Of a stretch of 64,000 bases of DNA, positions 1-64,000 are shown piece by piece. A model generated the notes under the pieces. The model ran no database searches, had not been told where the DNA came from, and was given only the letters and a program-made list of their open reading frames with translations. Made by a program: the position numbers and the translations under genes. Each line of letters starts with the position of its first letter. The first letter of the stretch is position 1. The stretch is from Verrucomicrobiales bacterium. Its GTDB lineage: Bacteria; Verrucomicrobiota; Verrucomicrobiia; Verrucomicrobiales; V1-33. The DNA is taken from contig JAQGPJ010000026.1 of NCBI GenBank assembly GCA_028293125.1, positions 1-64,000 on the forward strand, given 5' to 3'.

Positions 1-145
1 CGCCCTCCCTCAGGCGCTCAAGGGCACTTCCTCCTGTCACCCGCCACTCCGGAGTGTATCCCCCTTTTTTCAGCAGCATTGACAGAAGCCGGCAGATGCC
101 TTCATCATCATCAACGATTAAAACAACAGGCTTGCCATGATGCAT
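1..145 (-). CDS. Response regulator receiver domain, N-terminal part (cut by window edge)
   Basis: An open frame runs from an ATG at 145 leftwards through the window edge, giving 48 residues. It begins MHHGKPVVLIVDDDEGICRL. The acidic cluster (VDDD) after a hydrophobic beta strand is the start of a CheY-like receiver fold, and the acidic residues would bind Mg2+ next to the phosphoacceptor Asp, which lies outside the window. The following helix (LLSMLLKKGGYTPEW) also fits. Any output domain is not visible. The gene lies downstream of a histidine kinase and a broken response regulator on the same strand. A MITE-like insertion sits 14 bp upstream of its start codon and probably separates it from its original promoter. 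No clear Shine-Dalgarno sequence is visible. Confidence 0.75.
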   Translation of the reverse strand, partial: MHHGKPVVLIVDDDEGICRLLSMLLKKGGYTPEWRVTGGSALERLREG

Positions 146-159
146 GGTGGAGTGGGATC

Positions 160-280
160 GAGTGTGACCGCGCTGTGATGTTCCCCCTCGGCGGTTGTTC
201 CAAAAGGAACCGCATCTTCCCGGCATAACTTCCTTCGGGAAACGGCTTCGAAACCGCTACATCACAGCGCGGTCACACCC
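160..280. mobile_element. 121-bp MITE-like element with 22-bp terminal inverted repeats and 8-bp target duplication
   Basis: Left end 160-181 and right end 259-280 are inverted repeats of 22 bp with one mismatch; the inner 20 bp are perfect (GTGTGACCGCGCTGTGATGT and its complement). Immediately outside lie identical 8-bp direct repeats, GTGGGATC, at 152-159 and 281-288, as expected for a target-site duplication. The 77-bp interior has no coding capacity and contains smaller hairpins (for example GTTCC-AAAA-GGAAC). These are the marks of a non-autonomous miniature element mobilised by a transposase making 8-bp duplications. The parent family is not identified. It lies between a response regulator pseudogene and the next response regulator. 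Confidence 0.72.
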
Positions 281-307
281 GTGGGATCTATGGGAGGATT
301 TATAAAA

Positions 308-698
308 TTAATCCGGCATGTGTTTGAAAAATTTCAAAATGATTTTGCTCAACATGGCGCTGCCCATGGACTTGACCACCTGCAGGTTGCAGCCCAGCAT
401 CCCGCACCGCTCCAATTTGCTTGGATCCTCGGTGGGGTGATCATGATGATGATAGGCATGGAGTTAAATGCAGAGTTGCCTCTGAGCCGGCACAGAACCT
501 GAACCCCGTTAAACGCGGCATGCTGATGTCCAAAAGGAGAATTTTGGATTGATATTTTGTGCCATCCGCACTTAAAATAAAGTCCACAGCTTCCTGCCCG
601 TTGCAGAAACGGAGAACCGGGTTGGTAAACCCGGCTTTCTTCAGGCCGTGTTTGATAAGGTGTGCATGGCCGTCATCGTCCTCTGCGGGGATGACCAC
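308..698 (-). pseudogene. Rcp1-type single-domain response regulator, broken by two frameshifts
   Basis: Three successive reading frames together rebuild a CheY-like protein of the Rcp1 class. Frame one (about 698-505) carries IPAEDDDGHAHLIKHGL and the phosphoacceptor strand LLLDISMPRLTG. Frame two (about 504-430) carries VQVLCRLRGNSAFNSMPIII. Frame three (about 430-308) carries TEDPSKLERCGMLGCNLQVV, then KSMG with the conserved Lys, ending at TAA 308-310. Each shift is a one-base indel. The only in-frame start is a GTG at 698. It directly follows the DUF892-histidine kinase gene, so it was probably the partner regulator and is now dead. Confidence 0.72.
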
Positions 699-749
699 CG
701 GTATTTCCTGGATAATGTTCCTTCACCCCGCACAGGTTTTCGCAGAATA

Positions 750-2117
750 TCAAGTTGATACTGGCGGAACGGCGTTTTTAATTGCGGTCAGGGTCAGTGA
801 AAAGGCTGTTCCTTTGTCCAAGGCCGATTCCAAAGTCACGCTTCCTCCCATCCGGTCCATCGCCCGGCGCACAATGGCCAACCCCAGTCCGTGGCCCTGC
901 TCTTCCCCCGGATTCACACGGTGAAACAGATCGAATACTTTTTCCTGGTACTGCGCGGCTATTCCGATGCCATTGTCCCTGAAATGGTACAGGCACCTTC
1001 CGCCATTTTGGACACCGGATATTTCCAAGCGCAGCGGGCGCTCTGGATCCCTGTATTTAAGGGCGTTTTCGATGAGGTTGGATATCACCTGGCCAAGAAG
1101 ATTGGGATCGGCGCGGCAGAGTGGCAGTTCGCCGATGACCACCTCGGCGCCGGCGGCTTCAATCTGGAATTGGGTGGCGGCCAGACTCTCCTCAAGAATC
1201 CCCCGGGGATTGACGGTCTGAAGTTTGGGAGGTTGCATTCCCAGCCTTGAGAAAACAAGAAGCCCGCGGAGCAGGCCATCCATTTTTCCGGCGCTGGCAT
1301 GGATGAAAGCCACCGCCGCCTCGATATCACGGAAAATTTCCTCGTGTTCCTCCGGCAATTCCCCGCCACTTTGCCTGTCCGTTGACACCCCCCCCCTCAG
1401 CGGCTGCAGGTGGTCCTGGATCACCGAGGCGAAACCCTTCACATTGACAAGAGGTGTCCGCAGATCATGCGACGCCGCGTTGATCAGGATTTGAAGATCC
1501 TTATTTTTGGCCTCCAGCTCCTCCGCAAGTTCATGCTGGCGCACCAAACTCAGCATGAGGGTCTCATTCATCTCCCTCAGCTGATCCTGACACTCCACAG
1601 TTTCAGGTTTCTGGATTACAGGTGTCAAAATTTCCCTGTCCGCATTGATCACCGCCATGACCAGATTGGTGAGCTTCCCGTCGGTGGCAAGCTCCTGCTC
1701 CAGGGTGGCGGAGAGGATCCCCACCACCTCCTCCTCCCCGAGAAGCACGGCGAAGACTCTGACGCTGCTGTATCCGGCAATCTGATAGTGCTCCGCCTTC
1801 CGGGCTGCGGCGATCAGGCCGGCGTCCAGAACTTCGGGATCCGCCTCCTCCCTGATAAGAGCCCGCCCTTCCTTGAGCAGGCCCTCCATGCCCCTGCATT
1901 TCTCCCCTTCGGCGTCCGCCCCCGTCAGGCTGAGCACATCCTCAAGGTGGGAGACATGGATTCCGGTTTCAGCCCGGTGGGTTTCAAAGGCGGCCCTGAG
2001 GCCGGGATTGCTGGCGGCTCCGGCCATGAAGGGCAGGGCTTCGAAAAGCTGGGTCTCGGCGCTGTGAAGGTCCTGCAGCCCGTGAATGTAAAGATCGGTC
2101 AGAGTGGTGAGTTTCAT
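750..2117 (-). CDS. Hybrid sensor: DUF892 (YciE-like ferritin fold) fused to histidine kinase
   Basis: Residues 1-165 match the DUF892/YciE family: MKLTTLTDLYIHGLQDLHSA at the start, then FETHRAETGIHVSHLE, KAEHYQIAGY and EQELATDGKL. These carry the Glu/His residues expected of a di-metal four-helix ferritin-like bundle. A coiled linker follows, then HisKA with H217 in ASHDLRTPL, then HATPase_c with NLIENALKY, DNGIGI and GHGLGLAIVRR. There is no transmembrane segment. The start at 2117 is preferred because DUF892 proteins begin exactly there. An ATG at 2198 would add 27 residues resembling a signal peptide, which is implausible for a cytoplasmic kinase. The adjacent response regulator is broken. 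Iron, peroxide or starvation sensing is an inference from the ferritin fold only. Confidence 0.82.
   Translation of the reverse strand: MKLTTLTDLYIHGLQDLHSAETQLFEALPFMAGAASNPGLRAAFETHRAETGIHVSHLEDVLSLTGADAEGEKCRGMEGLLKEGRALIREEADPEVLDAGLIAAARKAEHYQIAGYSSVRVFAVLLGEEEVVGILSATLEQELATDGKLTNLVMAVINADREILTPVIQKPETVECQDQLREMNETLMLSLVRQHELAEELEAKNKDLQILINAASHDLRTPLVNVKGFASVIQDHLQPLRGGVSTDRQSGGELPEEHEEIFRDIEAAVAFIHASAGKMDGLLRGLLVFSRLGMQPPKLQTVNPRGILEESLAATQFQIEAAGAEVVIGELPLCRADPNLLGQVISNLIENALKYRDPERPLRLEISGVQNGGRCLYHFRDNGIGIAAQYQEKVFDLFHRVNPGEEQGHGLGLAIVRRAMDRMGGSVTLESALDKGTAFSLTLTAIKNAVPPVST
1521..1620. repeat. 100-bp direct repeat, copy 1 (kinase linker)
   Basis: This segment is 94 percent identical (6 mismatches, no gaps) to 6279-6378. 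Both copies encode the same coiled-coil linker (IQKPE...QDQLREMN..LMLSLVRQHELAE) in two otherwise different histidine kinases. It looks like the seam of a domain-swapping event. Confidence 0.85.
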
Positions 2118-2382
2118 AAAGGGAGCGGGTTGGGAGGCCGCCTGCACTGTGGAAAAACCAGGGATTTGACAGAGGACAGCCAGCAGCAGGAAGGACATTT
2201 GCGGTATCCGGCAGGGCGCGGATGGTGATCCGCAGTGAAGGCGATGAATGTCAGGGCCTCCGTCTGATGCGGGCAGTGCCTGCCGCGGATGCCGGCATGT
2301 GGCCGGGCGGGGTGCTGGACGTTGCAGAGCAAAAAGTCAATACAGGGGTCTGCCGGAGCCACTTGCGCCTCCGGAGCCGCTG

Positions 2383-2826
2383 CTACCGCTTCACCCGGAG
2401 CCCTTGAGGGCGGCTTGGCCGCACTGGCGAAGCTCCGGAGCCGTCGGGCAGAGCTCCTGCACTTACTAGGAACGGGGTGTTTGCCAAAGCGGCGGTTTCC
2501 TCTCTTGAAACCCGGCCATCGCTGTTTTTGTCCAGTGAATTCAACGTGGCTCCGATGGCGGCAATCTCCTCACGTGGGAATTGGCCGTTCCGGCCCTTGT
2601 CCAAAAGGGTGACCATCGAAAGCATGCCCCTCAGGTTTGCGGCCGGCTCCGCGTTTCCGGCCTGTGCGATGTCCGTGCCGCCGGAGCCAGGGGTGCCCGT
2701 CCGGCCACCGGTTCCGTTTTGTCCCGGAGTTTCACCCGAACCCGGGGTGCCGGTTCCGGGGGGTGCGGGCGTCTCCCGGGTGAACAGTGTTCCAGTAAGA
2801 AGAAGTGATGCAATAATAGCTTTCAT
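2383..2826 (-). CDS. Small exported EF-hand protein
   Basis: A 147-residue protein with an N-terminal signal-like segment (MKAIIASLLLTGTLF), then a low-complexity Gly/Pro/Thr stretch (about residues 19-52), then two EF-hand-like loops. The second, LDKNSDGRVSREE, has the Asp-x-Asn-x-Asp-Gly...Glu pattern of a calcium loop. The first, LDKGRNGQFPREE, is degenerate. The pair probably forms one EF-hand unit acting outside the cytoplasm. It is encoded upstream of the DUF892-kinase on the same strand, about 265 bp away, so it need not be co-transcribed. The tail is basic (RPSRPQGLRVKR). No enzymatic domain is visible, and a calcium-binding role is inferred. Confidence 0.7.
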   Translation of the reverse strand: MKAIIASLLLTGTLFTRETPAPPGTGTPGSGETPGQNGTGGRTGTPGSGGTDIAQAGNAEPAANLRGMLSMVTLLDKGRNGQFPREEIAAIGATLNSLDKNSDGRVSREETAALANTPFLVSAGALPDGSGASPVRPSRPQGLRVKR

Positions 2827-3285
2827 GGATTAATATAAATATAGTTTATCTTAGTTATGAGGTGTTTGCGCATCAGGATGTGGAGATTGAATGCCCGCCA
2901 TGCGGGGCCATCATGAACCAGTATTAATATTCTGTCCGCTATTCTGCTTCAATACATGCGAACCAACCTGTCCGAAGGAAATACTTTTTTCCTTTGAACA
3001 GGTTATATTCCATGCTTCAATTTCTTTTTATCTTGACCATAATCATTATTTGGCTCTGCTGAGGGTTCAGGATGGGAGGGCGTTCCGCCATCAGAAGTGC
3101 GGGCCGGATGAGGGGCATGGACGCTTTTTCATGCAAAATTATGGCATGTGCCGCCTAATTCGATACCAGATTAATAAAATAAGAATGATGGCCTGATCCC
3201 CAGTAAAGCAGATTAATCTTCCTTAATCCCTGAATCCATTTTTCACAATGGGGTGAAACCCTACTTATTACCGGCTACAGCTATA
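2827..3285. other. AT-richer intergenic region, no gene recognised
   Basis: About 460 bp with clearly lower GC than its neighbours and no open frame with coding character on either strand. The part near 2830-2860 (TATAAATATAG-like) is a plausible promoter area for the EF-hand gene. Nothing else is assigned. Confidence 0.5.
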
Positions 3286-3552
3286 TTATCGAATCCGGTT
3301 ACCATTCTCCCTGCGGGTGTCCTCTCCGTGCTCTGCTTCCCATGATGGCAGCTGCATCCGCGCCCACTGGACTTCAGTCTGTGGAAACTTGCCGCAGAGA
3401 GATTCCATGACGGCTTCCTCAAAAGTCCAGATCAGCCCCGTGGGAATCTTGTCGGGGAATTGTTCCGTAAAGCGGTTGAGGGTCGCGAGCCGCGAAAAAA
3501 ACTCCGTGTTGAAGTCATCCGCTGATCGGCCCGTGAAGCGGCACCTTATTCC
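3286..3552 (-). pseudogene. Unidentified coding remnant (about 88 codons, no start)
   Basis: The minus strand is open from a TGA at 3553-3555 to a TAA at 3286-3288. It reads like genuine protein (FTGRSADDFNTEFFSRLATL, then IPTGLIWTFEEAVMES), but has no usable start codon near its beginning. It is best explained as the 3' part of a degraded gene. I do not recognise the family. Flanking sequence upstream on the same strand does not continue convincingly in another frame. Confidence 0.35.
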
Positions 3553-4312
3553 TCAACTTGGAAAAGCCTGTGATGGAGAATGCACTTCCACCAAGACTGC
3601 GGACCATAGCCATCCTGTGGAATGGCCTTACCACTATGCATTTTGAACAGCCTTTCCGGCAGGAGCTTCTTTCAGATTCGGAGCACTTGAACGACTTTCG
3701 AAAAAATTATCCAAACAAAAGCCTTACTTCCCTTATGAAGAATTTGGAGGTCAAGGTTAATTGCAGCTTTAATCAGTAATTCTCGACAGACCAGCTTCTG
3801 CAGTTCCGCGCCTAGCTGAATCAGCCGAATTCAGATGACTGGAAAAGCAATCGAGATTCGATGACATGCCATGCTGCTCTGTCAAGGGAGGTGCCGCGTT
3901 TCAAAGATGGGGCAATTGAATACCGGTGGACCCGTCGGGCTATCGTGGATGACCTGCTGGCTGCAGTTTTCACCATACGGGCGGTAGGTGCCGGGCTCCG
4001 CTGCCAGCCATCACAGAGAGCATGAAATCCCTCTGCTTCCAGCTTTGGGATGAAAGTCAGCGTTGCCTTGCCAGCTTCACAGCGGTGACAGGCATGAAGA
4101 GCGGCTCCCATTGTATGGATTCCTGACCGCTGTCCGGGGCCCAGCCTGCGCGGCTGGAAACGGACGCCGCGAGAAGCTGGAGGTTGAAGTCCGCACATCA
4201 TGCGGCGGTATGGGCGGAGATACCTCAACCCGCCGGACACAGCCTCGGATGGTTGCCTTTTCCAGCGGCCGGATGCTGTCTTCCACAGGGCGGGAAGCCG
4301 GTTCAGGACAAT
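3553..4312. other. Degenerate region without a supportable gene
   Basis: About 760 bp in which short open frames occur on both strands (for example 3558-3779 plus and 3821-4240 minus). None has a recognisable domain, a good start or a neighbour relationship. Composition and the remnant next to it suggest decayed accessory DNA. Confidence 0.4.
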
Positions 4313-4993
4313 TCAAAAGGGGCGGCCCTGTGCACTGTTTTCGATCACCCCGGTGGAGATGGCATAACGGGTAAGCCCCGCCGTGTCGTGGATGTTGAGT
4401 TTCCCCATCAGATTCTGACGGTGCTTCTCAACCGTTTTGATGCTGATGGAAAGCTCGCCTGCCGATTGTTTGTTGGTTTTTCCCTCCGCGATCAGTTGAA
4501 GAATTTCCATTTCCCGCGAACTCAGGAATGGCGCTTTCCCCGGTTCCGGGCATCCCTTGCCACAGGTCCGGGAAGACCGCTGCCGGAACAGGTTCCGGGC
4601 ATCAGGGGAACTGAAATAATGCTTTTCCTTGAACACTTTTCTGATGGCCTGTGACAGATCGCGGGCCGCTGTCTGTTTGCTCAGAAAGCCTGCTGCTCCT
4701 AACGCGATGGCTTTATCCACGTAGGCATCGTCGCCGTGGGCGGAAAGGATCAGCACTTTGACGGCGGGAGTGAGCCGCAGAATCTGGCGGGTCGCCTCCA
4801 TGCCGTTGAGCAGAGGCATGGCGATATCCATCACCAGCACATCAGGCAGGATCCGGCAGGCAAGCTCCACAGCTTGCCTGCCGTTCTCTGCCTCGCCGAT
4901 GACCTCCATATCCTCCTCAAGGCTGAGCAGCGCCCGCAGGCCCTCGCGGACAATCATATGGTCCTCAGCCAGAAGCACTGTTATTTTTTTCAT
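4313..4993 (-). CDS. NarL/FixJ-family response regulator
   Basis: A 226-residue transcription factor. The receiver domain (residues 1-120) starts MKKITVLLAEDHMIVREGLR and has the phosphoacceptor in DVLVMDIAMPLLNGMEA and the conserved Lys in GFLSKQT. The C-terminal LuxR-type HTH (about 155-215) reads LSSREMEILQLIAEGKTNKQ then ELSISIKTVEKHRQNLMGKL. The ATG at 4993 was chosen over an ATG at 5032 because it starts exactly at the receiver strand and avoids overlapping the kinase; the gap to the kinase stop is 7 bp, so the two are translationally close. It would be phosphorylated by the adjacent HisKA_3 kinase. Target genes are unknown. Confidence 0.9.
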   Translation of the reverse strand: MKKITVLLAEDHMIVREGLRALLSLEEDMEVIGEAENGRQAVELACRILPDVLVMDIAMPLLNGMEATRQILRLTPAVKVLILSAHGDDAYVDKAIALGAAGFLSKQTAARDLSQAIRKVFKEKHYFSSPDARNLFRQRSSRTCGKGCPEPGKAPFLSSREMEILQLIAEGKTNKQSAGELSISIKTVEKHRQNLMGKLNIHDTAGLTRYAISTGVIENSAQGRPF

Positions 4994-5000
4994 TGTGTTA

Positions 5001-6446
5001 TTATGATAACTCTCCGCGGGCTGGCTTTCCAATTTTTTGTTTTTTCACGGGGATGGTCGGCTTGGGGAAATCCGCACGCACCGTGGTGGGCTGGCCGGGG
5101 GCAGAGGTTACTCCAAAAGTGCCTCCGATCATTTCAACCCGCTCCCGCATTCCCAGCAATCCAATGCGCTGGCTTATCCGGAAATCCGAGGCTGCATCCA
5201 CGATAAAACCTGTTCCGTTATCCTCAATGAGGAGGGATACACTGTCATCCTGATCCCGGACAGACACTTCCACGCGGGTGGCTCCGGCGTGCCGGGCAAT
5301 ATTGGCCAGCGCCTCCTGGGCCACCCGGTAGATCACGGTGCGCATCTCCTCCGGGCATTGCTCCACGGCCTCAAAAACCTCCAGACTGCCATGGATCCCG
5401 GTTTTCTCCATGAAGGTGCGCATGCAGGCCTGAAGAGCTGGTATCACTCCCAGGTCATCCAGCACTGTGGAGCGCAGTTCCCGGGCAAACCGGTGCACGG
5501 TATCCACCGACTGCTCCACCAGCAGGCGCGTGCGGTCGATTTTTTTCTGAAATTCAGCGACACTTCCGGTGGCCCCTTTTTCCAAAGCCGCCATGTGCAG
5601 GTTTATGCCGACCAAAGCCTGGGCAATGACATCATGCAGCTCACGGCTGATGCGTTTCCGCTCCGTCTCCTGCGCCTGCAGGATTTTGTGGGAAATGCCT
5701 CTCAATTGCTGCTGTTGGTGCCTCGATTGCTCCAGCAGCAGCTTCTGGTCCTTCTCGCTTTGTTTCAGGGACTGCTCAACTTTTTTCCGGTTGATGATTT
5801 CGAGCTCCAGCTTCCGGTTGGATGCCGTTATCACCTCCAGCCGCCGCTGCACCGCCTCCGCCTGTTTGCGCCCGGTGATGTCCGTGATGTTCTCCATGAC
5901 GGCTGCCGCCCGCCCTTCAACGCCGCGGTCCAGAGTCTTGCGGACAAGCACCGTGACGCGCTCCCCATCGCGCTTTACATGGATGAGTTCCCCCATCCAG
6001 CGTCCGGCCCGGTCCAGTTCCTTCGCTATTTGCTCCATGGGAACCGGGAATTCCGTTTGGAGCAGATGATGGCTGACCTTTCCCACTGCCTCCCTGCGGG
6101 GCCATCCATAAAGCTCTTCCGCACCGTGATTCCAGTACTGGATGCGCCCCTCCAGGCCACGCACGATGATGGCATCATTGCTCAGGTCCAGCAGGCGCAT
6201 TTTTTCGGCCAGCTCCCGCATCACCTCCCGGCGTTCCGTGATTTCCGCTTGGAGTTGACTGTTCAGTTTTTCAGTCGCCTCCGCAAGCTCATGCTGGCGC
6301 ACCAAACTCAGCATGAGGGCCTCATTCATCTCCCTCAGCTGATCCTGATACTCCACAATTTCAGGCCTCTGGATTACAGCCGTAAAAGCTCCCCCGTCCG
6401 CCCCCAACGGTATGGACTGACCCTCCGACGATACGGACTCTGGCAT
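5001..6446 (-). CDS. PAS-domain sensor histidine kinase (HisKA_3, NarX/LiaS type)
   Basis: A 481-residue soluble kinase. An N-terminal linker (residues 24-60) is shared with the DUF892-kinase. It is followed by a PAS domain (about 80-195: LLDLSNDAIIVRGLEGRIQY, then ENITDITGRKQ), a coiled coil (200-260), HisKA_3 with H271 in RISRELHDVIAQAL, and a HATPase with EDNGTGF and RIGLLGMRERVEMIGG. No membrane segment is present, so the signal is probably cytoplasmic or bound by PAS. It forms an operon with the NarL-type regulator immediately downstream (7 bp). A KaiC-like pseudogene ends 25 bp upstream on the same strand, suggesting that the KaiC-like ATPase once belonged to this operon. Confidence 0.92.
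   Translation of the reverse strand: MPESVSSEGQSIPLGADGGAFTAVIQRPEIVEYQDQLREMNEALMLSLVRQHELAEATEKLNSQLQAEITERREVMRELAEKMRLLDLSNDAIIVRGLEGRIQYWNHGAEELYGWPRREAVGKVSHHLLQTEFPVPMEQIAKELDRAGRWMGELIHVKRDGERVTVLVRKTLDRGVEGRAAAVMENITDITGRKQAEAVQRRLEVITASNRKLELEIINRKKVEQSLKQSEKDQKLLLEQSRHQQQQLRGISHKILQAQETERKRISRELHDVIAQALVGINLHMAALEKGATGSVAEFQKKIDRTRLLVEQSVDTVHRFARELRSTVLDDLGVIPALQACMRTFMEKTGIHGSLEVFEAVEQCPEEMRTVIYRVAQEALANIARHAGATRVEVSVRDQDDSVSLLIEDNGTGFIVDAASDFRISQRIGLLGMRERVEMIGGTFGVTSAPGQPTTVRADFPKPTIPVKKQKIGKPARGELS
6279..6378. repeat. 100-bp direct repeat, copy 2 (kinase linker)
   Basis: Partner of 1521-1620, 94 percent identical and in the same reading frame and orientation, within the PAS kinase gene. 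Confidence 0.85.
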
Positions 6447-6471
6447 CTGAAATTGCAGGTTTATCTCCTCT

Positions 6472-7014
6472 TTACGCTGACTCCTCCGGTCCGGGCGCAG
6501 TTTCCCCGCGCCGCCCGGCCTGTTCCGGCAGCCCGGTGGTCAGCCTGGCATATCCGGACGCGGCGCGGGGCATCACCTCCATGCCTTTCCCGGTGATGGT
6601 GTATTCGCGGATGTCCCTGCTGTGACTGCCGCCCCGCATTTTGATGACCATCAGCACCTTCCGCAGCTGGCCGTCAATTTCCACATAGCGCCATCCGGAT
6701 GATGTCGTCCGTGAGAAACGAGATCGCGTGGTGGCTGAAGGGCATCCCGGCAAAGGAATCCTCCACCTCCACCGTGGTGAGAATCTTGACCCCGGCTCCC
6801 GTCAGGGCCACGATCATCCGGTAAAGCGACTCCCGGAAATCCTGCCGGAATCCCGGCGCCAGCGCCATTTCAAAACCCATCAGCGAATCAATCACCAGCC
6901 GTTTTGCCATGGTTCTTTCAATGGCGTCGAGAATCTCCTGCAAAGTTTCATCCACCGAAAGATCGAGCGGGCGGCTATCATGTGTGTTCCCAAGCTGCAG
7001 GCAACCCCCTTTTT
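6472..7014 (-). pseudogene. KaiC-like RecA-fold ATPase, 3' portion, frameshifted
   Basis: Two frames give the C-terminal half of a KaiC-family domain. The upstream frame (to about 6674) reads LDLSVDETLQEILDAIERTM, KRLVIDSLMGFE, GVKILTTVEVED and AISFLTDDIIR. The downstream frame continues RYVEIDGQLRKVLMVIKMRG, then SHSRDIREYTITGKGMEV, ending at 6472. The shift lies near 6690. The Walker A part of the gene is missing: in-frame sequence is interrupted by a stop just above 7014, and different remnants follow. KaiC-like ATPases often sit with sensor kinases, and this one directly precedes the PAS kinase. It cannot make a functional ATPase. Confidence 0.7.
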
Positions 7015-7082
7015 ACTGAACAGGCTGGATTTCAGGCCGTTGGGCACTGAAGGAATTCAGCCGCACCCGGGGTTCCAAGCCT

Positions 7083-7256
7083 TCAGATATCCGGGCCGGC
7101 CGGCTGCAGCCCAGCCTCGCCACTATGGGGGACATCCTCCACGACGATTATTTCGTGGGAGACTTCATACTCCACCATCGCCGCCCGGATGGCTGAGAGA
7201 CAACGGCCAAGCCAGGCCTGTTCATTATAGGCTGGAATGATGAATGATATGAATCT
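7083..7256 (-). pseudogene. Family 2 glycosyltransferase, N-terminal remnant
   Basis: The minus strand encodes FISFIIPAYNEQAWLGRCLS then AIRAAMVEYEVSHEIIVVED, the nucleotide-binding start of a GT2 (GT-A fold) enzyme, then hits a stop at 7083-7085. A further open stretch in another frame (IVARLGCSRPARISEG) may be its continuation. No start codon is found before the first strand; the sequence upstream is a terminator. This is a truncated, dead gene abutting the KaiC-like remnant. Confidence 0.55.
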
Positions 7257-7264
7257 TAAAAACG

Positions 7265-7296
7265 CCCGGCAAGGTTGTGACCTGCCGGGTGTTTTT
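7265..7296. terminator. Bidirectional intrinsic terminator
   Basis: A stem of about 10 bp with one bulge (CCCGGC-A-AGGT / ACCT-GCCGGG) with loop TGTG, followed on the plus strand by TGTTTTT and preceded by AAAAAC, so it has a U tract in either direction. Confidence 0.7.
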
Positions 7297-7304
7297 GCGT
7301 CGTG

Positions 7305-7778
7305 ATGGCACCGGCATCATTGACCGCTCCCGCTCGGACGATCGAGGAAAATCGAAATAATGGCATCAAGTCTGACAGCTTACCGCCTCCGGAAATGACC
7401 AGAGACCTTTTTGAGCGATGGATTCTTGATGATGATCCTGCTGGTTGGCACCAGGAAGAGGACCTGATGATCAGCATGGATGAGGACTTGGTTCTGCTGG
7501 AGGAGTTCCTTCAGCGTGATGATGTTCCGCCTGCTAAACGGGCGACGATTCTGTCAGCCATCTGCATCGTGATTTACGATAACGCCGGCCCGGATATAGA
7601 GACGCGGAATCCTCACTTCGATCCTCAGTCCGCCGCCACGGCGGCGGAGGTCCTGAAAAGAAACCTGAACGCATTTGATTCATTCAGCGAAGCCTGCATT
7701 GATGATTACCTCAAAGCGGTCGTTTACCCGATTATTGGCAGGACTTTTCAATTGCGGGACCGCTCCCTTTCCTCTTAA
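7305..7778 (+). CDS. Hypothetical acidic helical protein
   Basis: A 157-residue, acidic, soluble protein rich in helix formers, including DLFERWILDDDPAGWHQEED, EDLVLLEEFLQRDDVPPAKR and AATAAEVLKRNLNAFDSFSE. No signal peptide, membrane segment or known catalytic motif is visible. The start is uncertain: GTG 7302 and ATG 7305 are adjacent, and an ATG at 7395 (MTRDLFERW) begins the well-structured part. It starts directly after a terminator and ends 10 bp before the MoaB-like gene, so the two could share a transcript. I do not recognise the family. Confidence 0.6.
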   Translation: MAPASLTAPARTIEENRNNGIKSDSLPPPEMTRDLFERWILDDDPAGWHQEEDLMISMDEDLVLLEEFLQRDDVPPAKRATILSAICIVIYDNAGPDIETRNPHFDPQSAATAAEVLKRNLNAFDSFSEACIDDYLKAVVYPIIGRTFQLRDRSLSS

Positions 7779-7788
7779 ACCAACCCCC

Positions 7789-8268
7789 ATGATCCCGACC
7801 GGCATCATCACCGTCAGCGACCGCGCCTCCGCCAATGTGTATCAGGACCTGGGAGGGCCCGCCGTGCGCGGCGCAGTGGCTGAGCGGGGCTGGCAGACCA
7901 TCGCGGAGGCGTTGGTGTCGGATGACTTGGAGAAAATCGCTCAGGCAGTCCGTTCCTTCGCCAAACAGGGCTGCCATCTTATCCTGACCACCGGCGGCAC
8001 GGGAATCGCTCCCCGCGATGTCACCCCGGAGGCCATCCGCTCCGTCGCCAGTCTGGAAATTCCGGGATTCGGCGAATCCATGCGGATGCAGTCCCTCCGT
8101 CTGACCCCCAACGCCATCCTTTCCCGCTGTCTTGCCGCCGTGGTGGAGAACAGCCTTGTCATTGCCCTGCCCGGCAAACCCCAGGGCGCGGTGGAGTGCC
8201 TGGGCTTTGTGGCCGACGCCATTCCCCATACGGTCAAAGTCGTCCGGAATGAACCCACCAGCTGCTAG
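7789..8268 (+). CDS. moaB: Molybdopterin adenylyltransferase-like protein (MoaB/MogA family)
   Basis: A 159-residue single-domain protein of the MoCF-biosynthesis fold, which activates molybdopterin with ATP before metal insertion. It starts MIPTGIITVSDRASANVYQD, has the signature LILTTGGTGIAPRDVTPEAI, then FGESMRMQSLRLTPNAILSR, and the closing VIALPGKPQGAVECLGFV. Length and motif order fit MogA/MoaB; which of the two cannot be decided here. The ATG at 7789 is chosen because the family starts there and upstream frame sequence belongs to the preceding gene. No other molybdenum cofactor genes are in the window. Confidence 0.9.
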   Translation: MIPTGIITVSDRASANVYQDLGGPAVRGAVAERGWQTIAEALVSDDLEKIAQAVRSFAKQGCHLILTTGGTGIAPRDVTPEAIRSVASLEIPGFGESMRMQSLRLTPNAILSRCLAAVVENSLVIALPGKPQGAVECLGFVADAIPHTVKVVRNEPTSC

Positions 8269-8360
8269 GGCATCTCCAGTATTTTCAAGGCCCGAGGCTG
8301 CCATCCTGCCGCCCACTCCGCAGAATTGGACAGTCTGTCATGATCCGAAGCCGCAGCTTC

Positions 8361-9431
8361 TCAGGCTTCGAACCGGCAGCGCAGGAGGCGGCCGTAGTCG
8401 CGCCATTTGCCGTTTTCGCGGTTGGGCTGGCCTTGGGCTCCGGCGAGCCAGATGGTGCCTTCGGTGCCGGTGAAAAGGGCTTTGGTGACCCGGCATTTGG
8501 TGTCCAAGGAGCAGGTCAGGCCGCCTTGCACCGCGTCGAAAACCGCGGCGTTCCATGTGCCCTGCGCCTGCCGCCCGGCCATGACAAAGTGTGCGCCGCC
8601 CGGAGCAAAGGCCACGGACTCCATAAGACCGGATCCTTGGTCGCTGTCCTTGATTTTATCCATCTGTTTGGCGGGCGAGGCCTTCCAGTCCCAGCGCTGC
8701 CAGGTCATCTTCCCGTTGCCGGCCATGGGGTCCACCATAGGGCCCATGCCGCAGGCGACCAGCGTCCCACCGTCCGGTGAAAAAACGAGGTCGTAAATGC
8801 CCCCGCAGTAGTGGTGGCTCTTGGTGGTGCCCCAGCTGGTGAAGTCCGGGCTGGTGAAATCAGCCACGGGATCCTGTCCCGGCGTGTCCAGATTCCAGAC
8901 CCGCATGCCGCCCATCATATTGCCGGCGGCCACGTGGCGGCTGTCCGGGGAGAAGGCCACGGAGAGCACGGGCGGGAGGTGGTGATAGTCCCGGAGCACC
9001 TCGCCGGAGGCGGTGTCAAAGACGCGGACGCACGGCTCGGGGGAGGGCAGCGGCTCGTATTTCAGACCGCCCGCGAGATACTGGCCGGAGACGCTGGCGA
9101 TGTATCGGCCATCCGGAGAAAGCGCCATTTTCCAGGACCAGAAGGAGTGCGCCTTCACCCGCCGCCAGCACTTCCGGGTGGCAGTATCGTGCCAGAGGAT
9201 CATGCCGTCGTAGCCGGAGGTGATCAGCGTTTTGCCGTCCGGCAGCAGCACGCAGCCGGAGGCGAAACTGCCGTGGCGGCCCTCGAACTCCTCCGTTTTG
9301 CCGCTCTCCGCGTCCACCTCCAGCACTTGGCCATCCAGACAGGCGGCGTAAAGTTTCCCTCCATCCGCCGTGGCCGTCAGGCCGTGGATGGCGGTGGGCA
9401 CTTTGTACTCCTTTTGCTTCTCCAGTTTCAT
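8361..9431 (-). CDS. WD40-repeat beta-propeller protein
   Basis: A 356-residue protein of repeated WD40-like blades: HGLTATADGGKLYAACLDGQ, LLPDGKTLITSGYDGMILWH, MALSPDGRYIASVSGQYL, VAFSPDSRHVAAGNMMGGMR with VWN, LVFSPDGGTLVACGMG and VAFAPGGAHFVMAGRQA. The repeating xxxSPDGxxxxxG pattern suggests six or seven blades. No signal peptide is evident (it begins MKLEKQKEYKVPTAIHG), so it may be cytoplasmic or exported by an unseen route. It starts 9 bp after the DUF1501 gene and ends the PSD1-DUF1501-WD40 operon. A scaffold role with those two proteins is inferred from this recurrent gene order. Confidence 0.88.
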   Translation of the reverse strand: MKLEKQKEYKVPTAIHGLTATADGGKLYAACLDGQVLEVDAESGKTEEFEGRHGSFASGCVLLPDGKTLITSGYDGMILWHDTATRKCWRRVKAHSFWSWKMALSPDGRYIASVSGQYLAGGLKYEPLPSPEPCVRVFDTASGEVLRDYHHLPPVLSVAFSPDSRHVAAGNMMGGMRVWNLDTPGQDPVADFTSPDFTSWGTTKSHHYCGGIYDLVFSPDGGTLVACGMGPMVDPMAGNGKMTWQRWDWKASPAKQMDKIKDSDQGSGLMESVAFAPGGAHFVMAGRQAQGTWNAAVFDAVQGGLTCSLDTKCRVTKALFTGTEGTIWLAGAQGQPNRENGKWRDYGRLLRCRFEA

Positions 9432-9440
9432 GGGGGGATG

Positions 9441-10754
9441 TCAGGCAAGAATTTCGCTGATGGCCGGCGCACGGTCCTCCACGCGGTGGAAGGTGGGCAT
9501 GCCCGGCAGGTCGTATTCCGCATAGGGATCCAGTCCCAGCGCGGTGAAGATGGTGGCAAAAAGATTCTGCTCGCTGTGCGGCTTGCTGACCACATCCACG
9601 CCGTCCTCGTCGGTCTCCCCGACCACCACCCCGCGCTTCAGCCCGCCGCCGGCCATCATCAGGCTCCAGGCATTCGGATAATGATCGCGGCCCCGCGCGG
9701 CGTTCATCCAGGGGGTGCGTCCAAATTCCCCCATGGCCACCACCAGAGTGTTGTCCAGCATGCCGCGCTCCTCCAAGTCGGTGATCAGCTGATGCACGAT
9801 GCGGTCCATCTCCGGCACCAGCATCTGATGGATCTCATGCTGGAACACGTGGTTGTCCCACGACATGCCGTTGGCCACCATTACAAAAGGACAGCCATTC
9901 TCCACGAGATGGCGCGCCTGCAGGGTGTTCAGTCCGAACGATCCCGGTCCGTAGCGCAGGCGGTCGCCCACCGGCAGCTTCTCCAGATCAAAAAGATCGG
10001 CGCAGGCCATCAGACCGCGCACGCGCTCGAAAGCGGCGTTCTGACTGCGGGCGGCGGTGCTTTTGCGGTCGTTTTCGTATTTTTTCGCGAAGAACTTCCG
10101 CAGCCCTTCCCGCTCCTCGCGGTCCGCGGGCGTCAGGCCGTCATTGCCCGCCGCCAGCTGGGTGTAGTCGCCGCCCAAGCGCACAGGGCCGTATTCCGCG
10201 CCCAGCCAGCCGGCCCAGTTGCCGGCTTTGAAGGATTGGAACTCATTGCCGCCGGGGATGGGGTCGAGCAGGATGAAGTTCGGCAGCCGGGTGTCCACCT
10301 GTCCCAGGGCGTGGCCAACCACGGATCCCAGTGTGGGCCGGGTGAAGCCGGCGCGCTGCGGGTTCCCCTGCTGCAGCAGCGTGATCGCCAGGAAATGCTC
10401 CGGCTGCGTCGTCTTCATGGACCGCACCACACAAAGCTTGTCGGCGATGGAGGCGCATTTCGGCATCAGCGAGGAGAAATGCACGCCGGGAATTTTGGTG
10501 GGAATGCTGCCGAAGGGACCGCTGGAGGGGCGGCCCGGCTTGGGATCCCAAGTCTCAAACTGGCTGGGAGCCCCGCACAGCCAGAGCATGATGCAGCGCT
10601 TCTGCTGCTTTTTCATCTGCTCCGCGAAGGCCGGGCTGCTAAACAGGCCGGCCCAGCTGGTGACCAGCGACGCCATGCCCGCGGTGCCCATCCCCTGAAG
10701 GAACCGGCGGCGGTGAATCGTGTGCTCGTTGGGAGTGCAGTCTCCGGGTTTCAT
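9441..10754 (-). CDS. Tat-exported DUF1501 protein
   Basis: A 437-residue protein with a twin-arginine signal (HRRRFLQGMGTAGMASLVTS ending at SPAFA), then the DUF1501 (sulfatase/alkaline-phosphatase-like) fold: RCIMLWLCGAPSQFETWDPK, VRSMKTTQPEHFLA, NHVFQHEIHQMLVPEMDRIV, LVVAMGEFGRTPWMN and GRDHYPNAWSLMMAGGGLKR. Conserved His, Asp and Glu residues could form a metal site, but the reaction of this family is not established. It lies 97 bp downstream of the PSD1/DUF1549/DUF1553 gene and 9 bp upstream of the WD40 gene. The pairing with PSD1 is characteristic of Planctomycetota and Verrucomicrobiota. Confidence 0.92.
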   Translation of the reverse strand: MKPGDCTPNEHTIHRRRFLQGMGTAGMASLVTSWAGLFSSPAFAEQMKKQQKRCIMLWLCGAPSQFETWDPKPGRPSSGPFGSIPTKIPGVHFSSLMPKCASIADKLCVVRSMKTTQPEHFLAITLLQQGNPQRAGFTRPTLGSVVGHALGQVDTRLPNFILLDPIPGGNEFQSFKAGNWAGWLGAEYGPVRLGGDYTQLAAGNDGLTPADREEREGLRKFFAKKYENDRKSTAARSQNAAFERVRGLMACADLFDLEKLPVGDRLRYGPGSFGLNTLQARHLVENGCPFVMVANGMSWDNHVFQHEIHQMLVPEMDRIVHQLITDLEERGMLDNTLVVAMGEFGRTPWMNAARGRDHYPNAWSLMMAGGGLKRGVVVGETDEDGVDVVSKPHSEQNLFATIFTALGLDPYAEYDLPGMPTFHRVEDRAPAISEILA

Positions 10755-10851
10755 GGCAGGGAAAGTTCGGGGTGGGACTTTGAAATTTTGAAGGGCCGGG
10801 AAGCAGCGTGGCCTCTTTCTTTTAAAAGGAAACCGGGGCCGTGATGCCTGA

Positions 10852-12765
10852 CTAACGGTTCATGGAGAACTCCGGGCCGCTGAAAAGCGCCCACAGCAAC
10901 TCCTTCACCGCCGCCTCCGGCTGGGCGGTTTTGGATTTGAGAAACTCCGACACCCTGGCCAACTCCTCGGCGTCTGGCAGGCGGCCCAGCACGCGCAGGA
11001 ACGCCGTGCGGGTGTGCTCCTCCGGCGTGCCGGGTCCCAGCAGCGCGGCGGCGGTGGTGCCGGGGTCGGGCTTCAGCAGGTCGGCCACGGCGGGAGAGTT
11101 GGTCATGAACATGGCCTGCTGGGTGGTGGCCAGGTATTCACGCGGCATGACGTCCGTGAAGCGCGAGGTCATCTCACGGAGGAAATCGTCATTGTCCGCC
11201 GGGCGGCCCAGCGCCACCAGGATGGACCGTGCCAGGGCCTCTCCGGTGATGGGCTTCTCCACCGCGCAGGCGAACATTTCCGGCGCGGGGGCGGGTTTGT
11301 CCGCCGGGCCGCTCCAGGAGGCGCGCTGCCACGCCTGGCTGAGCACGATGCCGCGGATGAGCCGGCGGATGTCGTAGTTATGGGAGCGGAAATCCTCCGA
11401 CAGCCAGTCCAGCAGCGCGGGATGCGCCGGGGCGTTGCGGGAGTTCATCTCGTCCACGGGATGCACAATGCCGCGACCGAAGAACTGCGCCCATGTGCGG
11501 TTCACAAAAGCCCGCGCCAGCAGCGGATTGTCGTGGGTGACGGATTCCGCCAAGGCTCCGCGACGCGAGTATTTCGGCACCCGCAGCTTGTCGGCGATTT
11601 TCTCGTATTTTTCGGGCGCGTCGTCCTCTTTGGCCCCCTCTTTCGGCCACTCCTCCGACAGAGTGCGGCCTGTCAGCATCATGACCACCGCCGGCTGGGA
11701 CTCCTTTTTGAGATTGGTGAAATTCACAAATCCCCCCACTGCCGACTCGTCCACGGCGGGAGGACCGCCGCCTTCAATGTTTTTGCTGCGGTTGAAGGCC
11801 GCGACCAGTCCCCAGTAGTGGCCCTGCTTGATCTCGCGGGCCAAGGGGTGGTCATGGCACTGGGCGCAAGCGACCTGCGTGCCGTAGATGATAGGGGCCA
11901 CGGCCTCAGCCAGCTGCTGGTGCTCGTTTCTCCGCTCGTAGACAAACCACACCGCCCCCTTTTTCTCCTCGGAATCCGGGCGCGCGGCGATGATCTCACG
12001 CACCACCTCGTCCCAGGGACGGTTTTTGGCGAAGACATCCTCCAGATAGGCAAACCAGCCGTTGTCCTTGCGGCGCTTCTGCCGGCGGCCATCGGGCCCC
12101 CGGGTCATGAGCAGCACATCGTAAACCTCGCGCATGTTGCGGGCATACTCCGGACTGGCGAGCAGCCGGTCCACCAAGGCCGTGCGCTTGTCCGGATCGG
12201 AGGAGAACAGAAAAGCCTCCATCTCCTCCACCGAAGGGGCGCGACCCGCCAGATCCAGCCACACACGGCGGCCGAAGGTGCGGTCGTCACTCACCGGGGC
12301 CGGAGTCACTTGGCCCCGCTGCCAGGCGCGGTTCAGGAAAAAGTCGATGGCCGCGGCGGGCTCGGTGGGAATTTCAGCGGCCGGCACCGGGGTCTCCGCC
12401 GGTTTTGCGGGCTGCGGTTTGGCGAGGGAAATGATCCACTCCCGGACCATGTCCATGTCCGCCTGCGGCAGCTGCTTCTTTGGCGGCATGTGGGGATCGC
12501 TGGAGGCGGCCAGATAAGTCCACAGCGTGCTTTCCTCCGGCTTGCCAGGCACCACCACCTGGCCGCCGTCCCCGCCCTTCATGATCCCCTCCAAAGAATC
12601 CAGGATCAGCCCGCTCTTCTCCTCCAGCGGGCCATGGCATTTCACGCAGGTGGTGTCCAGCAGCGGGCGGATGTGGCTGATCCACATGGCATCCGCGTCG
12701 ACGGCACGGACAGTGACCGGCGGCAGTGCCAGCAGCAGAAGAGGGATAAAAATACGGGAGGCCAT
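10852..12765 (-). CDS. PSD1-type protein: cytochrome c-like, DUF1549 and DUF1553 domains
   Basis: A 637-residue exported protein. A signal peptide MASRIFIPLLLLALPPVTVRA is followed by a planctomycete cytochrome c-like domain with heme motif CVKCH and a possible distal Met in DPHMPPKKQLP. DUF1549 comes next (about residues 155-360: FGRRVWLDLAGRAPSVEEME, then CAQCHDHPLA, a second CxxCH). DUF1553 follows (about 420-630: HDNPLLARAFVNRTWAQFFG, GIVHPVDEMNSRN). The start at 12765 is chosen because it begins the signal peptide; an in-frame ATG 198 bp upstream would add an unrelated basic extension. It is first in the operon with DUF1501 and WD40. Heme binding is inferred; substrate unknown. Confidence 0.92.
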   Translation of the reverse strand: MASRIFIPLLLLALPPVTVRAVDADAMWISHIRPLLDTTCVKCHGPLEEKSGLILDSLEGIMKGGDGGQVVVPGKPEESTLWTYLAASSDPHMPPKKQLPQADMDMVREWIISLAKPQPAKPAETPVPAAEIPTEPAAAIDFFLNRAWQRGQVTPAPVSDDRTFGRRVWLDLAGRAPSVEEMEAFLFSSDPDKRTALVDRLLASPEYARNMREVYDVLLMTRGPDGRRQKRRKDNGWFAYLEDVFAKNRPWDEVVREIIAARPDSEEKKGAVWFVYERRNEHQQLAEAVAPIIYGTQVACAQCHDHPLAREIKQGHYWGLVAAFNRSKNIEGGGPPAVDESAVGGFVNFTNLKKESQPAVVMMLTGRTLSEEWPKEGAKEDDAPEKYEKIADKLRVPKYSRRGALAESVTHDNPLLARAFVNRTWAQFFGRGIVHPVDEMNSRNAPAHPALLDWLSEDFRSHNYDIRRLIRGIVLSQAWQRASWSGPADKPAPAPEMFACAVEKPITGEALARSILVALGRPADNDDFLREMTSRFTDVMPREYLATTQQAMFMTNSPAVADLLKPDPGTTAAALLGPGTPEEHTRTAFLRVLGRLPDAEELARVSEFLKSKTAQPEAAVKELLWALFSGPEFSMNR

Positions 12766-13059
12766 GGCCGGAGGGGATACCGGGCTATACGCTGGAACCG
12801 TGCCGGTATTTCGCCTGGCTCTCCCGGCTCCGCGGACCCTTGGCAAACCGGACCCCCGCCTTAATCCAGCATCCATTTTTCGTCGGTCCGGCACCCCGGT
12901 GCGGTTTTCATGAATTCCCTGCTTTCCTTTTGCCGTTTTTTCAGGAATCTCCCCGGTACGCATCCAAAGCCACCAGTTGCCCGTTGGATCTGCGGACCGG
13001 TCCCGGCCGGTCTGCTGGAACTCCGGGTTTCAACTCCAGCTTAATTCCCCTTCTCCTGA
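12766..13059. other. Divergent intergenic region between PSD1 operon and sigma gene
   Basis: About 290 bp that must hold the promoters for the minus-strand PSD1 operon and the plus-strand ECF sigma gene. No convincing -35/-10 pair or operator was identified. Confidence 0.4.
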
Positions 13060-13629
13060 TTGAAACCGACCGACGCGGAACACGACGACACCGACTTGGT
13101 GCGGCGGGTGGCTCTGCGCGATGCGGAGGCTTTCACGATTCTCTATGACCGCCATTCCACCCTGCTTTATTCCGTAGCGCTCAAAATCCTCGCGGATCCC
13201 GAGGAGGCAAGAGATGTGCTTCAGCAGGTGTTCCTGACGCTTCATGAGAAGGCGGCGGTTTACAATCCGGCCTTGGGACGTCCCGTGGCCTGGCTGTCGG
13301 TCATGGCCCGCAACAAGGCCATTGACCGGTGCCGCTCGCTGAAACGCCAGCGGGAATACGCCGAGCGCATCCGGCAGGAAACCCCACCTTTTGAACATTC
13401 CTCCGAAAATCCCACTGAAACCCATAACCGCGACGAACTCGACTATCTCCATGCCGCTGTGGCCCAACTCCCGGACGAGCAGCGCCAGGCTTTGACGCTG
13501 GCCTACTTCAGCGGGCTCACCCAACAGGAAATTTCCGACACTCTTTCCCAGCCGCTTGGCACCGTGAAGGCCCGCATCCGCCGCGGGCTGATCAAACTCC
13601 GTGAATCCCTCGGGCAATTGCTCGACTGA
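13060..13629 (+). CDS. ECF-type RNA polymerase sigma factor
   Basis: A 189-residue sigma-70 family protein. Region 2 is at about residues 10-85 (DAEAFTILYDRHSTLLYSVA, DPEEARDVLQQVFLTLHEKA, GRPVAWLSVMARNKAIDRCR), and region 4 at about 125-185 (QLPDEQRQALTLAYFSGLTQ, QEISDTLSQPLGTVKARIRR). It directs polymerase to a small regulon when released from its anti-sigma factor. The only reasonable start is TTG at 13060 (MKPTDAEHDD), as no in-frame ATG lies nearby. It ends 9 bp before the anti-sigma gene, a standard ECF arrangement. It lies between two PSD1/DUF1501 loci, which are candidate targets. Confidence 0.93.
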   Translation: MKPTDAEHDDTDLVRRVALRDAEAFTILYDRHSTLLYSVALKILADPEEARDVLQQVFLTLHEKAAVYNPALGRPVAWLSVMARNKAIDRCRSLKRQREYAERIRQETPPFEHSSENPTETHNRDELDYLHAAVAQLPDEQRQALTLAYFSGLTQQEISDTLSQPLGTVKARIRRGLIKLRESLGQLLD

Positions 13630-13638
13630 CTTTTTTAA

Positions 13639-14622
13639 ATGGACGACTCCCTGTCAGAAAACGCAGCCCTTTACGTCCTTGGTCTTTTGACCGGGGATGA
13701 ACAGGCAGCGTTTGAGCGTGCCCTGCAGGAGGATCCCGCACTGGCCGCGGAGGTGCGCACCATGACAGAGGGCACGCTGGCCTTGGCCGCCAGCGCGCCG
13801 CAGGTGGCTCCCCCGCCGGATCTGCGGGCACAGCTGCTGGCTGCTTTCCAGACGGAGACAGATGCGGGACAGGTCCCTGCCGCACCGTTGACCGTGCTGC
13901 CACCGCCCTCCCATGGTTTGAAGAAAACATCGGACAGCCGCAGTGGTGGCTCCCCGCCGCAGGCGGCTCCCCGGCTGCTCCATCTGCTGCCCTGGGCAGC
14001 AGCCGCCGTGCTGGGCGTGATGTTTGCCCAGCAAAAGCAGGAACTAACCTCCACCCGGGCCGAGTCCTCAAAAATTAAAGCGGACAATGTCTCCCTCACG
14101 GAGCGGGAGCGTCATTATCTGGACGCCATCCGCATCAGTGAGGCTGCCAAGGCCGAAGCCTCCACCTCTCTTGCCTCCACCCGCGAGGCTCTGGAAAAAG
14201 CCAAGGCCGGTCTTGAGGATTTGAACGGACGGCACTCCACCTTGGTCGCCGAACTGAATGCCCTGCGGCAGGACAGCCAGCTGGACAAGACGCGGATCGC
14301 GGTGCTTGGCTCCTTGCTGGAAAACAGCCCCAAAGCCGTGGCCGTATCCCTCTGGCGCCAGGAAACCCAGCAGGGGCTGCTGGTGGTGGAGAATCTGCCC
14401 GCCCTGCCCCCCGGTCGTGACTATCAACTGTGGGTGATCGATCCCAGCCGGAAAATCCCGGTCAGCGCCGGTGTGTTCAAGGTGGATGTGGATGGCAAAG
14501 TGCGCCTCGAATTCAAACCCGTGGCCCCCGTGCGCGAAGCCTCGAAATTCGCTGTCACCGTGGAGCGGGAAGGCGGATCCCCGACCCCGGACCTCAAGCA
14601 GTTGGTCGTCATCGGCGGCTGA
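13639..14622 (+). CDS. Anti-sigma factor, RskA-like, membrane anchored
   Basis: A 327-residue protein. The N-terminal anti-sigma domain starts MDDSLSENAALYVLGLLTGD then EQAAFERALQEDPALAAEV; the canonical zinc-binding His/Cys pattern is absent. A single membrane segment (LLHLLPWAAAAVLGVMFA, about residues 114-131) is followed by a coiled coil (135-215) and a C-terminal RskA-type beta domain (220-327: VAVSLWRQETQQGLLVVENL, GRDYQLWVIDPSRKIPVSAG). The insertion of a long periplasmic coiled coil is notable. It would hold the adjacent sigma factor at the membrane and release it on an envelope signal. It is co-transcribed with the sigma gene and followed by a terminator. Confidence 0.88.
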   Translation: MDDSLSENAALYVLGLLTGDEQAAFERALQEDPALAAEVRTMTEGTLALAASAPQVAPPPDLRAQLLAAFQTETDAGQVPAAPLTVLPPPSHGLKKTSDSRSGGSPPQAAPRLLHLLPWAAAAVLGVMFAQQKQELTSTRAESSKIKADNVSLTERERHYLDAIRISEAAKAEASTSLASTREALEKAKAGLEDLNGRHSTLVAELNALRQDSQLDKTRIAVLGSLLENSPKAVAVSLWRQETQQGLLVVENLPALPPGRDYQLWVIDPSRKIPVSAGVFKVDVDGKVRLEFKPVAPVREASKFAVTVEREGGSPTPDLKQLVVIGG

Positions 14623-14700
14623 GCGGGATTCCACCGGAGCTTGGAATATTTCACTCTTATCCTGGACGGCAGGCGGCGATGATCCCCTGCATGGCAAAAC

Positions 14701-14738
14701 AAAAAGGCCCCAGGACGGGTTCCGTCTGTGGCCTTTTT
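14701..14738 (+). terminator. Intrinsic terminator after sigma/anti-sigma operon
   Basis: Nearly continuous stem AAAAAGGCC...GGACGG / CCGTCT...GGCCTTTTT with a GTTC-like loop, ending in a run of T on the plus strand. The A-run on the left makes it possibly bidirectional. Confidence 0.75.
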
Positions 14739-15316
14739 GCCTGTGGGGACTTTGAGATGGGTCCGGACGAGATTGATGGAGCTTTTCGGCCCTGAGCATT
14801 CCTTTTTCAGGGCTGCGCAGTGCTTCTGTCTAAAAAATCAAAAATGTCATTGCAATTCCCACTGAATCAGTAAGATATCAGGACTTGGCCACCTCGACAA
14901 GAGGAGCCGGTATCCGCGGGTTCCCAGGAACCCCTTACCGAACCCTAACTCTTGTCACTGTTGAAGGTATGATCCCAACGACGCCAAATTTACGCACCGC
15001 GCGATGTCGCGGCTGATCCGATCCATCCTCTGATCCGCCATTCCGGTGCGGCTTCAGGATTTTCCTGACAAGCCATCAGACTCCGCCTTCCCCCATTCCA
15101 CGCACCAACGTGGGGTGGAACGGCGGCGGAGCCACCGGACGGCCCGGATTCCGGGGAACTGTTAAAACCCCGTGCCTTCCTGACACCGGAGGCGCGGATT
15201 TCCCATCACCCTCCCGCTGAACAGCACGGCGTGGCACGGCTCCCCGTGCCCCTGCGCCAAGCCGGCAGGGAACCCCAGTGTCATCCCGCAAACTCTATTA
15301 TCCAACGCTTCACGTT
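14739..15316. other. Intergenic region upstream of the LamG protein
   Basis: About 580 bp with no supported gene. Short open frames on both strands lack starts or domains. No tRNA-like cloverleaf was found. It presumably carries the promoter of the LamG-PSD1-DUF1501 series. Confidence 0.4.
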
Positions 15317-18300
15317 ATGTATTCCCAAGGTTCCACATTCGCAAAAATCACGGCTCCCCGCCTGTCCCTCCAGACGGCGCTGCCGGGTATTCTTTTCCTT
15401 TTGGCCGGAGGCCCCGCGGCACTGATCGCCGCCCCTGTGGTCTATGATTTCAACCAGACGCAGTCCAGCGGTCTGTCCATCTTCGGCAGCGCCGCCATTG
15501 CGGAGAGCGGCAGCCACGACGGCAGCGGCTATCTGAGCATCACCGAAGCGGCCGCCAGCAAATCCGGTGGCGTGCGCTTCCCCGCCCCGGCGGGAACCCT
15601 TGATCAGATCCGGGTAAAGTTCAAAGCCCGCATCTCCGACGGCACCCAGGGGGACGGGTTCAGCCTCACGGTGTCCCCCGATCTTCCCGCAGCCACCAGT
15701 GGCGGGGAAAACGGCTACAAGCCCGGCGCCGCCAATCCTCCGCGGTTCATCGTGGCGTTTGACACTTACAACAATGGAGGATCCGATTTTGTGGGCATCT
15801 CCGTGATCGTGGACGGAAAAGTCATTGCCGACATTCCCACCGGAGTGGACACCATCCCTCCCCTCTACAGTGACAACGGGGAGTGGACGGATGTGGATAT
15901 CAATCTGAAGCGGTCCGGCAAACTGACTCTGGCCCTCGGCGGAGTAACGCTGCTCGACAATGTGCGGACCGGTTTTGAGGGCATCGACAATGCCCTCATC
16001 GGCCTCGATGCCCGCACGGGAACCAATTTCGAGACCCACTGGTTTGACGATATCTCCATCGACTTCACGGACGGGGATTCCGGCGCTCTGGCCATCGGGG
16101 CGGAGAGCGAACTGGCCAGCCTCACCCGTTTTGAGGGAACTCCCGTCCGGTTTGCGGTGGTGCCCGCCGGCACAGGCCCCTTCACCTATCAATGGTTTCT
16201 GAACGGCGCCGCCATCGACGGCGCCACCCGCCGCGCCCTGCGTCTGACAGGTGCCCAGGCGGACGCCGGCAGTTACACGGTGGCGGTCTCCAATCCCTCC
16301 GGCCAGGTCACCAGCGCCCCGGCGGTGCTGACCATCACCCCCGACCACGCCACGCCGCAGCTGGTGCAGACTCTGGCGGTCGGCGGCACGGTGAACAGCG
16401 TCACCCTGATCTTTGACGAGAACGTGGATCCGGTCACCGCCGGCGATGTGTCCCACTACAATGCCGGAGCCCTGGCCATCCTGTCCGCCACCCTCGGCGC
16501 GGACGGGAAAAGCGTGGTTCTGAAAACCGCCAACCAGCGGAACGGGCAAAACTACGAGCTGAAAATCACAGGGCTGAAGGACACTTCGGTGGCCGGCAAT
16601 GCCCTGACCGCCACGCTTCCCTTCACCGGTCAGGCGGCCTACCGCAGCGAGGTGCTCAGCGATGCCCCGGTGCGCTACTGGCAGTTTGAGGAGACTGAAG
16701 GCTTCACCGCCACCAGCGGCGCCTCGGGTGCGAATACGGATCCCGCAGTGCTGGCCGCCACCTTCCAAGGCGGTGAATTCACAGGCGCCACCGCCGGACT
16801 GCCAGCCTCCCAGACAGGCGGGAAAGCGGCCGGGCTCAGCGCCGAGCTTGGTCAATGGCTGCTGGTGCCCAACGCCACGGATATCAACAGCGGTGGCCCC
16901 TATCCTAAAAAGACCATCGAGTTCTGGTTCAAAGCCGCCACCATTCCCTCTCCCGAGCTTACCGGCCAGGACCGGGCCGGACTGTGGGAGGAGGGCGGCG
17001 CGGACCGCGGTCTGAACGTTTACCTTTGGAAAAATCCGGACAGCACGGACCCTGACAGCGTCTCCCTGGTGTTCCATTCCCACAACCGCCTGGGGGACGG
17101 ACCGGGAGCGCCCTTCGGCCTGACCGCCACCCAGCCTGCGGTGTATGCGGAATATCCCGGTATCAAAGCCGGGCAGGTTTATCATGTCGCCGCCGTGCAG
17201 GATGGCGACGCCACCGGCACCACGGGCCATCTGATTCTTTATGTCAATGGTCTGGAGGTGAAACGCGCCCCCGGCGCCGGCCAGCTCTATGGCCACGGAT
17301 CGGATGTCCGGATCGGAGGTGGCAATGGGCGCATCCACACCGGCGACAACGGCGTTCTGCCCACGTTTGACGGGGTTATTGATGAGGTGGCCCATTACAA
17401 TAAAGCGCTCACCGCCGACCGGGTGTCCGCTCACTATTTTGTGGGCATCGGCGCCTCCAGCAGCGGCGCCGTGACCATCGATCCCGCCAGCGATCTGAAC
17501 GCTAAAACGACGGCGGAGAATTCCTCCGTGGAGTTCAGCGTCACTCCCGGCGGCGACGGCCCCTTCACCTATCAGTGGTATCTGAACGGCACTGAGCTCA
17601 CGGGACAGACGGGGCGCATCCTGTCCCTCGCCGGGGCTCTGGCTCAGGCCGGCTCCTACACCGTGAAGGTGTCCAACGCCACGCACTCTGCCACCAGCGC
17701 CGCGGCGGTGCTGACGGTGACCCCGGACCTGACTCCCGCCAGGGTGGTCTCCGCGGCCGGAATCGCGGGTTCCATCAACCAGGTGCAGCTCCTCTTCAGC
17801 GAGCCTGTCGATCCCGTCAGCGCCGCCAATCCCGCCCACTACAGCGCCGCCGGCATCACCGTGCTTTCCGCTGTGCCCGGAGCCGATGGCGCCAGCGTCA
17901 CGCTGCTGACCAGCAGCCAGCAGCAGGATGCGGACTACAGCCTGCGCATCAGCAGCGTGAAGGACAGGTCCGCCTCCGGCAACCCCCTGACCGCCACCGT
18001 CCCCTTCCAATCCCTCTGGAACTACCATTACGAGGTGCTGGCGGACAGCCCGGTGCGCTACTGGCCGTTCAATGAGGGCATCGGCGGCGCCGCCGCCAGC
18101 GCGGCTGCCGGGCTCGACACCGATCCCGGAGTTCTGACCGCCACCCTGAGCAGCGGGGAATTCACCAGTGCCCCCTCCCTGCTGCCCTCGGATCCCAATG
18201 GCTTCTCCGCCGCTCTGGATGTGCTTCAGGCTCAGTATATCAAAGTGCCCAACGGCTCCGACCTGAACGCCACCAAGGGACCGTGGGCGAAAAAGACCAT

Positions 18301-19042
18301 TGAGCTGTGGTTCAATGCCAACACCCTGCCGCCTCCCGGCGCCGAGGACCTCAGCGCCGCCTACGGCCTGTGGGAGCAGGGGCAGTTCACCCGCGATATT
18401 GCCCTCTATCTGTGGCGCAATCCCGAGGATCAGGACCCGGACAAGGTTTCGCTGGTCTTCAATGCCTTCAATGACTCCGCCACCGACGGACCGGGCTCAC
18501 CCTTCGGCCTGAAGACGAATCCCCCGGTGTATGTCGAATACAAGGGCATCCAGGCGGCCAAAACCTATCATGTGGCCGCAGTCTTCGACGGCGACGCCAC
18601 CGGCACCACCGGCAGCCTGATCCTCTACGTCAACGGCACCGAGGTGGGCCGGACGGCGGGTGCGGGCCAGATCTACAATCATACCGGCGACGTCCAGATC
18701 GGCCAGGGCAACGGCCTCATCCACAGTCTGGCCAGCGGCACCCTGCTGTCCTTCGACGGGGCCATTGACGAGGTGGCCCACTACAACACCGCCCTCAGCG
18801 CCCAGCGCGTGGCCGCCCACTATCAGACGGGCACCACCGCCACCGGCTCCGGCGGCCTGCCGGAAATTCGGAACCTTCAGGTGGTGAATGGATCCTTTGT
18901 CATCACCTGGAGCGGCGGCGGCATCCTCCAGTGGGCCAATACCCCCACCGGTCCTTGGACGGATCTTCCGTCAGCCACCAGCCCGTTCGCCGATCCCGTC
19001 AACACCGCCGCGCCCCGGTTCTACCGCATCATCGTGCGCTGA
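15317..19042 (+). CDS. Large exported protein with lectin-like, Ig-like and two tandem LamG modules
   Basis: A 1241-residue protein. A signal peptide (to ALIAAP, about residue 39) precedes an L-type-lectin-like domain (40-255: VYDFNQTQSSGLSIFGSAAI, FETHWFDDISIDF). Then the block Ig-like / Big_5-like / LamG appears twice in tandem. Copy one is about 270-720 (FTYQWFLNGAAIDGA, VRYWQFEETEGF, KKTIEFWFKA). Copy two is about 730-1180 (FTYQWYLNGTELTGQ, VRYWPFNEGIGG, KKTIELWFNA). The C-terminus (GGILQWANTPTGPWTDLPSA) is a common tail of verrucomicrobial exported proteins. The ATG at 15317 is preferred over a GTG at 15278 because it opens the signal peptide. Carbohydrate binding at the surface is inferred. 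A PSD1 and a DUF1501 gene follow on the same strand. Confidence 0.88.
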   Translation: MYSQGSTFAKITAPRLSLQTALPGILFLLAGGPAALIAAPVVYDFNQTQSSGLSIFGSAAIAESGSHDGSGYLSITEAAASKSGGVRFPAPAGTLDQIRVKFKARISDGTQGDGFSLTVSPDLPAATSGGENGYKPGAANPPRFIVAFDTYNNGGSDFVGISVIVDGKVIADIPTGVDTIPPLYSDNGEWTDVDINLKRSGKLTLALGGVTLLDNVRTGFEGIDNALIGLDARTGTNFETHWFDDISIDFTDGDSGALAIGAESELASLTRFEGTPVRFAVVPAGTGPFTYQWFLNGAAIDGATRRALRLTGAQADAGSYTVAVSNPSGQVTSAPAVLTITPDHATPQLVQTLAVGGTVNSVTLIFDENVDPVTAGDVSHYNAGALAILSATLGADGKSVVLKTANQRNGQNYELKITGLKDTSVAGNALTATLPFTGQAAYRSEVLSDAPVRYWQFEETEGFTATSGASGANTDPAVLAATFQGGEFTGATAGLPASQTGGKAAGLSAELGQWLLVPNATDINSGGPYPKKTIEFWFKAATIPSPELTGQDRAGLWEEGGADRGLNVYLWKNPDSTDPDSVSLVFHSHNRLGDGPGAPFGLTATQPAVYAEYPGIKAGQVYHVAAVQDGDATGTTGHLILYVNGLEVKRAPGAGQLYGHGSDVRIGGGNGRIHTGDNGVLPTFDGVIDEVAHYNKALTADRVSAHYFVGIGASSSGAVTIDPASDLNAKTTAENSSVEFSVTPGGDGPFTYQWYLNGTELTGQTGRILSLAGALAQAGSYTVKVSNATHSATSAAAVLTVTPDLTPARVVSAAGIAGSINQVQLLFSEPVDPVSAANPAHYSAAGITVLSAVPGADGASVTLLTSSQQQDADYSLRISSVKDRSASGNPLTATVPFQSLWNYHYEVLADSPVRYWPFNEGIGGAAASAAAGLDTDPGVLTATLSSGEFTSAPSLLPSDPNGFSAALDVLQAQYIKVPNGSDLNATKGPWAKKTIELWFNANTLPPPGAEDLSAAYGLWEQGQFTRDIALYLWRNPEDQDPDKVSLVFNAFNDSATDGPGSPFGLKTNPPVYVEYKGIQAAKTYHVAAVFDGDATGTTGSLILYVNGTEVGRTAGAGQIYNHTGDVQIGQGNGLIHSLASGTLLSFDGAIDEVAHYNTALSAQRVAAHYQTGTTATGSGGLPEIRNLQVVNGSFVITWSGGGILQWANTPTGPWTDLPSATSPFADPVNTAAPRFYRIIVR

Positions 19043-19196
19043 CCGCCCCGCCTCCCGCTTTATTCAAACCCCTCCTGCCCAGACCGCCCGTCGGCATTCC
19101 GGAAATCCGGAGCCGGCGGGCGGTTTGGGCGGGTAAACCAGTTCCATCCCACGTATCAACCCAACGGCTTTCCTGATCCGAAGCACCGCACGAGCC

Positions 19197-21923
<2,727 letters not shown>

Positions 21924-22087
21924 AAGCGCAAAAGAGGGGAATGGCTCAGGAGCAGGCATCCTTCGGCGACCGCCGGACCTGACCGGGCCATTCCCCTCCC
22001 CTCCATCTGAAAGTCCTCCTCTCCTCTCCTCTTCTCTCCCATCCCCTTCCCTCACATCCACTTTCATTCCCAACCTTTTCCCTTCCC

Positions 22088-23488
22088 ATGTCCCTTCCCC
22101 GTTTCTCCAACGTCTCCCGCCGCTCCATTCTGCGCTCCTCCGGCGCTGGTTTTGGTTATCTTGCCCTGGCCGGCCTGCTCGGTCAGGAAAACGCCCGCGC
22201 CCTGACCGCCGCCGGCACCGGAGCCGGAGCCGGACAGGCCGCCGTCAATCCGCTGGCCGCGCGTGACGCGCATTTCAAACCCCGCGCCAAGCGTGTGATC
22301 TTCATCTTCATGGAGGGCGCCATGTCCGGCATGGACACCTTTGAATACAAACCCGAGCTCCAGAAAAACGGCGGCAAGACCGCTCCCGGCGGCGGCACCC
22401 TGACGGCCTCTAAATTCAGCTTCAAGCAGTACGGCCAGACCGGATCGTGGTTCTCCGAGCTGCTGCCCAACATCGCCACCCATGCCGATAAATTCTGCTG
22501 GCTGCGGGGCCTGCACACAGACACGCCGGCGCATCCGCAGGCGGTGGTGCAGCTGCACACCGGCAGCGCCAACGCCGCTCTGACCCGCCCCAGCATGGGA
22601 TCCTGGCTGCTCTACGGCTTGGGCACGGAGAACCAGGATCTGCCCGGTTACATCACCATCAATCCCTCCCCCAACTTCGGCGGCGCGGTGAACTACGGCA
22701 GCGCCTTCCTGCCCGCCCACTTCCAAGGCACCCGTATCGACGACAAGGGATACCTGCCCAATCTCAAAGCCGCCAGCGCCTCCAATCTCCAGCGCCGGCA
22801 GCTGGATCTCATCCAGTCCATGAACCGCAATCTGGCCGCCACTCCCGGCGCGCCTGATCCTGTGGACGGCATCATCGCCTCCTATGAATTGGGCTTCCGC
22901 ATGCAGGACAAGGTGCCCGAGCTTTTGGACATCTCCAAGGAGCCGGAAAAGGTCCGCGAAGCCTACGGCATCAAGGACGGTCCCGCCGGAGCCTTCGCCC
23001 GCCAGTGCCTCATGGCCCGCCGCCTGAGCGAGGCCGGCGTGCGTTTTGTGGAAATCTGCCAGCCCGGCTGGGACCACCACAACAACCTGCACAAGGGCCT
23101 GATCGAGCGCACCGGCAATGTGGACCAGCCCACCGCCGCCCTGCTGAAGGATCTGGAGGAGCGAGGCCTCCTCAGCGAGACGCTGGTGGTCTTCGGATCC
23201 GAATTCGGACGCCTGCCCACCTCCCAGGGCCAGGACGGACGCGACCACAATATCACCGGCTACTCCATGTTCCTCGCCGGCGCGGGGGTCAAACCAGGCC
23301 ACACCCACGGGGCGCTGGATGAATTCGGCATCAAGGCCGTCGAGGGCCGCATGCACACCAACGACCTGCACGCCACCCTCCTGGCCATCATGGGCCTCGA
23401 CCACGAGCGCCTCACCTACCGCTACGCCGGCCGCGACTTCCGCCTCACCGACGTCGCCGGCGAGGTGGCCACGGACATCATTCTGTGA
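22088..23488 (+). CDS. Tat-exported DUF1501 protein
   Basis: A 466-residue protein with a twin-arginine signal (VSRRSILRSSGAGFGYLALA) and a complete DUF1501 domain: RVIFIFMEGAMSGMDTFEYK, WLRGLHTDTPAHPQAVVQLH, EAGVRFVEICQPGWDHHNNL, VVFGSEFGRLPTSQGQDGRD, then HNITGYSMFLAGAGVKPGHT. It follows the PSD1 gene and ends with a strong terminator. A 174-bp piece of its 3' half recurs at 25542-25715. The family adopts an alkaline-phosphatase/sulfatase-like fold; its reaction is not established. The cognate PSD1 partner differs in length from the other PSD1 in the window. Confidence 0.92.
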   Translation: MSLPRFSNVSRRSILRSSGAGFGYLALAGLLGQENARALTAAGTGAGAGQAAVNPLAARDAHFKPRAKRVIFIFMEGAMSGMDTFEYKPELQKNGGKTAPGGGTLTASKFSFKQYGQTGSWFSELLPNIATHADKFCWLRGLHTDTPAHPQAVVQLHTGSANAALTRPSMGSWLLYGLGTENQDLPGYITINPSPNFGGAVNYGSAFLPAHFQGTRIDDKGYLPNLKAASASNLQRRQLDLIQSMNRNLAATPGAPDPVDGIIASYELGFRMQDKVPELLDISKEPEKVREAYGIKDGPAGAFARQCLMARRLSEAGVRFVEICQPGWDHHNNLHKGLIERTGNVDQPTAALLKDLEERGLLSETLVVFGSEFGRLPTSQGQDGRDHNITGYSMFLAGAGVKPGHTHGALDEFGIKAVEGRMHTNDLHATLLAIMGLDHERLTYRYAGRDFRLTDVAGEVATDIIL

Positions 23489-23519
23489 CGGGACTCCCCG
23501 GCATTCACTGACCACTCGG

Positions 23520-23547
23520 AGCCCCCGGCAAAACCGGGGGCTTTTTT
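23520..23547 (+). terminator. Intrinsic terminator after DUF1501
   Basis: Perfect 9-bp stem AGCCCCCGG / CCGGGGGCT with loop CAAAA, followed by TTTTTT. Confidence 0.9.
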
Positions 23548-23585
23548 CTGGATTTAACCAGTCTGTTTTCGCCCTCCCGCAGGGT

Positions 23586-23676
23586 GATGATCCCGACCGT
23601 ATGCGCCGCCTCAATGCGGAGACGCCTCGAGCACTGCCGCCTTCGAATGGGTTCAGGAGCTTCACCACGGTATTTC
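23586..23676 (-). pseudogene. 3' end fragment of a vapC-like toxin gene
   Basis: The minus strand encodes VVKLLNPFEGGSARG, the C-terminus of the intact VapC at 24778-25203 (VKLLNPFEGGSA) without its stop codon. At DNA level it matches 24747-24827. Sequence before the fragment (ACCCGGAAATACC) resembles the VapC segment VTRN with an internal deletion. This marks a second, destroyed copy of the toxin gene. Confidence 0.7.
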
Positions 23677-23874
23677 CGGGTCAGGGTGTCCTCTCAGATC
23701 CGTTAATGTTCTGTGGGCGGTAATAGACCGGACGGATCCGGGCGCGCGCCGTTGTCGGTCGTGGGCACCTGGGGTCCGGATTTTGGTGGCGGCAGGTGGA
23801 GACAACTGGCAACACCCGGCGCCATGCACCTTGAGGCGGGCGTATTCCGGGCGCAGGAGCCGCAGCTTGTGCAC

Positions 23875-23990
23875 TGTGGAGGATTGGCGTTGATGCGGAG
23901 CTCATCGGCAGGTTCCGGACGGGCTTTCCCGTGGCCGGCGGCTCCACGGCGCGGGCTTTGAATTCGCGAGCGTAACGTTTGTTCCGCTTC
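23875..23990 (-). pseudogene. Remnant of an IS3-type OrfA transposase
   Basis: The minus strand reads RNKRYAREFKARAVE, then ATGKPVR, then, after a one-base shift, PADELRINANPPQ. This is the helix-turn-helix start of IS3/IS911-type OrfA proteins (RYxxEFKxxAVxL...GxPVxxxAxELGI). Further degraded pieces (HKLRLLRPEYARLKVHG) continue towards 23800, recalling the LRRENARLKxE leucine zipper. No intact orfB or terminal repeats were found. Confidence 0.5.
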
Positions 23991-24096
23991 CAGGTTTATT
24001 CTGGAGGTTGCTGGTCCAGAAATCCAGCCCACCTCATCCAGATTGCCGTCCGGGAACCATCTTGCATTATGGGCTTCTTTCGCCCATAGTCCTCCT

Positions 24097-24303
24097 GTGA
24101 CCAGACAAGTAAAAGAAATCCAATCCTCCGGGGCCTCCCCCTCCGATATCTGGAGGATTGCCCGGAAGCGGCTGGATTCGATGAGCCCCTCCGAGCGGAC
24201 GGACACCCTCAAAGCGGCGGGAATTCTCACCGGCACCGGCGGGGTTTCCACGCCTTACAAAGGCGTGATCCGGAATGCTGATGGGATGGGCCGCCGGAAG
24301 TAG
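24097..24303 (+). CDS. Small hypothetical protein
   Basis: A small basic protein of 68 residues if GTG 24097 is used (an in-frame ATG lies at 24043). It reads VTRQVKEIQSSGASPSDIWR, IARKRLDSMSPSERTDTLKA, then AGILTGTGGVSTPYKGVIRN. The pattern 'MSPxERxxTLxxAGIxTxxGxxxxPYxGVI' resembles small proteins I have seen next to toxin genes, but the family is not firmly recognised. No partner toxin is adjacent on the same strand. Confidence 0.4.
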   Translation: MTRQVKEIQSSGASPSDIWRIARKRLDSMSPSERTDTLKAAGILTGTGGVSTPYKGVIRNADGMGRRK

Positions 24304-24621
24304 AGGCGGATTTCAATAGATTGGCAAAAAAGGTGGCGCTTTTTTCCGGCGAATATCCTCTCCAGTCATGGAGCTTGGTGTTGGGGTCCTGAGGGAAAGG
24401 GGGAAAGTGTATGCCAAGCCGCATTTCCACAGGGAAAATCATCGAAAAAGGCTTCAAATTCCTCATTGATGGGCAGTCCGTGGCGGGAGCGATCAGGAAG
24501 CTGAAAATTCCGAAAATGCCGGGGAAATTTGCCGCCAAACGAGCGGAAATCCGCCGCGTGGCCGCCCAGCACCTCCTTGACGCACGCGTTTCCTCTTTCC
24601 CTCAGGACCCCCAATCCGGCG

Positions 24622-24734
24622 TTTTTTGGGAGAGCACGGTGGTCATGGCGGGAAATCCCACTGGAGAAACCGCTCTTTGGAAAGGTCAATTCCAATCCCA
24701 TGATTGGCGCGGAGGAAACTTCTGAAACCAACTC
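24622..24734. repeat. 113-bp direct repeat, copy 1 (vapB start region)
   Basis: Roughly 85 percent identical to 25412-25525. On the minus strand it begins with an ATG and MTTVLSQK, matching the first codons of VapB (MTTVLSKK), then diverges into unrelated sequence. It is thus the upstream region plus start of a lost antitoxin gene. Confidence 0.75.
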
Positions 24735-24777
24735 CAGATGATGCCGACCGTATGCGCTGCCTCAGTGCGGAGAGGCA

Positions 24778-25203
24778 TCAAGCACTGCCGCCTTCGAACG
24801 GGTTCAGGAGCTTCACGCCAGTATTTTGAAAATCAGCCACGTTCCGCGTCACCATCGTCAAGCCATGACGATGGGCGGTGGCGGCAAGCTGGCTGTCGAG
24901 GGAGGGCACGATGATGCTTTTTTTCTCCCAGCCTGCCATCAGCTGTCCCCAGACATGGGAGACACCGGTGTTAAAACTGAGAATCCGGCCATCCATGCGT
25001 TGGCAGAGACCTGTGAGCCACGATTGCAGCGCCGTTCTTCTTTTTCCTGAAGGCAATCTCTCAATGCCCCGGCGAAGTTCTCCGATGGTGATAGTGCTGA
25101 TGTGGAGATCCTGTTCGTGATCACGCAACCACCCCACCACCTGAGCGTCCGGCCTGGGCTTGGCCAGTTCGCTGAAGACGTTGGTGTCGACGAGATAGCT
25201 CAT
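24778..25203 (-). CDS. vapC: VapC-type PIN-domain toxin ribonuclease
   Basis: A 141-residue PIN domain protein starting MSYLVDTNVFSELAKPRPDA with the first active-site Asp. Glu follows in ISTITIGELRRGIERL, and the late acidic residues appear in SLDSQLAATAHRHGLTMVTR then NVADF. PIN toxins cleave RNA using Mg2+ held by these acids and are neutralised by a VapB partner. The gene overlaps the 3' end of vapB by 4 bp, the usual translationally coupled arrangement. Its C-terminal segment is duplicated as a remnant about 1.1 kb away, and the flanks carry repeats. Confidence 0.93.
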   Translation of the reverse strand: MSYLVDTNVFSELAKPRPDAQVVGWLRDHEQDLHISTITIGELRRGIERLPSGKRRTALQSWLTGLCQRMDGRILSFNTGVSHVWGQLMAGWEKKSIIVPSLDSQLAATAHRHGLTMVTRNVADFQNTGVKLLNPFEGGSA

Positions 25204-25436
25204 AGCTCAACCGGTGGCGAAAAGTCCTTGGCGCGGGGTGGCACCTCGAATGGGAAAGGACAGGCAAGCAGGTGATCCACCAGCCCGCGGTTCGGCGGGT
25301 GGCTGATACGGCGGAGTATGATGGTGTCCTCATCGTCGATGAGCACCTCAAAATCCTGACCCGGCTCCAAATGCATTTGCTCCCGCACCGAACTGGGCAG
25401 GACAATCTGGCCTTTTTTGGAGAGCACTGTGGTCAT
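25200..25436 (-). CDS. vapB: VapB-type antitoxin (AbrB/SpoVT fold)
   Basis: A 78-residue protein beginning MTTVLSKKGQIVLPSSVREQ, the swapped-hairpin AbrB DNA-binding motif, then MHLEPGQDFEVLIDDEDTII. The C-terminal tail (CPFPFEVPPRAKDFSPPVEL) is the kind of flexible segment that wraps a PIN toxin. It lies immediately upstream of vapC, overlaps it by 4 bp, and likely autoregulates the pair by binding its own promoter, within the 113-bp repeat. Confidence 0.9.
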   Translation of the reverse strand: MTTVLSKKGQIVLPSSVREQMHLEPGQDFEVLIDDEDTIILRRISHPPNRGLVDHLLACPFPFEVPPRAKDFSPPVEL

Positions 25437-25525
25437 GGTGGGAAAATCTTACCGTGGAAACTGCTCTTTGGAAACACCAATTCCAATCCCACGATTGGCG
25501 CAGAGGAAACTTCTGAAACCAACTC
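25412..25525. repeat. 113-bp direct repeat, copy 2 (vapB promoter and start)
   Basis: Counterpart of 24622-24734. It includes the intact vapB start codon and about 90 bp upstream of it, which should contain the vapBC promoter and operator. Both copies share GATTGGCGCxGAGGAAACTT and the following CTGAAACCAACTC. Confidence 0.75.
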
Positions 25526-25541
25526 TACTTTGTTAAAAAAT

Positions 25542-25715
25542 TCCCAAGGCCAGGACGGGCGCGACCACAACATCACCGGCTACTCCATGTCCCTCGCCGG
25601 CGCGGGGGTCAAACCGGGCCACACTCACGGCGCACTGGATGAATTCGGCGTCAAGGCCGTCAATGGCCGCATGCACACCAACGACCTGCACGCCATCCTC
25701 CTGGCCATCATGGGC
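25542..25715 (+). pseudogene. Displaced fragment of the DUF1501 gene
   Basis: This 174-bp segment is gap-free and about 93 percent identical to 23222-23395 inside the intact DUF1501 gene. It encodes SQGQDGRDHNITGYSMSLAG then HGALDEFGVKAVNGRMHTND. It breaks off abruptly at both ends and then runs into unrelated sequence (IALASFLQHSAIQLF). It can only be a partial copy from a duplication or recombination event. Confidence 0.88.
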
Positions 25716-25870
25716 ATCGGCATTGCCCTAGCGTCATTCCTTCAACATTCCGCCATCCAGCTGTTCTGCCGCCAGAGCTGGGAGCGGCAGGCGGTCAGGG
25801 AGGAAATCCGGTGGCTATCCAGCAGACCGGAAAAGAATCGTCCTGGGTGAGCCACACTTTCTGAATCAGA

Positions 25871-26929
25871 ATGCGTAACCCAAGCTCACATTTACCTATC
25901 CCCAGCGCCAAATCGGAACGGCTTGCATGGCTGAGGAATTTTCTCGATGAGGAACATCACGAGAGCGTCAGCCTTGACTACAAGGACGGCACTGCCTTGA
26001 ATAACACTTTTAAAAAGTTCCTCGAAAAGACTATCCCGAATTCCCAAAAATCACGGGAGAGGAGCAGGCTTGAGCGGGAATATAAGGAAAAACTGACCCG
26101 GCATGTCACAGGCATTGCAAATGCGGAGGGTGGCTTGCTGATCTATGGAATAATTGATCCGAAAAAAAGCCAGGATGGCTCCACGAGGTTCAGCCCCGTG
26201 GATGGGAAGGAGTGTGACGTGGAGAACATCGACAAAATGTTGGATGAAATCGACCCGCCGATCAAAGGCTGCCGCTCCATCAGGATTGATTTGGATGAGA
26301 TCGATCATCTTGGCGGATGCTGTGTGGTCATCGAAATCCCCAAATCCCCTCTGGTCCATCAAGCCATCAATGGCGCATTCTACATACGCCGGGGCACCCA
26401 GACGAAGATCATGAAGACGGATGAGGTGCGGCAGGCAATGAACCGCTCAAGATATCCACTCGTGAGTTGCGATCTTTCCCTGCAAATTCCAGGGCCAATG
26501 TGGATGGGAACTGGCGCTCCCGGCAGCATCCGTATCAGGATCACTAATTCCTCGGAAGTGTTTTGCTCCAAGTATTACCTCCGTATTTTGTTCCCTTTAA
26601 TATTCGGAAATTTCTGTACCGAGGTGATGGAACTTGAATTTACTCCTCTTTGGGGGCCGCCTAAAAGCGTCCGCACTCCGAAAGGCACGGCACTGCTTCT
26701 ACAAATCAAAGGCGTGGACTTATTCCCGGACGAGACTCGATCGGTAATAATTCCTTATTCTTATAAGGATGGAACGCCGTATTCCTACGATGGATCGCCG
26801 AGGGAGTGGCTTCAGGGTGAAATAGGAATTGAAATTAGCGCGGATGATATGCCCAAAAAACGGGACTGGGTATCATTGGAGGAGGCTGCTGGACGCTGGC
26901 GTGGCCCAAGAGCAGAGAGTTCCGAGTAG
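25871..26929 (+). CDS. AlbA_2 (Schlafen-type) domain protein, copy 1
   Basis: A 352-residue protein. The N-terminal AlbA_2 domain (about 18-190) reads LAWLRNFLDEEHHESVSLDY, GIANAEGGLLIYGI, DHLGGCCVVIEIPKSPLVHQ and FYIRRGTQTKIMKTDEV. Its E-S-x-x-L-D-Y-K and GGxLxxGI motifs are diagnostic. The C-terminal part (200-352) is predicted mostly beta strand (GSIRIRITNSSEVF, LLLQIKGVDLFPDE) with no known domain, and lacks the winged HTH or helicase often linked to AlbA_2. It is paralogous to 28349-29443, with an IS element between them starting 5 bp after its stop. AlbA_2/Schlafen domains act on nucleic acids and occur in regulators and phage-defence proteins; the role here is unknown. Confidence 0.8.
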   Translation: MRNPSSHLPIPSAKSERLAWLRNFLDEEHHESVSLDYKDGTALNNTFKKFLEKTIPNSQKSRERSRLEREYKEKLTRHVTGIANAEGGLLIYGIIDPKKSQDGSTRFSPVDGKECDVENIDKMLDEIDPPIKGCRSIRIDLDEIDHLGGCCVVIEIPKSPLVHQAINGAFYIRRGTQTKIMKTDEVRQAMNRSRYPLVSCDLSLQIPGPMWMGTGAPGSIRIRITNSSEVFCSKYYLRILFPLIFGNFCTEVMELEFTPLWGPPKSVRTPKGTALLLQIKGVDLFPDETRSVIIPYSYKDGTPYSYDGSPREWLQGEIGIEISADDMPKKRDWVSLEEAAGRWRGPRAESSE

Positions 26930-26933
26930 AACT

Positions 26934-28132
26934 GGGCAACTCTAAAAACCTCCCCAACAGTTTGCAATCGGTCCGGAACCTGGTAAAGCCGCTGGCAACA
27001 CCATGGCCAAACGCCGCAGCCAGCGCCCCGTCAGGGGCCTTTTCACCCAGCAGGAACGGGAGGCCAAAGTGGCCGCCAAAACCACGGTCCTTGACGTTTT
27101 GGATCTGACGCTGGACTGGGAGATGTTCCGTCTGGTGCTGGACCGGAACCTGGATTTCAGGCAGCCGGAGCCCGGCCAGCCCGTCAGGAGCGGACGTTCC
27201 GCCTTCGATGCGGTGCTGATGTTCAAAGTCCTCATCCTTCAGAAATACCACGCGCTGAGCGATGATCAGTGTGAGTATCAGATCAACGACCGGCACAGCT
27301 TCCAGCGCTTCCTAGGCCTGGAGCGCGAAGGCCGCATCCCTGACGCCAAAACCATTTGGCGCTTCCGCGAACGCCTTGGCCCTGAGGGCGTGGAGGCCCT
27401 CTTCGCGGCCTTTGACGGCTTTCTGAGGGAGCGCGGCCTGCTGCTGCGGGCCGGCAAAGTGATTGACGCCAGCTTCGTGGACGTGCCCCGGCAGCACAAC
27501 AGCCGGTCTGAAAACCAGCAGATCAAGGACGGCCAAATCCCCGATGGCTGGGAGCAAAAACCCGCCTTCCACCGTCAGAAGGACACCGGTGCCCGGCACA
27601 CTCAAAAGAACGGTGAACGGCACTACGACTATAAAAACCATGCCAAAGGGGGCCTTGAAACCAAACTCATCGAAACGTGGACGGCGACCGACGCCAGCGT
27701 GCATGACAGCCGGGCGCTTCCCGACCTCATCAGCGAAACCTCCGACGCGGACACGATCCTGTATGCGGACAGCGCTTGCCGCAGCGCGTCACGGAGCTGG
27801 TCCTTGAGCAGCATGGAATCGCAAGCCGGGTGCATGAGCGCCCCTGGCGCAACACTCCCCTGACTGAGGAGCAGAAAGCCTCCAATCAGGAAAAAAGCCA
27901 CCTGCGGGCGCGGGTTGAACATATTTTCGCAACCCAAAGCGCCCAGGGATCGAACCGCATCCGCACCATCGGCAAAGCGCGGGCCTGGTTCCAGACCGGG
28001 CTGGGCAACCTGCTTCACAACCTCTGCCGGTTCAGCCTGCTTCAAAGCCGGGCCGCCGTCTGAAGCCTTCCGGTGGGCGGAAGCCTCCTTTCAAAACCGG
28101 CCTCGAACCGCAAAAACAGAGGGAGACTGCCC
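26934..28132 (+). mobile_element. IS5-like insertion sequence, decayed
   Basis: It holds a frameshifted IS5-family transposase gene. Possible ends are GGGCAACTCT at 26934 and, inverted, GAGACTGCCC ending at 28132; the match is imperfect, and no clean target duplication was found, so the limits are approximate. It separates two paralogous AlbA_2 genes. Confidence 0.6.
27003..28063 (+). pseudogene. IS5-family transposase, one frameshift
   Basis: Frame one (27003-about 27775) gives the N-terminal DUF772 domain (MAKRRSQRPVRGLFTQQERE, LDWEMFRLVLDRNLDFRQPE, LQKYHALSDDQCEYQINDRH) and the start of the DDE domain (LLRAGKVIDASFVDVPRQHN, then DADTILYADSA). Frame two (27776-28063) carries the remainder: RVTELVLEQHGIASRVHERP, EEQKASNQEKSHLRARVEHI and TGLGNLLHNLCRFSLLQSR. 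A single small indel near 27775 separates them. The product would be truncated before the last catalytic Glu region, so the element is probably immobile unless frameshifting occurs. Confidence 0.85.
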
Positions 28133-28150
28133 GCTCCCGCCATACCCCCT

Positions 28151-28386
28151 CCCGGCGGCGGACCCCATTTCACCAATCCAAAAAGAGCAGGGAGTTAGTT
28201 TGTTTATCAACTCTTGCCGAAAACCTCGATTTTAAGAGGTTCACAACTGCAATCTCCCCGCTGGAAATTGGAAAGCCAAGGGCCGATGAATGGGCTTTAA
28301 AACAAGACCGCGTCCACGAAATGATGAAAGGATTGCGCACATTTTCTTATGATTCTTGCCCCCTCACCCCGTCCCATCCCTTCTGA
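28151..28386 (+). pseudogene. Unidentified coding remnant upstream of second AlbA_2 gene
   Basis: The plus strand is open with protein-like character: KKSRELVCLSTLAENLDFKR, FTTAISPLEIGKPRADEWAL, then KQDRVHEMMKGLRTFSYDS, ending at TGA 28384-28386. It has no start codon near its beginning, which merges with the end of the insertion sequence, so it looks like the 3' end of a gene cut off by it. It overlaps the start of the AlbA_2 gene by 38 bp in another frame. The family is not recognised. Confidence 0.4.
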
Positions 28387-29443
28387 TCCAAAACTGCAGC
28401 TGGAGTGGCTGAGAAATTTTTTAACCGAGGAAATTCCGGAGGATTCCAGCTTGGATTACAAGCACAGTGACTCACTGCACAAAATCTTCAAAAAAGCCCC
28501 TTTCAATCCTGCATGGCTGGATCAGCGCTGCTCCGGCTGCGGATCAAAAGGCGTAACCGCTGATAAGGTAAGGCATGAAGCCAAAAACGAACTAACCAAG
28601 GATGTTTCAGGCTTCGCAAATAACCGGGGTGGGCTGCTGATTTACGGCATAGCTGAGGATTCCAAAAGGAAATCAGTTCCCAAAGAATTTGCTCCGGTGG
28701 CTTCCACCATAAACCCGGAGGATATCGTCCAGATTCTCAATTCAACCATCAAGCCCCCGATCGACGGAGTCGGCGTAAAGGTAATAGTTTTAGAAAAGGC
28801 TGATCATCCAGATGGAGGATGCTGTGTGGCGATAGAAGTCCCAAAGTCGTCCACGGCACACCAAGCGAAGGACAAACTGTATTACCGCCGTCGCGGCACT
28901 CAAACGGTGGCGATGGAAAACGATGAAATCCTTGATGTGATGAACCGTTCAAGGCAACCCAATCTAGAATGTGAAATACTGCTCATCCCTTCACCTAGGC
29001 TTTCAGCCCGTCCTGCTGGGGCTGAAGAAGGCGGAGGACTGGTATATACCCACCTTCACAATTCATCACCGGTATTCTGCAAAAATTTTCTTCGCCGCAT
29101 TATTTTCCCTTTTTACGTGAATGATGCCGCTGTTGAGATCGAAGGTGTGAATGGGGTCGCCTTGACTGAAGAAGGGGAAGGATACCAAGTTGATTTTGAA
29201 GGTGTAAATCTCTTTCCAGACATTCATCGGAGACGAGATTTTAGTTTTGTTCTTAAGGATGACGGTGGATTTGCCCAAGGCGGCAAAATGTATCACCGGC
29301 TTAAAAACAAAATGCTCGTTCAAATATTTGCAGATGAGATGCCCAAAAAAGAGTATTGGGTGACCATTGATGAGGCAGTGGAAAGAGTAAGAAACGCTGA
29401 AAAACAGTTAAGGCATTTATTCCGTGGTTGGGAACCAAGTTGA
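28349..29443 (+). CDS. AlbA_2 (Schlafen-type) domain protein, copy 2
   Basis: A 364-residue paralogue of 25871-26929. AlbA_2 domain (about 15-200): LEWLRNFLTEEIPEDSSLDY, VSGFANNRGGLLIYGIAED, DHPDGGCCVAIEVPKSSTAH and LYYRRRGTQTVAMENDEILD. It carries two extra CxxC-like cysteines in WLDQRCSGCGSKG (near residue 55) that copy 1 lacks. The C-terminal half (215-364) again is beta-rich (YTHLHNSSPVFCKNFLRRII) and ends, like copy 1, with ADEMPKKEYWVTIDEAVERV. Shared unusual C-termini indicate a common family distinct from AlbA_2-helicase proteins. GC is lower than in neighbouring core genes, suggesting transfer. Confidence 0.8.
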   Translation: MILAPSPRPIPSDPKLQLEWLRNFLTEEIPEDSSLDYKHSDSLHKIFKKAPFNPAWLDQRCSGCGSKGVTADKVRHEAKNELTKDVSGFANNRGGLLIYGIAEDSKRKSVPKEFAPVASTINPEDIVQILNSTIKPPIDGVGVKVIVLEKADHPDGGCCVAIEVPKSSTAHQAKDKLYYRRRGTQTVAMENDEILDVMNRSRQPNLECEILLIPSPRLSARPAGAEEGGGLVYTHLHNSSPVFCKNFLRRIIFPFYVNDAAVEIEGVNGVALTEEGEGYQVDFEGVNLFPDIHRRRDFSFVLKDDGGFAQGGKMYHRLKNKMLVQIFADEMPKKEYWVTIDEAVERVRNAEKQLRHLFRGWEPS

Positions 29444-29614
29444 CCCCCGTGCTATGGTCTTGGCATGAGCGAGGCCATGCACGAGCTTAGCCTGTTATTT
29501 CCAGCGACCGTGGTTCCAATAACGCGGTTGGATGGTAGATTTCCAGTGATTCTAGGCCGGTCGGTGGCGGAGGAGGAGCTGGCGGCAGGCCAAGTGGCGC
29601 GGCTGCTCGGACAC
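29441..29614. repeat. Direct repeat, copy 1 (small HTH gene start)
   Basis: About 170 bp, roughly three quarters identical to 30965-31138, including the conserved block GTGCTATGGTC before the ATG. With the second copy it brackets a two-gene minus-strand cassette (29709-30918). Confidence 0.7.
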
Positions 29615-29650
29615 AGCGCCAGTTGCGTGCGGCGATATGCGTCGGAATGA
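29465..29650 (+). pseudogene. Small HTH-like protein, truncated copy 1
   Basis: A 61-residue frame: MSEAMHELSLLFPATVVPIT, RLDGRFPVILGRSVAEEELA, AGQVARLLGHSASCVRRYAS then stop. The end looks like the first helices of a MerR/excisionase-type helix-turn-helix (VARLLGxSxxxVRRY) that should continue with a basic strand, so the gene is likely truncated. A second, differently truncated copy lies at 30990. A conserved TGCTATGGT box 9 bp before the ATG in both copies resembles an extended -10, which would make a near-leaderless mRNA. Confidence 0.5.
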
Positions 29651-29708
29651 CAGGATGCAGGCTGAAGCTGAGTAGAAAATGGCATCTAGTTCGTCGGCAT
29701 TCATTGTT

Positions 29709-30527
29709 TCATGGAAAAAAATACACGTCCCCGTAATTTTCAACCCGCATGTATGGTCCAGTGATTATTGGCTCCGCAAATGAGCCGCTTCCGGCCAACG
29801 TAAGGATCATGAAGAGCATCATCAGGCTTCCTGATGGCATATTTTTGAGCCACCAGTAATGATTGGGAAGAGCCGTTCTCACTTCGTCATTGCCAAACCC
29901 TATGGGTGAAGTGTCAAACACCAAAAATCCCTTTCCCAGAACGAAAATTCCATCAAGTGCTGGAGCTGGAATTTTCCGCCGGTCATAGTCGTCCACAGGC
30001 AGCTGCGGATAATTGATCCCCAAGCGCTCTTTGATCCCGCCAATCCAGCCGTAAACGGTATCCATCGTGGCGGGACCGGCATACGCGACTAAATAACTTT
30101 GGATGCCGGGCGGCTTGTAACCACCTCCCAGATGGAGCTTTGACATTGTTCTCTTGAGACCTTTGAGCTTTTGGGCTGCCTTCATGGCAGCTTCCAATCC
30201 TTCAGAGTCTAGAGTGGATTTCACCTCAATGGTTGCGATAACCGATTCGGCGAGAAATCCATGAATTCCGCCACCGAAATTGATCTTGGGATAATTCCGT
30301 TTGTAGAGGACAATATCCATTTGGTTCCGCTGCTCCCCAGGCTTGGAAGCGGAATCAATAATTTCCCCTGTGCCGATGGCAATGGTCTCGCTGAGGTGAT
30401 CCTCAAGGAACGTTTTGATAAAATTCTCACGTGGGGTCCCCATATGGATCGAGTGCCCGGAATTCGCGGGAATGCGTGACCTGGCAAGGAGCAGTTGCTC
30501 ATTTTCATCAATGTGTGACTGCAGCAT
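29709..30527 (-). CDS. DUF6602-type protein
   Basis: A 272-residue protein. The central segment GTPRENFIKTFLEDHLSETI, GTGEIIDSASKPGEQRNQMD, IVLYKRNYPKINFGGGIHGF, then AESVIATIEVKSTL fits the DUF6602 domain, which has a nuclease-like core (D-I-V...E-V-K resembling PD-(D/E)XK). The C-terminus has a hydrophobic stretch (SGSLMMLFMILTLAGSGSF). The ATG at 30527 is chosen over an upstream GTG because it starts the structured region (MLQSHIDENEQLLLARS) and removes overlap with the upstream gene. It lies downstream of a 113-residue protein on the same strand, inside direct repeats. Nuclease activity is inferred only from motif resemblance. Confidence 0.65.
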   Translation of the reverse strand: MLQSHIDENEQLLLARSRIPANSGHSIHMGTPRENFIKTFLEDHLSETIAIGTGEIIDSASKPGEQRNQMDIVLYKRNYPKINFGGGIHGFLAESVIATIEVKSTLDSEGLEAAMKAAQKLKGLKRTMSKLHLGGGYKPPGIQSYLVAYAGPATMDTVYGWIGGIKERLGINYPQLPVDDYDRRKIPAPALDGIFVLGKGFLVFDTSPIGFGNDEVRTALPNHYWWLKNMPSGSLMMLFMILTLAGSGSFAEPIITGPYMRVENYGDVYFFP

Positions 30528-30576
30528 ATCGGATGGGCTAATTTCTAAGCGGCTTGAACTGAGGAGGTGAAGGGAC

Positions 30577-30918
30577 TCAGCCTCCACTGCCAAGGATTGC
30601 TCGACCGGGTGCCACAATTTGAAAACCTATGGGTGCCTTTCTTGCCGCTTTTTTCCTTTCAATCAGTTCAACCTCAGCCCGTTCACGAAATTGCTGGCGT
30701 TCATCGCCTGAAGGGTCTTTTCCGGGGTTTAGCGAACGCCACTGATTTTCCTGACGTGCCAATTCATCCAGAATGAAGGTTTCGTTCCAGAACCAGTCTG
30801 CAAACCCTGCTTCGCTCAATTCATTGAGTAGTTGATCGTATTCAGGAGTGGTGAGATAATTGATGCCGTCGTAAAAGAAGTCAGCCATACGGATGGAGCA
30901 GAGTTGTTGAATTTTCAT
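30577..30918 (-). CDS. Hypothetical protein upstream of DUF6602 gene
   Basis: A 113-residue soluble protein: MKIQQLCSIRMADFFYDGIN, YLTTPEYDQLLNELSEAGFA, DWFWNETFILDELARQENQW, then ERAEVELIERKKAARKAPIG. A start at the second Met (MADFF) is equally possible. It is rich in acidic and aromatic residues in its first half and basic in its second. It sits 49 bp upstream of the DUF6602 gene on the same strand, so they are probably one transcript. I do not recognise the family; a small partner or inhibitor protein is a guess from the arrangement. Confidence 0.55.
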   Translation of the reverse strand: MKIQQLCSIRMADFFYDGINYLTTPEYDQLLNELSEAGFADWFWNETFILDELARQENQWRSLNPGKDPSGDERQQFRERAEVELIERKKAARKAPIGFQIVAPGRAILGSGG

Positions 30919-30964
30919 TTTAGGTTGGGGCGGAAGTGTGTCCAGGATTTCCTGAAGAGGGGAA

Positions 30965-31138
30965 TTGACCTTCGTGCTATGGTCCCGGCATGAGCGAGAC
31001 CATGCACCAGCCTGACCTGTTCTTTCCGGCGACCGTGGTTCCGACCACGCGGACGGATGGCGGGTTTCTGGTGATCCCCGGCAGGCCGGTGCCGGTGGAT
31101 GAGGAGCTGACGCTGGTGCAGGTGGCGCGGCAGGTGTG
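30965..31138. repeat. Direct repeat, copy 2 (small HTH gene start)
   Basis: Counterpart of 29441-29614, in the same orientation, carrying the second truncated small HTH gene and its TGCTATGGT upstream box. Confidence 0.7.
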
Positions 31139-31140
31139 CT
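30990..31140 (+). pseudogene. Small HTH-like protein, truncated copy 2
   Basis: It reads MSETMHQPDLFFPATVVPTT, RTDGGFLVIPGRPVPVDEEL, TLVQVARQ and then switches to unrelated sequence (VCSLGELRSPARRHSGP). The frame continues open to 31490 but only by fusion with a downstream small gene. Compared with copy 1, the DNA-binding helix is lost. GC is higher than in copy 1, so the two copies have different histories. Confidence 0.5.
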
Positions 31141-31304
31141 CGCTTGGGGAATTGAGGAGCCCCGCCAGGAGGCACAGCGGGCCTGACGCCATTTTACGGG
31201 GTCGGCGGGGCGGAAAGCACATGATGCGCGGGATTGTCAGGAATTCGCCCCAAAGCAGCCGTGGAAACGGTGCATCCCGGAGAGGGATGATCTACGAGGG
31301 GGGC

Positions 31305-31490
31305 ATGCCCAATGACCGCCCCACCCGCAGCCAGCCGACCCCAGCCCATGACTGCGGTGTGGAAGCGCTGAGATTCGCGGCGGAGACGCCCTCGCCGGAA
31401 TCCCTTCAGCGCCGCTCGGACTTGACCCGGTGCGCCCTGCTGCTGGGCGTGCTGACCGCCCTGGCGCTGATCTGCGCGGGCCACGGCTAA
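31305..31490 (+). CDS. Small single-span membrane protein
   Basis: A 61-residue protein starting MPNDRPTRSQPTPAHDCGVE and ending in one hydrophobic helix, CALLLGVLTALALICAGHG. A GAGGGGGG stretch just before the ATG can serve as ribosome binding site. It precedes another small membrane protein and a decayed endolysin-like gene, a layout reminiscent of phage lysis modules. Confidence 0.4.
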   Translation: MPNDRPTRSQPTPAHDCGVEALRFAAETPSPESLQRRSDLTRCALLLGVLTALALICAGHG

Positions 31491-31512
31491 TCCCTCCCCT
31501 TTTGCCAATGGT

Positions 31513-31758
31513 ATGCCCAAAATCATCGAAGCCCTCCGCCCCCTCATCATTTCCTGGCTGGCCCGCCGCATTGCCGCCGCCCTCACCGCCGCCGCCATTG
31601 TCATCGGGACCACTGAGGCTGACACCCAGGGGGCTGCGGCCTTCGCCACCGGTGTCGCTGTCGCTGTCGCTGTCTTTGCCTGCGACTGCCTCCAAGCATG
31701 GATCCGCAGGCGGTGGCTGAAGCCCGCGCCTGAACTCACCACGCCGCCCGCCCTGTAA
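31513..31758 (+). CDS. Small membrane protein, holin-like
   Basis: An 81-residue protein with two hydrophobic segments (LIISWLARRIAAALTAAAIV and AAAFATGVAVAVAVFACDCL) separated by a short polar turn, and a basic C-terminus (QAWIRRRWLKP). Size and topology resemble phage holins, but no specific family is recognised. It starts 22 bp after the previous small membrane protein and lies upstream of an endolysin-like pseudogene on the same strand. Confidence 0.45.
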   Translation: MPKIIEALRPLIISWLARRIAAALTAAAIVIGTTEADTQGAAAFATGVAVAVAVFACDCLQAWIRRRWLKPAPELTTPPAL

Positions 31759-31931
31759 GCGGCACCGGAGAATGGCTGATCATCACGTTCCAGACCGCCG
31801 GCTGGTCCACCCTCCTCATTTTCTTCCTGTCCGATTCCCGGAAACCGCCCCCGCCCCCTCCGCTCCCTATATGCCCCGGCCGCTGAAGCCCCGCCGCTGA
31901 AATCATCCGCTAAGCGGAGGCTTTCCAAAAT

Positions 31932-32455
31932 TTGAAAGAGGTCTCCCCCAACCGGAAATGGGACAACTCCGCCACTCCGGGGCCGGACAGCACTTTGAAC
32001 GCTCAGCTGATTAAAGTGATGGAGTCTGCCGGCTGGGAGGCCCCGTGGGCCTACTGCGCGGCCTTCGCGGAGGGCATGATCATTATGGCCCTGCGCCGGC
32101 TGGCATGCCGGCCTGACCAATATGTCCGCCTGCGGAAGCTGATCCAGCCGGGCGTGATGCACACGGTCCGCTCCCTGAGTGCGGTGTAGGGCCCTCAGCG
32201 CCCAGCCCGCGCCGGGCTCCCTGTGGCTGGCGCGGCACGGCGACTCCGCCCTCGGGCATGCCGGCATCGTGATCAAAGCCGGCGGCAACGGGCTGATGAC
32301 CACCATCGAAAGCAACACCACCGGCCGCTTCAAGGATTCCGCCAGCGACCGCTAGGAAGACGGGATCTTCCGGCGGGAGCGCAATGTGGCCACCAACGGC
32401 AATCTCAAAGCCATGAGGTTTCTCACCCCCCTCCATGCTGCGCCTGCTGGCCGCA
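31932..32455 (+). pseudogene. Decayed CHAP/NlpC-like endolysin gene
   Basis: Frame one (31932-32189) gives MKEVSPNRKWDNSATPGPDS and GWEAPWAYCAAFAEGMIIMA, with the active-site Cys in the WxYCAAF motif of CHAP-like peptidoglycan hydrolases (usually PWCAAF). After a frameshift near 32190 the sequence continues APGSLWLARHGDSALGHAGI with the likely catalytic His, then VIKAGGNGLMTTIESNTTGR, and meets an in-frame TAG at 32353-32355. Further homologous-looking sequence (DGIFRRERNVATNGNLKAMR) follows. It would have cut peptide cross-links or amides in murein. Confidence 0.6.
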
Positions 32456-32481
32456 TAACATCCCACCCACCCGTCCCATCC

Positions 32482-32756
32482 ATGGCTGACAAATCAAAAT
32501 CCGAGGCTAATTCGCCGCCCCGCTGCGGTCCAAAACCCAAGTGGCGATCTTCCGGGATCTGCTGCTGGTCTGCGACACCGCCGCCATCGACGGGGCCAGT
32601 CTGGCCGATATCGCCGCCGCCGTGGAGAGAGCGGAGGCTTTCCTCTGGCGCACACCTCATCAGGCCCGGCCCAAAGACGCCGGAGCACGCGCGGTCGCTC
32701 CACTTCCCCGCGGACTGGAGCCGGACTTCCCATACGCGGATTTCAATGGTGAATGA
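32482..32756 (+). pseudogene. Small phage-like protein, frameshifted
   Basis: It starts MADKSKSEA. After a one-base shift near 32510 it continues FAAPLRSKTQVAIFRDLLLV, CDTAAIDGASLADIAAAVER and AEAFLWRTPHQARPKDAG, ending at 32756. The joined product would be about 90 residues and soluble. It follows the endolysin remnant closely. No family is recognised. Confidence 0.4.
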
Positions 32757-33178
32757 TATCATTTTTAACATTTTTTAAATTCAGACTTATCAAGCGTCCG
32801 ACGGTCTTCCGCGAGGGGTGTTTCCACGGCGCGAAAAGGCTGAATTTCCCTTGAAATTCCTTGCTTTGAACAATTCTCCATGCTTTATTTGGAATCACGT
32901 CCACATGGGTGTTTAACGTAACTAATTTTATGTTATATGTGCATTCTTTTTCCGCCGCCGGCGTTTTTCCTTCCGCACCGCCGCCGGAAAGCGGATCCGG
33001 TCCGGTCCCACCCTTGAACCCACCCATGAGCGGCAAGGCTTCCCCCCGCGTCCGGACCGGTGACATCCATGTCACCGGTGACATGCAAACTTTTTTTGAC
33101 GATTCCGCCGGGGGGATGACGCCCATGTCACCGGGGGGGTGGCGCGGAGGTCACCCGGGGGGTGACACCGGTAACAGA
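32757..33178. other. Intergenic region with a palindrome cluster
   Basis: No gene is supported in these 420 bp. The first half (to about 32945) is AT-richer. The second half contains repeated GTGAC/GTCAC half sites, described separately. A GC step separates the accessory region from the efflux locus here. Confidence 0.4.
33056..33175. promoter_or_regulatory. Cluster of GTGACA/TGTCAC palindromic half sites
   Basis: ACCGGTGACAT-CC-ATGTCACCGGT (33056-33079) is a perfect inverted repeat, and CATGTCACCGGTGACATG (33068-33085) a second perfect palindrome sharing its right arm. More half sites follow: ATGTCACCGGG at about 33124, GGTCACCCGG at about 33149, and GGGTGACACCGGT at about 33161. A T7 run follows the first pair (about 33091-33097), so it could also act as a plus-strand terminator. 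The cluster lies just downstream of the TetR gene. Operator function is speculative. Confidence 0.4.
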
Positions 33179-33856
33179 TCAGGATCCTGCCCTGCCCCCG
33201 CCCTTCGTTTTTGCCGCTGTTTTGGATGGCGGCGGTGCTTTTTCCGGACCGGCCACCACCGCGAACAGAATGCGCAGGGCGATCGAGAACTCCTGCGTGA
33301 ACTCCGCTTGGCTGGCGCACTGGCATTTCAGACCGCGGGCTACGGCCAGGAGGTGCGAGGCCAGATGCCGGGCGGCGACGCCGGAGCGGGCGAAAGCCTT
33401 CGCCAGATCCGTGCGGCGGACAGCGGCGGTGACCGCCTCCGAGAAGCGGCGCTCGTAATCCCGGACCTCATCGCCCATGAGGGAATGCGCGGCCTGGATC
33501 AGGTCCGCCGCCTCCACGCCCACCACCCCCACATGCCGGCCCACCCATTCCTGGAACGCGTGGGCCAGTTTGACATCCAGCGGGAGGGTGCGGTCCTTCA
33601 GCACCGTCTCCGCGGCGGTGAAGGAGGTGTCCAGCACATAGGCCACCAAGGCGCGGAAAAGTTCCTCCTTGGTGGCGAAGTGCAGGTAAAGCCCCTGACG
33701 GGAAATGCCCGCCGCCGTGGCCACCTCATCCATGGAGGTCTTGCGGAAGCCATAGCGCGCGAAGATTCCAAAGGCGGCGTTGAGAATTCCTTTTCTCCGC
33801 TGCTCCGCCCCCACCGCCGCTGCTCCCGTGGAACTTTCCGCATCCCTGTGTTTCAT
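33179..33856 (-). CDS. TetR-family transcriptional repressor
   Basis: A 225-residue regulator. An N-terminal HTH (about 18-65) reads RRKGILNAAFGIFARYGFRK then TSMDEVATAAGISRQGLYLH, FATKEELFRALV, the classic TetR signature. The C-terminal ligand-binding region (70-205) is helical and includes a conserved C-terminal TetR_C-like segment, ending in a Lys/Gly-rich tail. It is divergently transcribed from the RND efflux operon, with 97 bp between start codons, so it is the probable local repressor, released by an efflux substrate. Confidence 0.9.
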   Translation of the reverse strand: MKHRDAESSTGAAAVGAEQRRKGILNAAFGIFARYGFRKTSMDEVATAAGISRQGLYLHFATKEELFRALVAYVLDTSFTAAETVLKDRTLPLDVKLAHAFQEWVGRHVGVVGVEAADLIQAAHSLMGDEVRDYERRFSEAVTAAVRRTDLAKAFARSGVAARHLASHLLAVARGLKCQCASQAEFTQEFSIALRILFAVVAGPEKAPPPSKTAAKTKGGGRAGS

Positions 33857-33953
33857 GATTGACAGGGTTTACAAGCTGACCATGGATTGTCAACCTTATC
33901 CACCGCCGTCATCGCGGCGGCCCCTTTCCGGGGTTTCCCTTTCCCCCATCTCC
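33857..33953. promoter_or_regulatory. Divergent TetR/efflux promoter-operator region
   Basis: It contains inverted hexamers TTGACA (33859-33864) and TGTCAA (33888-33893) spaced by 23 bp. Each is also a consensus -35 element for one of the two divergent promoters: the minus-strand one is followed after 16 bp by TAAACC, while the plus-strand -10 is not clear. A repressor bound here would cover both promoters. Placement supports TetR autoregulation and control of the efflux genes, but the exact operator is inferred. Confidence 0.4.
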
Positions 33954-35057
33954 ATGACCCGCCCGCCCGCCGCCCTCTGTCTGGCGCTGCTCGCCGCTCT
34001 CGCGGCCGCCGGTTGCCGCAAGCCCGCCGCCGATGTCCAAGCCCAGGCCAAAGGGGCCGGCGGTCCAGACGCTGAAGCCGCCCCCATCCCGGTCAAAACC
34101 GCCGCCGCCACGGAGAAGCCCATGCCGCGGTTCCTGCAGCTCACCGGCGAGCTGATCTCCGCCCAGGACTCCGCCGTGGCCGCCGACACCACGGGCAAGG
34201 TGGCGGAGACCCCGGTCGAGCGGGGATCAGTGGTGAAGGCCGGGGATGTCCTCATCCGTCTGGATGACCGCACCACCTCCCTGAATCTGGCGGAGGCCGA
34301 GGCCAATCTGCTGCTGGCCCAGTCCAAACTGGCGCTGGCGCAAAGCGATTTGAAGCGCAACGAGCCGCTGGCCAAGGCCCGCGCCATTCCCGAGACGGAG
34401 TATGCCGGGCTGAAGGCCGAAAATGATGGCCAGGCCGCCACCGTGGCCGCCGCCGCCGCCCGGCGCGACTCCGCCCGCAAAAGCCAGGAGGACACGCGGG
34501 TGCTGGCCCCCTTCGATGGCGTGGTGGCCGAGCGCATGGTGTCGGTGGGTGAGTATGTAAGACCCGACACCCAGGTGGCGCATCTGGTCGATCCCGCCCG
34601 CCTGCGTTTGGTGGTGAATGTGGCGGAGCCCGACATTGGCAAAGTGAAGGAGGGCCAACCGGTGGAGTTCACGGTTTCCGCCTGGCCCGGCACCCCTTTT
34701 CCGGGCACCGTGAAATTCATCGGAGCCGCCGTGCGCGTCAGCTCCCGCGACCTGCTGGTGGAGGTGGAGGCCCCCAACGCCGATGGCCGTCTGCGGCCCG
34801 GTCTTTTTGCCGAGGCCCGGCTGATCCTGCCCGACCAGCCGGCCATCACGGTGCCGGAATCCGCCGTGCGTGAGGACGGCACCCAGCGCCGCCTGTGGGT
34901 GGCCTCGGAGGGCCGGCTGCAGGAGCGCCTGGTGGAGACCGGCAGCCGCCGTGACGGCATGCTAGAAATCCGCCGCGGAGTGGCCGCCGGCGAGCCGGTG
35001 GTGGTCTCCCCCGGCCCCGCCGCCGCTGACGGCGTGCGGATCACCGTGCAACCCTGA
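33954..35057 (+). CDS. RND efflux periplasmic adaptor (membrane fusion) lipoprotein
   Basis: A 367-residue protein with a lipoprotein signal (LALLAALAAAGC, Cys at about residue 20). The lipoyl/barrel-sandwich halves are QDSAVAADTTGKVAETPVER with GSVVKAGDVLIRLDD, and VLAPFDGVVAERMVSVGEYV. A helical hairpin lies between them (about 95-155), followed by a beta-barrel domain (DPARLRLVVNVAEPDIGKVK) and a membrane-proximal domain. The ATG at 33954 opens the lipoprotein signal; longer in-frame starts lie inside the regulatory region. It joins the inner-membrane pump to the outer-membrane channel and is followed after 20 bp by the pump gene. Confidence 0.93.
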   Translation: MTRPPAALCLALLAALAAAGCRKPAADVQAQAKGAGGPDAEAAPIPVKTAAATEKPMPRFLQLTGELISAQDSAVAADTTGKVAETPVERGSVVKAGDVLIRLDDRTTSLNLAEAEANLLLAQSKLALAQSDLKRNEPLAKARAIPETEYAGLKAENDGQAATVAAAAARRDSARKSQEDTRVLAPFDGVVAERMVSVGEYVRPDTQVAHLVDPARLRLVVNVAEPDIGKVKEGQPVEFTVSAWPGTPFPGTVKFIGAAVRVSSRDLLVEVEAPNADGRLRPGLFAEARLILPDQPAITVPESAVREDGTQRRLWVASEGRLQERLVETGSRRDGMLEIRRGVAAGEPVVVSPGPAAADGVRITVQP

Positions 35058-35077
35058 CCTTTCGCGCCGACAACCCC

Positions 35078-38000
35078 ATGCAATGGCTTGCTGAGATCTG
35101 TGTGCGCCGTCCGGTGCTCGCCAGTGTGATCGTGCTGGTGTTCGTGGTGGTGGGAACGCTGGGCTACACCCGGCTGCCCCTCGACCGCTTTCCCAAGGTG
35201 GACTTCCCCACCGTGGCCGTGACCACCCGCCTCGACGGTGCGACGCCGAAGGAGATCGAAACCCAGATCACGGACAAAATCGAGGAAGCCGTGAACACCG
35301 TCAGCGGCATTGACGAGCTGCGCTCCACCTCCAGCGAGGGCATCTCCCAGGTGCTGATCACCTTCCTGCTGGAGAAGAACGTGGATGTGGCCTCGCAGGA
35401 GGTCCGTGACCGGGTGAACCGTATTCTTTCCGAACTGCCGGATGACGCCGATCCGCCCATCATTGAAAAGCTGGATCCGGACGCCTCGCCAATTCTGAAT
35501 ATCGCCCTGACCGCGGACCGTCCGGCCCGCGAGATCACGGAGTATGCGGACAAGGTGCTGCGCCGGCAGCTGGAGAGCGTGCCCGGCGTCGGCCAGGTGA
35601 CGCTGCTGGGCGGGCGGAAGCGGCAGATCAATGTGTGGCTGGATCCTGTGAAGCTGCGCTCCTTCGGCCTCACCGCCATGGATGTCCGCCAGGCGCTGCG
35701 TTCCCAGAATGTGCAGATTCCCGCCGGCACCGTCAAAAACGCCGCCAGCCAGGCGGGCCTGCGCGTGCTGGGCAAGGCCGCCAGTGTGGAGGATCTGGGC
35801 CGGTTGGTGGTGCGGCAGAAGGACGGCGGGCTGGTGCGCTTGAACGATGTGGCCCGGGTGGACGACGGCGAGGAGGAACCACAGACCTCCGCCCGCCGCG
35901 ACGGCGTGCCCACAGTGGTGCTTTCCCTGCGCAAGCAGTCCGGCGGCAACACGGTGGCGGTCGTCGATGCCATCCATGAGCGTCTGAAGGAGAACGCCCG
36001 GACATTGCCGCCCGGCTATGCGGTGAATGTGGTGCGCGACAATTCATTGGTCATCCGCACCAGCACCCACGCGGTGCAGGAGCACCTGGTGCTCGGGGCT
36101 TTGCTGGCCTCGGCGATCGTGCTGATTTTCCTGGGCAACTCCCGGGCCACCCTCATCGCCGCCCTGTCCATTCCCACCTCCATCATCGCGGCGTTCGGGG
36201 TCATGTGGGCCCAGGATGTGACGCTGAACCAGATCAGCCTCATCGCCCTTGCCCTGGCGGTGGGGATCGTGATCGATGACGCCATCATCGTGCTGGAGAA
36301 CATCGTGCACCACATGGAGTCCCGGGGCGAGGGACCTCATGAGGCGGCGGTCAGCGGCACCCGGGAGATCGGTCTGGCGGTCATGGCCACCACCCTGTCG
36401 CTGCTGGCGGTCTTTGTGCCGGTGGCCTTTCTGAGCGGCATCGTGGGCATGTTCCTGAAAAGCTTCGGCCTGACCATGGCCTTCGCCATCGGGGTGTCCC
36501 TGCTCGTCAGCTTCACGCTGGTGCCGGCGCTGTCCGCACGATTGCTCAAGCGGACGCATCAGGGCCGGGTGGAGCGCACGCTGGAGCGCTTCGTGCAGAT
36601 TTTCTACAAGCCCATCGAGCGGCTTTACATGGTCATGCTGCGCTTTTCCCTGCGGCACCGCTGGGTGGTGGTGCTGGCCTGCATCGGCGCGCTGGCCACA
36701 GTGCCGGTGCTGATGAAAATCGTCCAGAAAAGCTTCATGCCGCCCACCGAGGAGGCGGAGTTTGTGGTGAACTTGCGGGCTCCTGAAGGCAGCACGCTGG
36801 CGGCCACCGATCTGCTGGCGGAGCGGGTGGCGCGGGATATCCGGGGCCTGCCGGGCGTGGAGTCCACCCTGCTGACCATCGGCGACAATGACCAGCGCAC
36901 CCCGAACCTCGCGGGCATCTTTGTCCGCCTGACGGATCCGGAGACCCGCCAGGCCACGCAGCAGGACATCATGGACCAGGTGCGGCAGCGGATTGTGCCC
37001 CGCTATCCGGAGGAATGGCGCATCACGGTGCTGGCGGTGCCCCCGTTCAACACCGGCATGTCCAGCGCCAACATCCAGTTCTTCATTGCCGGACCGGATC
37101 TCGACAAACTCACCACCGCTACGGATGCCGTCATGAAGGAGGCGAAGCACATCCCCGGCATCCGCGACCTCGATTCCACCCTCATCAGCGGCAAACCGGA
37201 GATCACCGCCACCGTGGACCGCGCCAAGGCCGGCCAGTTGGGGGTCAATATCGCCGATCTTTCCACCACTCTGCGCCTGCTGGTCGGCGGGCTGGATGTC
37301 TCCACCTACGACGAGGGCGGGGAGCAGTATGACATCCATCTGCGCGCCGAGGAGAACTATCGTAACAGCCGCGAGGCCATGAGCCTGCTTTCCGTGCCCG
37401 CCCTCGGCGGAGCGCCGGTGGCCATGGAGAACGTAATCCATCTGGAGAACAGCGACGGCCCCTCGCAGATCAACCGGCTCAACCGGCAGCGTCAGGTCAC
37501 CCTCAGCGCCAACAACGCGCCCAATGTCGGTGAATCCACCATCGTGGACGCCCTGGACGCCATTGTGAAAAAGCAGAACCTGCCCGCGCAGTATCAAAGC
37601 GGGGTCGCGGGCCGTTCGAAGGAGATGGCCCGCACCCTCAAGGCCTTCATGACGGCCTTCATGATGGCCTTCATCTTCATGTATCTCATCCTGGCGGCGC
37701 AGTTCGAGAGCTGGCTGCACCCCTTCACCATTCTGATCTCGCTGCCGCTCACCCTGCCCTTCGCCATTCTGTCGCTGATCATCTTCAACCAGTCGCTGAA
37801 TTTGTTCTCCATGCTCGGAGTGCTGGTGCTTTTTGGCATGGTGAAGAAGAACGGCATTCTCCAAATCGACCACTCCATCCAGCTGCGGGAGCGCGGCATG
37901 GAGCGCGAGGCCGCCGTGCTGCAGGCGAACCGCGATCGTCTGCGCCCCATCCTGATGACCACCCTGGCGTTCGTCGCCGGCATGGTGCCCATGATGCTGG

Positions 38001-38266
38001 CCAGAGGGGTGGGCGCCTCCTTCAACAACGCCACCGCCGGGGTGATCCTCGGCGGCCAGACCCTGTCCCTGCTGCTCACCCTGCTGGCCACGCCGGTGTT
38101 TTACACCCTCTTTGACGATGTGATCCAGTGGCGGCAGCGCCGGAAGGAAAGGCGGCGGGCGAAAAGGGCCGCCAAGGGGGATTTTGATGACGAATCCGGA
38201 CCGGAGCATGGAGCACCCACGCCGGATACGGAAGCGCCAGCCGCCGCCCGGCCGGCCCACACCTGA
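35078..38266 (+). CDS. RND-family inner-membrane efflux pump (AcrB/HAE1 type)
   Basis: A 1062-residue transporter of normal family length. The first membrane helix is CVRRPVLASVIVLVFVVVGT. Large periplasmic loops follow it and the second-half first helix (HRWVVVLACIGALATVPVLM). The TM4 proton-relay acids appear in ALAVGIVIDDAIIVLENIVH, and TM11 has GVLVLFGMVKKNGILQIDHS. The motif RLDGATPKEIETQITDKIEE begins the porter domain. It exports lipophilic compounds driven by protons as a trimer. The C-terminus ends in a charged tail (RRKERRRAKRAAKGDFDDE). It is the middle gene of the adaptor-pump-channel operon. Confidence 0.96.
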   Translation: MQWLAEICVRRPVLASVIVLVFVVVGTLGYTRLPLDRFPKVDFPTVAVTTRLDGATPKEIETQITDKIEEAVNTVSGIDELRSTSSEGISQVLITFLLEKNVDVASQEVRDRVNRILSELPDDADPPIIEKLDPDASPILNIALTADRPAREITEYADKVLRRQLESVPGVGQVTLLGGRKRQINVWLDPVKLRSFGLTAMDVRQALRSQNVQIPAGTVKNAASQAGLRVLGKAASVEDLGRLVVRQKDGGLVRLNDVARVDDGEEEPQTSARRDGVPTVVLSLRKQSGGNTVAVVDAIHERLKENARTLPPGYAVNVVRDNSLVIRTSTHAVQEHLVLGALLASAIVLIFLGNSRATLIAALSIPTSIIAAFGVMWAQDVTLNQISLIALALAVGIVIDDAIIVLENIVHHMESRGEGPHEAAVSGTREIGLAVMATTLSLLAVFVPVAFLSGIVGMFLKSFGLTMAFAIGVSLLVSFTLVPALSARLLKRTHQGRVERTLERFVQIFYKPIERLYMVMLRFSLRHRWVVVLACIGALATVPVLMKIVQKSFMPPTEEAEFVVNLRAPEGSTLAATDLLAERVARDIRGLPGVESTLLTIGDNDQRTPNLAGIFVRLTDPETRQATQQDIMDQVRQRIVPRYPEEWRITVLAVPPFNTGMSSANIQFFIAGPDLDKLTTATDAVMKEAKHIPGIRDLDSTLISGKPEITATVDRAKAGQLGVNIADLSTTLRLLVGGLDVSTYDEGGEQYDIHLRAEENYRNSREAMSLLSVPALGGAPVAMENVIHLENSDGPSQINRLNRQRQVTLSANNAPNVGESTIVDALDAIVKKQNLPAQYQSGVAGRSKEMARTLKAFMTAFMMAFIFMYLILAAQFESWLHPFTILISLPLTLPFAILSLIIFNQSLNLFSMLGVLVLFGMVKKNGILQIDHSIQLRERGMEREAAVLQANRDRLRPILMTTLAFVAGMVPMMLARGVGASFNNATAGVILGGQTLSLLLTLLATPVFYTLFDDVIQWRQRRKERRRAKRAAKGDFDDESGPEHGAPTPDTEAPAAARPAHT

Positions 38267-38277
38267 GAAATTTTGCC

Positions 38278-39696
38278 ATGATGCCGGCTTTCCGCCTCCA
38301 TTTTCCTGCCCCCGCCGCTGCGGCCATCGCTTTGGCCCTGCTGTCCGGCTGCGCCATGGGCCCCGATTATCAAAAGCCCGACACCGCCGCCGTCACTCCT
38401 GCCGCTTGGCGCTGGCAGCCCGCTGTGCCCCGCGACACCGCGCCGCGCGGGGAATGGTGGACGGTGTTCCGCGATGCGGACCTGAATACTCTGGAAAGCC
38501 GCGCCTTGGCGGGCAGCCAGACCCTCAAAGCCGGCGTGGCCCGCGTGCTGCAGGCCCGCGCCAACGCCCGTGCGGAGGCCACGGGGTTTTTCCCGGACAT
38601 CCGGCTCAACAGCAGCGCCAAACGGGAGCAGACCTCCGGCAACCTGCCGTCCCCGGTGCCGGTCTCCATTCCGGCTTCCCGGATCAACACCTTCGATGCC
38701 GGTTTTGATCTCAGTTATGAGATCGATTTCTGGGGCAAGGTGCGCCGCTCCTGGGAGTCTGCCCGCGCCAGCGCCGATGCCTCGGAGGCGGATTTCCACC
38801 ACATGCTGCTGACCCTGACGGGCGATGTGGCGATGAACTATTTTTCCCTCCGTGCCGCCGACGCCGAACTCGCCGCCCTGCGCCGGACCATCGGCATCCG
38901 GGAAAACGCCTTCCGGTTCACCCAGATGAAATTCGACGCCGGCACGGTCGGCCGGATCGACCTGGCCCGCAGCCGCACCGAGCTGGACACGGCCCGCGCC
39001 GAGCTGGCGGACGTGCAGCGGCAGCGCCGCGAAACCGCCGACACCCTAGCCCTGCTCTGCGGGGAGCCCGCCAGCAATTTCGATCTGCCGGAGCGCCCGC
39101 TTAATCTGACCCCTCCCGCCATTCCCGCCGGTATCCCCGCCCATGTGCTGGAGCGTCGTCCCGATGTGGCCGCCGCCGAGCGGGATGTGGCCGCCAAAAA
39201 CGCCCAGATCGGCGTGGCCCAGGCGGCTTATTTCCCGGCCATCAGCCTGACCGGCAGCAGCGGGCGGCTCAGCAATGAGACCGGCACTCTGTTCACCGCG
39301 GACAGCAAGGTGTGGACCATCGGCCCCAGCCTCAGCCTGCCCATCACCGGCTACGCCCTCATCGGGGCCAATGTGCGCCGGGTGAAGGCGGCGCGCGAGG
39401 AGTCCATCGCCAACTACCGCCAGGCGGTGCTGACCGCCGTGAAGGATGTGGAGACCTCCCTGACGCAGATCCGCTACCGCGCGGAGCAGGCCACCGCCCA
39501 AAGCGAGGCCCTCAAGTCCGCCACCACCGCCGCCGACCTCATCCGGACCCAGTACGAAAGCGGCACCATCGGCCAGCTCGATCTCCTGGAATCCGAGCGC
39601 ACCCGCCTGCAGGTCGAGCGCCAGTCCGCGCAGCTCAGCGCCCAGCGCCTGATCGCCACCGTGCGCCTCATCAAGGCTCTGGGCGGTCAGTGGTGA
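38278..39696 (+). CDS. Outer-membrane efflux channel lipoprotein (NodT/OprM type)
   Basis: A 472-residue TolC-superfamily protein. The lipoprotein signal is AIALALLSGCAMGPDYQKPD with lipidated Cys at about residue 25, and the NodT start WWTVFRDADLNTLESRAL follows. Two OEP repeats with long helical coiled coils follow: LKAGVARVLQARANARAEAT, DLSYEIDFWGKVRRSWESAR, then AERDVAAKNAQIGVAQAAYF and DLIRTQYESGTIGQLDLLES. It forms the trimeric outer-membrane duct of the efflux pump. It starts 11 bp after the pump gene, so all three are one operon. Confidence 0.95.
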   Translation: MMPAFRLHFPAPAAAAIALALLSGCAMGPDYQKPDTAAVTPAAWRWQPAVPRDTAPRGEWWTVFRDADLNTLESRALAGSQTLKAGVARVLQARANARAEATGFFPDIRLNSSAKREQTSGNLPSPVPVSIPASRINTFDAGFDLSYEIDFWGKVRRSWESARASADASEADFHHMLLTLTGDVAMNYFSLRAADAELAALRRTIGIRENAFRFTQMKFDAGTVGRIDLARSRTELDTARAELADVQRQRRETADTLALLCGEPASNFDLPERPLNLTPPAIPAGIPAHVLERRPDVAAAERDVAAKNAQIGVAQAAYFPAISLTGSSGRLSNETGTLFTADSKVWTIGPSLSLPITGYALIGANVRRVKAAREESIANYRQAVLTAVKDVETSLTQIRYRAEQATAQSEALKSATTAADLIRTQYESGTIGQLDLLESERTRLQVERQSAQLSAQRLIATVRLIKALGGQW

Positions 39697-40117
39697 GTTC
39701 CTGACTTTTACCATTTGGACAGGATCAGGATTGGTTTGACATGATCCGCTGTTTTGAATCAAAATCATCCATCGGGGCGGAATGATGAGGATACGGACCT
39801 GAATTTTCCCCGCTCCGGGTTATCCGCTGACGGTTGATGCGGAGCTCCCGCTGCGGGTGGTGGTCAGTTCCGTCAGGATCGCAACGGCTGAGGTCCGGAT
39901 TGGCTGGGAGTCTGAATTTAAAATCAGACAACTCCATCAGATTGCTCATTTTTGATTAATTTTTCAGGCATTTTGCACAAATCCCTTGCTTAAATTGTTG
40001 TGTTTTGATTAGGAAAAGACTTCTTGCTGGCTCTGCATGGGCGGGAACGGAACCCCGTCCATGTTTCGGGCAGCCCGAAAAATCAACCCTCGACCTTCGA
40101 CCAACCCTCCCATTTTT
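39697..40117. other. Intergenic region upstream of the lectin/Ig protein
   Basis: About 420 bp without a supported gene. The last 150 bp are AT-rich (around 39945-40020) and probably contain the promoter of the large exported protein. No structured RNA or terminator with a clear U tract was identified. Confidence 0.4.
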
Positions 40118-43100
40118 ATGAAACCAGGATACATCACCGCGGTGCTGGGCTTTAGCCTTGCCGCTCTTCCCTATGCGCGGGCAGGCACTTTCAACGCCAA
40201 TTTCAACGATGGCCAAATTCCCCCGGGCGCTGCCCTTTTCGGGAACTCCGGAGACAATGCCTCCGGGGTCATTGAACTGACCGGCGGAGTGGGCGACAGT
40301 GGCGTATTGAAGCTCACCAAGGCCGTGAACGGCAAGACCGGATCCATGATCATTGGGGATCTGGACGCCGGGGGACCCGTGAAAGCCTTCACGGCCAACT
40401 TCAAGGTCCGCATCGGCGGGGGCTCCAATCCTCCGGCGGATGGGTTTGCCTTCTGCTTTGCCCCTGACCTCCCGGATGGAACGTTTGGGGAAGCGGGCAT
40501 CGGCACTGGCCTGACGATCGGGCTTGATATTTACAACAACCCGGATGACGCCCCGGCCTTTAAAATCTATTGGAACGGCGCCCAAGTCGCGACCACTGGC
40601 ATCCTGCCGCTGGCCAATGTGACCACGGGTGCCGATTTTGTGGACATGATGGTGCGGGTGAACCCGACCGGAACACTGGATCTCACCTACAAGGGACAGC
40701 CTGTCTTCACCAATCTGGTGACCGGTTTTCAGCCCATCGCAGGAGGCCGCTTTGGATTCGGAGCACGCACCGGCGGTCTGAACACCAACCAGTTCATTGA
40801 TGACATCAGCATCACCACCACCCCGGGGGACAACCTCGATCCGCTGATTCTCCGCGATCCCATCTCCACGCGGGTCGTCGCCGGTTATCCCGTTCCTATG
40901 AATGTGCGGATCAACGGACTGATGACCCCAACCTTCCAATGGGAGAAAAAAGCTCCTGGAGCAGCCTCCTTCACCGCCATACCCGGAGCGCAGAACGCCA
41001 CCTACATCGCGCCGGCCTTGGCCGTGGCGGATGCCGGCACCATGTACAGGGTGGTGGTCACCAACGGTGCCGGCGGCTCCGTGACCTCGGCTCCCGCGGC
41101 CTTTGATGTGGTCTCCCTGCCCCATGCCACGCCAAACACCGCTTCCCACAATTTCAACGATGGTGCCGTGCCCAACGGAACCCATGTGTTCGGCAGCGCC
41201 GCCGTGACTCCCACGGGTGGCTTCAACGACACCGGCTTTATGTCCCTGACCGAGGATGTCGGGGGAGCTGCCGGCACGTGGATCGTGGATGACCTGAACG
41301 GTGGCAACCCGGTGGGCAGCATCGACGTGGCCTTCAAAATGCTGCTGACCCCCGCCGATGGCGCGGTCCCCGCGGACGGCTTCGGCTTCCACTGGGCTCC
41401 GGATCTCCCGGAAGCCGGATTCCCCAATGCGGAGGAACCTGTGGGCACCGGTCTTTCCGTGGGCTTCGACGTTTACAACAACGGCAACAATGAGGCTCCC
41501 GCCGTGGATGTCTTCTGGCTGGGCCAGCGCATCGGCGGCACTCCGGTTCCCGGGGAGTTCCTCAACACCCTCGGGCAGATGGTGGACGCCCAGATCCGCC
41601 TCTCCGCCGACGGCAAGGTCGATGTGGCGCTCAATGGCGTGGTGCTGGTCTATCAGCTGCAGATCCCGAACTGGACCGCTTTCTCGGGTGCCCGCTACGG
41701 CTTTGCCGCCCGCACCGGCGGCGCCTCCCAGAGACAGTACATCGACGAGGTTCAGATCACCTCCACCCCCTACGCCGGCGCCATCGGCTACGTCAGCCAG
41801 CCGGCGGCGGCCACAGGCGTCTCCGGTTACACCGCCACCTTCAGTGTGACCAGCAACGATCCGCTGCACACCACCTATCAGTGGCAGTCCTCCACGGGCG
41901 GCGGGGCCTTCACCAATATCGCGGGAGCCACGGACGCCACCTACACCACTCCGGCTCTGACCGCCGCGGATGATGGCAGGCAGTACCGCGCCCGCATCAC
42001 CAGCACGGTCAATGCCTCCACGGCCGATTCCACTCCCGCCTTGCTCACGGTGGTCAATCTGGTGGGTCCCGCCGCCGGTCAGGCGCAGATCCTCAACAAC
42101 TTCGACAATGAGACGCCCAACAACGTGGGCACGGCTCCGGCCACCGTGCAGACCCTGAGCGGCAACTACAACTACAGCGGCGGAGGCTTCCTGACCCTGA
42201 CGGATGCGGTGAACAGCCAGTTCGGCACCCTGGTCATTGATGACTTCAACGCCAACCAGGCGGTCGGGGGCTTCAACGCCTCCATGAAAGTTCAGATCGT
42301 GGGCGGAGCCCCCGCGGACGGCTGGAGCTTCAGCTGGGGCACCTCCATCGAACCGGTGCAGGTCTATGGCGGGCTTGAATCCGGTGTCGGCAATGATCTG
42401 AGGGTCTCATTCATCACCTATGAAGGCACCGGGCGCAGCATCCGGGTCAACTGGCGCGGAGCGGCGATCGCCAATATTCCGGTGCCCATCACGCTGCTGC
42501 AGACAGCGGAGGGGGAATTCGAGGAGGTGCGCATCCGGGTCACCCCTGCCACCGCCACCACCGAAGCAACGCTGGACGTGGCCCAGGACGGAGTGCTGGT
42601 GATTCACAATCTGGCGCTCCCCGGCCTTACCGGCATTCCCGGAGCCCGTTTCGCCATCGCCGCCCGCACCGGCGGCCTGAATGAAACCCACTCCTTTGAC
42701 GATCTGGCCATCAGCACCTCCCTCTACGTGGGGCCCATCACTCTGCTCAGCCAGCCCCCCGCCTCCCAGTATGTGCTGGTGGGCAAGCAGGTCACTCTGG
42801 GTGTGCAGTCCAGCAACCCGCCGCAGACCACCTATCAATGGCAGAAAGCGGCTGCCGGCAGCAACACCTTCACCAACATTCCCGGAGCCACCGCCGCCAC
42901 CTACACCACCCCGGTGCTGACCTCGGCGGATGCCGGCACCGCCTACCAGGCTGTTCTCACGGCGCCGTCCAATGTCATCACCAGCACTCCCGCGGTGCTG
43001 ACGGTGGTTGATCCCGCGCTGCCCGCCACCTGGGAAGTCACTATTCCGTTCACCAATGGGGAATATCCGGCGGACGGTTCTCTCCTGGGATCCGCCGCCG

Positions 43101-43882
43101 CCCTGACTGAAGGCGGCCCCGGCGGCACCGGCACTCTGAATCTCACCCCCGCCGAAAACGGCCTGCAGGGCTCCTTTATCCTGCCGGATATGGACAATGG
43201 CTCGGCGGTGGACGGGTTTGTGACCCAGTTCCAGCTGATGATCGGCAACTCCGCCTCCGGCAATGCCAGCAATCCTCCGGCGGACGGAGCCAGCTTCGTC
43301 TGGACCCGCGAAATCATCTCCGGAGCTTTCGGTGAGGGCGGCACGGGCACGGCGCTGATCGTCTCCTTCGACACCTACGACAACGATGACGGCAATCCGG
43401 ACAATGAGCTTGGCGAGGCTCCCGCCATTGAGGCGGTCTGGAACGGCGACTCCCTGGGCAACATCCGGGTGCCCCGTGCGCTTCTGGAATCCGGCACGGA
43501 TTACCGCAATGTGATCGTCCGCGTCAATTCCGGCGGCACGCTGGATGTGATCTTCGGCGAGACGGTGCTCTTCTGGCACAAGCCTCTTCCTGGCTATGCG
43601 CCGATCACCGGGGGCCAATTCGGCTGGGGTGCCCGCACGGGTGGTCTGAATGCGGAGCAGAACGTGGACAACATCCAACTCAGCACCTTCGCCAGTGTCC
43701 CGGCAAACCAGCCCTCCATCTCCTTCAGCGACAGCGGCGGCAATGTGGTTGTCACCTTCGACGGGGTGCTGGAGACCTCCACCGATCTGATCAACTGGAC
43801 TCCGCAGCCCGCGCAGGCCAGCCCGCTGACGGTGCCCCGCGCCAGTCTGACCGGCCGCCTCTACCTCCGCGCCCGGAAATAA
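40118..43882 (+). CDS. Large exported protein of four lectin-like and three Ig-like modules
   Basis: A 1254-residue protein. A signal peptide MKPGYITAVLGFSLAALPYA (cleaved before GTFNANFND) precedes four L-type-lectin-like modules (about 22-245, 350-555, 650-870 and 975-1195). Each has the pattern FNDG...GS.TLTE..GG, ADGFxFxxxxD, GTGLxVxFDxYNN, AxxVxWNG and GARxGFGARTGGLNxxQxxD. They are joined by Ig-like modules (TFQWEKKAPGAASFTAIPGA, TTYQWQSSTGGGAFTNIAGA, TTYQWQKAAAGSNTFTNIPG). The tail (DGVLETSTDLINWTPQPAQ) is typical of verrucomicrobial exported proteins. The repeats probably arose by internal duplication. Surface carbohydrate binding is inferred. Confidence 0.88.
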   Translation: MKPGYITAVLGFSLAALPYARAGTFNANFNDGQIPPGAALFGNSGDNASGVIELTGGVGDSGVLKLTKAVNGKTGSMIIGDLDAGGPVKAFTANFKVRIGGGSNPPADGFAFCFAPDLPDGTFGEAGIGTGLTIGLDIYNNPDDAPAFKIYWNGAQVATTGILPLANVTTGADFVDMMVRVNPTGTLDLTYKGQPVFTNLVTGFQPIAGGRFGFGARTGGLNTNQFIDDISITTTPGDNLDPLILRDPISTRVVAGYPVPMNVRINGLMTPTFQWEKKAPGAASFTAIPGAQNATYIAPALAVADAGTMYRVVVTNGAGGSVTSAPAAFDVVSLPHATPNTASHNFNDGAVPNGTHVFGSAAVTPTGGFNDTGFMSLTEDVGGAAGTWIVDDLNGGNPVGSIDVAFKMLLTPADGAVPADGFGFHWAPDLPEAGFPNAEEPVGTGLSVGFDVYNNGNNEAPAVDVFWLGQRIGGTPVPGEFLNTLGQMVDAQIRLSADGKVDVALNGVVLVYQLQIPNWTAFSGARYGFAARTGGASQRQYIDEVQITSTPYAGAIGYVSQPAAATGVSGYTATFSVTSNDPLHTTYQWQSSTGGGAFTNIAGATDATYTTPALTAADDGRQYRARITSTVNASTADSTPALLTVVNLVGPAAGQAQILNNFDNETPNNVGTAPATVQTLSGNYNYSGGGFLTLTDAVNSQFGTLVIDDFNANQAVGGFNASMKVQIVGGAPADGWSFSWGTSIEPVQVYGGLESGVGNDLRVSFITYEGTGRSIRVNWRGAAIANIPVPITLLQTAEGEFEEVRIRVTPATATTEATLDVAQDGVLVIHNLALPGLTGIPGARFAIAARTGGLNETHSFDDLAISTSLYVGPITLLSQPPASQYVLVGKQVTLGVQSSNPPQTTYQWQKAAAGSNTFTNIPGATAATYTTPVLTSADAGTAYQAVLTAPSNVITSTPAVLTVVDPALPATWEVTIPFTNGEYPADGSLLGSAAALTEGGPGGTGTLNLTPAENGLQGSFILPDMDNGSAVDGFVTQFQLMIGNSASGNASNPPADGASFVWTREIISGAFGEGGTGTALIVSFDTYDNDDGNPDNELGEAPAIEAVWNGDSLGNIRVPRALLESGTDYRNVIVRVNSGGTLDVIFGETVLFWHKPLPGYAPITGGQFGWGARTGGLNAEQNVDNIQLSTFASVPANQPSISFSDSGGNVVVTFDGVLETSTDLINWTPQPAQASPLTVPRASLTGRLYLRARK

Positions 43883-43932
43883 AGAAAGCGGCTATCCAGC
43901 CCGGGTGATCCCGCGGCATGACACAGCATCAC

Positions 43933-43960
43933 GCCTCCGGCCCTGAAAGAGGCCGGAGGC
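43933..43960. repeat. Perfect 10-bp hairpin
   Basis: GCCTCCGGCC / GGCCGGAGGC with an 8-base loop, just after the lectin/Ig gene; no T run follows. It probably assists the terminator downstream. Confidence 0.6.
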
Positions 43961-43978
43961 GCCAAAACCAAAGCCGGA

Positions 43979-44007
43979 GAGGCGCGCTGCCCGCAGCGCG
44001 CCTCTTT
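43979..44007 (+). terminator. Terminator-like hairpin
   Basis: Perfect 11-bp stem GAGGCGCGCTG / CAGCGCGCCTC with a short CCCG loop followed by TTT. The T tract is short, but the position right after the lectin/Ig gene supports termination. Confidence 0.65.
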
Positions 44008-44083
44008 CCGTTTGCGGACCGCACTCTCTTCCCGCAAAACTCCGCCGGGAGCCACGGAACCGGGAAGTGCAATATTTATTGAG

Positions 44084-44097
44084 TGACAATATTGTCA
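44084..44097. promoter_or_regulatory. 14-bp perfect palindrome, possible operator
   Basis: TGACAATATTGTCA is fully palindromic and lies in an AT-rich island upstream of the SBP-VWA operon, flanked by direct ATTGAGT repeats (44078-44084 and 44102-44108). Such a site could bind a dimeric regulator. No regulator gene is adjacent. Confidence 0.4.
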
Positions 44098-44116
44098 GAC
44101 CATTGAGTCATTCAAA

Positions 44117-44146
44117 CTGACGGATGCGCTTGCTGCTATATATGAT
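44117..44146 (+). promoter_or_regulatory. Possible sigma-70 promoter of the SBP-VWA operon
   Basis: CTGACG (44117-44122) and TATGAT (44141-44146) are spaced by 18 bp and match four and five of six consensus bases. Transcription would start near 44153, giving a very short leader before ATG 44164, which argues against the TTG start at 44146. Confidence 0.35.
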
Positions 44147-44163
44147 TGCCTCAGAGTGGGCTT

Positions 44164-45861
44164 ATGACATCCGTGTCCAGCCCCGGGGATCTGTTCAAAT
44201 CCGCACGCCGCCTTGTGCTGGCCGGCATGATTCTTCTGGCTGTCTCGTGCGGCAGGCAAAACCAGCCGGCACCGGGCGCCCCCGCGGCTGCTGACCCGAA
44301 TGCGGTGACGGTGAACTTTTTATACAGCTCGGAGAAGGAGGAATGGCTGAAGGCTGTCACCGCTGAATTCAATCAATCCCGCACCGGGCTGCCCAATGGT
44401 AAAACCATCGCCGTGGAGGCTATCCCCATGGGCTCGGGGGATATGATCACCGAAGTTCTGGCCGGCAACCGTCAGCCGCATCTGATCAGCCCCGCCTCGC
44501 AGCTTTTTCTGAAGGATGGCAACGACAAAAGCCTCACCGCCACCGGGCAGCCCCTGACCGGACCGGCGGTGAACCTGGTGCTGTCCCCTGTGGTGGTCGC
44601 TATGTGGAAACCCATGGCGGAGGCGCTGGGCTGGCCGGGCAAGCCCGTCGGCTGGGCGGAAATTCACGCTCTGGCCACAGACGGGCGCGGCTGGGCTGCC
44701 CGGGGATTTCCCCAGTGGGGGAAATTCCGTTTTGGCCACACGCACCCGGATTACAGCAACAGCGGGATGCTGGCCGTCCTGGCGGAGATTTACGCCGGAG
44801 CCGGAAAGCAGCGCGGGCTGACCGCTGCGGACCTGGAAAACCCTGCGGTTGGCGGCTACCTGCGCACCATCGAATCCGCCGTGGTCCATTACGGCGAAAG
44901 CACGGGTTTTTTCGGGCAAAAGCTTTTCAGCGGAGGTGCCTCCTATCTCAGCGCCGCCGTGCTGTATGAAAACATGGTCGTGGGGAGCACCGGTAAAACG
45001 GACCTCCCTCTGGTCGCTGTTTATCCAAGGGAGGGCACCTTCTGGAGTGACCACCCCGCCGCCATCGTGAACCGCCCCTGGGTCAGTGCGGACCAGCGGG
45101 CCGCCGCTCAGGGGTATCTGGATTATCTGATGGGGAAATCCTGTCAGGAACGGGCGCTGGCGCTGGGCTTCCGTCCGGGGGATCCCTCGGTTCCGCTCGC
45201 CAGCCCCATTGATGCCGCCCACGGCGTCGATCCCGCCCAGCCGCGGACCCTTCTGGAGATCCCTCCGTCCGGGGTGACGGCGGCGGCGCGCGCGCTGTGG
45301 GCCGTCAACAAAAAGCGGTCCGACATCACTCTGGTGATCGACATCTCCGGCTCCATGCAGGAGGAGGAAAAAATGAAATACGCGCGTGAGGGGGCCGCCA
45401 AATTCATCAACGCCCTCGGGAATGAGGACACCCTGAGCGTGGTGGCCTTCAACGGCGGAACCTCCATGCTCATGGAACGCCAGCCTCTCGGTGCCTCGCG
45501 TGAGGTTCTGCTGCGCCGGATTGCCGGGTTGGTGCCCCTGGGGGGAACCGCGCTCTACGACGCCACCGGCTCCGCCCATGAGGACCTGATGCGCACGGCG
45601 GCTCCGGACCGTATCCCGGCCATCGTGGTGCTCAGCGATGGCGCGGACTCGGCCAGCAAAATTTTCACCCTGGACCGGCTGCTGGCCAGCCTCAATCCCG
45701 GGGCCGAGGGTGGAGGCATCCGCATCTTCACCATCGCCTACGGGTCGGACGCCAAAAAGGATGTGCTGGAGCGCATCTCCACCGCCACGCAGGGGCGGGT
45801 TTACACCGGCAGTCCCAAGGACATCGACCGCGTCTTCCGCGATATCGCCACCTTTTTCTAA
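44164..45861 (+). CDS. Lipoprotein with solute-binding domain fused to von Willebrand A domain
   Basis: A 565-residue protein. The lipoprotein signal is LAGMILLAVSCGRQNQP, Cys at about residue 28. A type-2 periplasmic solute-binding domain (about 45-350) reads VTVNFLYSSEKEEWLKAVTA, MGSGDMITEVLAGNRQPHLI, FGHTHPDYSNSGMLAVLAEI. A VWA domain (about 380-565) has the MIDAS motif ITLVIDISGSMQEEEKMKYA (D392), Thr in GGTALYDATGSAHEDLM and Asp in PAIVVLSDGADSASKIF. The MIDAS is complete, so it should bind divalent metal and a protein ligand. No ABC permease or ATPase is nearby. It is first in a three-gene set, 42 bp before a second solute-binding gene. Confidence 0.88.
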   Translation: MTSVSSPGDLFKSARRLVLAGMILLAVSCGRQNQPAPGAPAAADPNAVTVNFLYSSEKEEWLKAVTAEFNQSRTGLPNGKTIAVEAIPMGSGDMITEVLAGNRQPHLISPASQLFLKDGNDKSLTATGQPLTGPAVNLVLSPVVVAMWKPMAEALGWPGKPVGWAEIHALATDGRGWAARGFPQWGKFRFGHTHPDYSNSGMLAVLAEIYAGAGKQRGLTAADLENPAVGGYLRTIESAVVHYGESTGFFGQKLFSGGASYLSAAVLYENMVVGSTGKTDLPLVAVYPREGTFWSDHPAAIVNRPWVSADQRAAAQGYLDYLMGKSCQERALALGFRPGDPSVPLASPIDAAHGVDPAQPRTLLEIPPSGVTAAARALWAVNKKRSDITLVIDISGSMQEEEKMKYAREGAAKFINALGNEDTLSVVAFNGGTSMLMERQPLGASREVLLRRIAGLVPLGGTALYDATGSAHEDLMRTAAPDRIPAIVVLSDGADSASKIFTLDRLLASLNPGAEGGGIRIFTIAYGSDAKKDVLERISTATQGRVYTGSPKDIDRVFRDIATFF

Positions 45862-45903
45862 CGCAAAACCGTGCCGGCTGCCCGCCGTCCCCCTTTCCTT
45901 CCC

Positions 45904-47106
45904 ATGCCTCAGTCCTCCTCCACGCCCGGCCTCACCCCTTTGGGAAAAGTCTTTGTGCTGCTGATCATCGCCGCCCTGTGCGCGGGCGGCTACATGCTTT
46001 TCAACAAACAGAAACCGTCCTCCGCCGGGCCCTCCGGTCAGCCGGAGGCGGACGGCTCCCGGCCTCCTGGCGGGAAGTCCGCTACCATCGTTTTTGCCTT
46101 TGGATCGGAAAAGGAGCGCTGGGTGAAATGGGCGGTGACGGCATTTGCCAAAACCGCCGGCGGCGGCGGGGTCACAGTGGAGCTGAAGCCGATCGGCTCC
46201 CTTGAGGCCGCCCGCAAACTTGCCGCCGAGGGCAAGGGCACCCACCTGTGGAGCCCCGCCAGCGCCACGGTGCGGGACATCCTGGCGGCGGACTGGCAGC
46301 AGCAGCACGGGGCCAAGGCCATTCTCCGGGAGGAAAGCCTGGCCCTGTCGCCCATGGTCTTCATCTGCTGGCAGGAGCGTTATACCGCCTTTGCCGCGAA
46401 ATACCCCACCATGAATTTTGACACCGTGGCCTCCGCCCTGAACGAGTCCACCGGCTGGGGCGCCATCGCCGGCAAGCCGGAGTGGGGGTTTTTCAAATTC
46501 GGATGCCCGGACCCCATGGCCAGCAACGGAGGCCTCACCACCATCGCGCTGATGGGCCACCATTTCCTCAAAAAGACGCAGGTGCTCACCACCGCCGATG
46601 TGATGAATGCCGGTTTTCAGGAATGGTTCGCCAAAACCGCCGCCGGCTTCACGGGCATGTCCGGCAGCACCGGCACCATGATGAGGGAGATGGTCCTTAA
46701 AGGACCCTCGGCCTACGACGCGGTTTTCGCCTACGAGAATCTGGCCATCGACTATCTGAAAGGGGCCGAGGGCCGCTGGGGCCGCCTGCAGGTGGTTTAT
46801 CCCACGCTGAACATGTGGAGCGAGCACCCGTGCTGCCTGCTCAACGCGGAGGGCATGACCACCGCGCAGAGGGACGCCGCCAATGCCTTCATGGACTTCC
46901 TGCTCAGCCCTCCCGCGCAGCGCCAGGCGGTGGAGCACGGGTTCCGTCCCGCGAATCCCGATGTGCCGATGATCGGTCCCGACAGTTTATGGACCAAATA
47001 CGCGGACCACGGCCTGCAGGTGCAGGTGCCGCAGGTCTGCGCCCCGCCCCAGGCGGAGGCGGTGCTCAATCTTCTCACCGGCTGGCAGCGGCTGAAGAAC
47101 CGCTGA
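45904..47106 (+). CDS. Membrane-anchored solute-binding-like protein
   Basis: A 400-residue protein. A single N-terminal membrane segment (LGKVFVLLIIAALCAGGYML, about residues 14-33) is followed by a linker and a type-2 solute-binding fold: KSATIVFAFGSEKERWVKWA, LKPIGSLEAARKLAAEGKGT, LALSPMVFICWQERY, FKFGCPDPMASNGGLTTIAL and AFAYENLAIDYLKG-like sequence. It is homologous to the N-terminal domain of the preceding VWA protein (shared SEKExW, FxFGxxxPxxSNxGxxxxxL and YENxx motifs) but lacks VWA. Lack of a cleavable signal implies tethering to the inner membrane. A duplicate that lost, or a parent that never had, the VWA half. Confidence 0.82.
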   Translation: MPQSSSTPGLTPLGKVFVLLIIAALCAGGYMLFNKQKPSSAGPSGQPEADGSRPPGGKSATIVFAFGSEKERWVKWAVTAFAKTAGGGGVTVELKPIGSLEAARKLAAEGKGTHLWSPASATVRDILAADWQQQHGAKAILREESLALSPMVFICWQERYTAFAAKYPTMNFDTVASALNESTGWGAIAGKPEWGFFKFGCPDPMASNGGLTTIALMGHHFLKKTQVLTTADVMNAGFQEWFAKTAAGFTGMSGSTGTMMREMVLKGPSAYDAVFAYENLAIDYLKGAEGRWGRLQVVYPTLNMWSEHPCCLLNAEGMTTAQRDAANAFMDFLLSPPAQRQAVEHGFRPANPDVPMIGPDSLWTKYADHGLQVQVPQVCAPPQAEAVLNLLTGWQRLKNR

Positions 47107-47139
47107 CCGGCCCCTCTTTGCCCCGCACGCAATCCGTCC

Positions 47140-47943
47140 ATGTGGTGGTCCGCCCTCAAAGCAGCCTTCCGGCACCGGGAACGCATGCCCCTGCTGGGGA
47201 ATGTGCCGGTCAATATACTGGCCGTGGCCACTTTCGCCGCGCTGGGGTTCGGACATCAGGTTTTCTGGTGGGCCGGTGCCGGGCTGGAGGCCGCCTGGCT
47301 TTTTCTCTGTGTCACCAGCCCCCGCTACCGCCGCGCCGCGCTGCTGCCGGCGCGGCAGGCCACCGAAGCCCGCGCCGCGGAACAGCAGCGGATGGTTTTC
47401 CTGCAACTGGATCCCCGGCTGCGCCAGCGCCATGAGACCCTGCGTGGCCGCATCCGCCGGATTGCCGGACTTTGGCAGGAGAGCGGCAGTGAGGCCGCCG
47501 GCACCGGCCTGGACCAGTTGGAGTGGCTGCATTTGAAATTCCTGTTGGCCAAACAGCACTTGGAGGCCGCTGAAGCGGAGGCTCCCCGTGACTCCATCGG
47601 CACCCGGTTGGCCGGTCTGCGGTCCCAGCTTGCCCAGCCCGATCTCGCTCCAGCCACGCGCGCCTCGCACGAGGCCACCGTGGCCATTGTCGAGCAGCGC
47701 CTCGCGGCCAGCGCCGAGCGAGCCCGCCGCCTGGAGGGAATCGAGGCCTCGCTGCACCGCATTGAGCAGCAGGTGGAACTGACACTGGAGAAGGCCCTGC
47801 TGAGCACCGACGGCACCGGCCAAACCCACAGCTTGGATCTGGCCAGCCACACCCTGGCCGTCAGCAGCGAGTTGTTTGGCTCCACGCTCCCGGCAGTCAG
47901 TGATCTGGATGACTGGTATTCGATGTCGCGGATGGCGGAGTGA
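47140..47943 (+). CDS. Membrane and coiled-coil protein of the SBP-VWA operon
   Basis: A 267-residue protein. The N-terminal region (about 22-60) has two adjacent hydrophobic segments (VPVNILAVATFAALGFGHQV and FWWAGAGLEAAWLFLCVTS). The rest is strongly helical and charged with heptad-like patterns (ARAAEQQRMVFLQLDPRLRQ, HLKFLLAKQHLEAAEAEA, VAIVEQRLAASAERARRLEG, IEASLHRIEQQVELTLEKAL). It is probably a hairpin in the inner membrane with a cytoplasmic coiled coil, placed to pass a signal from the two periplasmic binding proteins inward. It lies 33 bp after the preceding gene. No known family was recognised. Confidence 0.7.
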   Translation: MWWSALKAAFRHRERMPLLGNVPVNILAVATFAALGFGHQVFWWAGAGLEAAWLFLCVTSPRYRRAALLPARQATEARAAEQQRMVFLQLDPRLRQRHETLRGRIRRIAGLWQESGSEAAGTGLDQLEWLHLKFLLAKQHLEAAEAEAPRDSIGTRLAGLRSQLAQPDLAPATRASHEATVAIVEQRLAASAERARRLEGIEASLHRIEQQVELTLEKALLSTDGTGQTHSLDLASHTLAVSSELFGSTLPAVSDLDDWYSMSRMAE

Positions 47944-48092
47944 GCCCGTACGCATGGGCACCGGGGAAGCCTTCATAATGCCAAACGCAAAGCGGCCCCC
48001 GCCCTGCCCCCCTGAAGAGGGGTGGACGGAGGCCGCCGGGGCCAGGGCTACCGATAAGGCCAGAGGACGTGCTGCCGTTTTTTCCCAAGCGG

Positions 48093-51000
48093 TCAGCGGG
48101 CGGGCGGAGCCACTTCGCGCACGGTGGCGCCATGCTCGGCGCTGAGCACGAGGATGGAGAAGCGCTTGGTCCGGTCGAGGTCGTTGGTGCTGAGGCTGGT
48201 GTAGTCGAACTTGCCGCGCAGATCGGTGTAGCCGTCCTTGTAGAAGGTGGGGGTGCCGTTGATGTCAGCAAAGACCTTCACATACACTTTGGGCAGCGGA
48301 CGCTGGTCGCCGGCATGACGCACCTGCAGGATGCCGTAGTTCTCGCTGATCTGGAGATCCAGCTGATTGGCGTAGGAGGCCGCCGCTTTGGTCTGGCCGG
48401 CGGCGGTGATCTCCACCAGCACATTGGAGTTCTGGTATTCCTGCGGCAGGGGGAAGCTGCGGACGGTCTGAGTGCCGTCCAGGGCCACTTTCTCGGTTTT
48501 GTTGGGCCGGATGCTCCGGAAGCGCGAGGTGTCCTGGCTGACAAACGGATTGGCGCTGAAGAGGAACTCCAGATCCATGGGGTAGTAGTTCACCGTGACC
48601 TCGGAGACGTTCCGGTAATCCAGGGTGACCGCCCGGTTCTCCACTTTCAGGGCGAACTGTGGCTGGGAGGCGGCGGCGCGGTCCTGGGCGGCATCGCGGT
48701 CGCCGGCCTTGGCATCGGCGGGTTTTTTGCCGTCGATCTCATCCAGCTGCGCGGCCATTTCCTGGAACTTCGACTGCCAGCGGTCCGGCAGCGGGCTGCC
48801 TCCGGTGCGGGCGCTGACCACCGTGCGGGCGGCGGCGGTGTCCCCGCTGCTGAAGGCCAGCCAGCCCTCCAGATAGTCATACTGAAGGCGCTCATGCACT
48901 TTGGAGGCGTCCACCTTGGCGAACCATGCCTGAGCCTCCTCCAACCGGTCCTGCAGCAGCAGGGCGGCGGTGACCCCCAGGCAGTCCTCGGCGGTCAGAG
49001 CCGGGCGGAAGCTCAGCAGGTGCATCCAGGCGGCGTACTGCGCGCGGAACCGGTCATTCAGGATCACGCGTTCGCTGCCCAGACGGTGGGCACGGGCATT
49101 GACCAGCGGGCTGTACTCCAGCCACTGGAAGGTTTTCCGCTCCACGGGGTCAATGTTCAGCAGCGGCGAGACCAAGGGCTCGGCGGGCACACCGTCACCC
49201 AAGGCCAGGAACTGGCGGATGCCGGGCTCGTCGCGGTGCAGGATGCTGTAGCTGAGCACGGTGTTCTGCGGGAAGCGGCGGCTTTCGAGCAGGGCGCGGA
49301 CTTTGCCGTAAAAGCCGGCATCCTTCAACCTCCAGGCGATGCGGTCCAGATTGGTCTGATAGAGGCTGTGGGATTCCAGCCAGGCCAGCACCTCTTCAGG
49401 AGTGCCCTGCTGGCTGAGATAGTCCCACGAGTTTTTGTCCACCGTGCTCAGGGTGTCCACCACCTTGAAGCTGACCGGCGCAGCTGACGCGGCGACTTTG
49501 CCGTCGCGGCTGACGTGGACCGGATAGTGCGCAAAGGTCCCCGCCTTCGGGAAGTAGAACTGGAAGTCCAGCGTCTGGGTCTGGAAACCGCCCAGCGCCA
49601 GCGGCGCGGACTGGGTGACCTTCGTGCGGTTCACCGGCAGCGCCCCGACCGGAATCTGGAACAGCACCTCCAGCCGGCGGGTGGCGGAGCCGGGATTGGT
49701 GACCACGATCTGGCAGCCGTAAACCGTGCCCGACAGGAATTCCCCGTTCACGAACTTGTCGGATTTTTCCCCGTTCTCCTCAAGGTAGCGGTCGCCGTCG
49801 CGGTAGAAGTTCTGGCTGACGAGCAGCGGCGGTCCCTCCTTGTCGGCTTCGGCGGGTTTGATCTCCTGATGCACGAGGATGGTGCGGCTGGCGGGGGTCA
49901 GCGTCAGCGTCTTTTCCTTGAGTTCGGCCTTCACAGGAGAGGTCCCAGCTTCGAAAGGGAGATCCATCAGCCCCAAGGCCAGCATCATTTCGCTGAAATT
50001 CCCCGCGGCCTCACTCAGGTGGGTGGAAAGAAATCCGGATTTGCCATCCCACTTCGCATAGTCCTGCCAGAAGCGGTTGGGTCTGATGAGGTCCGCGTTT
50101 TGGGCGGCGATGAGCAGCTGCCAGTAGTTGTTCTCCGCCCACTCCTTGGTGAGTTCCGTTTGCCGGTAAAGCTGGGCACTCTTCGCAGCGGCCTTGCGCA
50201 GTCCGAATCCTCCGCCGGCAGCCAGTCCGCGGCGTCCCATGGATTCAGGAACTTCAATCTTCCCGGATGCGAACGCCGCTTCGTGCTCTTCGACCATGGA
50301 CTCCAAGGCCAATGTGGCCGGAGCTGGAGCGGCGGCAGCGGGGGGCGGCAGTGCCCCAGGAGCGTCCGCAGGCGCATTGTAGCCGAACATCTGTTTTGCG
50401 CCCTCTCCACGCCCCCTGAAGAACATGTCCGCCCCAAGCTGGCTCACCACGCCGGACCGCGTATCATCCCCGAAATACCGGGCATTCAGCGCCGTGTCGA
50501 ACAGGAACAGCTCCCGGGCGGGATCGCGGGGGATGGAGTTCAGATAATCCGTCAGGTCCCGGGCCGCGGCGGCGCGTCCGGTCTCATCCAGACGGCGGGC
50601 CAGCAGCAGCTTTTCCGCAGTGTTCAGAGTGGCATACCGGGGCGGGAACAGCCAGCGGCCAAGGTCGCCGTCCAGCAGATACTCATCCATGAAGGTCCGG
50701 TCTCGCTTGTTGGCCAGATAGGGCTGGATCACTTTTTTGAAGAAGTCCGGATCCTTGAGGGACAGGAAAAAGCTGAGTTCGTGGCTGGCGTATTTGGAAT
50801 AAAGCTCCCGCTTTTTGGCCTCATCCTGGGCCGGCCAGGTCCGCACAAATGCGAATTCCGCCAGAGTGGCGTTTTTGCTGAGGCTGGACAGCAGATCCCA
50901 GGCGTCGCCCAGATGACTGTAGGTCACATATTCCGCGGAGAGAGCGTCCTTCAGGGCGAAGGGCACATCCTTCTCCAGAATACTGACCGAATTCTGCCGG

Positions 51001-54000
51001 GCAAAATGGCCGGCGGGATCCAACCCGTTGGCCAGCCGTTGATCCTGGGTCCGGAGCGGTTTTTCCGGCACCGTGAAGTCGCGCATGGCGGCGGAATCCC
51101 CGGACACGGCCAGCACCCGGATGATCTGGCCATGGCCCAGCGCGTTGGCTGCGATGTGGATATCGCCCTTGGCGTCCGGCTTCAGATTGAAGGCTGTGGC
51201 CCCTGACTCCGCCAGGAAGGAAAGATCGGGGGACTGGTCCGGAGCAATCAAAGCGTCGGCAGCCGCCGAACGGGCGGCAGTGGCTTCCGCTTTGTCCTTG
51301 GCTAGGGTTTCGCGCCTCATGGCCTCCTTTTCCGCCTGCATGGCCTGAGGAACTTCACCCGCCTCCGCATCCCGCTTTTCTGTGCTGGTGTCCGCAATGG
51401 CCCAGGGATTCAGAAGCAGGCCGGGGCGCGGCAGCAGGTTGCCGGCGAAGACGCGGTGGGTGCGCCGCTCCAATACATAACGGTATTCCTCACCGATGGT
51501 GCGGGCGGACTGGTAGAGGCTGGGCCGCCAGATATTGGGCGTCAATTCAGGCTCCGTCAGGGAATCATTTCCCAGCTCGTCAAAGGCGTCGAACGCCGGC
51601 AGGAACCGGCTCACCATCACATGCACCCGTGTGTCCTTGGTGGCATGGGCGATGTGGAACGTCAGCGCCTCCACCGGCTTGTCCGTGCCCGGCAGGGAAA
51701 ACGTGCCGGAGGTCATGCCGGTGACGGCCAGTGGATCGGGCGTGGACAGTTCCAGGCTAACCGCGTTGTTCAGCAGGTGGCCATCCACCACCTTGCCGGC
51801 GGCGACGCGCACGGTCACCGGCTCCTCCCGGCCTGTCAGAAAAGCCTCGTAGGTCCCCGCCGCCAGTCCTTTGACCGCCAGCGCCCCGTCCTCCAGGGCG
51901 ATGCCCTCGGTGATGGTGCGGACAAAGGCGCCGCCCCGGACCTCGATCAGGGAAAGGCCGGACTTCACCTGGCTGGCGCGCTTGCCCGGCGCCCCGTCCT
52001 CCTCTTCCGCCAGCAGCCAGGGCAGCCGCAGCACCTCGCCGGCGGCGAGATGGATTTCATCATCCACCGACGACTGGCTGCGCGGCAGCATAAAAGGCCG
52101 CGTGATGCCGCTGGTGGCGGTGATGGCGGAGATGTCCTCCAGCCTGCCCAACTGCGCCTTTCCACTCTCATCGGTGCGCAGATTGGCGGGCAGTTGAATG
52201 GTGAAATCAGGATTAACCAGACTCACGCCGATCTGCCGGTTGCCCAGCGGCTCGCCATTGCGCCCCAGCAGGGAAAGCGACCAGCCGCCGGTGCTGCGGG
52301 AAAGATGCAGATCCCCCGTTTGATTGGACAGGGTGAAGCCATTGATGCGGACCTCCGTGCCGGAGGAGACCGTGACCGGCTGGCCGGTGATCAGGCTTTT
52401 CACCTCGCCGCTCAGGGTGAGGCTCAGCGTGGAGACACGGTCCGGGACATTGAAGGGCACCAAGGTCTCCTTGTCGGGCGCAAGGTCCTTCAGCGGCACC
52501 ACGGTGACCGAGGGAATGCCGTCGAGCGACACCGCGCGGACCGTCAGCTTGGGGTTCTCCAAAGCGGAAAGCTCCATGAGGCGGCCGTTGCACAGCACGG
52601 CGGGGCGCAGCACCGCCGTGGCCTTCCGGCCCGGCAGCAGGGATTCGCGGGGCACATGCAGGCCGGCGTTCAGGCTGTAGTTCTCACCCTCCATGGAAAT
52701 GCTTTCCAAGGTGGTGAAGCCGGTGCCGTCCCCGATGACCACATTTTGCGGGCCGGGGGTAGTGGTGAACGGCATCATAATGTGCCCCGAGGCATCGGCG
52801 GCGAACCGCTGACTGCCCAGCAGCGCGTAGGCTCCGGGCACGGGCGCGGTGTTCTCATCCAGCACCGTCAGGCGGGTGCCCGCCGGGGTGGAGGCGGGCA
52901 GGACGCGCAGCCCGCCCTTGCGGACCAAGGCGCGGCTGCTTTTGCCGCCTCCGATGAATTCAATGATCCACACCCCGCGCCGGCCATTGAGCTCCGGGAA
53001 TTTGAAGGTGCGGCGCACACGCTGCAGCGGCGGATCGGTGTAGTCGGCGGAGAACTCGCGGTTGGCCACCAGGCCGTCGAGGTCGAGGTCCGTGTTCACC
53101 TGTTTCCCTGTGCTGCGGTGGACGTTCTCGGTGTTGATCTCAAAAACCTTGACCAGCAGGTGGGGCACGTTTTTGAGGTGCAGATCCAGCGCCACCTCGT
53201 CCTGCGGCAGCCAGTCCTCCCGGCTGGAGGGGTCGAACTCCAAATCCGTGCGTGTGCGCAGCTGCTGATAGGCGGCGGGAGGCAGCAGGGCGACATACTG
53301 GTCCGCGGCCTCCGGTTTGGCGGTCAGCTGCGCCTCCGCCAGAATGGTCTTCAGCCATTCCTCCTCCACCCACGGCTTGAAGGGAGTGGTGTCCGGATTT
53401 TTGGCCAGCAGGAGCAGCAGGCAGCGCCGCACCACATCGTCATCCTGACGGATGGGACCACGTCCGGTCAGAGCAGTGAAATCACTGCCGAGATCCACCG
53501 GATAGCGGAACACATCCGCGCGCTCCCGGAACTGAGGGTTCAGGTAAATCACCATGCGCGGCAGCTTCAGATAGGCTGTCAGCAGGGCGGGGTCGCACTG
53601 GTTGCGTTTGAGATCGAACTCCAGCCGCTGATAAAGCACGCTGGCCTTCAGGGAATTGAAGGTGGGTGCCAAGGTGTCCGCGAACGCCTGCTGGCGCTCC
53701 AGCCACGCCAGGCGCACGGCGGGGTCGCGCTCCGGATCCGCCCCGTCCGGCGGCACCAGGCGCTGCATCCACGTCTCCACGAACGCCTGGTTGTGCAGCA
53801 GGGCGGGCTCCTGTTTCTGCAGGGAGGCCAGCTGGTCCAGCAGCAGATTCCGGTGAATGGGGAATTCCCCGAAGCCGCGCGACTCCTTCGTGCGCAGGTC
53901 CGTCAGGATCAGCTGCGTCAGGCCCGGCAGATCGGGACGGGTGACCCGGCTGAGCAGGGCCCGCCGCGCGTCCGGATTCAAAGCGATACCGCGCCACAGC

Positions 54001-54494
54001 ACGGAGCGAAGGCCGGAGTCTGTCAGCGTCTTCAGCGTGGGATCCTGACGCACCGCCTCGGCGAAAAAGGCATCCCAGGTGATTAGGGCCGGATCCAGCG
54101 CTGTGGGAATCTCCGGCGGGGTGCCGGCGGTTTCGCGGACGTGGTCAAAATTGAGCCCCCGGCTCTCCTTCAGCCAGGCCAGCGTGCCGGCGGGATCGGT
54201 GGCATATTCCAGATAATGCTGTCGGGTGGCCAGCAGCTCGCGCTGTCCGTCGCCGGCGGGATAGCGTTCCTGCCACTCCTTCAGCAGGCGCGCCGCCTCG
54301 GGAATCTGTCCGGCATTCTGCGCGTGAAGCGCTGAATAATAATAAAACTCCGGAGTGCCGGGAATCAGTTCCTTCAGCGCCGCCGGACGGTCCCCCGCCA
54401 AGGCAAAGGTTTCCTCAAAGCCGACCGGCGGGGCGGCGTGAAGCAGAGAGGGAAAAAACATAACCAGGAGAGGAGTCAGTCGGAGGGTATTCAT
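48093..54494 (-). CDS. Bacterial alpha-2-macroglobulin-like protein, very long
   Basis: A 2133-residue exported protein (signal MNTLRLTPLLVMFFPSLLHA). A helical N-terminal region (to about 400) precedes macroglobulin-type beta domains: LVANREFSADYTDPPLQRVR, GRRGVWIIEFIGGGKSSRAL, LTVLDENTAPVPGAYALLGS, FTTLESISMEGENYSLNAGL, GRKATAVLRPAVLCNGRLME. A2M-like central segments and a TPR-like helical region (about 1700-1950) follow. No CxEQ thioester motif is visible; the few cysteines are in other contexts. A2M proteins trap proteases at the cell surface, and thioester-less forms work differently. No pbpC-like partner gene is adjacent. The start at 54494 opens the signal peptide; an in-frame extension upstream is not credible. 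Confidence 0.75.
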   Translation of the reverse strand: MNTLRLTPLLVMFFPSLLHAAPPVGFEETFALAGDRPAALKELIPGTPEFYYYSALHAQNAGQIPEAARLLKEWQERYPAGDGQRELLATRQHYLEYATDPAGTLAWLKESRGLNFDHVRETAGTPPEIPTALDPALITWDAFFAEAVRQDPTLKTLTDSGLRSVLWRGIALNPDARRALLSRVTRPDLPGLTQLILTDLRTKESRGFGEFPIHRNLLLDQLASLQKQEPALLHNQAFVETWMQRLVPPDGADPERDPAVRLAWLERQQAFADTLAPTFNSLKASVLYQRLEFDLKRNQCDPALLTAYLKLPRMVIYLNPQFRERADVFRYPVDLGSDFTALTGRGPIRQDDDVVRRCLLLLLAKNPDTTPFKPWVEEEWLKTILAEAQLTAKPEAADQYVALLPPAAYQQLRTRTDLEFDPSSREDWLPQDEVALDLHLKNVPHLLVKVFEINTENVHRSTGKQVNTDLDLDGLVANREFSADYTDPPLQRVRRTFKFPELNGRRGVWIIEFIGGGKSSRALVRKGGLRVLPASTPAGTRLTVLDENTAPVPGAYALLGSQRFAADASGHIMMPFTTTPGPQNVVIGDGTGFTTLESISMEGENYSLNAGLHVPRESLLPGRKATAVLRPAVLCNGRLMELSALENPKLTVRAVSLDGIPSVTVVPLKDLAPDKETLVPFNVPDRVSTLSLTLSGEVKSLITGQPVTVSSGTEVRINGFTLSNQTGDLHLSRSTGGWSLSLLGRNGEPLGNRQIGVSLVNPDFTIQLPANLRTDESGKAQLGRLEDISAITATSGITRPFMLPRSQSSVDDEIHLAAGEVLRLPWLLAEEEDGAPGKRASQVKSGLSLIEVRGGAFVRTITEGIALEDGALAVKGLAAGTYEAFLTGREEPVTVRVAAGKVVDGHLLNNAVSLELSTPDPLAVTGMTSGTFSLPGTDKPVEALTFHIAHATKDTRVHVMVSRFLPAFDAFDELGNDSLTEPELTPNIWRPSLYQSARTIGEEYRYVLERRTHRVFAGNLLPRPGLLLNPWAIADTSTEKRDAEAGEVPQAMQAEKEAMRRETLAKDKAEATAARSAAADALIAPDQSPDLSFLAESGATAFNLKPDAKGDIHIAANALGHGQIIRVLAVSGDSAAMRDFTVPEKPLRTQDQRLANGLDPAGHFARQNSVSILEKDVPFALKDALSAEYVTYSHLGDAWDLLSSLSKNATLAEFAFVRTWPAQDEAKKRELYSKYASHELSFFLSLKDPDFFKKVIQPYLANKRDRTFMDEYLLDGDLGRWLFPPRYATLNTAEKLLLARRLDETGRAAAARDLTDYLNSIPRDPARELFLFDTALNARYFGDDTRSGVVSQLGADMFFRGRGEGAKQMFGYNAPADAPGALPPPAAAAPAPATLALESMVEEHEAAFASGKIEVPESMGRRGLAAGGGFGLRKAAAKSAQLYRQTELTKEWAENNYWQLLIAAQNADLIRPNRFWQDYAKWDGKSGFLSTHLSEAAGNFSEMMLALGLMDLPFEAGTSPVKAELKEKTLTLTPASRTILVHQEIKPAEADKEGPPLLVSQNFYRDGDRYLEENGEKSDKFVNGEFLSGTVYGCQIVVTNPGSATRRLEVLFQIPVGALPVNRTKVTQSAPLALGGFQTQTLDFQFYFPKAGTFAHYPVHVSRDGKVAASAAPVSFKVVDTLSTVDKNSWDYLSQQGTPEEVLAWLESHSLYQTNLDRIAWRLKDAGFYGKVRALLESRRFPQNTVLSYSILHRDEPGIRQFLALGDGVPAEPLVSPLLNIDPVERKTFQWLEYSPLVNARAHRLGSERVILNDRFRAQYAAWMHLLSFRPALTAEDCLGVTAALLLQDRLEEAQAWFAKVDASKVHERLQYDYLEGWLAFSSGDTAAARTVVSARTGGSPLPDRWQSKFQEMAAQLDEIDGKKPADAKAGDRDAAQDRAAASQPQFALKVENRAVTLDYRNVSEVTVNYYPMDLEFLFSANPFVSQDTSRFRSIRPNKTEKVALDGTQTVRSFPLPQEYQNSNVLVEITAAGQTKAAASYANQLDLQISENYGILQVRHAGDQRPLPKVYVKVFADINGTPTFYKDGYTDLRGKFDYTSLSTNDLDRTKRFSILVLSAEHGATVREVAPPAR

Positions 54495-54657
54495 AGCCTG
54501 CAGGAGAATGGTTTGCCCTGCCAGTCTAGAGCAGGGAAAGGCGGCGGGCCAGTTTTGTTGCGTAAAGCGTTTGTCAACGCGGGGGAGGGCCTGCCTGGCG
54601 GATTCCGGACCGCGGATGCCGTCTGGATTTTTGCGGCGGGCCATGACATGAAGGGGG

Positions 54658-55320
54658 ATGCGCGCCCTCGAAGACTGCTATCTCTACGGAATTCTGGACA
54701 CCGGCTACTGCGAACCCGGAGCCATGCCCGCCATGCTGGAGCGCATGGCCGCCGGCGGCGTGGACATTGTGCAGCTCCGCGCCAAAAACCAGCCGGAGGA
54801 CAGGGTGGAGGAATTGACACGGGAGCTGCATCCCATTGCCCGGGCCCGGGGGATTCCATTCATCCTGAACGACTGGCCGGCGATCGCCGGACGCGCCGGC
54901 GTGGAGGGAGCCCACGTGGGCGTGGAGGACATGACCGTCGCCGAGGCCCGCCGGCTGGCGGGCCGGCGCTGCCTGATCGGCAAAAGCTCCCACAGCCTGG
55001 AGCAGGCGGAGGCGGGGGCGGCCCAGGGAGCGGATTATCTGGGGTTCGGCCCTCTTTTCGCCACCCCCACCAAGCCTGACTACCACCCCATCGGCACCCA
55101 TGACATCCAGGAGGTCCACCGGCGGCTGACATTGCCCATTTTCTGCATCGGCGGCATCAAACTTGAAAACCTTCCCGCCGTGCTGGCCGCCGGAGCCCGC
55201 CGCGCGGTCATCGTGAGCGGGCTCCTGCAGGCTCCGGATGTCACCGCATATGCCCGGACCTGCGCCGGCCTGCTGCGGAGCAACGGTGCCGCCGGCGGGG
55301 CGCTGGCCGGGGAGCAGTAA
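54658..55320 (+). CDS. thiE: Thiamine phosphate synthase
   Basis: A 220-residue TIM-barrel enzyme that joins the thiazole and pyrimidine phosphates of thiamine. Motifs in order: YGILDTGY, GGVDIVQLRAKNQPEDRVEE (the QLRxK phosphate/pyrophosphate site), IPFILNDWPAIAGRAGVEGA then HVGVEDM, LIGKSSHSLEQAEAGAAQGA, DYLGFGPLFATPTKPDY and PIFCIGGIKLENLPAVLAAG. A good ribosome-binding sequence AAGGGGG precedes the ATG. It is divergent from the alpha-2-macroglobulin gene. No TPP riboswitch (THI box) was found upstream. Confidence 0.93.
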   Translation: MRALEDCYLYGILDTGYCEPGAMPAMLERMAAGGVDIVQLRAKNQPEDRVEELTRELHPIARARGIPFILNDWPAIAGRAGVEGAHVGVEDMTVAEARRLAGRRCLIGKSSHSLEQAEAGAAQGADYLGFGPLFATPTKPDYHPIGTHDIQEVHRRLTLPIFCIGGIKLENLPAVLAAGARRAVIVSGLLQAPDVTAYARTCAGLLRSNGAAGGALAGEQ

Positions 55321-55453
55321 ACCTGAGCGCCCCGCCGACCGGCCTGTGCCTTCACCGCCCTGGCCCAAAATGGTGAAAAGATTCACGGCTCCTCCTGCGT
55401 TTGACGGCGGATTCCTCTCTTCAGCTTTCCCTCTGCCAGCGTCCCTTTCCGCC

Positions 55454-57766
55454 ATGCTTCTCCCCTCATCCTCTGTTCCATTTTCCCCGCTCCCCTCGTT
55501 CTCCCGACGCCGCTTTCTGGGCGGCTCAGTGCTGGCGGCGGCAGGCTTTTGGGAAGGGCGCGACAGGATGCTGGGAGCCGCTAATGACGCCGGAGCACCG
55601 CAGGGATTGTCAATCCTGCCGGAGGGCGGCGCGCCGGAGGCGGTGACATTCCCCCACTTTCCGGACCGGCTGCATGCCTTTGTCTGGCGGAACTGGGCGC
55701 TGCTGCCGGTGGAGCGCCTGGCGCGGACCGTGGGGGCCGCACCGGAGGACATCACGGCTTTCGGCAAATCGATGGGCCTGCCGGATTCCGCACCGCCAAA
55801 GGATGCCCTGCGCCGCGGGGCGCTGACCCTCATCCGCCGCAACTGGCATCTGCTGCCGTATGACCAGCTGCTGACGCTGCTGGGCTGGACGGCGGAGGAA
55901 CTGGCGTTCACCCTGCGGGAGGATGATTTCTTCTACATCAAGCTGGGCAGTCTCAAGCCGCGCTGCCCTGCCCTGAAGTGGTCTCCCCCGGACGATGCCG
56001 CCCGGCGTCAGGCGGCGTGGATCCGGGAAAAGGTGCGGGAACACTTTCCCAACACCGGAGAACTGGCCGGCCGCGATCCTCTTTTCGCCTTTGCCGACCG
56101 TCTCGCGGCCATGCCTGAGGGAAATGCCGGTGGTGAAACGCCACCCCCGGCCAAGGAAAACGAGCCTCTCAGGATGTGCTATTCCTGCTTTGGACTGTAT
56201 GGCGACCCCCTGCTGGTGCCGGAACTGGACCCGTATCCCGAGGGCCTGCTTCTCCGCCTGCGGCAGACGGGAGTCAATGCCGTGTGGATGCCCGCCCTGC
56301 TTTCCAAACTGTCGCCCTTCCCATGGGATCCGTCAGTGAGCAAAGATTTTGAAAAACGCCGCGAAAGCCTGCGGAATATGGTCGCCCGCGCCCGGCGTCA
56401 TGGGATTTCCATCATCCTTTATCTGAACGAGCCGCGCATGATGCCGCTGTCCTTTTTCAAGGAGCGCGGACACTTGCAGGGAGTTCAGTCCGGCGATCAC
56501 GCCGCTCTCTGCACCAGCGCTCCGGAGGTCAGGGACTACCTGACGGAGTCCATGGCGGACCTGTGCAGGGCGGTGCCAGATCTGGGAGGGTTCTTCACCA
56601 TTTCCGCCTCTGAAAACCCCACTCATTGCTGGTCCCACGGTGTAGGAGCGTCCTGTCCGCGCTGTAAATCCCGCACGGCGGCGGAGGTGATCGCGGCGCT
56701 GCATCAGGATCTGGCAGCAGGCATCACGAAAGCCGGGGGCAAACAGCGCCTCATCGCCTGGGACTGGGGCTGGGGCGATGCCTGGGCGGAGCAGGCCATC
56801 GCCGGCCTGCCGGCGCGGGCGGAACTGATGAGTGTCAGCGAGTGGAGCCTGCCCATCACCCGCGGAGGCATCGCCAGCGAGGTGGGTGAATACTGCCTGT
56901 CCGCCACCGGTCCCGGCCCGCGTGCCCTGCGGCACTGGAAGGCGGCTCAGGCGCGGGGACTGCGCGTCATTGCCAAAATCCAAGCCGCCCTTTCCTGGGA
57001 ATTCTCCGCCGCCCCGTGGCTGCCGGTGGTGCATCAAACCGCCCGCCATGCCCGCAACCTGAAGGAGGCAGGCGTGAACGACCTCATGCTGGGCTGGACG
57101 CTCGGCGGATCCCCGTCTCCGAATTTTGAGGCTCTGGAGTCCGGTCCTGAAGCCCCTGCCCGCCGCCGGGCCGGAGATCAGGCTTCTGTTCTGCTGACCT
57201 TCTGGGAAAAATGCAGTCAGGCCATTCAGGAGTTTCCTTTTCACATCAGTGTCGTCTATCAGGCACCGCTTCAATTTGGCCCGTCGAATCTCCTCTGGGC
57301 CGCCCCCACAAACTACAAAGCGGCCATGGTTGGGCTGGCCTACGATGATTTGGACTCCTGGCGGGCTGTTTATCCCCCGGAGGTTTTTATCAGCCAGTTG
57401 GAGAAAACAGCCGCCGGCTTCCAAGCGGCAGTGGCGGAATGCCGCGCCGCCTTCCCGGGTGGAGTGCCGGAGCCCGTGGGGCAGGAACTGGCATTTGCGG
57501 AAACCGCTGCCCTGCACTGGCAAAGCACCGCCAATCAGAGCCGGTTCATCCTGGCGCGGAATGCCGGGGCCAAATCCACGGAATCCACCCAGGCCCTGAC
57601 CCTTCAGGCCGAAATCACCGCCGCCAAGCGCCTCCATGCTCTGCAGAGCACGGATGCCCGCATCGGCTTCGAAGCCTCCAATCAGTATTATTACATTCCC
57701 ACCGACTTGGTGGAGAAAGTGCTCTGCTGCCTGCACTTGGCGGGCGATGATGCCTCGGCACACTGA
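55454..57766 (+). CDS. Tat-exported TIM-barrel glycosidase-like protein
   Basis: A 770-residue protein with a twin-arginine signal (FSRRRFLGGSVLAAAGF). An N-terminal helical part (40-220) is followed by a likely (beta/alpha)8 barrel: LLRLRQTGVNAVWMPALLSK, MVARARRHGISIILYLNEPR, DLGGFFTISASENPTHCWSH, LIAWDWGWGDAWAEQAIAGL, and a C-terminal helical region. A CPRC motif (ASCPRCKSRT) sits in the barrel. The order of strands recalls GH20/GH123-like glycoside hydrolases, but the catalytic Asp-Glu pair is not recognised with certainty. An alternative start at 55370 would precede the signal by 28 residues. It follows thiE but need not be co-transcribed. Confidence 0.65.
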   Translation: MLLPSSSVPFSPLPSFSRRRFLGGSVLAAAGFWEGRDRMLGAANDAGAPQGLSILPEGGAPEAVTFPHFPDRLHAFVWRNWALLPVERLARTVGAAPEDITAFGKSMGLPDSAPPKDALRRGALTLIRRNWHLLPYDQLLTLLGWTAEELAFTLREDDFFYIKLGSLKPRCPALKWSPPDDAARRQAAWIREKVREHFPNTGELAGRDPLFAFADRLAAMPEGNAGGETPPPAKENEPLRMCYSCFGLYGDPLLVPELDPYPEGLLLRLRQTGVNAVWMPALLSKLSPFPWDPSVSKDFEKRRESLRNMVARARRHGISIILYLNEPRMMPLSFFKERGHLQGVQSGDHAALCTSAPEVRDYLTESMADLCRAVPDLGGFFTISASENPTHCWSHGVGASCPRCKSRTAAEVIAALHQDLAAGITKAGGKQRLIAWDWGWGDAWAEQAIAGLPARAELMSVSEWSLPITRGGIASEVGEYCLSATGPGPRALRHWKAAQARGLRVIAKIQAALSWEFSAAPWLPVVHQTARHARNLKEAGVNDLMLGWTLGGSPSPNFEALESGPEAPARRRAGDQASVLLTFWEKCSQAIQEFPFHISVVYQAPLQFGPSNLLWAAPTNYKAAMVGLAYDDLDSWRAVYPPEVFISQLEKTAAGFQAAVAECRAAFPGGVPEPVGQELAFAETAALHWQSTANQSRFILARNAGAKSTESTQALTLQAEITAAKRLHALQSTDARIGFEASNQYYYIPTDLVEKVLCCLHLAGDDASAH

Positions 57767-58062
57767 ATGCGAGCCTTCGTCGTTCAGAGTTGGCTTCGGG
57801 CGTTCCGCAGGGAGCTGCAGGAAAAGCATTTGATTCGGCCTTGGCACCCATCCTCCGGCTGATGTCGGCGCTGGATTTTCCAAACGGACCTGCAAGGGGG
57901 GACTAAAGTCGCATAACTCCCTCCGTGATCCTGTATTATCCTTCATCACCCCGACTATAGGCGTATTGCTGGTTTTGAATGATCCTGTAGAAACGATGCC
58001 AGCCCCCGGCAGTGCCTGCCAGACGCGTTGAACGGCTCACTCCATCATCACCCGCAGTCTCC
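57767..58062. other. Intergenic region, nothing recognised
   Basis: About 300 bp between the glycosidase-like gene and the DUF4870 gene. No terminator with a U tract and no RNA gene were identified. Confidence 0.4.
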
Positions 58063-58461
58063 ATGAACTCCAACACGGTTGAACCTGCGGCTTCCCGCCT
58101 TTCTTCGGAATTTGAATCCGCCCCCGCCTTTGGCTCCGGGATCATGTCTGCCGGTCAGGAGCGTACTTTTGTCATGCTGGCCCACCTTTTTCCACTGATC
58201 ATCTGGTTCTGGAAGCGCAGGGAAAGTCCGGCGGTGGATGCCCATGGCAAGGAGGCGCTGAACTTCGGAATCACGGCCATGATCTGCCTCCCGTCAGTCA
58301 TGTTGCTTGCGGGATTCCTGCCCTCCGTGATCACCTTCTTCCTCAGCTTGGGTGTCGGCCTAGCGTGCTTGGGTGTTCCCACCCTTATGATCCATGCCAT
58401 GCTTCTGGCCCGGGAGGGAAAACTGTCCCGCTATCCCATCAATTTCCGTCTGATCAAATAA
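58063..58461 (+). CDS. DUF4870-type small membrane protein
   Basis: A 132-residue protein. After a variable polar start come the DUF4870 hallmarks: QERTFVMLAHLFPLIIWFWK, SPAVDAHGKEALNFGITAMI, CLPSVMLLAGFLPSVITFFL, then a third hydrophobic segment and AREGKLSRYPINFRLIK. The pattern AHL...P...W...RxxSPxVxxHGKEALNF is characteristic. Three or four membrane helices. Function of the family is unknown. The start at ATG 58063 (MNSNTVEPAA) is chosen over an ATG 51 bp upstream. Confidence 0.85.
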   Translation: MNSNTVEPAASRLSSEFESAPAFGSGIMSAGQERTFVMLAHLFPLIIWFWKRRESPAVDAHGKEALNFGITAMICLPSVMLLAGFLPSVITFFLSLGVGLACLGVPTLMIHAMLLAREGKLSRYPINFRLIK

Positions 58462-58575
58462 CCGGGCCAGACCGGCCGTCGCAGCTTGAATATAAGCCGC
58501 TCATCCTGGCAAGCAGCCCGGCGGAGGCTGAAAGGGAAAAAGCCGCTGGAAGTAAAGCCGGAACCGAAAATGATG

Positions 58576-58617
58576 CGGGAGCATAAGGAAGCTGCTTTGA
58601 ACCTCCGTATGCTCCCG
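58576..58617. repeat. 10-bp perfect inverted repeat between convergent genes
   Basis: CGGGAGCATA (58576-58585) and TATGCTCCCG (58608-58617) can form a hairpin between the converging DUF4870 and thioredoxin genes. It lacks a T run; a terminator or mRNA 3'-end stabiliser is possible. Confidence 0.5.
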
Positions 58618-58693
58618 GTGTTGGGAAATATTCAGCCTGATCAGGAAAAATCTTCCACGCTCAGGACGGACAGTGGTTTTCTCCCACCGTCTT

Positions 58694-59500
58694 TCAGTTT
58701 TTGTCTGAAGTGTCGGCGGACGGTGAGGAGGTGGCCTCCGCGGCTTTGGTTTTCTCCGGGATGTCATTCATCACCTTCTGGGGCCCAAGGTATTGACCAC
58801 CCACATTGGTGTCGGAGATAACCTTGCCGTCGCGGTCCACCAGCACCAGGCAGGGAATTCCATCGCCGCAGAATTCCTTGATCTCCTTCATGCGGGCCAC
58901 ATTCCGATAGGAGATGACCGGCCAGGGCATGGAGTCAACCTTCATGTACTCCTCCATCTCCTCCTCGCTGTGGTCGGAGCTGACGAAGATGATTTCAAAG
59001 TCCTTCTTTTTGCCCTCCTGAGCGTTGTAGAACTCCACCAGCTTGGGGGTGAAGGCGCGGCAGGGCGGACACCAGTGGGCGGAGAAATAGAAGGCGTAAT
59101 AGCGGGGCTCCTCCTTCATGGTGTATTTGGAGATTTTCTTGCCCTCCAAGGCCACCAGTTTTCCCTCCAGCATTTTTTGGAATTTGGACGCGGCGGGCGC
59201 GGCGGCGGTTTTGGCGCTCACGGGCGCTTTTTCCGTGGCTCTTTTGGCCGCCAGCGTCTTTGCGGCGGTGGCGGGCTGGGATTTTACAAACTCCTGGTCC
59301 GCCGCGCTGAGCGACGAGAGGGGAATCTCATGGACTTTGCCGGCGGAGGTTTTCACCACCGCGATCTCCGCGCCGGCCGCTCCTTTTTTCTCAACGAAAT
59401 CCGCCACCAGCTTTTTGCCGGCGGTGTTGGTCCATTCCCGGGCCATGGCGGGCATGGCAGCGGTCACAAATGACAATAGGAGCAATGGGAGAATTTTCAT
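58694..59500 (-). CDS. Exported SHD1-thioredoxin-like protein
   Basis: A 268-residue protein. A signal peptide (MKILPLLLLSFVTAAMPAMA) is followed by an SHD1 domain (about 21-75: REWTNTAGKKLVADFVEKKG, IPLSSLSAADQEFVKSQ), an Ala/Lys-rich linker, and a nucleoredoxin-like thioredoxin fold (about 110-245: YYAFYFSAHWCPPCRAFTPK with redox pair CPPC, FEIIFVSSDHSEEEMEEYM, GIPCLVLVDRDGKVISD). It likely acts as a periplasmic disulfide reductase or oxidase. SHD1 domains, of eukaryotic Sla1 type, are frequent in PVC bacteria as exported modules. The tail (SSPSADTSDKN) is disordered. Confidence 0.9.
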   Translation of the reverse strand: MKILPLLLLSFVTAAMPAMAREWTNTAGKKLVADFVEKKGAAGAEIAVVKTSAGKVHEIPLSSLSAADQEFVKSQPATAAKTLAAKRATEKAPVSAKTAAAPAASKFQKMLEGKLVALEGKKISKYTMKEEPRYYAFYFSAHWCPPCRAFTPKLVEFYNAQEGKKKDFEIIFVSSDHSEEEMEEYMKVDSMPWPVISYRNVARMKEIKEFCGDGIPCLVLVDRDGKVISDTNVGGQYLGPQKVMNDIPEKTKAAEATSSPSADTSDKN

Positions 59501-59598
59501 AATGGGTTATTGGTAACATTGCATGACGTTCAGGCAATGGATTCCTCAATAATACGCAAATGCGTTTCCCGTTCTTCCCCAAGGCCTGTGCAAAACGT

Positions 59599-59627
59599 AA
59601 AAAAGGCCTGCCGGTGAGGGCAGGCCT
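59599..59627 (-). terminator. Intrinsic terminator of the NHL-repeat gene
   Basis: Perfect 9-bp stem AGGCCTGCC / GGCAGGCCT with loop GGTGAG; on the minus strand it is followed by six U. It lies about 45 bp after the NHL-repeat stop codon. Confidence 0.85.
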
Positions 59628-59669
59628 GAATTCAAACAAAGAGACAATACGGTAAACAGATGATGATGG

Positions 59670-60731
59670 TCAGACGATCTTTTTCAATTTCGTCACCCGG
59701 CCGACCTCCACCCACTCGACAATAAAGATATTGCCGTTCCGGTCGAAGATTCCGCTGTGGGGCGCCACAAACTGGCCCGCCTTGAAAGCCGTGCGGGGCT
59801 GGTTGCGGACCCCCTCATAGCCACCGCCGTCGCCCAGGTGGGTGATGAGGCGGTTGTCCTTGTCGAAAACAGTGACGCGGGAGTTCAGATCCGGGATCAG
59901 CAGATTGCCGCCATGGGCATGAAAGTGGCAGGGGGCCCTCAGCTCGTCAGTAACGAATCTGACGTGCTCTCCCTTCAGTGTGAAATACTGCAGCCGGGCA
60001 TTGGTGCGGTCGGCGACCACCAGCAGGGGTTCCGGCCCGCGGATGTCCACCAGCAGGCCATGCGGGCAGGAGGTGTGGCCGGGCTCCTTGCCACTTCCGC
60101 CGAAAGTGCTGACATAGGTGCCGTCCGCTTTGTAAATGTGGATGTAATTCCGGCCATAACCATCGGCCACGAAGACTGTGCCGTCCGGCGCGGTGGCCAC
60201 GTTGGTGGGGACGTATTCCTCGGTTCGCTTATAGCCGCCGGTCCCCTCGGGGCAGCCGCGCTGCCAGACCACCTCGCCGTCCAGGGTGGTTTTCACCACC
60301 ATGTGGCGGGCCGTGTCGCAGAGGTAGAGAAATTCCGCTCCCCCCTCATTGGCGAGATGCATGCCATGGGCCCCGCCCTTGAAGTCCGCGCCCCAGGATT
60401 TGACGAACTTGCCGTCCGCATCAAAAACCACGATGGCGTCGGCCTTGGGGCTGGTGCGGTGCACGGTATGCATTACATAAATGCGTCCTTGGGAGTCCTC
60501 CGCGGCACCATGAGTGTTTCCATACACGATGCCGTTCGGCAGTTCGCCCCAGTCATGGATGCATTCGTAGGTGTGCTCCCCGCTGCCGAGAATGGGGTTT
60601 TTCAGCCCCGATTTATCCTCGGCACGGATAAAGGGAGCCCCGGCCGCAAAAGCGGCGGCGGCACCGGCGCCGTTCCGCAGAAAGGAGCGGCGGGAGGAGA
60701 AACGGGAGGGGGAATTACGCGGATTCGTCAT
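59670..60731 (-). CDS. Tat-exported NHL-repeat beta-propeller protein
   Basis: A 353-residue protein with a twin-arginine signal (SSRRSFLRNGAGAAAAFAAG). It is followed by NHL/six-bladed propeller repeats: GAAEDSQGRIYVMHTVHRTS, VFDADGKFVKSWGADFKGGA, TLDGEVVWQRGCPEGT, VATAPDGTVFVADGYGRNYI, YKADGTYVSTFGGSGKEPGH, GGNLLIPDLNSRVTVFD and HSGIFDRNGNIFIVEWV. It resembles peptidylglycine lyase-like and other verrucomicrobial propellers, but substrate is unknown. The start at 60731 opens the Tat signal; an upstream in-frame ATG would overlap the purB leader. It is divergent from purB, about 130 bp apart. Confidence 0.87.
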   Translation of the reverse strand: MTNPRNSPSRFSSRRSFLRNGAGAAAAFAAGAPFIRAEDKSGLKNPILGSGEHTYECIHDWGELPNGIVYGNTHGAAEDSQGRIYVMHTVHRTSPKADAIVVFDADGKFVKSWGADFKGGAHGMHLANEGGAEFLYLCDTARHMVVKTTLDGEVVWQRGCPEGTGGYKRTEEYVPTNVATAPDGTVFVADGYGRNYIHIYKADGTYVSTFGGSGKEPGHTSCPHGLLVDIRGPEPLLVVADRTNARLQYFTLKGEHVRFVTDELRAPCHFHAHGGNLLIPDLNSRVTVFDKDNRLITHLGDGGGYEGVRNQPRTAFKAGQFVAPHSGIFDRNGNIFIVEWVEVGRVTKLKKIV

Positions 60732-60862
60732 GACAGAAATCAGACGGGACCATGCAGCAGGAACGACACCGGGAAAGCGGGTTTGTCCGGAATTTCCTTT
60801 CATTTTCTCTCAGTGGAACCCGTCCGCCACAGACGCTTGCACCGGCGGAATCCCGCCGCGAA

Positions 60863-62296
60863 ATGACATTCATGAATCCCATTCCCAATGTCCTCGCTGA
60901 ACGCTACGCCTCCCCCGCCATCACCGGCATCTGGTCGCCGGAGGGCAAGGTGCGGCTCGAGCGCGAGCTGTGGATCGCGGTGATGAAGGCGCAGAGGGAG
61001 CTCGGACTGGACATTCCCGCGGAGGCCATCGCCGACTACGAGCGCGTGCGTGACAGCATCGACACTGCCTCCATCGCCCGCCGCGAGCGCCAGACCCGGC
61101 ATGACGTGAAGGCCCGCATTGATGAATTCTGCGAACTGGCCGGCCACGAGCATATCCACAAGGGCATGACCAGCCGGGACCTGACGGAAAATGTGGAGCA
61201 GCTGCAAATCTTTCGCTCCCTGGAGGTCATCCGCCTGAAAAGCATCGCCGCCTTCGCCGCGCTGTGCGACCGCGCCCGGGAAAACCGCGATATCATCCTC
61301 ACCGCCCGCACCCACAATGTCGCCGCCCAGCCCACCACCCTGGGCAAGCGTCTGGCCATGTTCGCGGAGGAGCTGGCGGGTGGCCTGACCGCGCTGGAGC
61401 ATCTCATCCAGAGCTATCCGGTGCGCGGACTGAAGGGGGCCACGGGCACCCAGCTGGATCAGATCAATCTTTTCGGCGGCGATTTCATGAAAGTCAGCGC
61501 CTTGGAATCCCAAATCGCCCACCACCTGGGCCTTCCCGCCGCCTTCATCGCTGTCGGCCAAGTGTATCCCCGCAGCCTCGATTTCCGGGTGGTCAGCACC
61601 CTCTGCGATCTTGGCAGCGGTCCCTCCAGCTTCGCCAAAACCCTGCGGCTGATGGCGGGGCATGAACTGGCCAGCGAGGGCTTTTCTCCTGGTCAGACAG
61701 GCTCCAGCGCTATGCCCCACAAAATGAACAGCCGGTCCTGTGAGCGCATCAACGGCTTCCACACCATCCTCAAGGGCCACGTCACCATGGCCGCCGGGCT
61801 GGCGGGGGATCAGTGGAACGAGGGGGACGTCTCCTGCTCCGTGGTCCGCCGCGTGGTGCTGCCGGACGCCTTTTTCGCCTTGGACGGCCTGCTGGAGACC
61901 ACGCTCACCGTCCTGCGGCAGATGGAGGTGTTCCCCGCCGTCATCGCCCGCGAGACCGAGCGCTATCTGCCCTTCCTGCTGACCACCACCTTCCTGATGG
62001 AGGCCGTGAAAAACGGGGTGGGCCGCGAAACCGCGCACGAGGCCATCAAGGAGCACGCCATTGCGGCCGTGCGCGGGCTGCGCGACGGCTCGGTGACGGA
62101 GAACGACGTTCTGAAGCGCATCGCCGGCGATTCCCGCCTGAATCTGAGCCGCGCCCGGCTGGATGAGCTTTTCGCCGCCGGAGCCAACAAGACCGGCGCC
62201 GCCACCGTGCAGGTGAATGCCATCGCCGCTCTGGCGAATGACTGGCTGGCCAAATACCCCGCCGCCGCCGGCGTGCAGCCGGGCGAGATTCTGTAA
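60863..62296 (+). CDS. purB: Adenylosuccinate lyase
   Basis: A 477-residue enzyme of the fumarase/aspartase superfamily, acting twice in purine synthesis (SAICAR to AICAR and adenylosuccinate to AMP). Conserved blocks: SPEGKVRLERELWIAVMKAQ, HIHKGMTSRDLTENVEQLQ (with catalytic His near TSxD), RTHNVAAQPTTLGKRLAMF (catalytic His), and the signature loop SPGQTGSSAMPHKMNSRSCE. The ATG at 60863 was chosen; a second at 60872 is 3 codons later. It ends at a shared terminator facing the DUF819 gene. Confidence 0.95.
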   Translation: MTFMNPIPNVLAERYASPAITGIWSPEGKVRLERELWIAVMKAQRELGLDIPAEAIADYERVRDSIDTASIARRERQTRHDVKARIDEFCELAGHEHIHKGMTSRDLTENVEQLQIFRSLEVIRLKSIAAFAALCDRARENRDIILTARTHNVAAQPTTLGKRLAMFAEELAGGLTALEHLIQSYPVRGLKGATGTQLDQINLFGGDFMKVSALESQIAHHLGLPAAFIAVGQVYPRSLDFRVVSTLCDLGSGPSSFAKTLRLMAGHELASEGFSPGQTGSSAMPHKMNSRSCERINGFHTILKGHVTMAAGLAGDQWNEGDVSCSVVRRVVLPDAFFALDGLLETTLTVLRQMEVFPAVIARETERYLPFLLTTTFLMEAVKNGVGRETAHEAIKEHAIAAVRGLRDGSVTENDVLKRIAGDSRLNLSRARLDELFAAGANKTGAATVQVNAIAALANDWLAKYPAAAGVQPGEIL

Positions 62297-62354
62297 AAGC
62301 AGCCGGAGCCGGGCTGTCCTCCGCATGGAGGCGGAATCCGTGGATTCCTTATCA

Positions 62355-62396
62355 AAATGCCCCTTCCCGCTTTAAACCCAGCGGGAAGGGGCCATT
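62355..62396. terminator. Bidirectional terminator between purB and DUF819
   Basis: Perfect 12-bp stem CCCCTTCCCGCT / AGCGGGAAGGGG, extended by AAAATG / CCATTTT with a one-base bulge, giving U tracts on both strands between convergent genes. Confidence 0.88.
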
Positions 62397-63623
62397 TTAT
62401 TTCCGCAGGAAAAATTCGATCACCATAATCCCCAGCGGGGTGCCGACAATGTAGCCGTAGAGGCCGATGAGCAGACCGGGCAGGACGAGGCGGGACCAGC
62501 CGGCGCTGACGGCCATGGCGGCGGCGGTGGGGGGACCGCCCAGGGTGGCGTTCATGGCCAGGAGCAGTTCCTCCAGATTCACCTTCAGGAGCTTCCCGGC
62601 CGCTAGGGCGAAGCCCACATTGAACAAGGCGATAACCGTGCAGAAGACAAACAGCAGCGGGGTCTTGGTCAGCACCAGCCAGAGGTCGGCGGGCAGACCG
62701 AGCGTAAATAAGAAAAGCATCAGCATCCAGGAGCCGAACTCATCCATGCCGTTGACCTTTTTCAGCGGCTTCGCCAGCACCGTGGCCAGGATCAGGGAGA
62801 TGCTGGTCAGCAGCACGAAGCGGTTGGTGCAGAGCGCGGCCAGCATTTTAAAGCCGGTGCCGGCTTGGGAGATGTCGCCAAACGCCGCCTTCAGACCCCG
62901 CTCCGCCCCGAAGGCCAGGGCCAGGGCGATGAAGGCGAATCCAAACGCTTGGGCGATGTCAAAAACAGAGACGCTTTTGCGCTCGGTGTGCTCCGCCACC
63001 ACGCTGGCCCCCTGCCCTTCGGGCGCCGCTTTCTCCGCTTCCTTGATATGGGGATGCGGATACCGGGCACGGAACCATTTGCTGGCTGCAATCGACAACA
63101 TCATCACAAAAAAGCCGGCCATCACAAAATTGTCCGCCACCAGCAGCGGGCTGGTGAGGGACTCGCTGATGCTGTAGCTGTTTTTGATGGCGAAGAAGTT
63201 GACGCCGCCGCCCACGTAGCTGGCAGTCATCAGGCCTGCGGAATGTTCAATTTCCGGCGACTGGATCCAGGGACGCATGGCGGTCACAGCCACAGCGGTG
63301 CCGATCAGAGTGCCAATAGCCGCCAGATTCACGGCGATGAGCGGTCCGCGTCCGGAGCGCAGGATTTCCCGCACGTTGGCCCGGGCCAGCAGCAGCGGCA
63401 CCGCCAAGGGCACCAGCCATTTCTCCACGATATTGTAAACGTCCGCCTCCAGCGGCATGATCCGGGTGTTGGACAGGATCATGGCGATGAGCAGGGCGAT
63501 CACCGCCGCGCTCAGCCGCGCCGCCCATTTGTAGGTCTGCTCCAGCCAGATGGCCAGAGCCGCCCCGCAGGTGATCACGGCCCAGAGTGTGGCGGAGTCG
63601 TCGGGCGAAATGAGGGAGGTCAT
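62397..63623 (-). CDS. DUF819-family integral membrane protein
   Basis: A 408-residue protein with about ten membrane helices. It reads LWAVITCGAALAIWLEQTYK, SAAVIALLIAMILSNTRIMP, KWLVPLAVPLLLARANVREI and the first family motif TASYVGGGVNFFAIKNSYSI. A cytoplasmic loop (about 190-220) separates the halves. The second inverted-like motif is AMNATLGGPPTAAAMAVSAG, then LVLPGLLIGLYGYIVGTPLG. The two-fold architecture resembles secondary transporters. It directly follows the dipeptide epimerase gene on the same strand (38 bp), suggesting transport of a dipeptide or muropeptide product; the substrate is inferred from this pairing. Confidence 0.88.
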   Translation of the reverse strand: MTSLISPDDSATLWAVITCGAALAIWLEQTYKWAARLSAAVIALLIAMILSNTRIMPLEADVYNIVEKWLVPLAVPLLLARANVREILRSGRGPLIAVNLAAIGTLIGTAVAVTAMRPWIQSPEIEHSAGLMTASYVGGGVNFFAIKNSYSISESLTSPLLVADNFVMAGFFVMMLSIAASKWFRARYPHPHIKEAEKAAPEGQGASVVAEHTERKSVSVFDIAQAFGFAFIALALAFGAERGLKAAFGDISQAGTGFKMLAALCTNRFVLLTSISLILATVLAKPLKKVNGMDEFGSWMLMLFLFTLGLPADLWLVLTKTPLLFVFCTVIALFNVGFALAAGKLLKVNLEELLLAMNATLGGPPTAAAMAVSAGWSRLVLPGLLIGLYGYIVGTPLGIMVIEFFLRK

Positions 63624-63661
63624 GGTGTGGTGGTCCGAAGGAGTGGAGCGGGCCAGTTCCG

Positions 63662-64000
63662 TCAGGCGAACGCATCCGGCAGCAGCTGGACGCCATTGCC
63701 GTTCTCATCCGGGAAAATGGGTTTCCCTTTCTCCAGCCGGACGCCGGTGGCGATGTCTTTGGCAATAAGCACCGCGCCGTCCATATCCACATAATCCAGC
63801 AGCGGCAGCAGCTGGGCGATGGCGCTGATGCCCACGGAGCTTTCGCTCATGCAGCCCACCATCACCTGCAGTCCGTGTTTCCGCGCCGCGTCGATCATGC
63901 GCCGTCCGGCGGTGAGGCCGCCGGCTTTGGTGAGTTTGATATTGATGCCGTGGAAGCAGCCCGCGCAGCGCTCCACATCCTCCTCCGTCAGGCAGCTTTC
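63662..64000 (-). CDS. Dipeptide epimerase (enolase superfamily), C-terminal part
   Basis: The frame is open from the window edge to a stop at 63662, giving 112 residues of a mandelate racemase/muconate lactonizing-type C-terminal barrel. It reads [20 protein letters not shown] with the general-base Lys in the KxxKxGG-type strand, then [20 protein letters not shown] with the conserved ligand-contacting residues (VGCMxESS), and [20 protein letters not shown]. The MxES and DxDG motifs point to the L-Ala-D/L-Glu epimerase group. It lies upstream of the DUF819 gene and probably recycles murein dipeptides with it. Confidence 0.85.

Follow-up and report, generated by a model that had tools for sequence, protein, structure and literature searches.

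A conserved trio of a VWA-fused solute-binding lipoprotein, a tethered paralogue and a membrane hairpin protein in Verrucomicrobiales and its possible link to PspA-AAA membrane maintenance

The window, i.e., the entire 64,000-nucleotide stretch of DNA analyzed here, contains three genes that follow each other on one strand in an operon-like manner, with gaps of only 9 bp between genes 1 and 2 and 33 bp between genes 2 and 3 (Table 1). An internal ATG at position 45904 is a possible alternative start for gene 2. The candidate promoter 5' of gene 1 is weak and stems from a consensus scan, in which it reached nine of 12 matches and two such sites were found in the region vs. 0.5 expected. The trio is preceded by a gene for a 1281-aa lectin/Ig protein that ends at 43882 and followed by a convergent gene encoding 2183 aa. 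A preliminary description of this DNA had pointed to a three-gene system without a transporter at 44164-47943. The open reading frames are indeed located there, and neither a permease nor an ABC ATPase, and hence no ABC importer, was found among those around the trio. The closest transport-like genes on the 5' side, an RND pump and an outer-membrane factor at 35078-39696, are separated from it by the lectin/Ig gene.

Table 1. Features of the three-gene locus and of the PspA-AAA gene pair encoded elsewhere in the source genome (locus L120).
Feature	Sequence	Coordinates	Strand	Properties
Candidate sigma70-like promoter	window	44117..44146	+	5' of gene 1; consensus scan only, weak
Gene 1 (ORF1)	window	44164..45861	+	565 aa; SBP-VWA lipoprotein; PF13531 and PF00092
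Gene 2 (ORF2)	window	45871..47106	+	411 aa; membrane-tethered SBP; PF13531; GTG start
Gene 3 (ORF3)	window	47140..47943	+	267 aa; two-helix membrane hairpin and long helical domain
PspA gene	contig C92	7410-8162	same strand as AAA	PF04012
AAA ATPase gene	contig C92	8621-10306	same strand as PspA	PF00004, E 7e-25

The protein encoded by gene 1 combines a solute-binding (SBP) domain of the SBP_bac_11 family (E 1.5e-14), spanning residues 47-340 approximately, with a VWA domain (E 4e-12). Gene 2 is assigned to the same SBP family (E 3e-14), the scores of 54.8 bits for gene 1 and 53.7 bits for gene 2 both exceeding the cut-off of 25, and its product shares 29% identity with the SBP part of the gene 1 protein, to which it is homologous (E 3e-31). 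It carries a single hydrophobic segment (residues 18-46 approximately) without an obvious cleavage site. The metal ligands of the MIDAS motif (DxSxS, T, D) are complete in the VWA domain of gene 1 (D393, S395, S397, T462 and D492) and are conserved in 78 to 80 of 80 homologues. Both the complete MIDAS and the tethered homologue of the binding fold had been proposed in the preliminary description and are borne out by these data. The N-terminus of gene 1 features a lipobox-like AVSC sequence, and as the residue at position +2 after the predicted lipid-bearing cysteine is a glycine, the lipoprotein could be anchored in the outer membrane and reach across to the tethered SBP.

The AlphaFold model for gene 1, which is of high confidence (pLDDT 89, pTM 0.85), was compared with known structures using Foldseek. 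The top matches were the sulfate-binding protein 5um2 for the SBP half and 4fx5 for the VWA half. In general, the former is structurally nearest to sulfate-binding and sugar-phosphate-binding proteins, e.g., AfuA and VcA0625, and the latter to bacterial VWA proteins. Both SBPs of the trio retain a pocket-like set of residues (GS, SPA, SN-G and YE). With sulfate- and hexose-phosphate-binding proteins as the closest folds, an oxyanion or a phosphorylated compound appears plausible as a ligand.

The product of gene 3 starts with a membrane hairpin formed by two hydrophobic segments (residues 24-59 approximately) that is followed by a long helical domain. Among 43 members of the gene 3 family, an average of 1.7 lysine and arginine residues precedes the hairpin, 0.26 occur in its loop of about six residues and 3.3 follow it. 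On the basis of these K/R-rich flanks and the K/R-poor loop both termini and the helical domain are predicted to be cytoplasmic, a placement that agrees with the inward relay by the coiled coil of this protein as envisaged earlier. Searches of Pfam and NCBIfam with gene 3 yielded no credible match, a search of PDB sequences with its profile returned coiled-coil noise only, and hhalign indicated no similarity between the profile and PspA. With the structural model (pLDDT 86), Foldseek found nothing at E <= 0.001, and VIA-align gave Z scores of 7.3 for Vipp1 and 6.8 for CdvB2, which are tied with those for BAR and coiled-coil folds (Z about 7).

A scan of genome contigs, biased toward close relatives of the query, yielded 80 SBP-VWA loci. 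Neighborhoods were counted for those 54 that provide at least 3 kb of upstream and at least 4.5 kb of downstream sequence. A second SBP is present at 49 of these, and a second SBP together with a gene 3 homologue at 37 or more, a figure that constitutes a lower bound because divergent hairpins, e.g., the third genes of loci L037 and L146, are overlooked by the HMM. Two HMMs for gene 3, seeded independently from Chloroflexota and Myxococcota proteins, converged on an identical set of 51 loci including gene 3 of the window and the verrucomicrobial set. The order SBP-VWA, SBP, gene 3 occurs mainly in Verrucomicrobiota and Acidobacteriota, the order SBP, SBP-VWA, gene 3 mainly in Chloroflexota and the order SBP-VWA, gene 3, SBP mainly in Myxococcota. 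Co-location of the three genes is far above chance, and the trio is a real and old unit across phyla. As it stays together despite rearranged gene order, a joint function is argued for. The possibility raised at the outset that the three genes might rarely be found together is thereby dismissed. Close to home the system is sparse: among 57 relatives it was detected, besides the source genome, only in G050 and in divergent form in G032.

Ten SBP-VWA loci carry a gene for a PspA/IM30 protein (bacterial ESCRT-III) of about 250 aa within the operon, and two representatives passed the Pfam gathering score for PF04012 with E-values of 7e-9 and 5e-11. At eight of the ten loci the operon also contains a gene for an AAA ATPase of about 550-570 aa, for which two representatives matched PF00004 (E about 1e-22 to 1e-24) in the C-terminal half of the protein exclusively. 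The genes are arranged in the order SBP-VWA, SBP, PspA, gene 3, AAA at six loci and in the order SBP-VWA, PspA, AAA at two (L062 and L107). One locus with PspA in cis, L049, is that of Granulicella aggregans, and a Pyxidicoccus species has only the trio. Among the 54 loci with sufficient flanking sequence, PspA is encoded in cis at eight and AAA at six.

The operon in the window contains neither a PspA nor an AAA gene. In the source genome, a single match to PF04012 is located on contig C92 and belongs to the same PspA subfamily as the operonic proteins. An AAA gene starts about 460 bp downstream of it, and this PspA-AAA pair is present once in the genome. It lies outside the window, which is why the link was missed in the preliminary description. 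At a threshold of E <= 1e-140, which was set after the scores had been seen and falls into a gap between 1e-147 and 1e-80, the AAA protein is encoded in 12 of 13 Verrucomicrobiota genomes that contain SBP-VWA (five in cis, seven in trans). Thus, the gene is present in trans in seven of the eight genomes that lack it in cis. The same threshold was reached in only six of 277 other Verrucomicrobiota, i.e., sampled members of the phylum other than the source genome that were searched for SBP-VWA in part. Fisher's test for co-occurrence gave p 4e-16, or 5e-10 when the in-cis cases were left out, values that are uncorrected for kinship and overstate independence because the genomes are related. The six AAA-positive controls contain no SBP-VWA at E <= 1e-15. 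The AAA protein therefore also serves other systems, and the dependence is one-way, SBP-VWA being accompanied by AAA but AAA occurring without SBP-VWA as well.

Where it occurs in trans, the AAA gene adjoins PspA in the source genome as well as at L150, L154 and L156 and is found apart from it at L148, L149, L151, L153 and L155. One further genome features an SBP-VWA/SBP locus without gene 3 (L063) and a separate operon (L152) that unites PspA, a gene 3 homologue and AAA. PspA is encoded in nearly all genomes with SBP-VWA (38 of 40), which by itself is weak evidence because PspA is common in bacteria. In the Chloroflexota genomes searched, PspA is present and an AAA protein of this kind is absent.

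A search of the phylum with the gene 3 profile revealed relatives in operons that do not contain SBP-VWA. In other genomes, the profile matches AAA-adjacent proteins with E-values from 2e-6 to 4e-14, which groups gene 3 with transmembrane helical proteins of the PspA-AAA type. Homologues that adjoin AAA with PspA nearby occur in operons with an OmpA-fused SBP. At L140, the order is VWA lipoprotein, PspA-like protein, tethered SBP-OmpA, permease, ABC ATPase, gene 3 relative and AAA, and L138 resembles it without the transporter genes. The PspA-like protein of L140 is so called because of its score of 23 bits with a local PspA HMM and its position in the operon; in Pfam a match was not reached at 0.01. 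In a recent paper, PspA and "Snf7 homologs with a TM segment" are described in association with AAA, an ABC ATPase, a permease and a PBPB-OmpA protein, with OGG56892.1 as an example (Ravi et al., 2024; PMC11237479). L140 matches this description, and gene 3 would therefore be a relative of the TM-segment protein.

Based on these observations, we propose that the trio is the front-end part that senses in the periplasm and spans the membrane for a membrane-maintenance system of the PspA-AAA (bacterial ESCRT-III-like) type, a reading to which we assign a probability of roughly 0.55. In the periplasm, the lipoprotein and the tethered SBP would bind a small ligand and/or each other, the latter via the metal site of the VWA domain. 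The state of these periplasmic heads would be passed to the hairpin protein and carried by it across the membrane. The helical arm of the hairpin protein would abut the inner membrane from the cytoplasmic side, recruiting or regulating a PspA coat that the AAA ATPase would recycle, with membrane repair as the presumed output. The predicted cytoplasmic location of the arm is counted in favor of a link with PspA because PspA acts in the cytoplasm. Conversely, the operon of the window with neither PspA nor AAA, the AAA genes of genomes without SBP-VWA, the Chloroflexota genomes with PspA but no such AAA, and the lack of profile similarity between gene 3 and PspA count against the reading.

Several other explanations were weighed against this proposal. 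The three proteins might act on their own as a periplasmic complex for sensing or scaffolding, with an output other than PspA; PspA and AAA would then be later additions to the operon in some lineages. The low in-cis frequencies of both genes as well as the Chloroflexota genomes, which carry the trio without AAA, are in line with this idea, which we nevertheless regard as rather unlikely in view of the AAA genes present in trans in nearly all Verrucomicrobiota genomes that lack them in cis and of the gene 3 homologues that adjoin AAA and PspA where the operon has no SBP-VWA. Solute uptake, with the SBPs handing their ligand to an orphan ABC transporter encoded elsewhere, would agree with the retained pocket-like residues and with the permease and ABC ATPase next to the SBP at L140. 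An ABC ATPase is situated within 6 kb at six of 83 loci, three of these proteins being read as of the phosphate/phosphonate type. However, the six belong to differing subfamilies and are 0.3-6 kb away, just as background would give, and the idea of a conserved ABC transporter beside the system was rejected. The module itself comprises no conserved permease or ABC ATPase, and an uptake system would not usually pair a tethered SBP with one fused to VWA, which renders this function very improbable.

Resistance to toxic anions, with the SBPs sensing oxyanions and the hairpin acting as an XpaC-like partner, likewise appears improbable. It is favored by the sulfate-binding protein as nearest SBP fold, by a Variovorax plasmid with the order SBP, TelA, SBP-VWA and TM-hairpin gene, the hairpin of which matches the gene 3 HMM with E 7e-5 in a small search, and by a weak match to XpaC/Halogen_Hydrol (PF10112) in one of 43 gene 3 family members (E 0.0077). 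On the other hand, gene 3 of the window matches neither XpaC nor TelA (PF05816), and TelA was absent from the source genome as well as from all 40 system-bearing genomes searched. TelA is thus rejected as gene 3, an identity that had been considered at the outset, and as a partner. The earlier remark that SBP-VWA fusions can lie near TelA genes is correct for the plasmid and does not extend to the version of the trio seen here. A role in anti-phage defense was also rejected: none of the three proteins matched a PADLOC defense model at E 0.01, and the AAA partner showed only a weak match to IetA (E 4e-9) that was read as generic AAA similarity.

Within the proposed PspA-AAA connection, a more far-reaching and tentative suggestion is that of a previously undescribed trans-envelope signaling module in which a VWA-fused SBP lipoprotein and a tethered SBP paralogue control ESCRT-III/AAA remodeling from the outside. 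If so, membrane repair would respond to a specific periplasmic ligand, and PspA-type coats would receive input from periplasmic domains that are dedicated to this purpose and have conserved sites for a ligand and a metal. This would apply in Verrucomicrobiota, Acidobacteriota and relatives, outside a few model species, with a ligand that could be screened for directly, and would provide a role for the widespread annotation "substrate-binding and VWA domain-containing protein." In our literature search, we found no paper that links SBP-VWA to PspA or assigns it a function; the preliminary description likewise named no assigned function for the trio.

The classical Psp systems are represented by pspABC of E. 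coli and liaIH of B. subtilis, with PspA as effector at the inner membrane. The proposed system would share this effector, whereas PspB, PspC and PspF were not seen in trio-type operons, the sensor would consist of periplasmic SBP and VWA proteins, and an AAA ATPase is added. With MoxR-BatA/B systems the trio has in common a MIDAS-containing VWA domain beside membrane proteins; here, however, the operon contains no MoxR ATPase, VWA is fused to an SBP and the VWA similarity is generic only. A report on Listeria connects the XpaC/TelA pair (lmo1966-1967) with tellurite and nisin (PMC12791056). Such toxic-anion operons resemble the system insofar as SBP-VWA and a TM hairpin adjoin TelA on the Variovorax plasmid and differ in that the searched genomes with the trio version contain no TelA and gene 3 is neither TelA nor a recognized XpaC. 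The system also resembles the operons presented by Ravi et al. (2024; PMC11237479), in the main text of which the words "Willebrand" and "VWA" do not appear. A gene 3 homologue, PspA, AAA and a periplasmic SBP are common to both, and L140 has the same make-up as those operons. Here, on the other hand, two SBP_bac_11 proteins, one of them fused to VWA, take the place of the OmpA-fused SBP, there is no transporter, and PspA-AAA is often encoded elsewhere. A related type of PspA-AAA operon was already described in 2024, and relative to that main text the new result is the PspA-AAA partner link of the SBP-VWA trio.

With regard to the proposed partners of the trio, PspA (PspA/IM30, PF04012) and the AAA ATPase, the genes encoding the SBP-VWA protein, PspA and the AAA ATPase directly adjoin one another in this order at two loci, L062 and L107; neither a second solute-binding protein (SBP) nor gene 3, the membrane-hairpin gene of the trio, was detected at these SBP-VWA loci. 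In four trio-containing genomes of the Myxococcota, G352 (locus L095), G361 (L100), G353 (L102) and G354 (L105), the AAA and PspA genes are located on one contig and one strand at a distance of ~11-15 kb and possibly form a single long gene cluster.

Efflux genes lie upstream of the trio, which is followed by a convergent gene for which a Pfam search yielded zero matches at E 0.001 (see table). Gene 3 has two paralogues elsewhere in the same genome, neither of which adjoins SBP genes; the one at L133 lies immediately 3' of an ABC exporter gene.

Features flanking the trio and paralogues of gene 3
Feature	Position	Strand
RND efflux pump (ACR_tran), then outer-membrane factor (OEP); upstream of trio	window 35078-39696	+
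2183-aa gene, convergent with trio	window 48093-54644	-
Gene-3 paralogue	L132:6519-7316	-
Gene-3 paralogue	L133:6946-7788	+

SBP-VWA genes also occur on plasmids. On a Variovorax plasmid (L145), an SBP-like gene, a gene for TelA of the toxic-anion family (PF05816), SBP-VWA and a TM-hairpin gene follow each other near Wadjet genes and a flotillin/OB-fold pair. On a Thiodictyon plasmid (L143), the gene after SBP-VWA and SBP encodes a protein of 224 aa, which begins with a signal-peptide-like sequence and was not matched by the gene-3 HMM, and pstS is situated 5 kb upstream. Genes for phosphate or phosphonate transport (PstS and ABC ATPases of the Pst-like or Phn-like type) occur within ~6 kb of SBP-VWA at L045, L063, L075 and L143, four loci that are too few for a call and yet provide a possible hint at the ligand.
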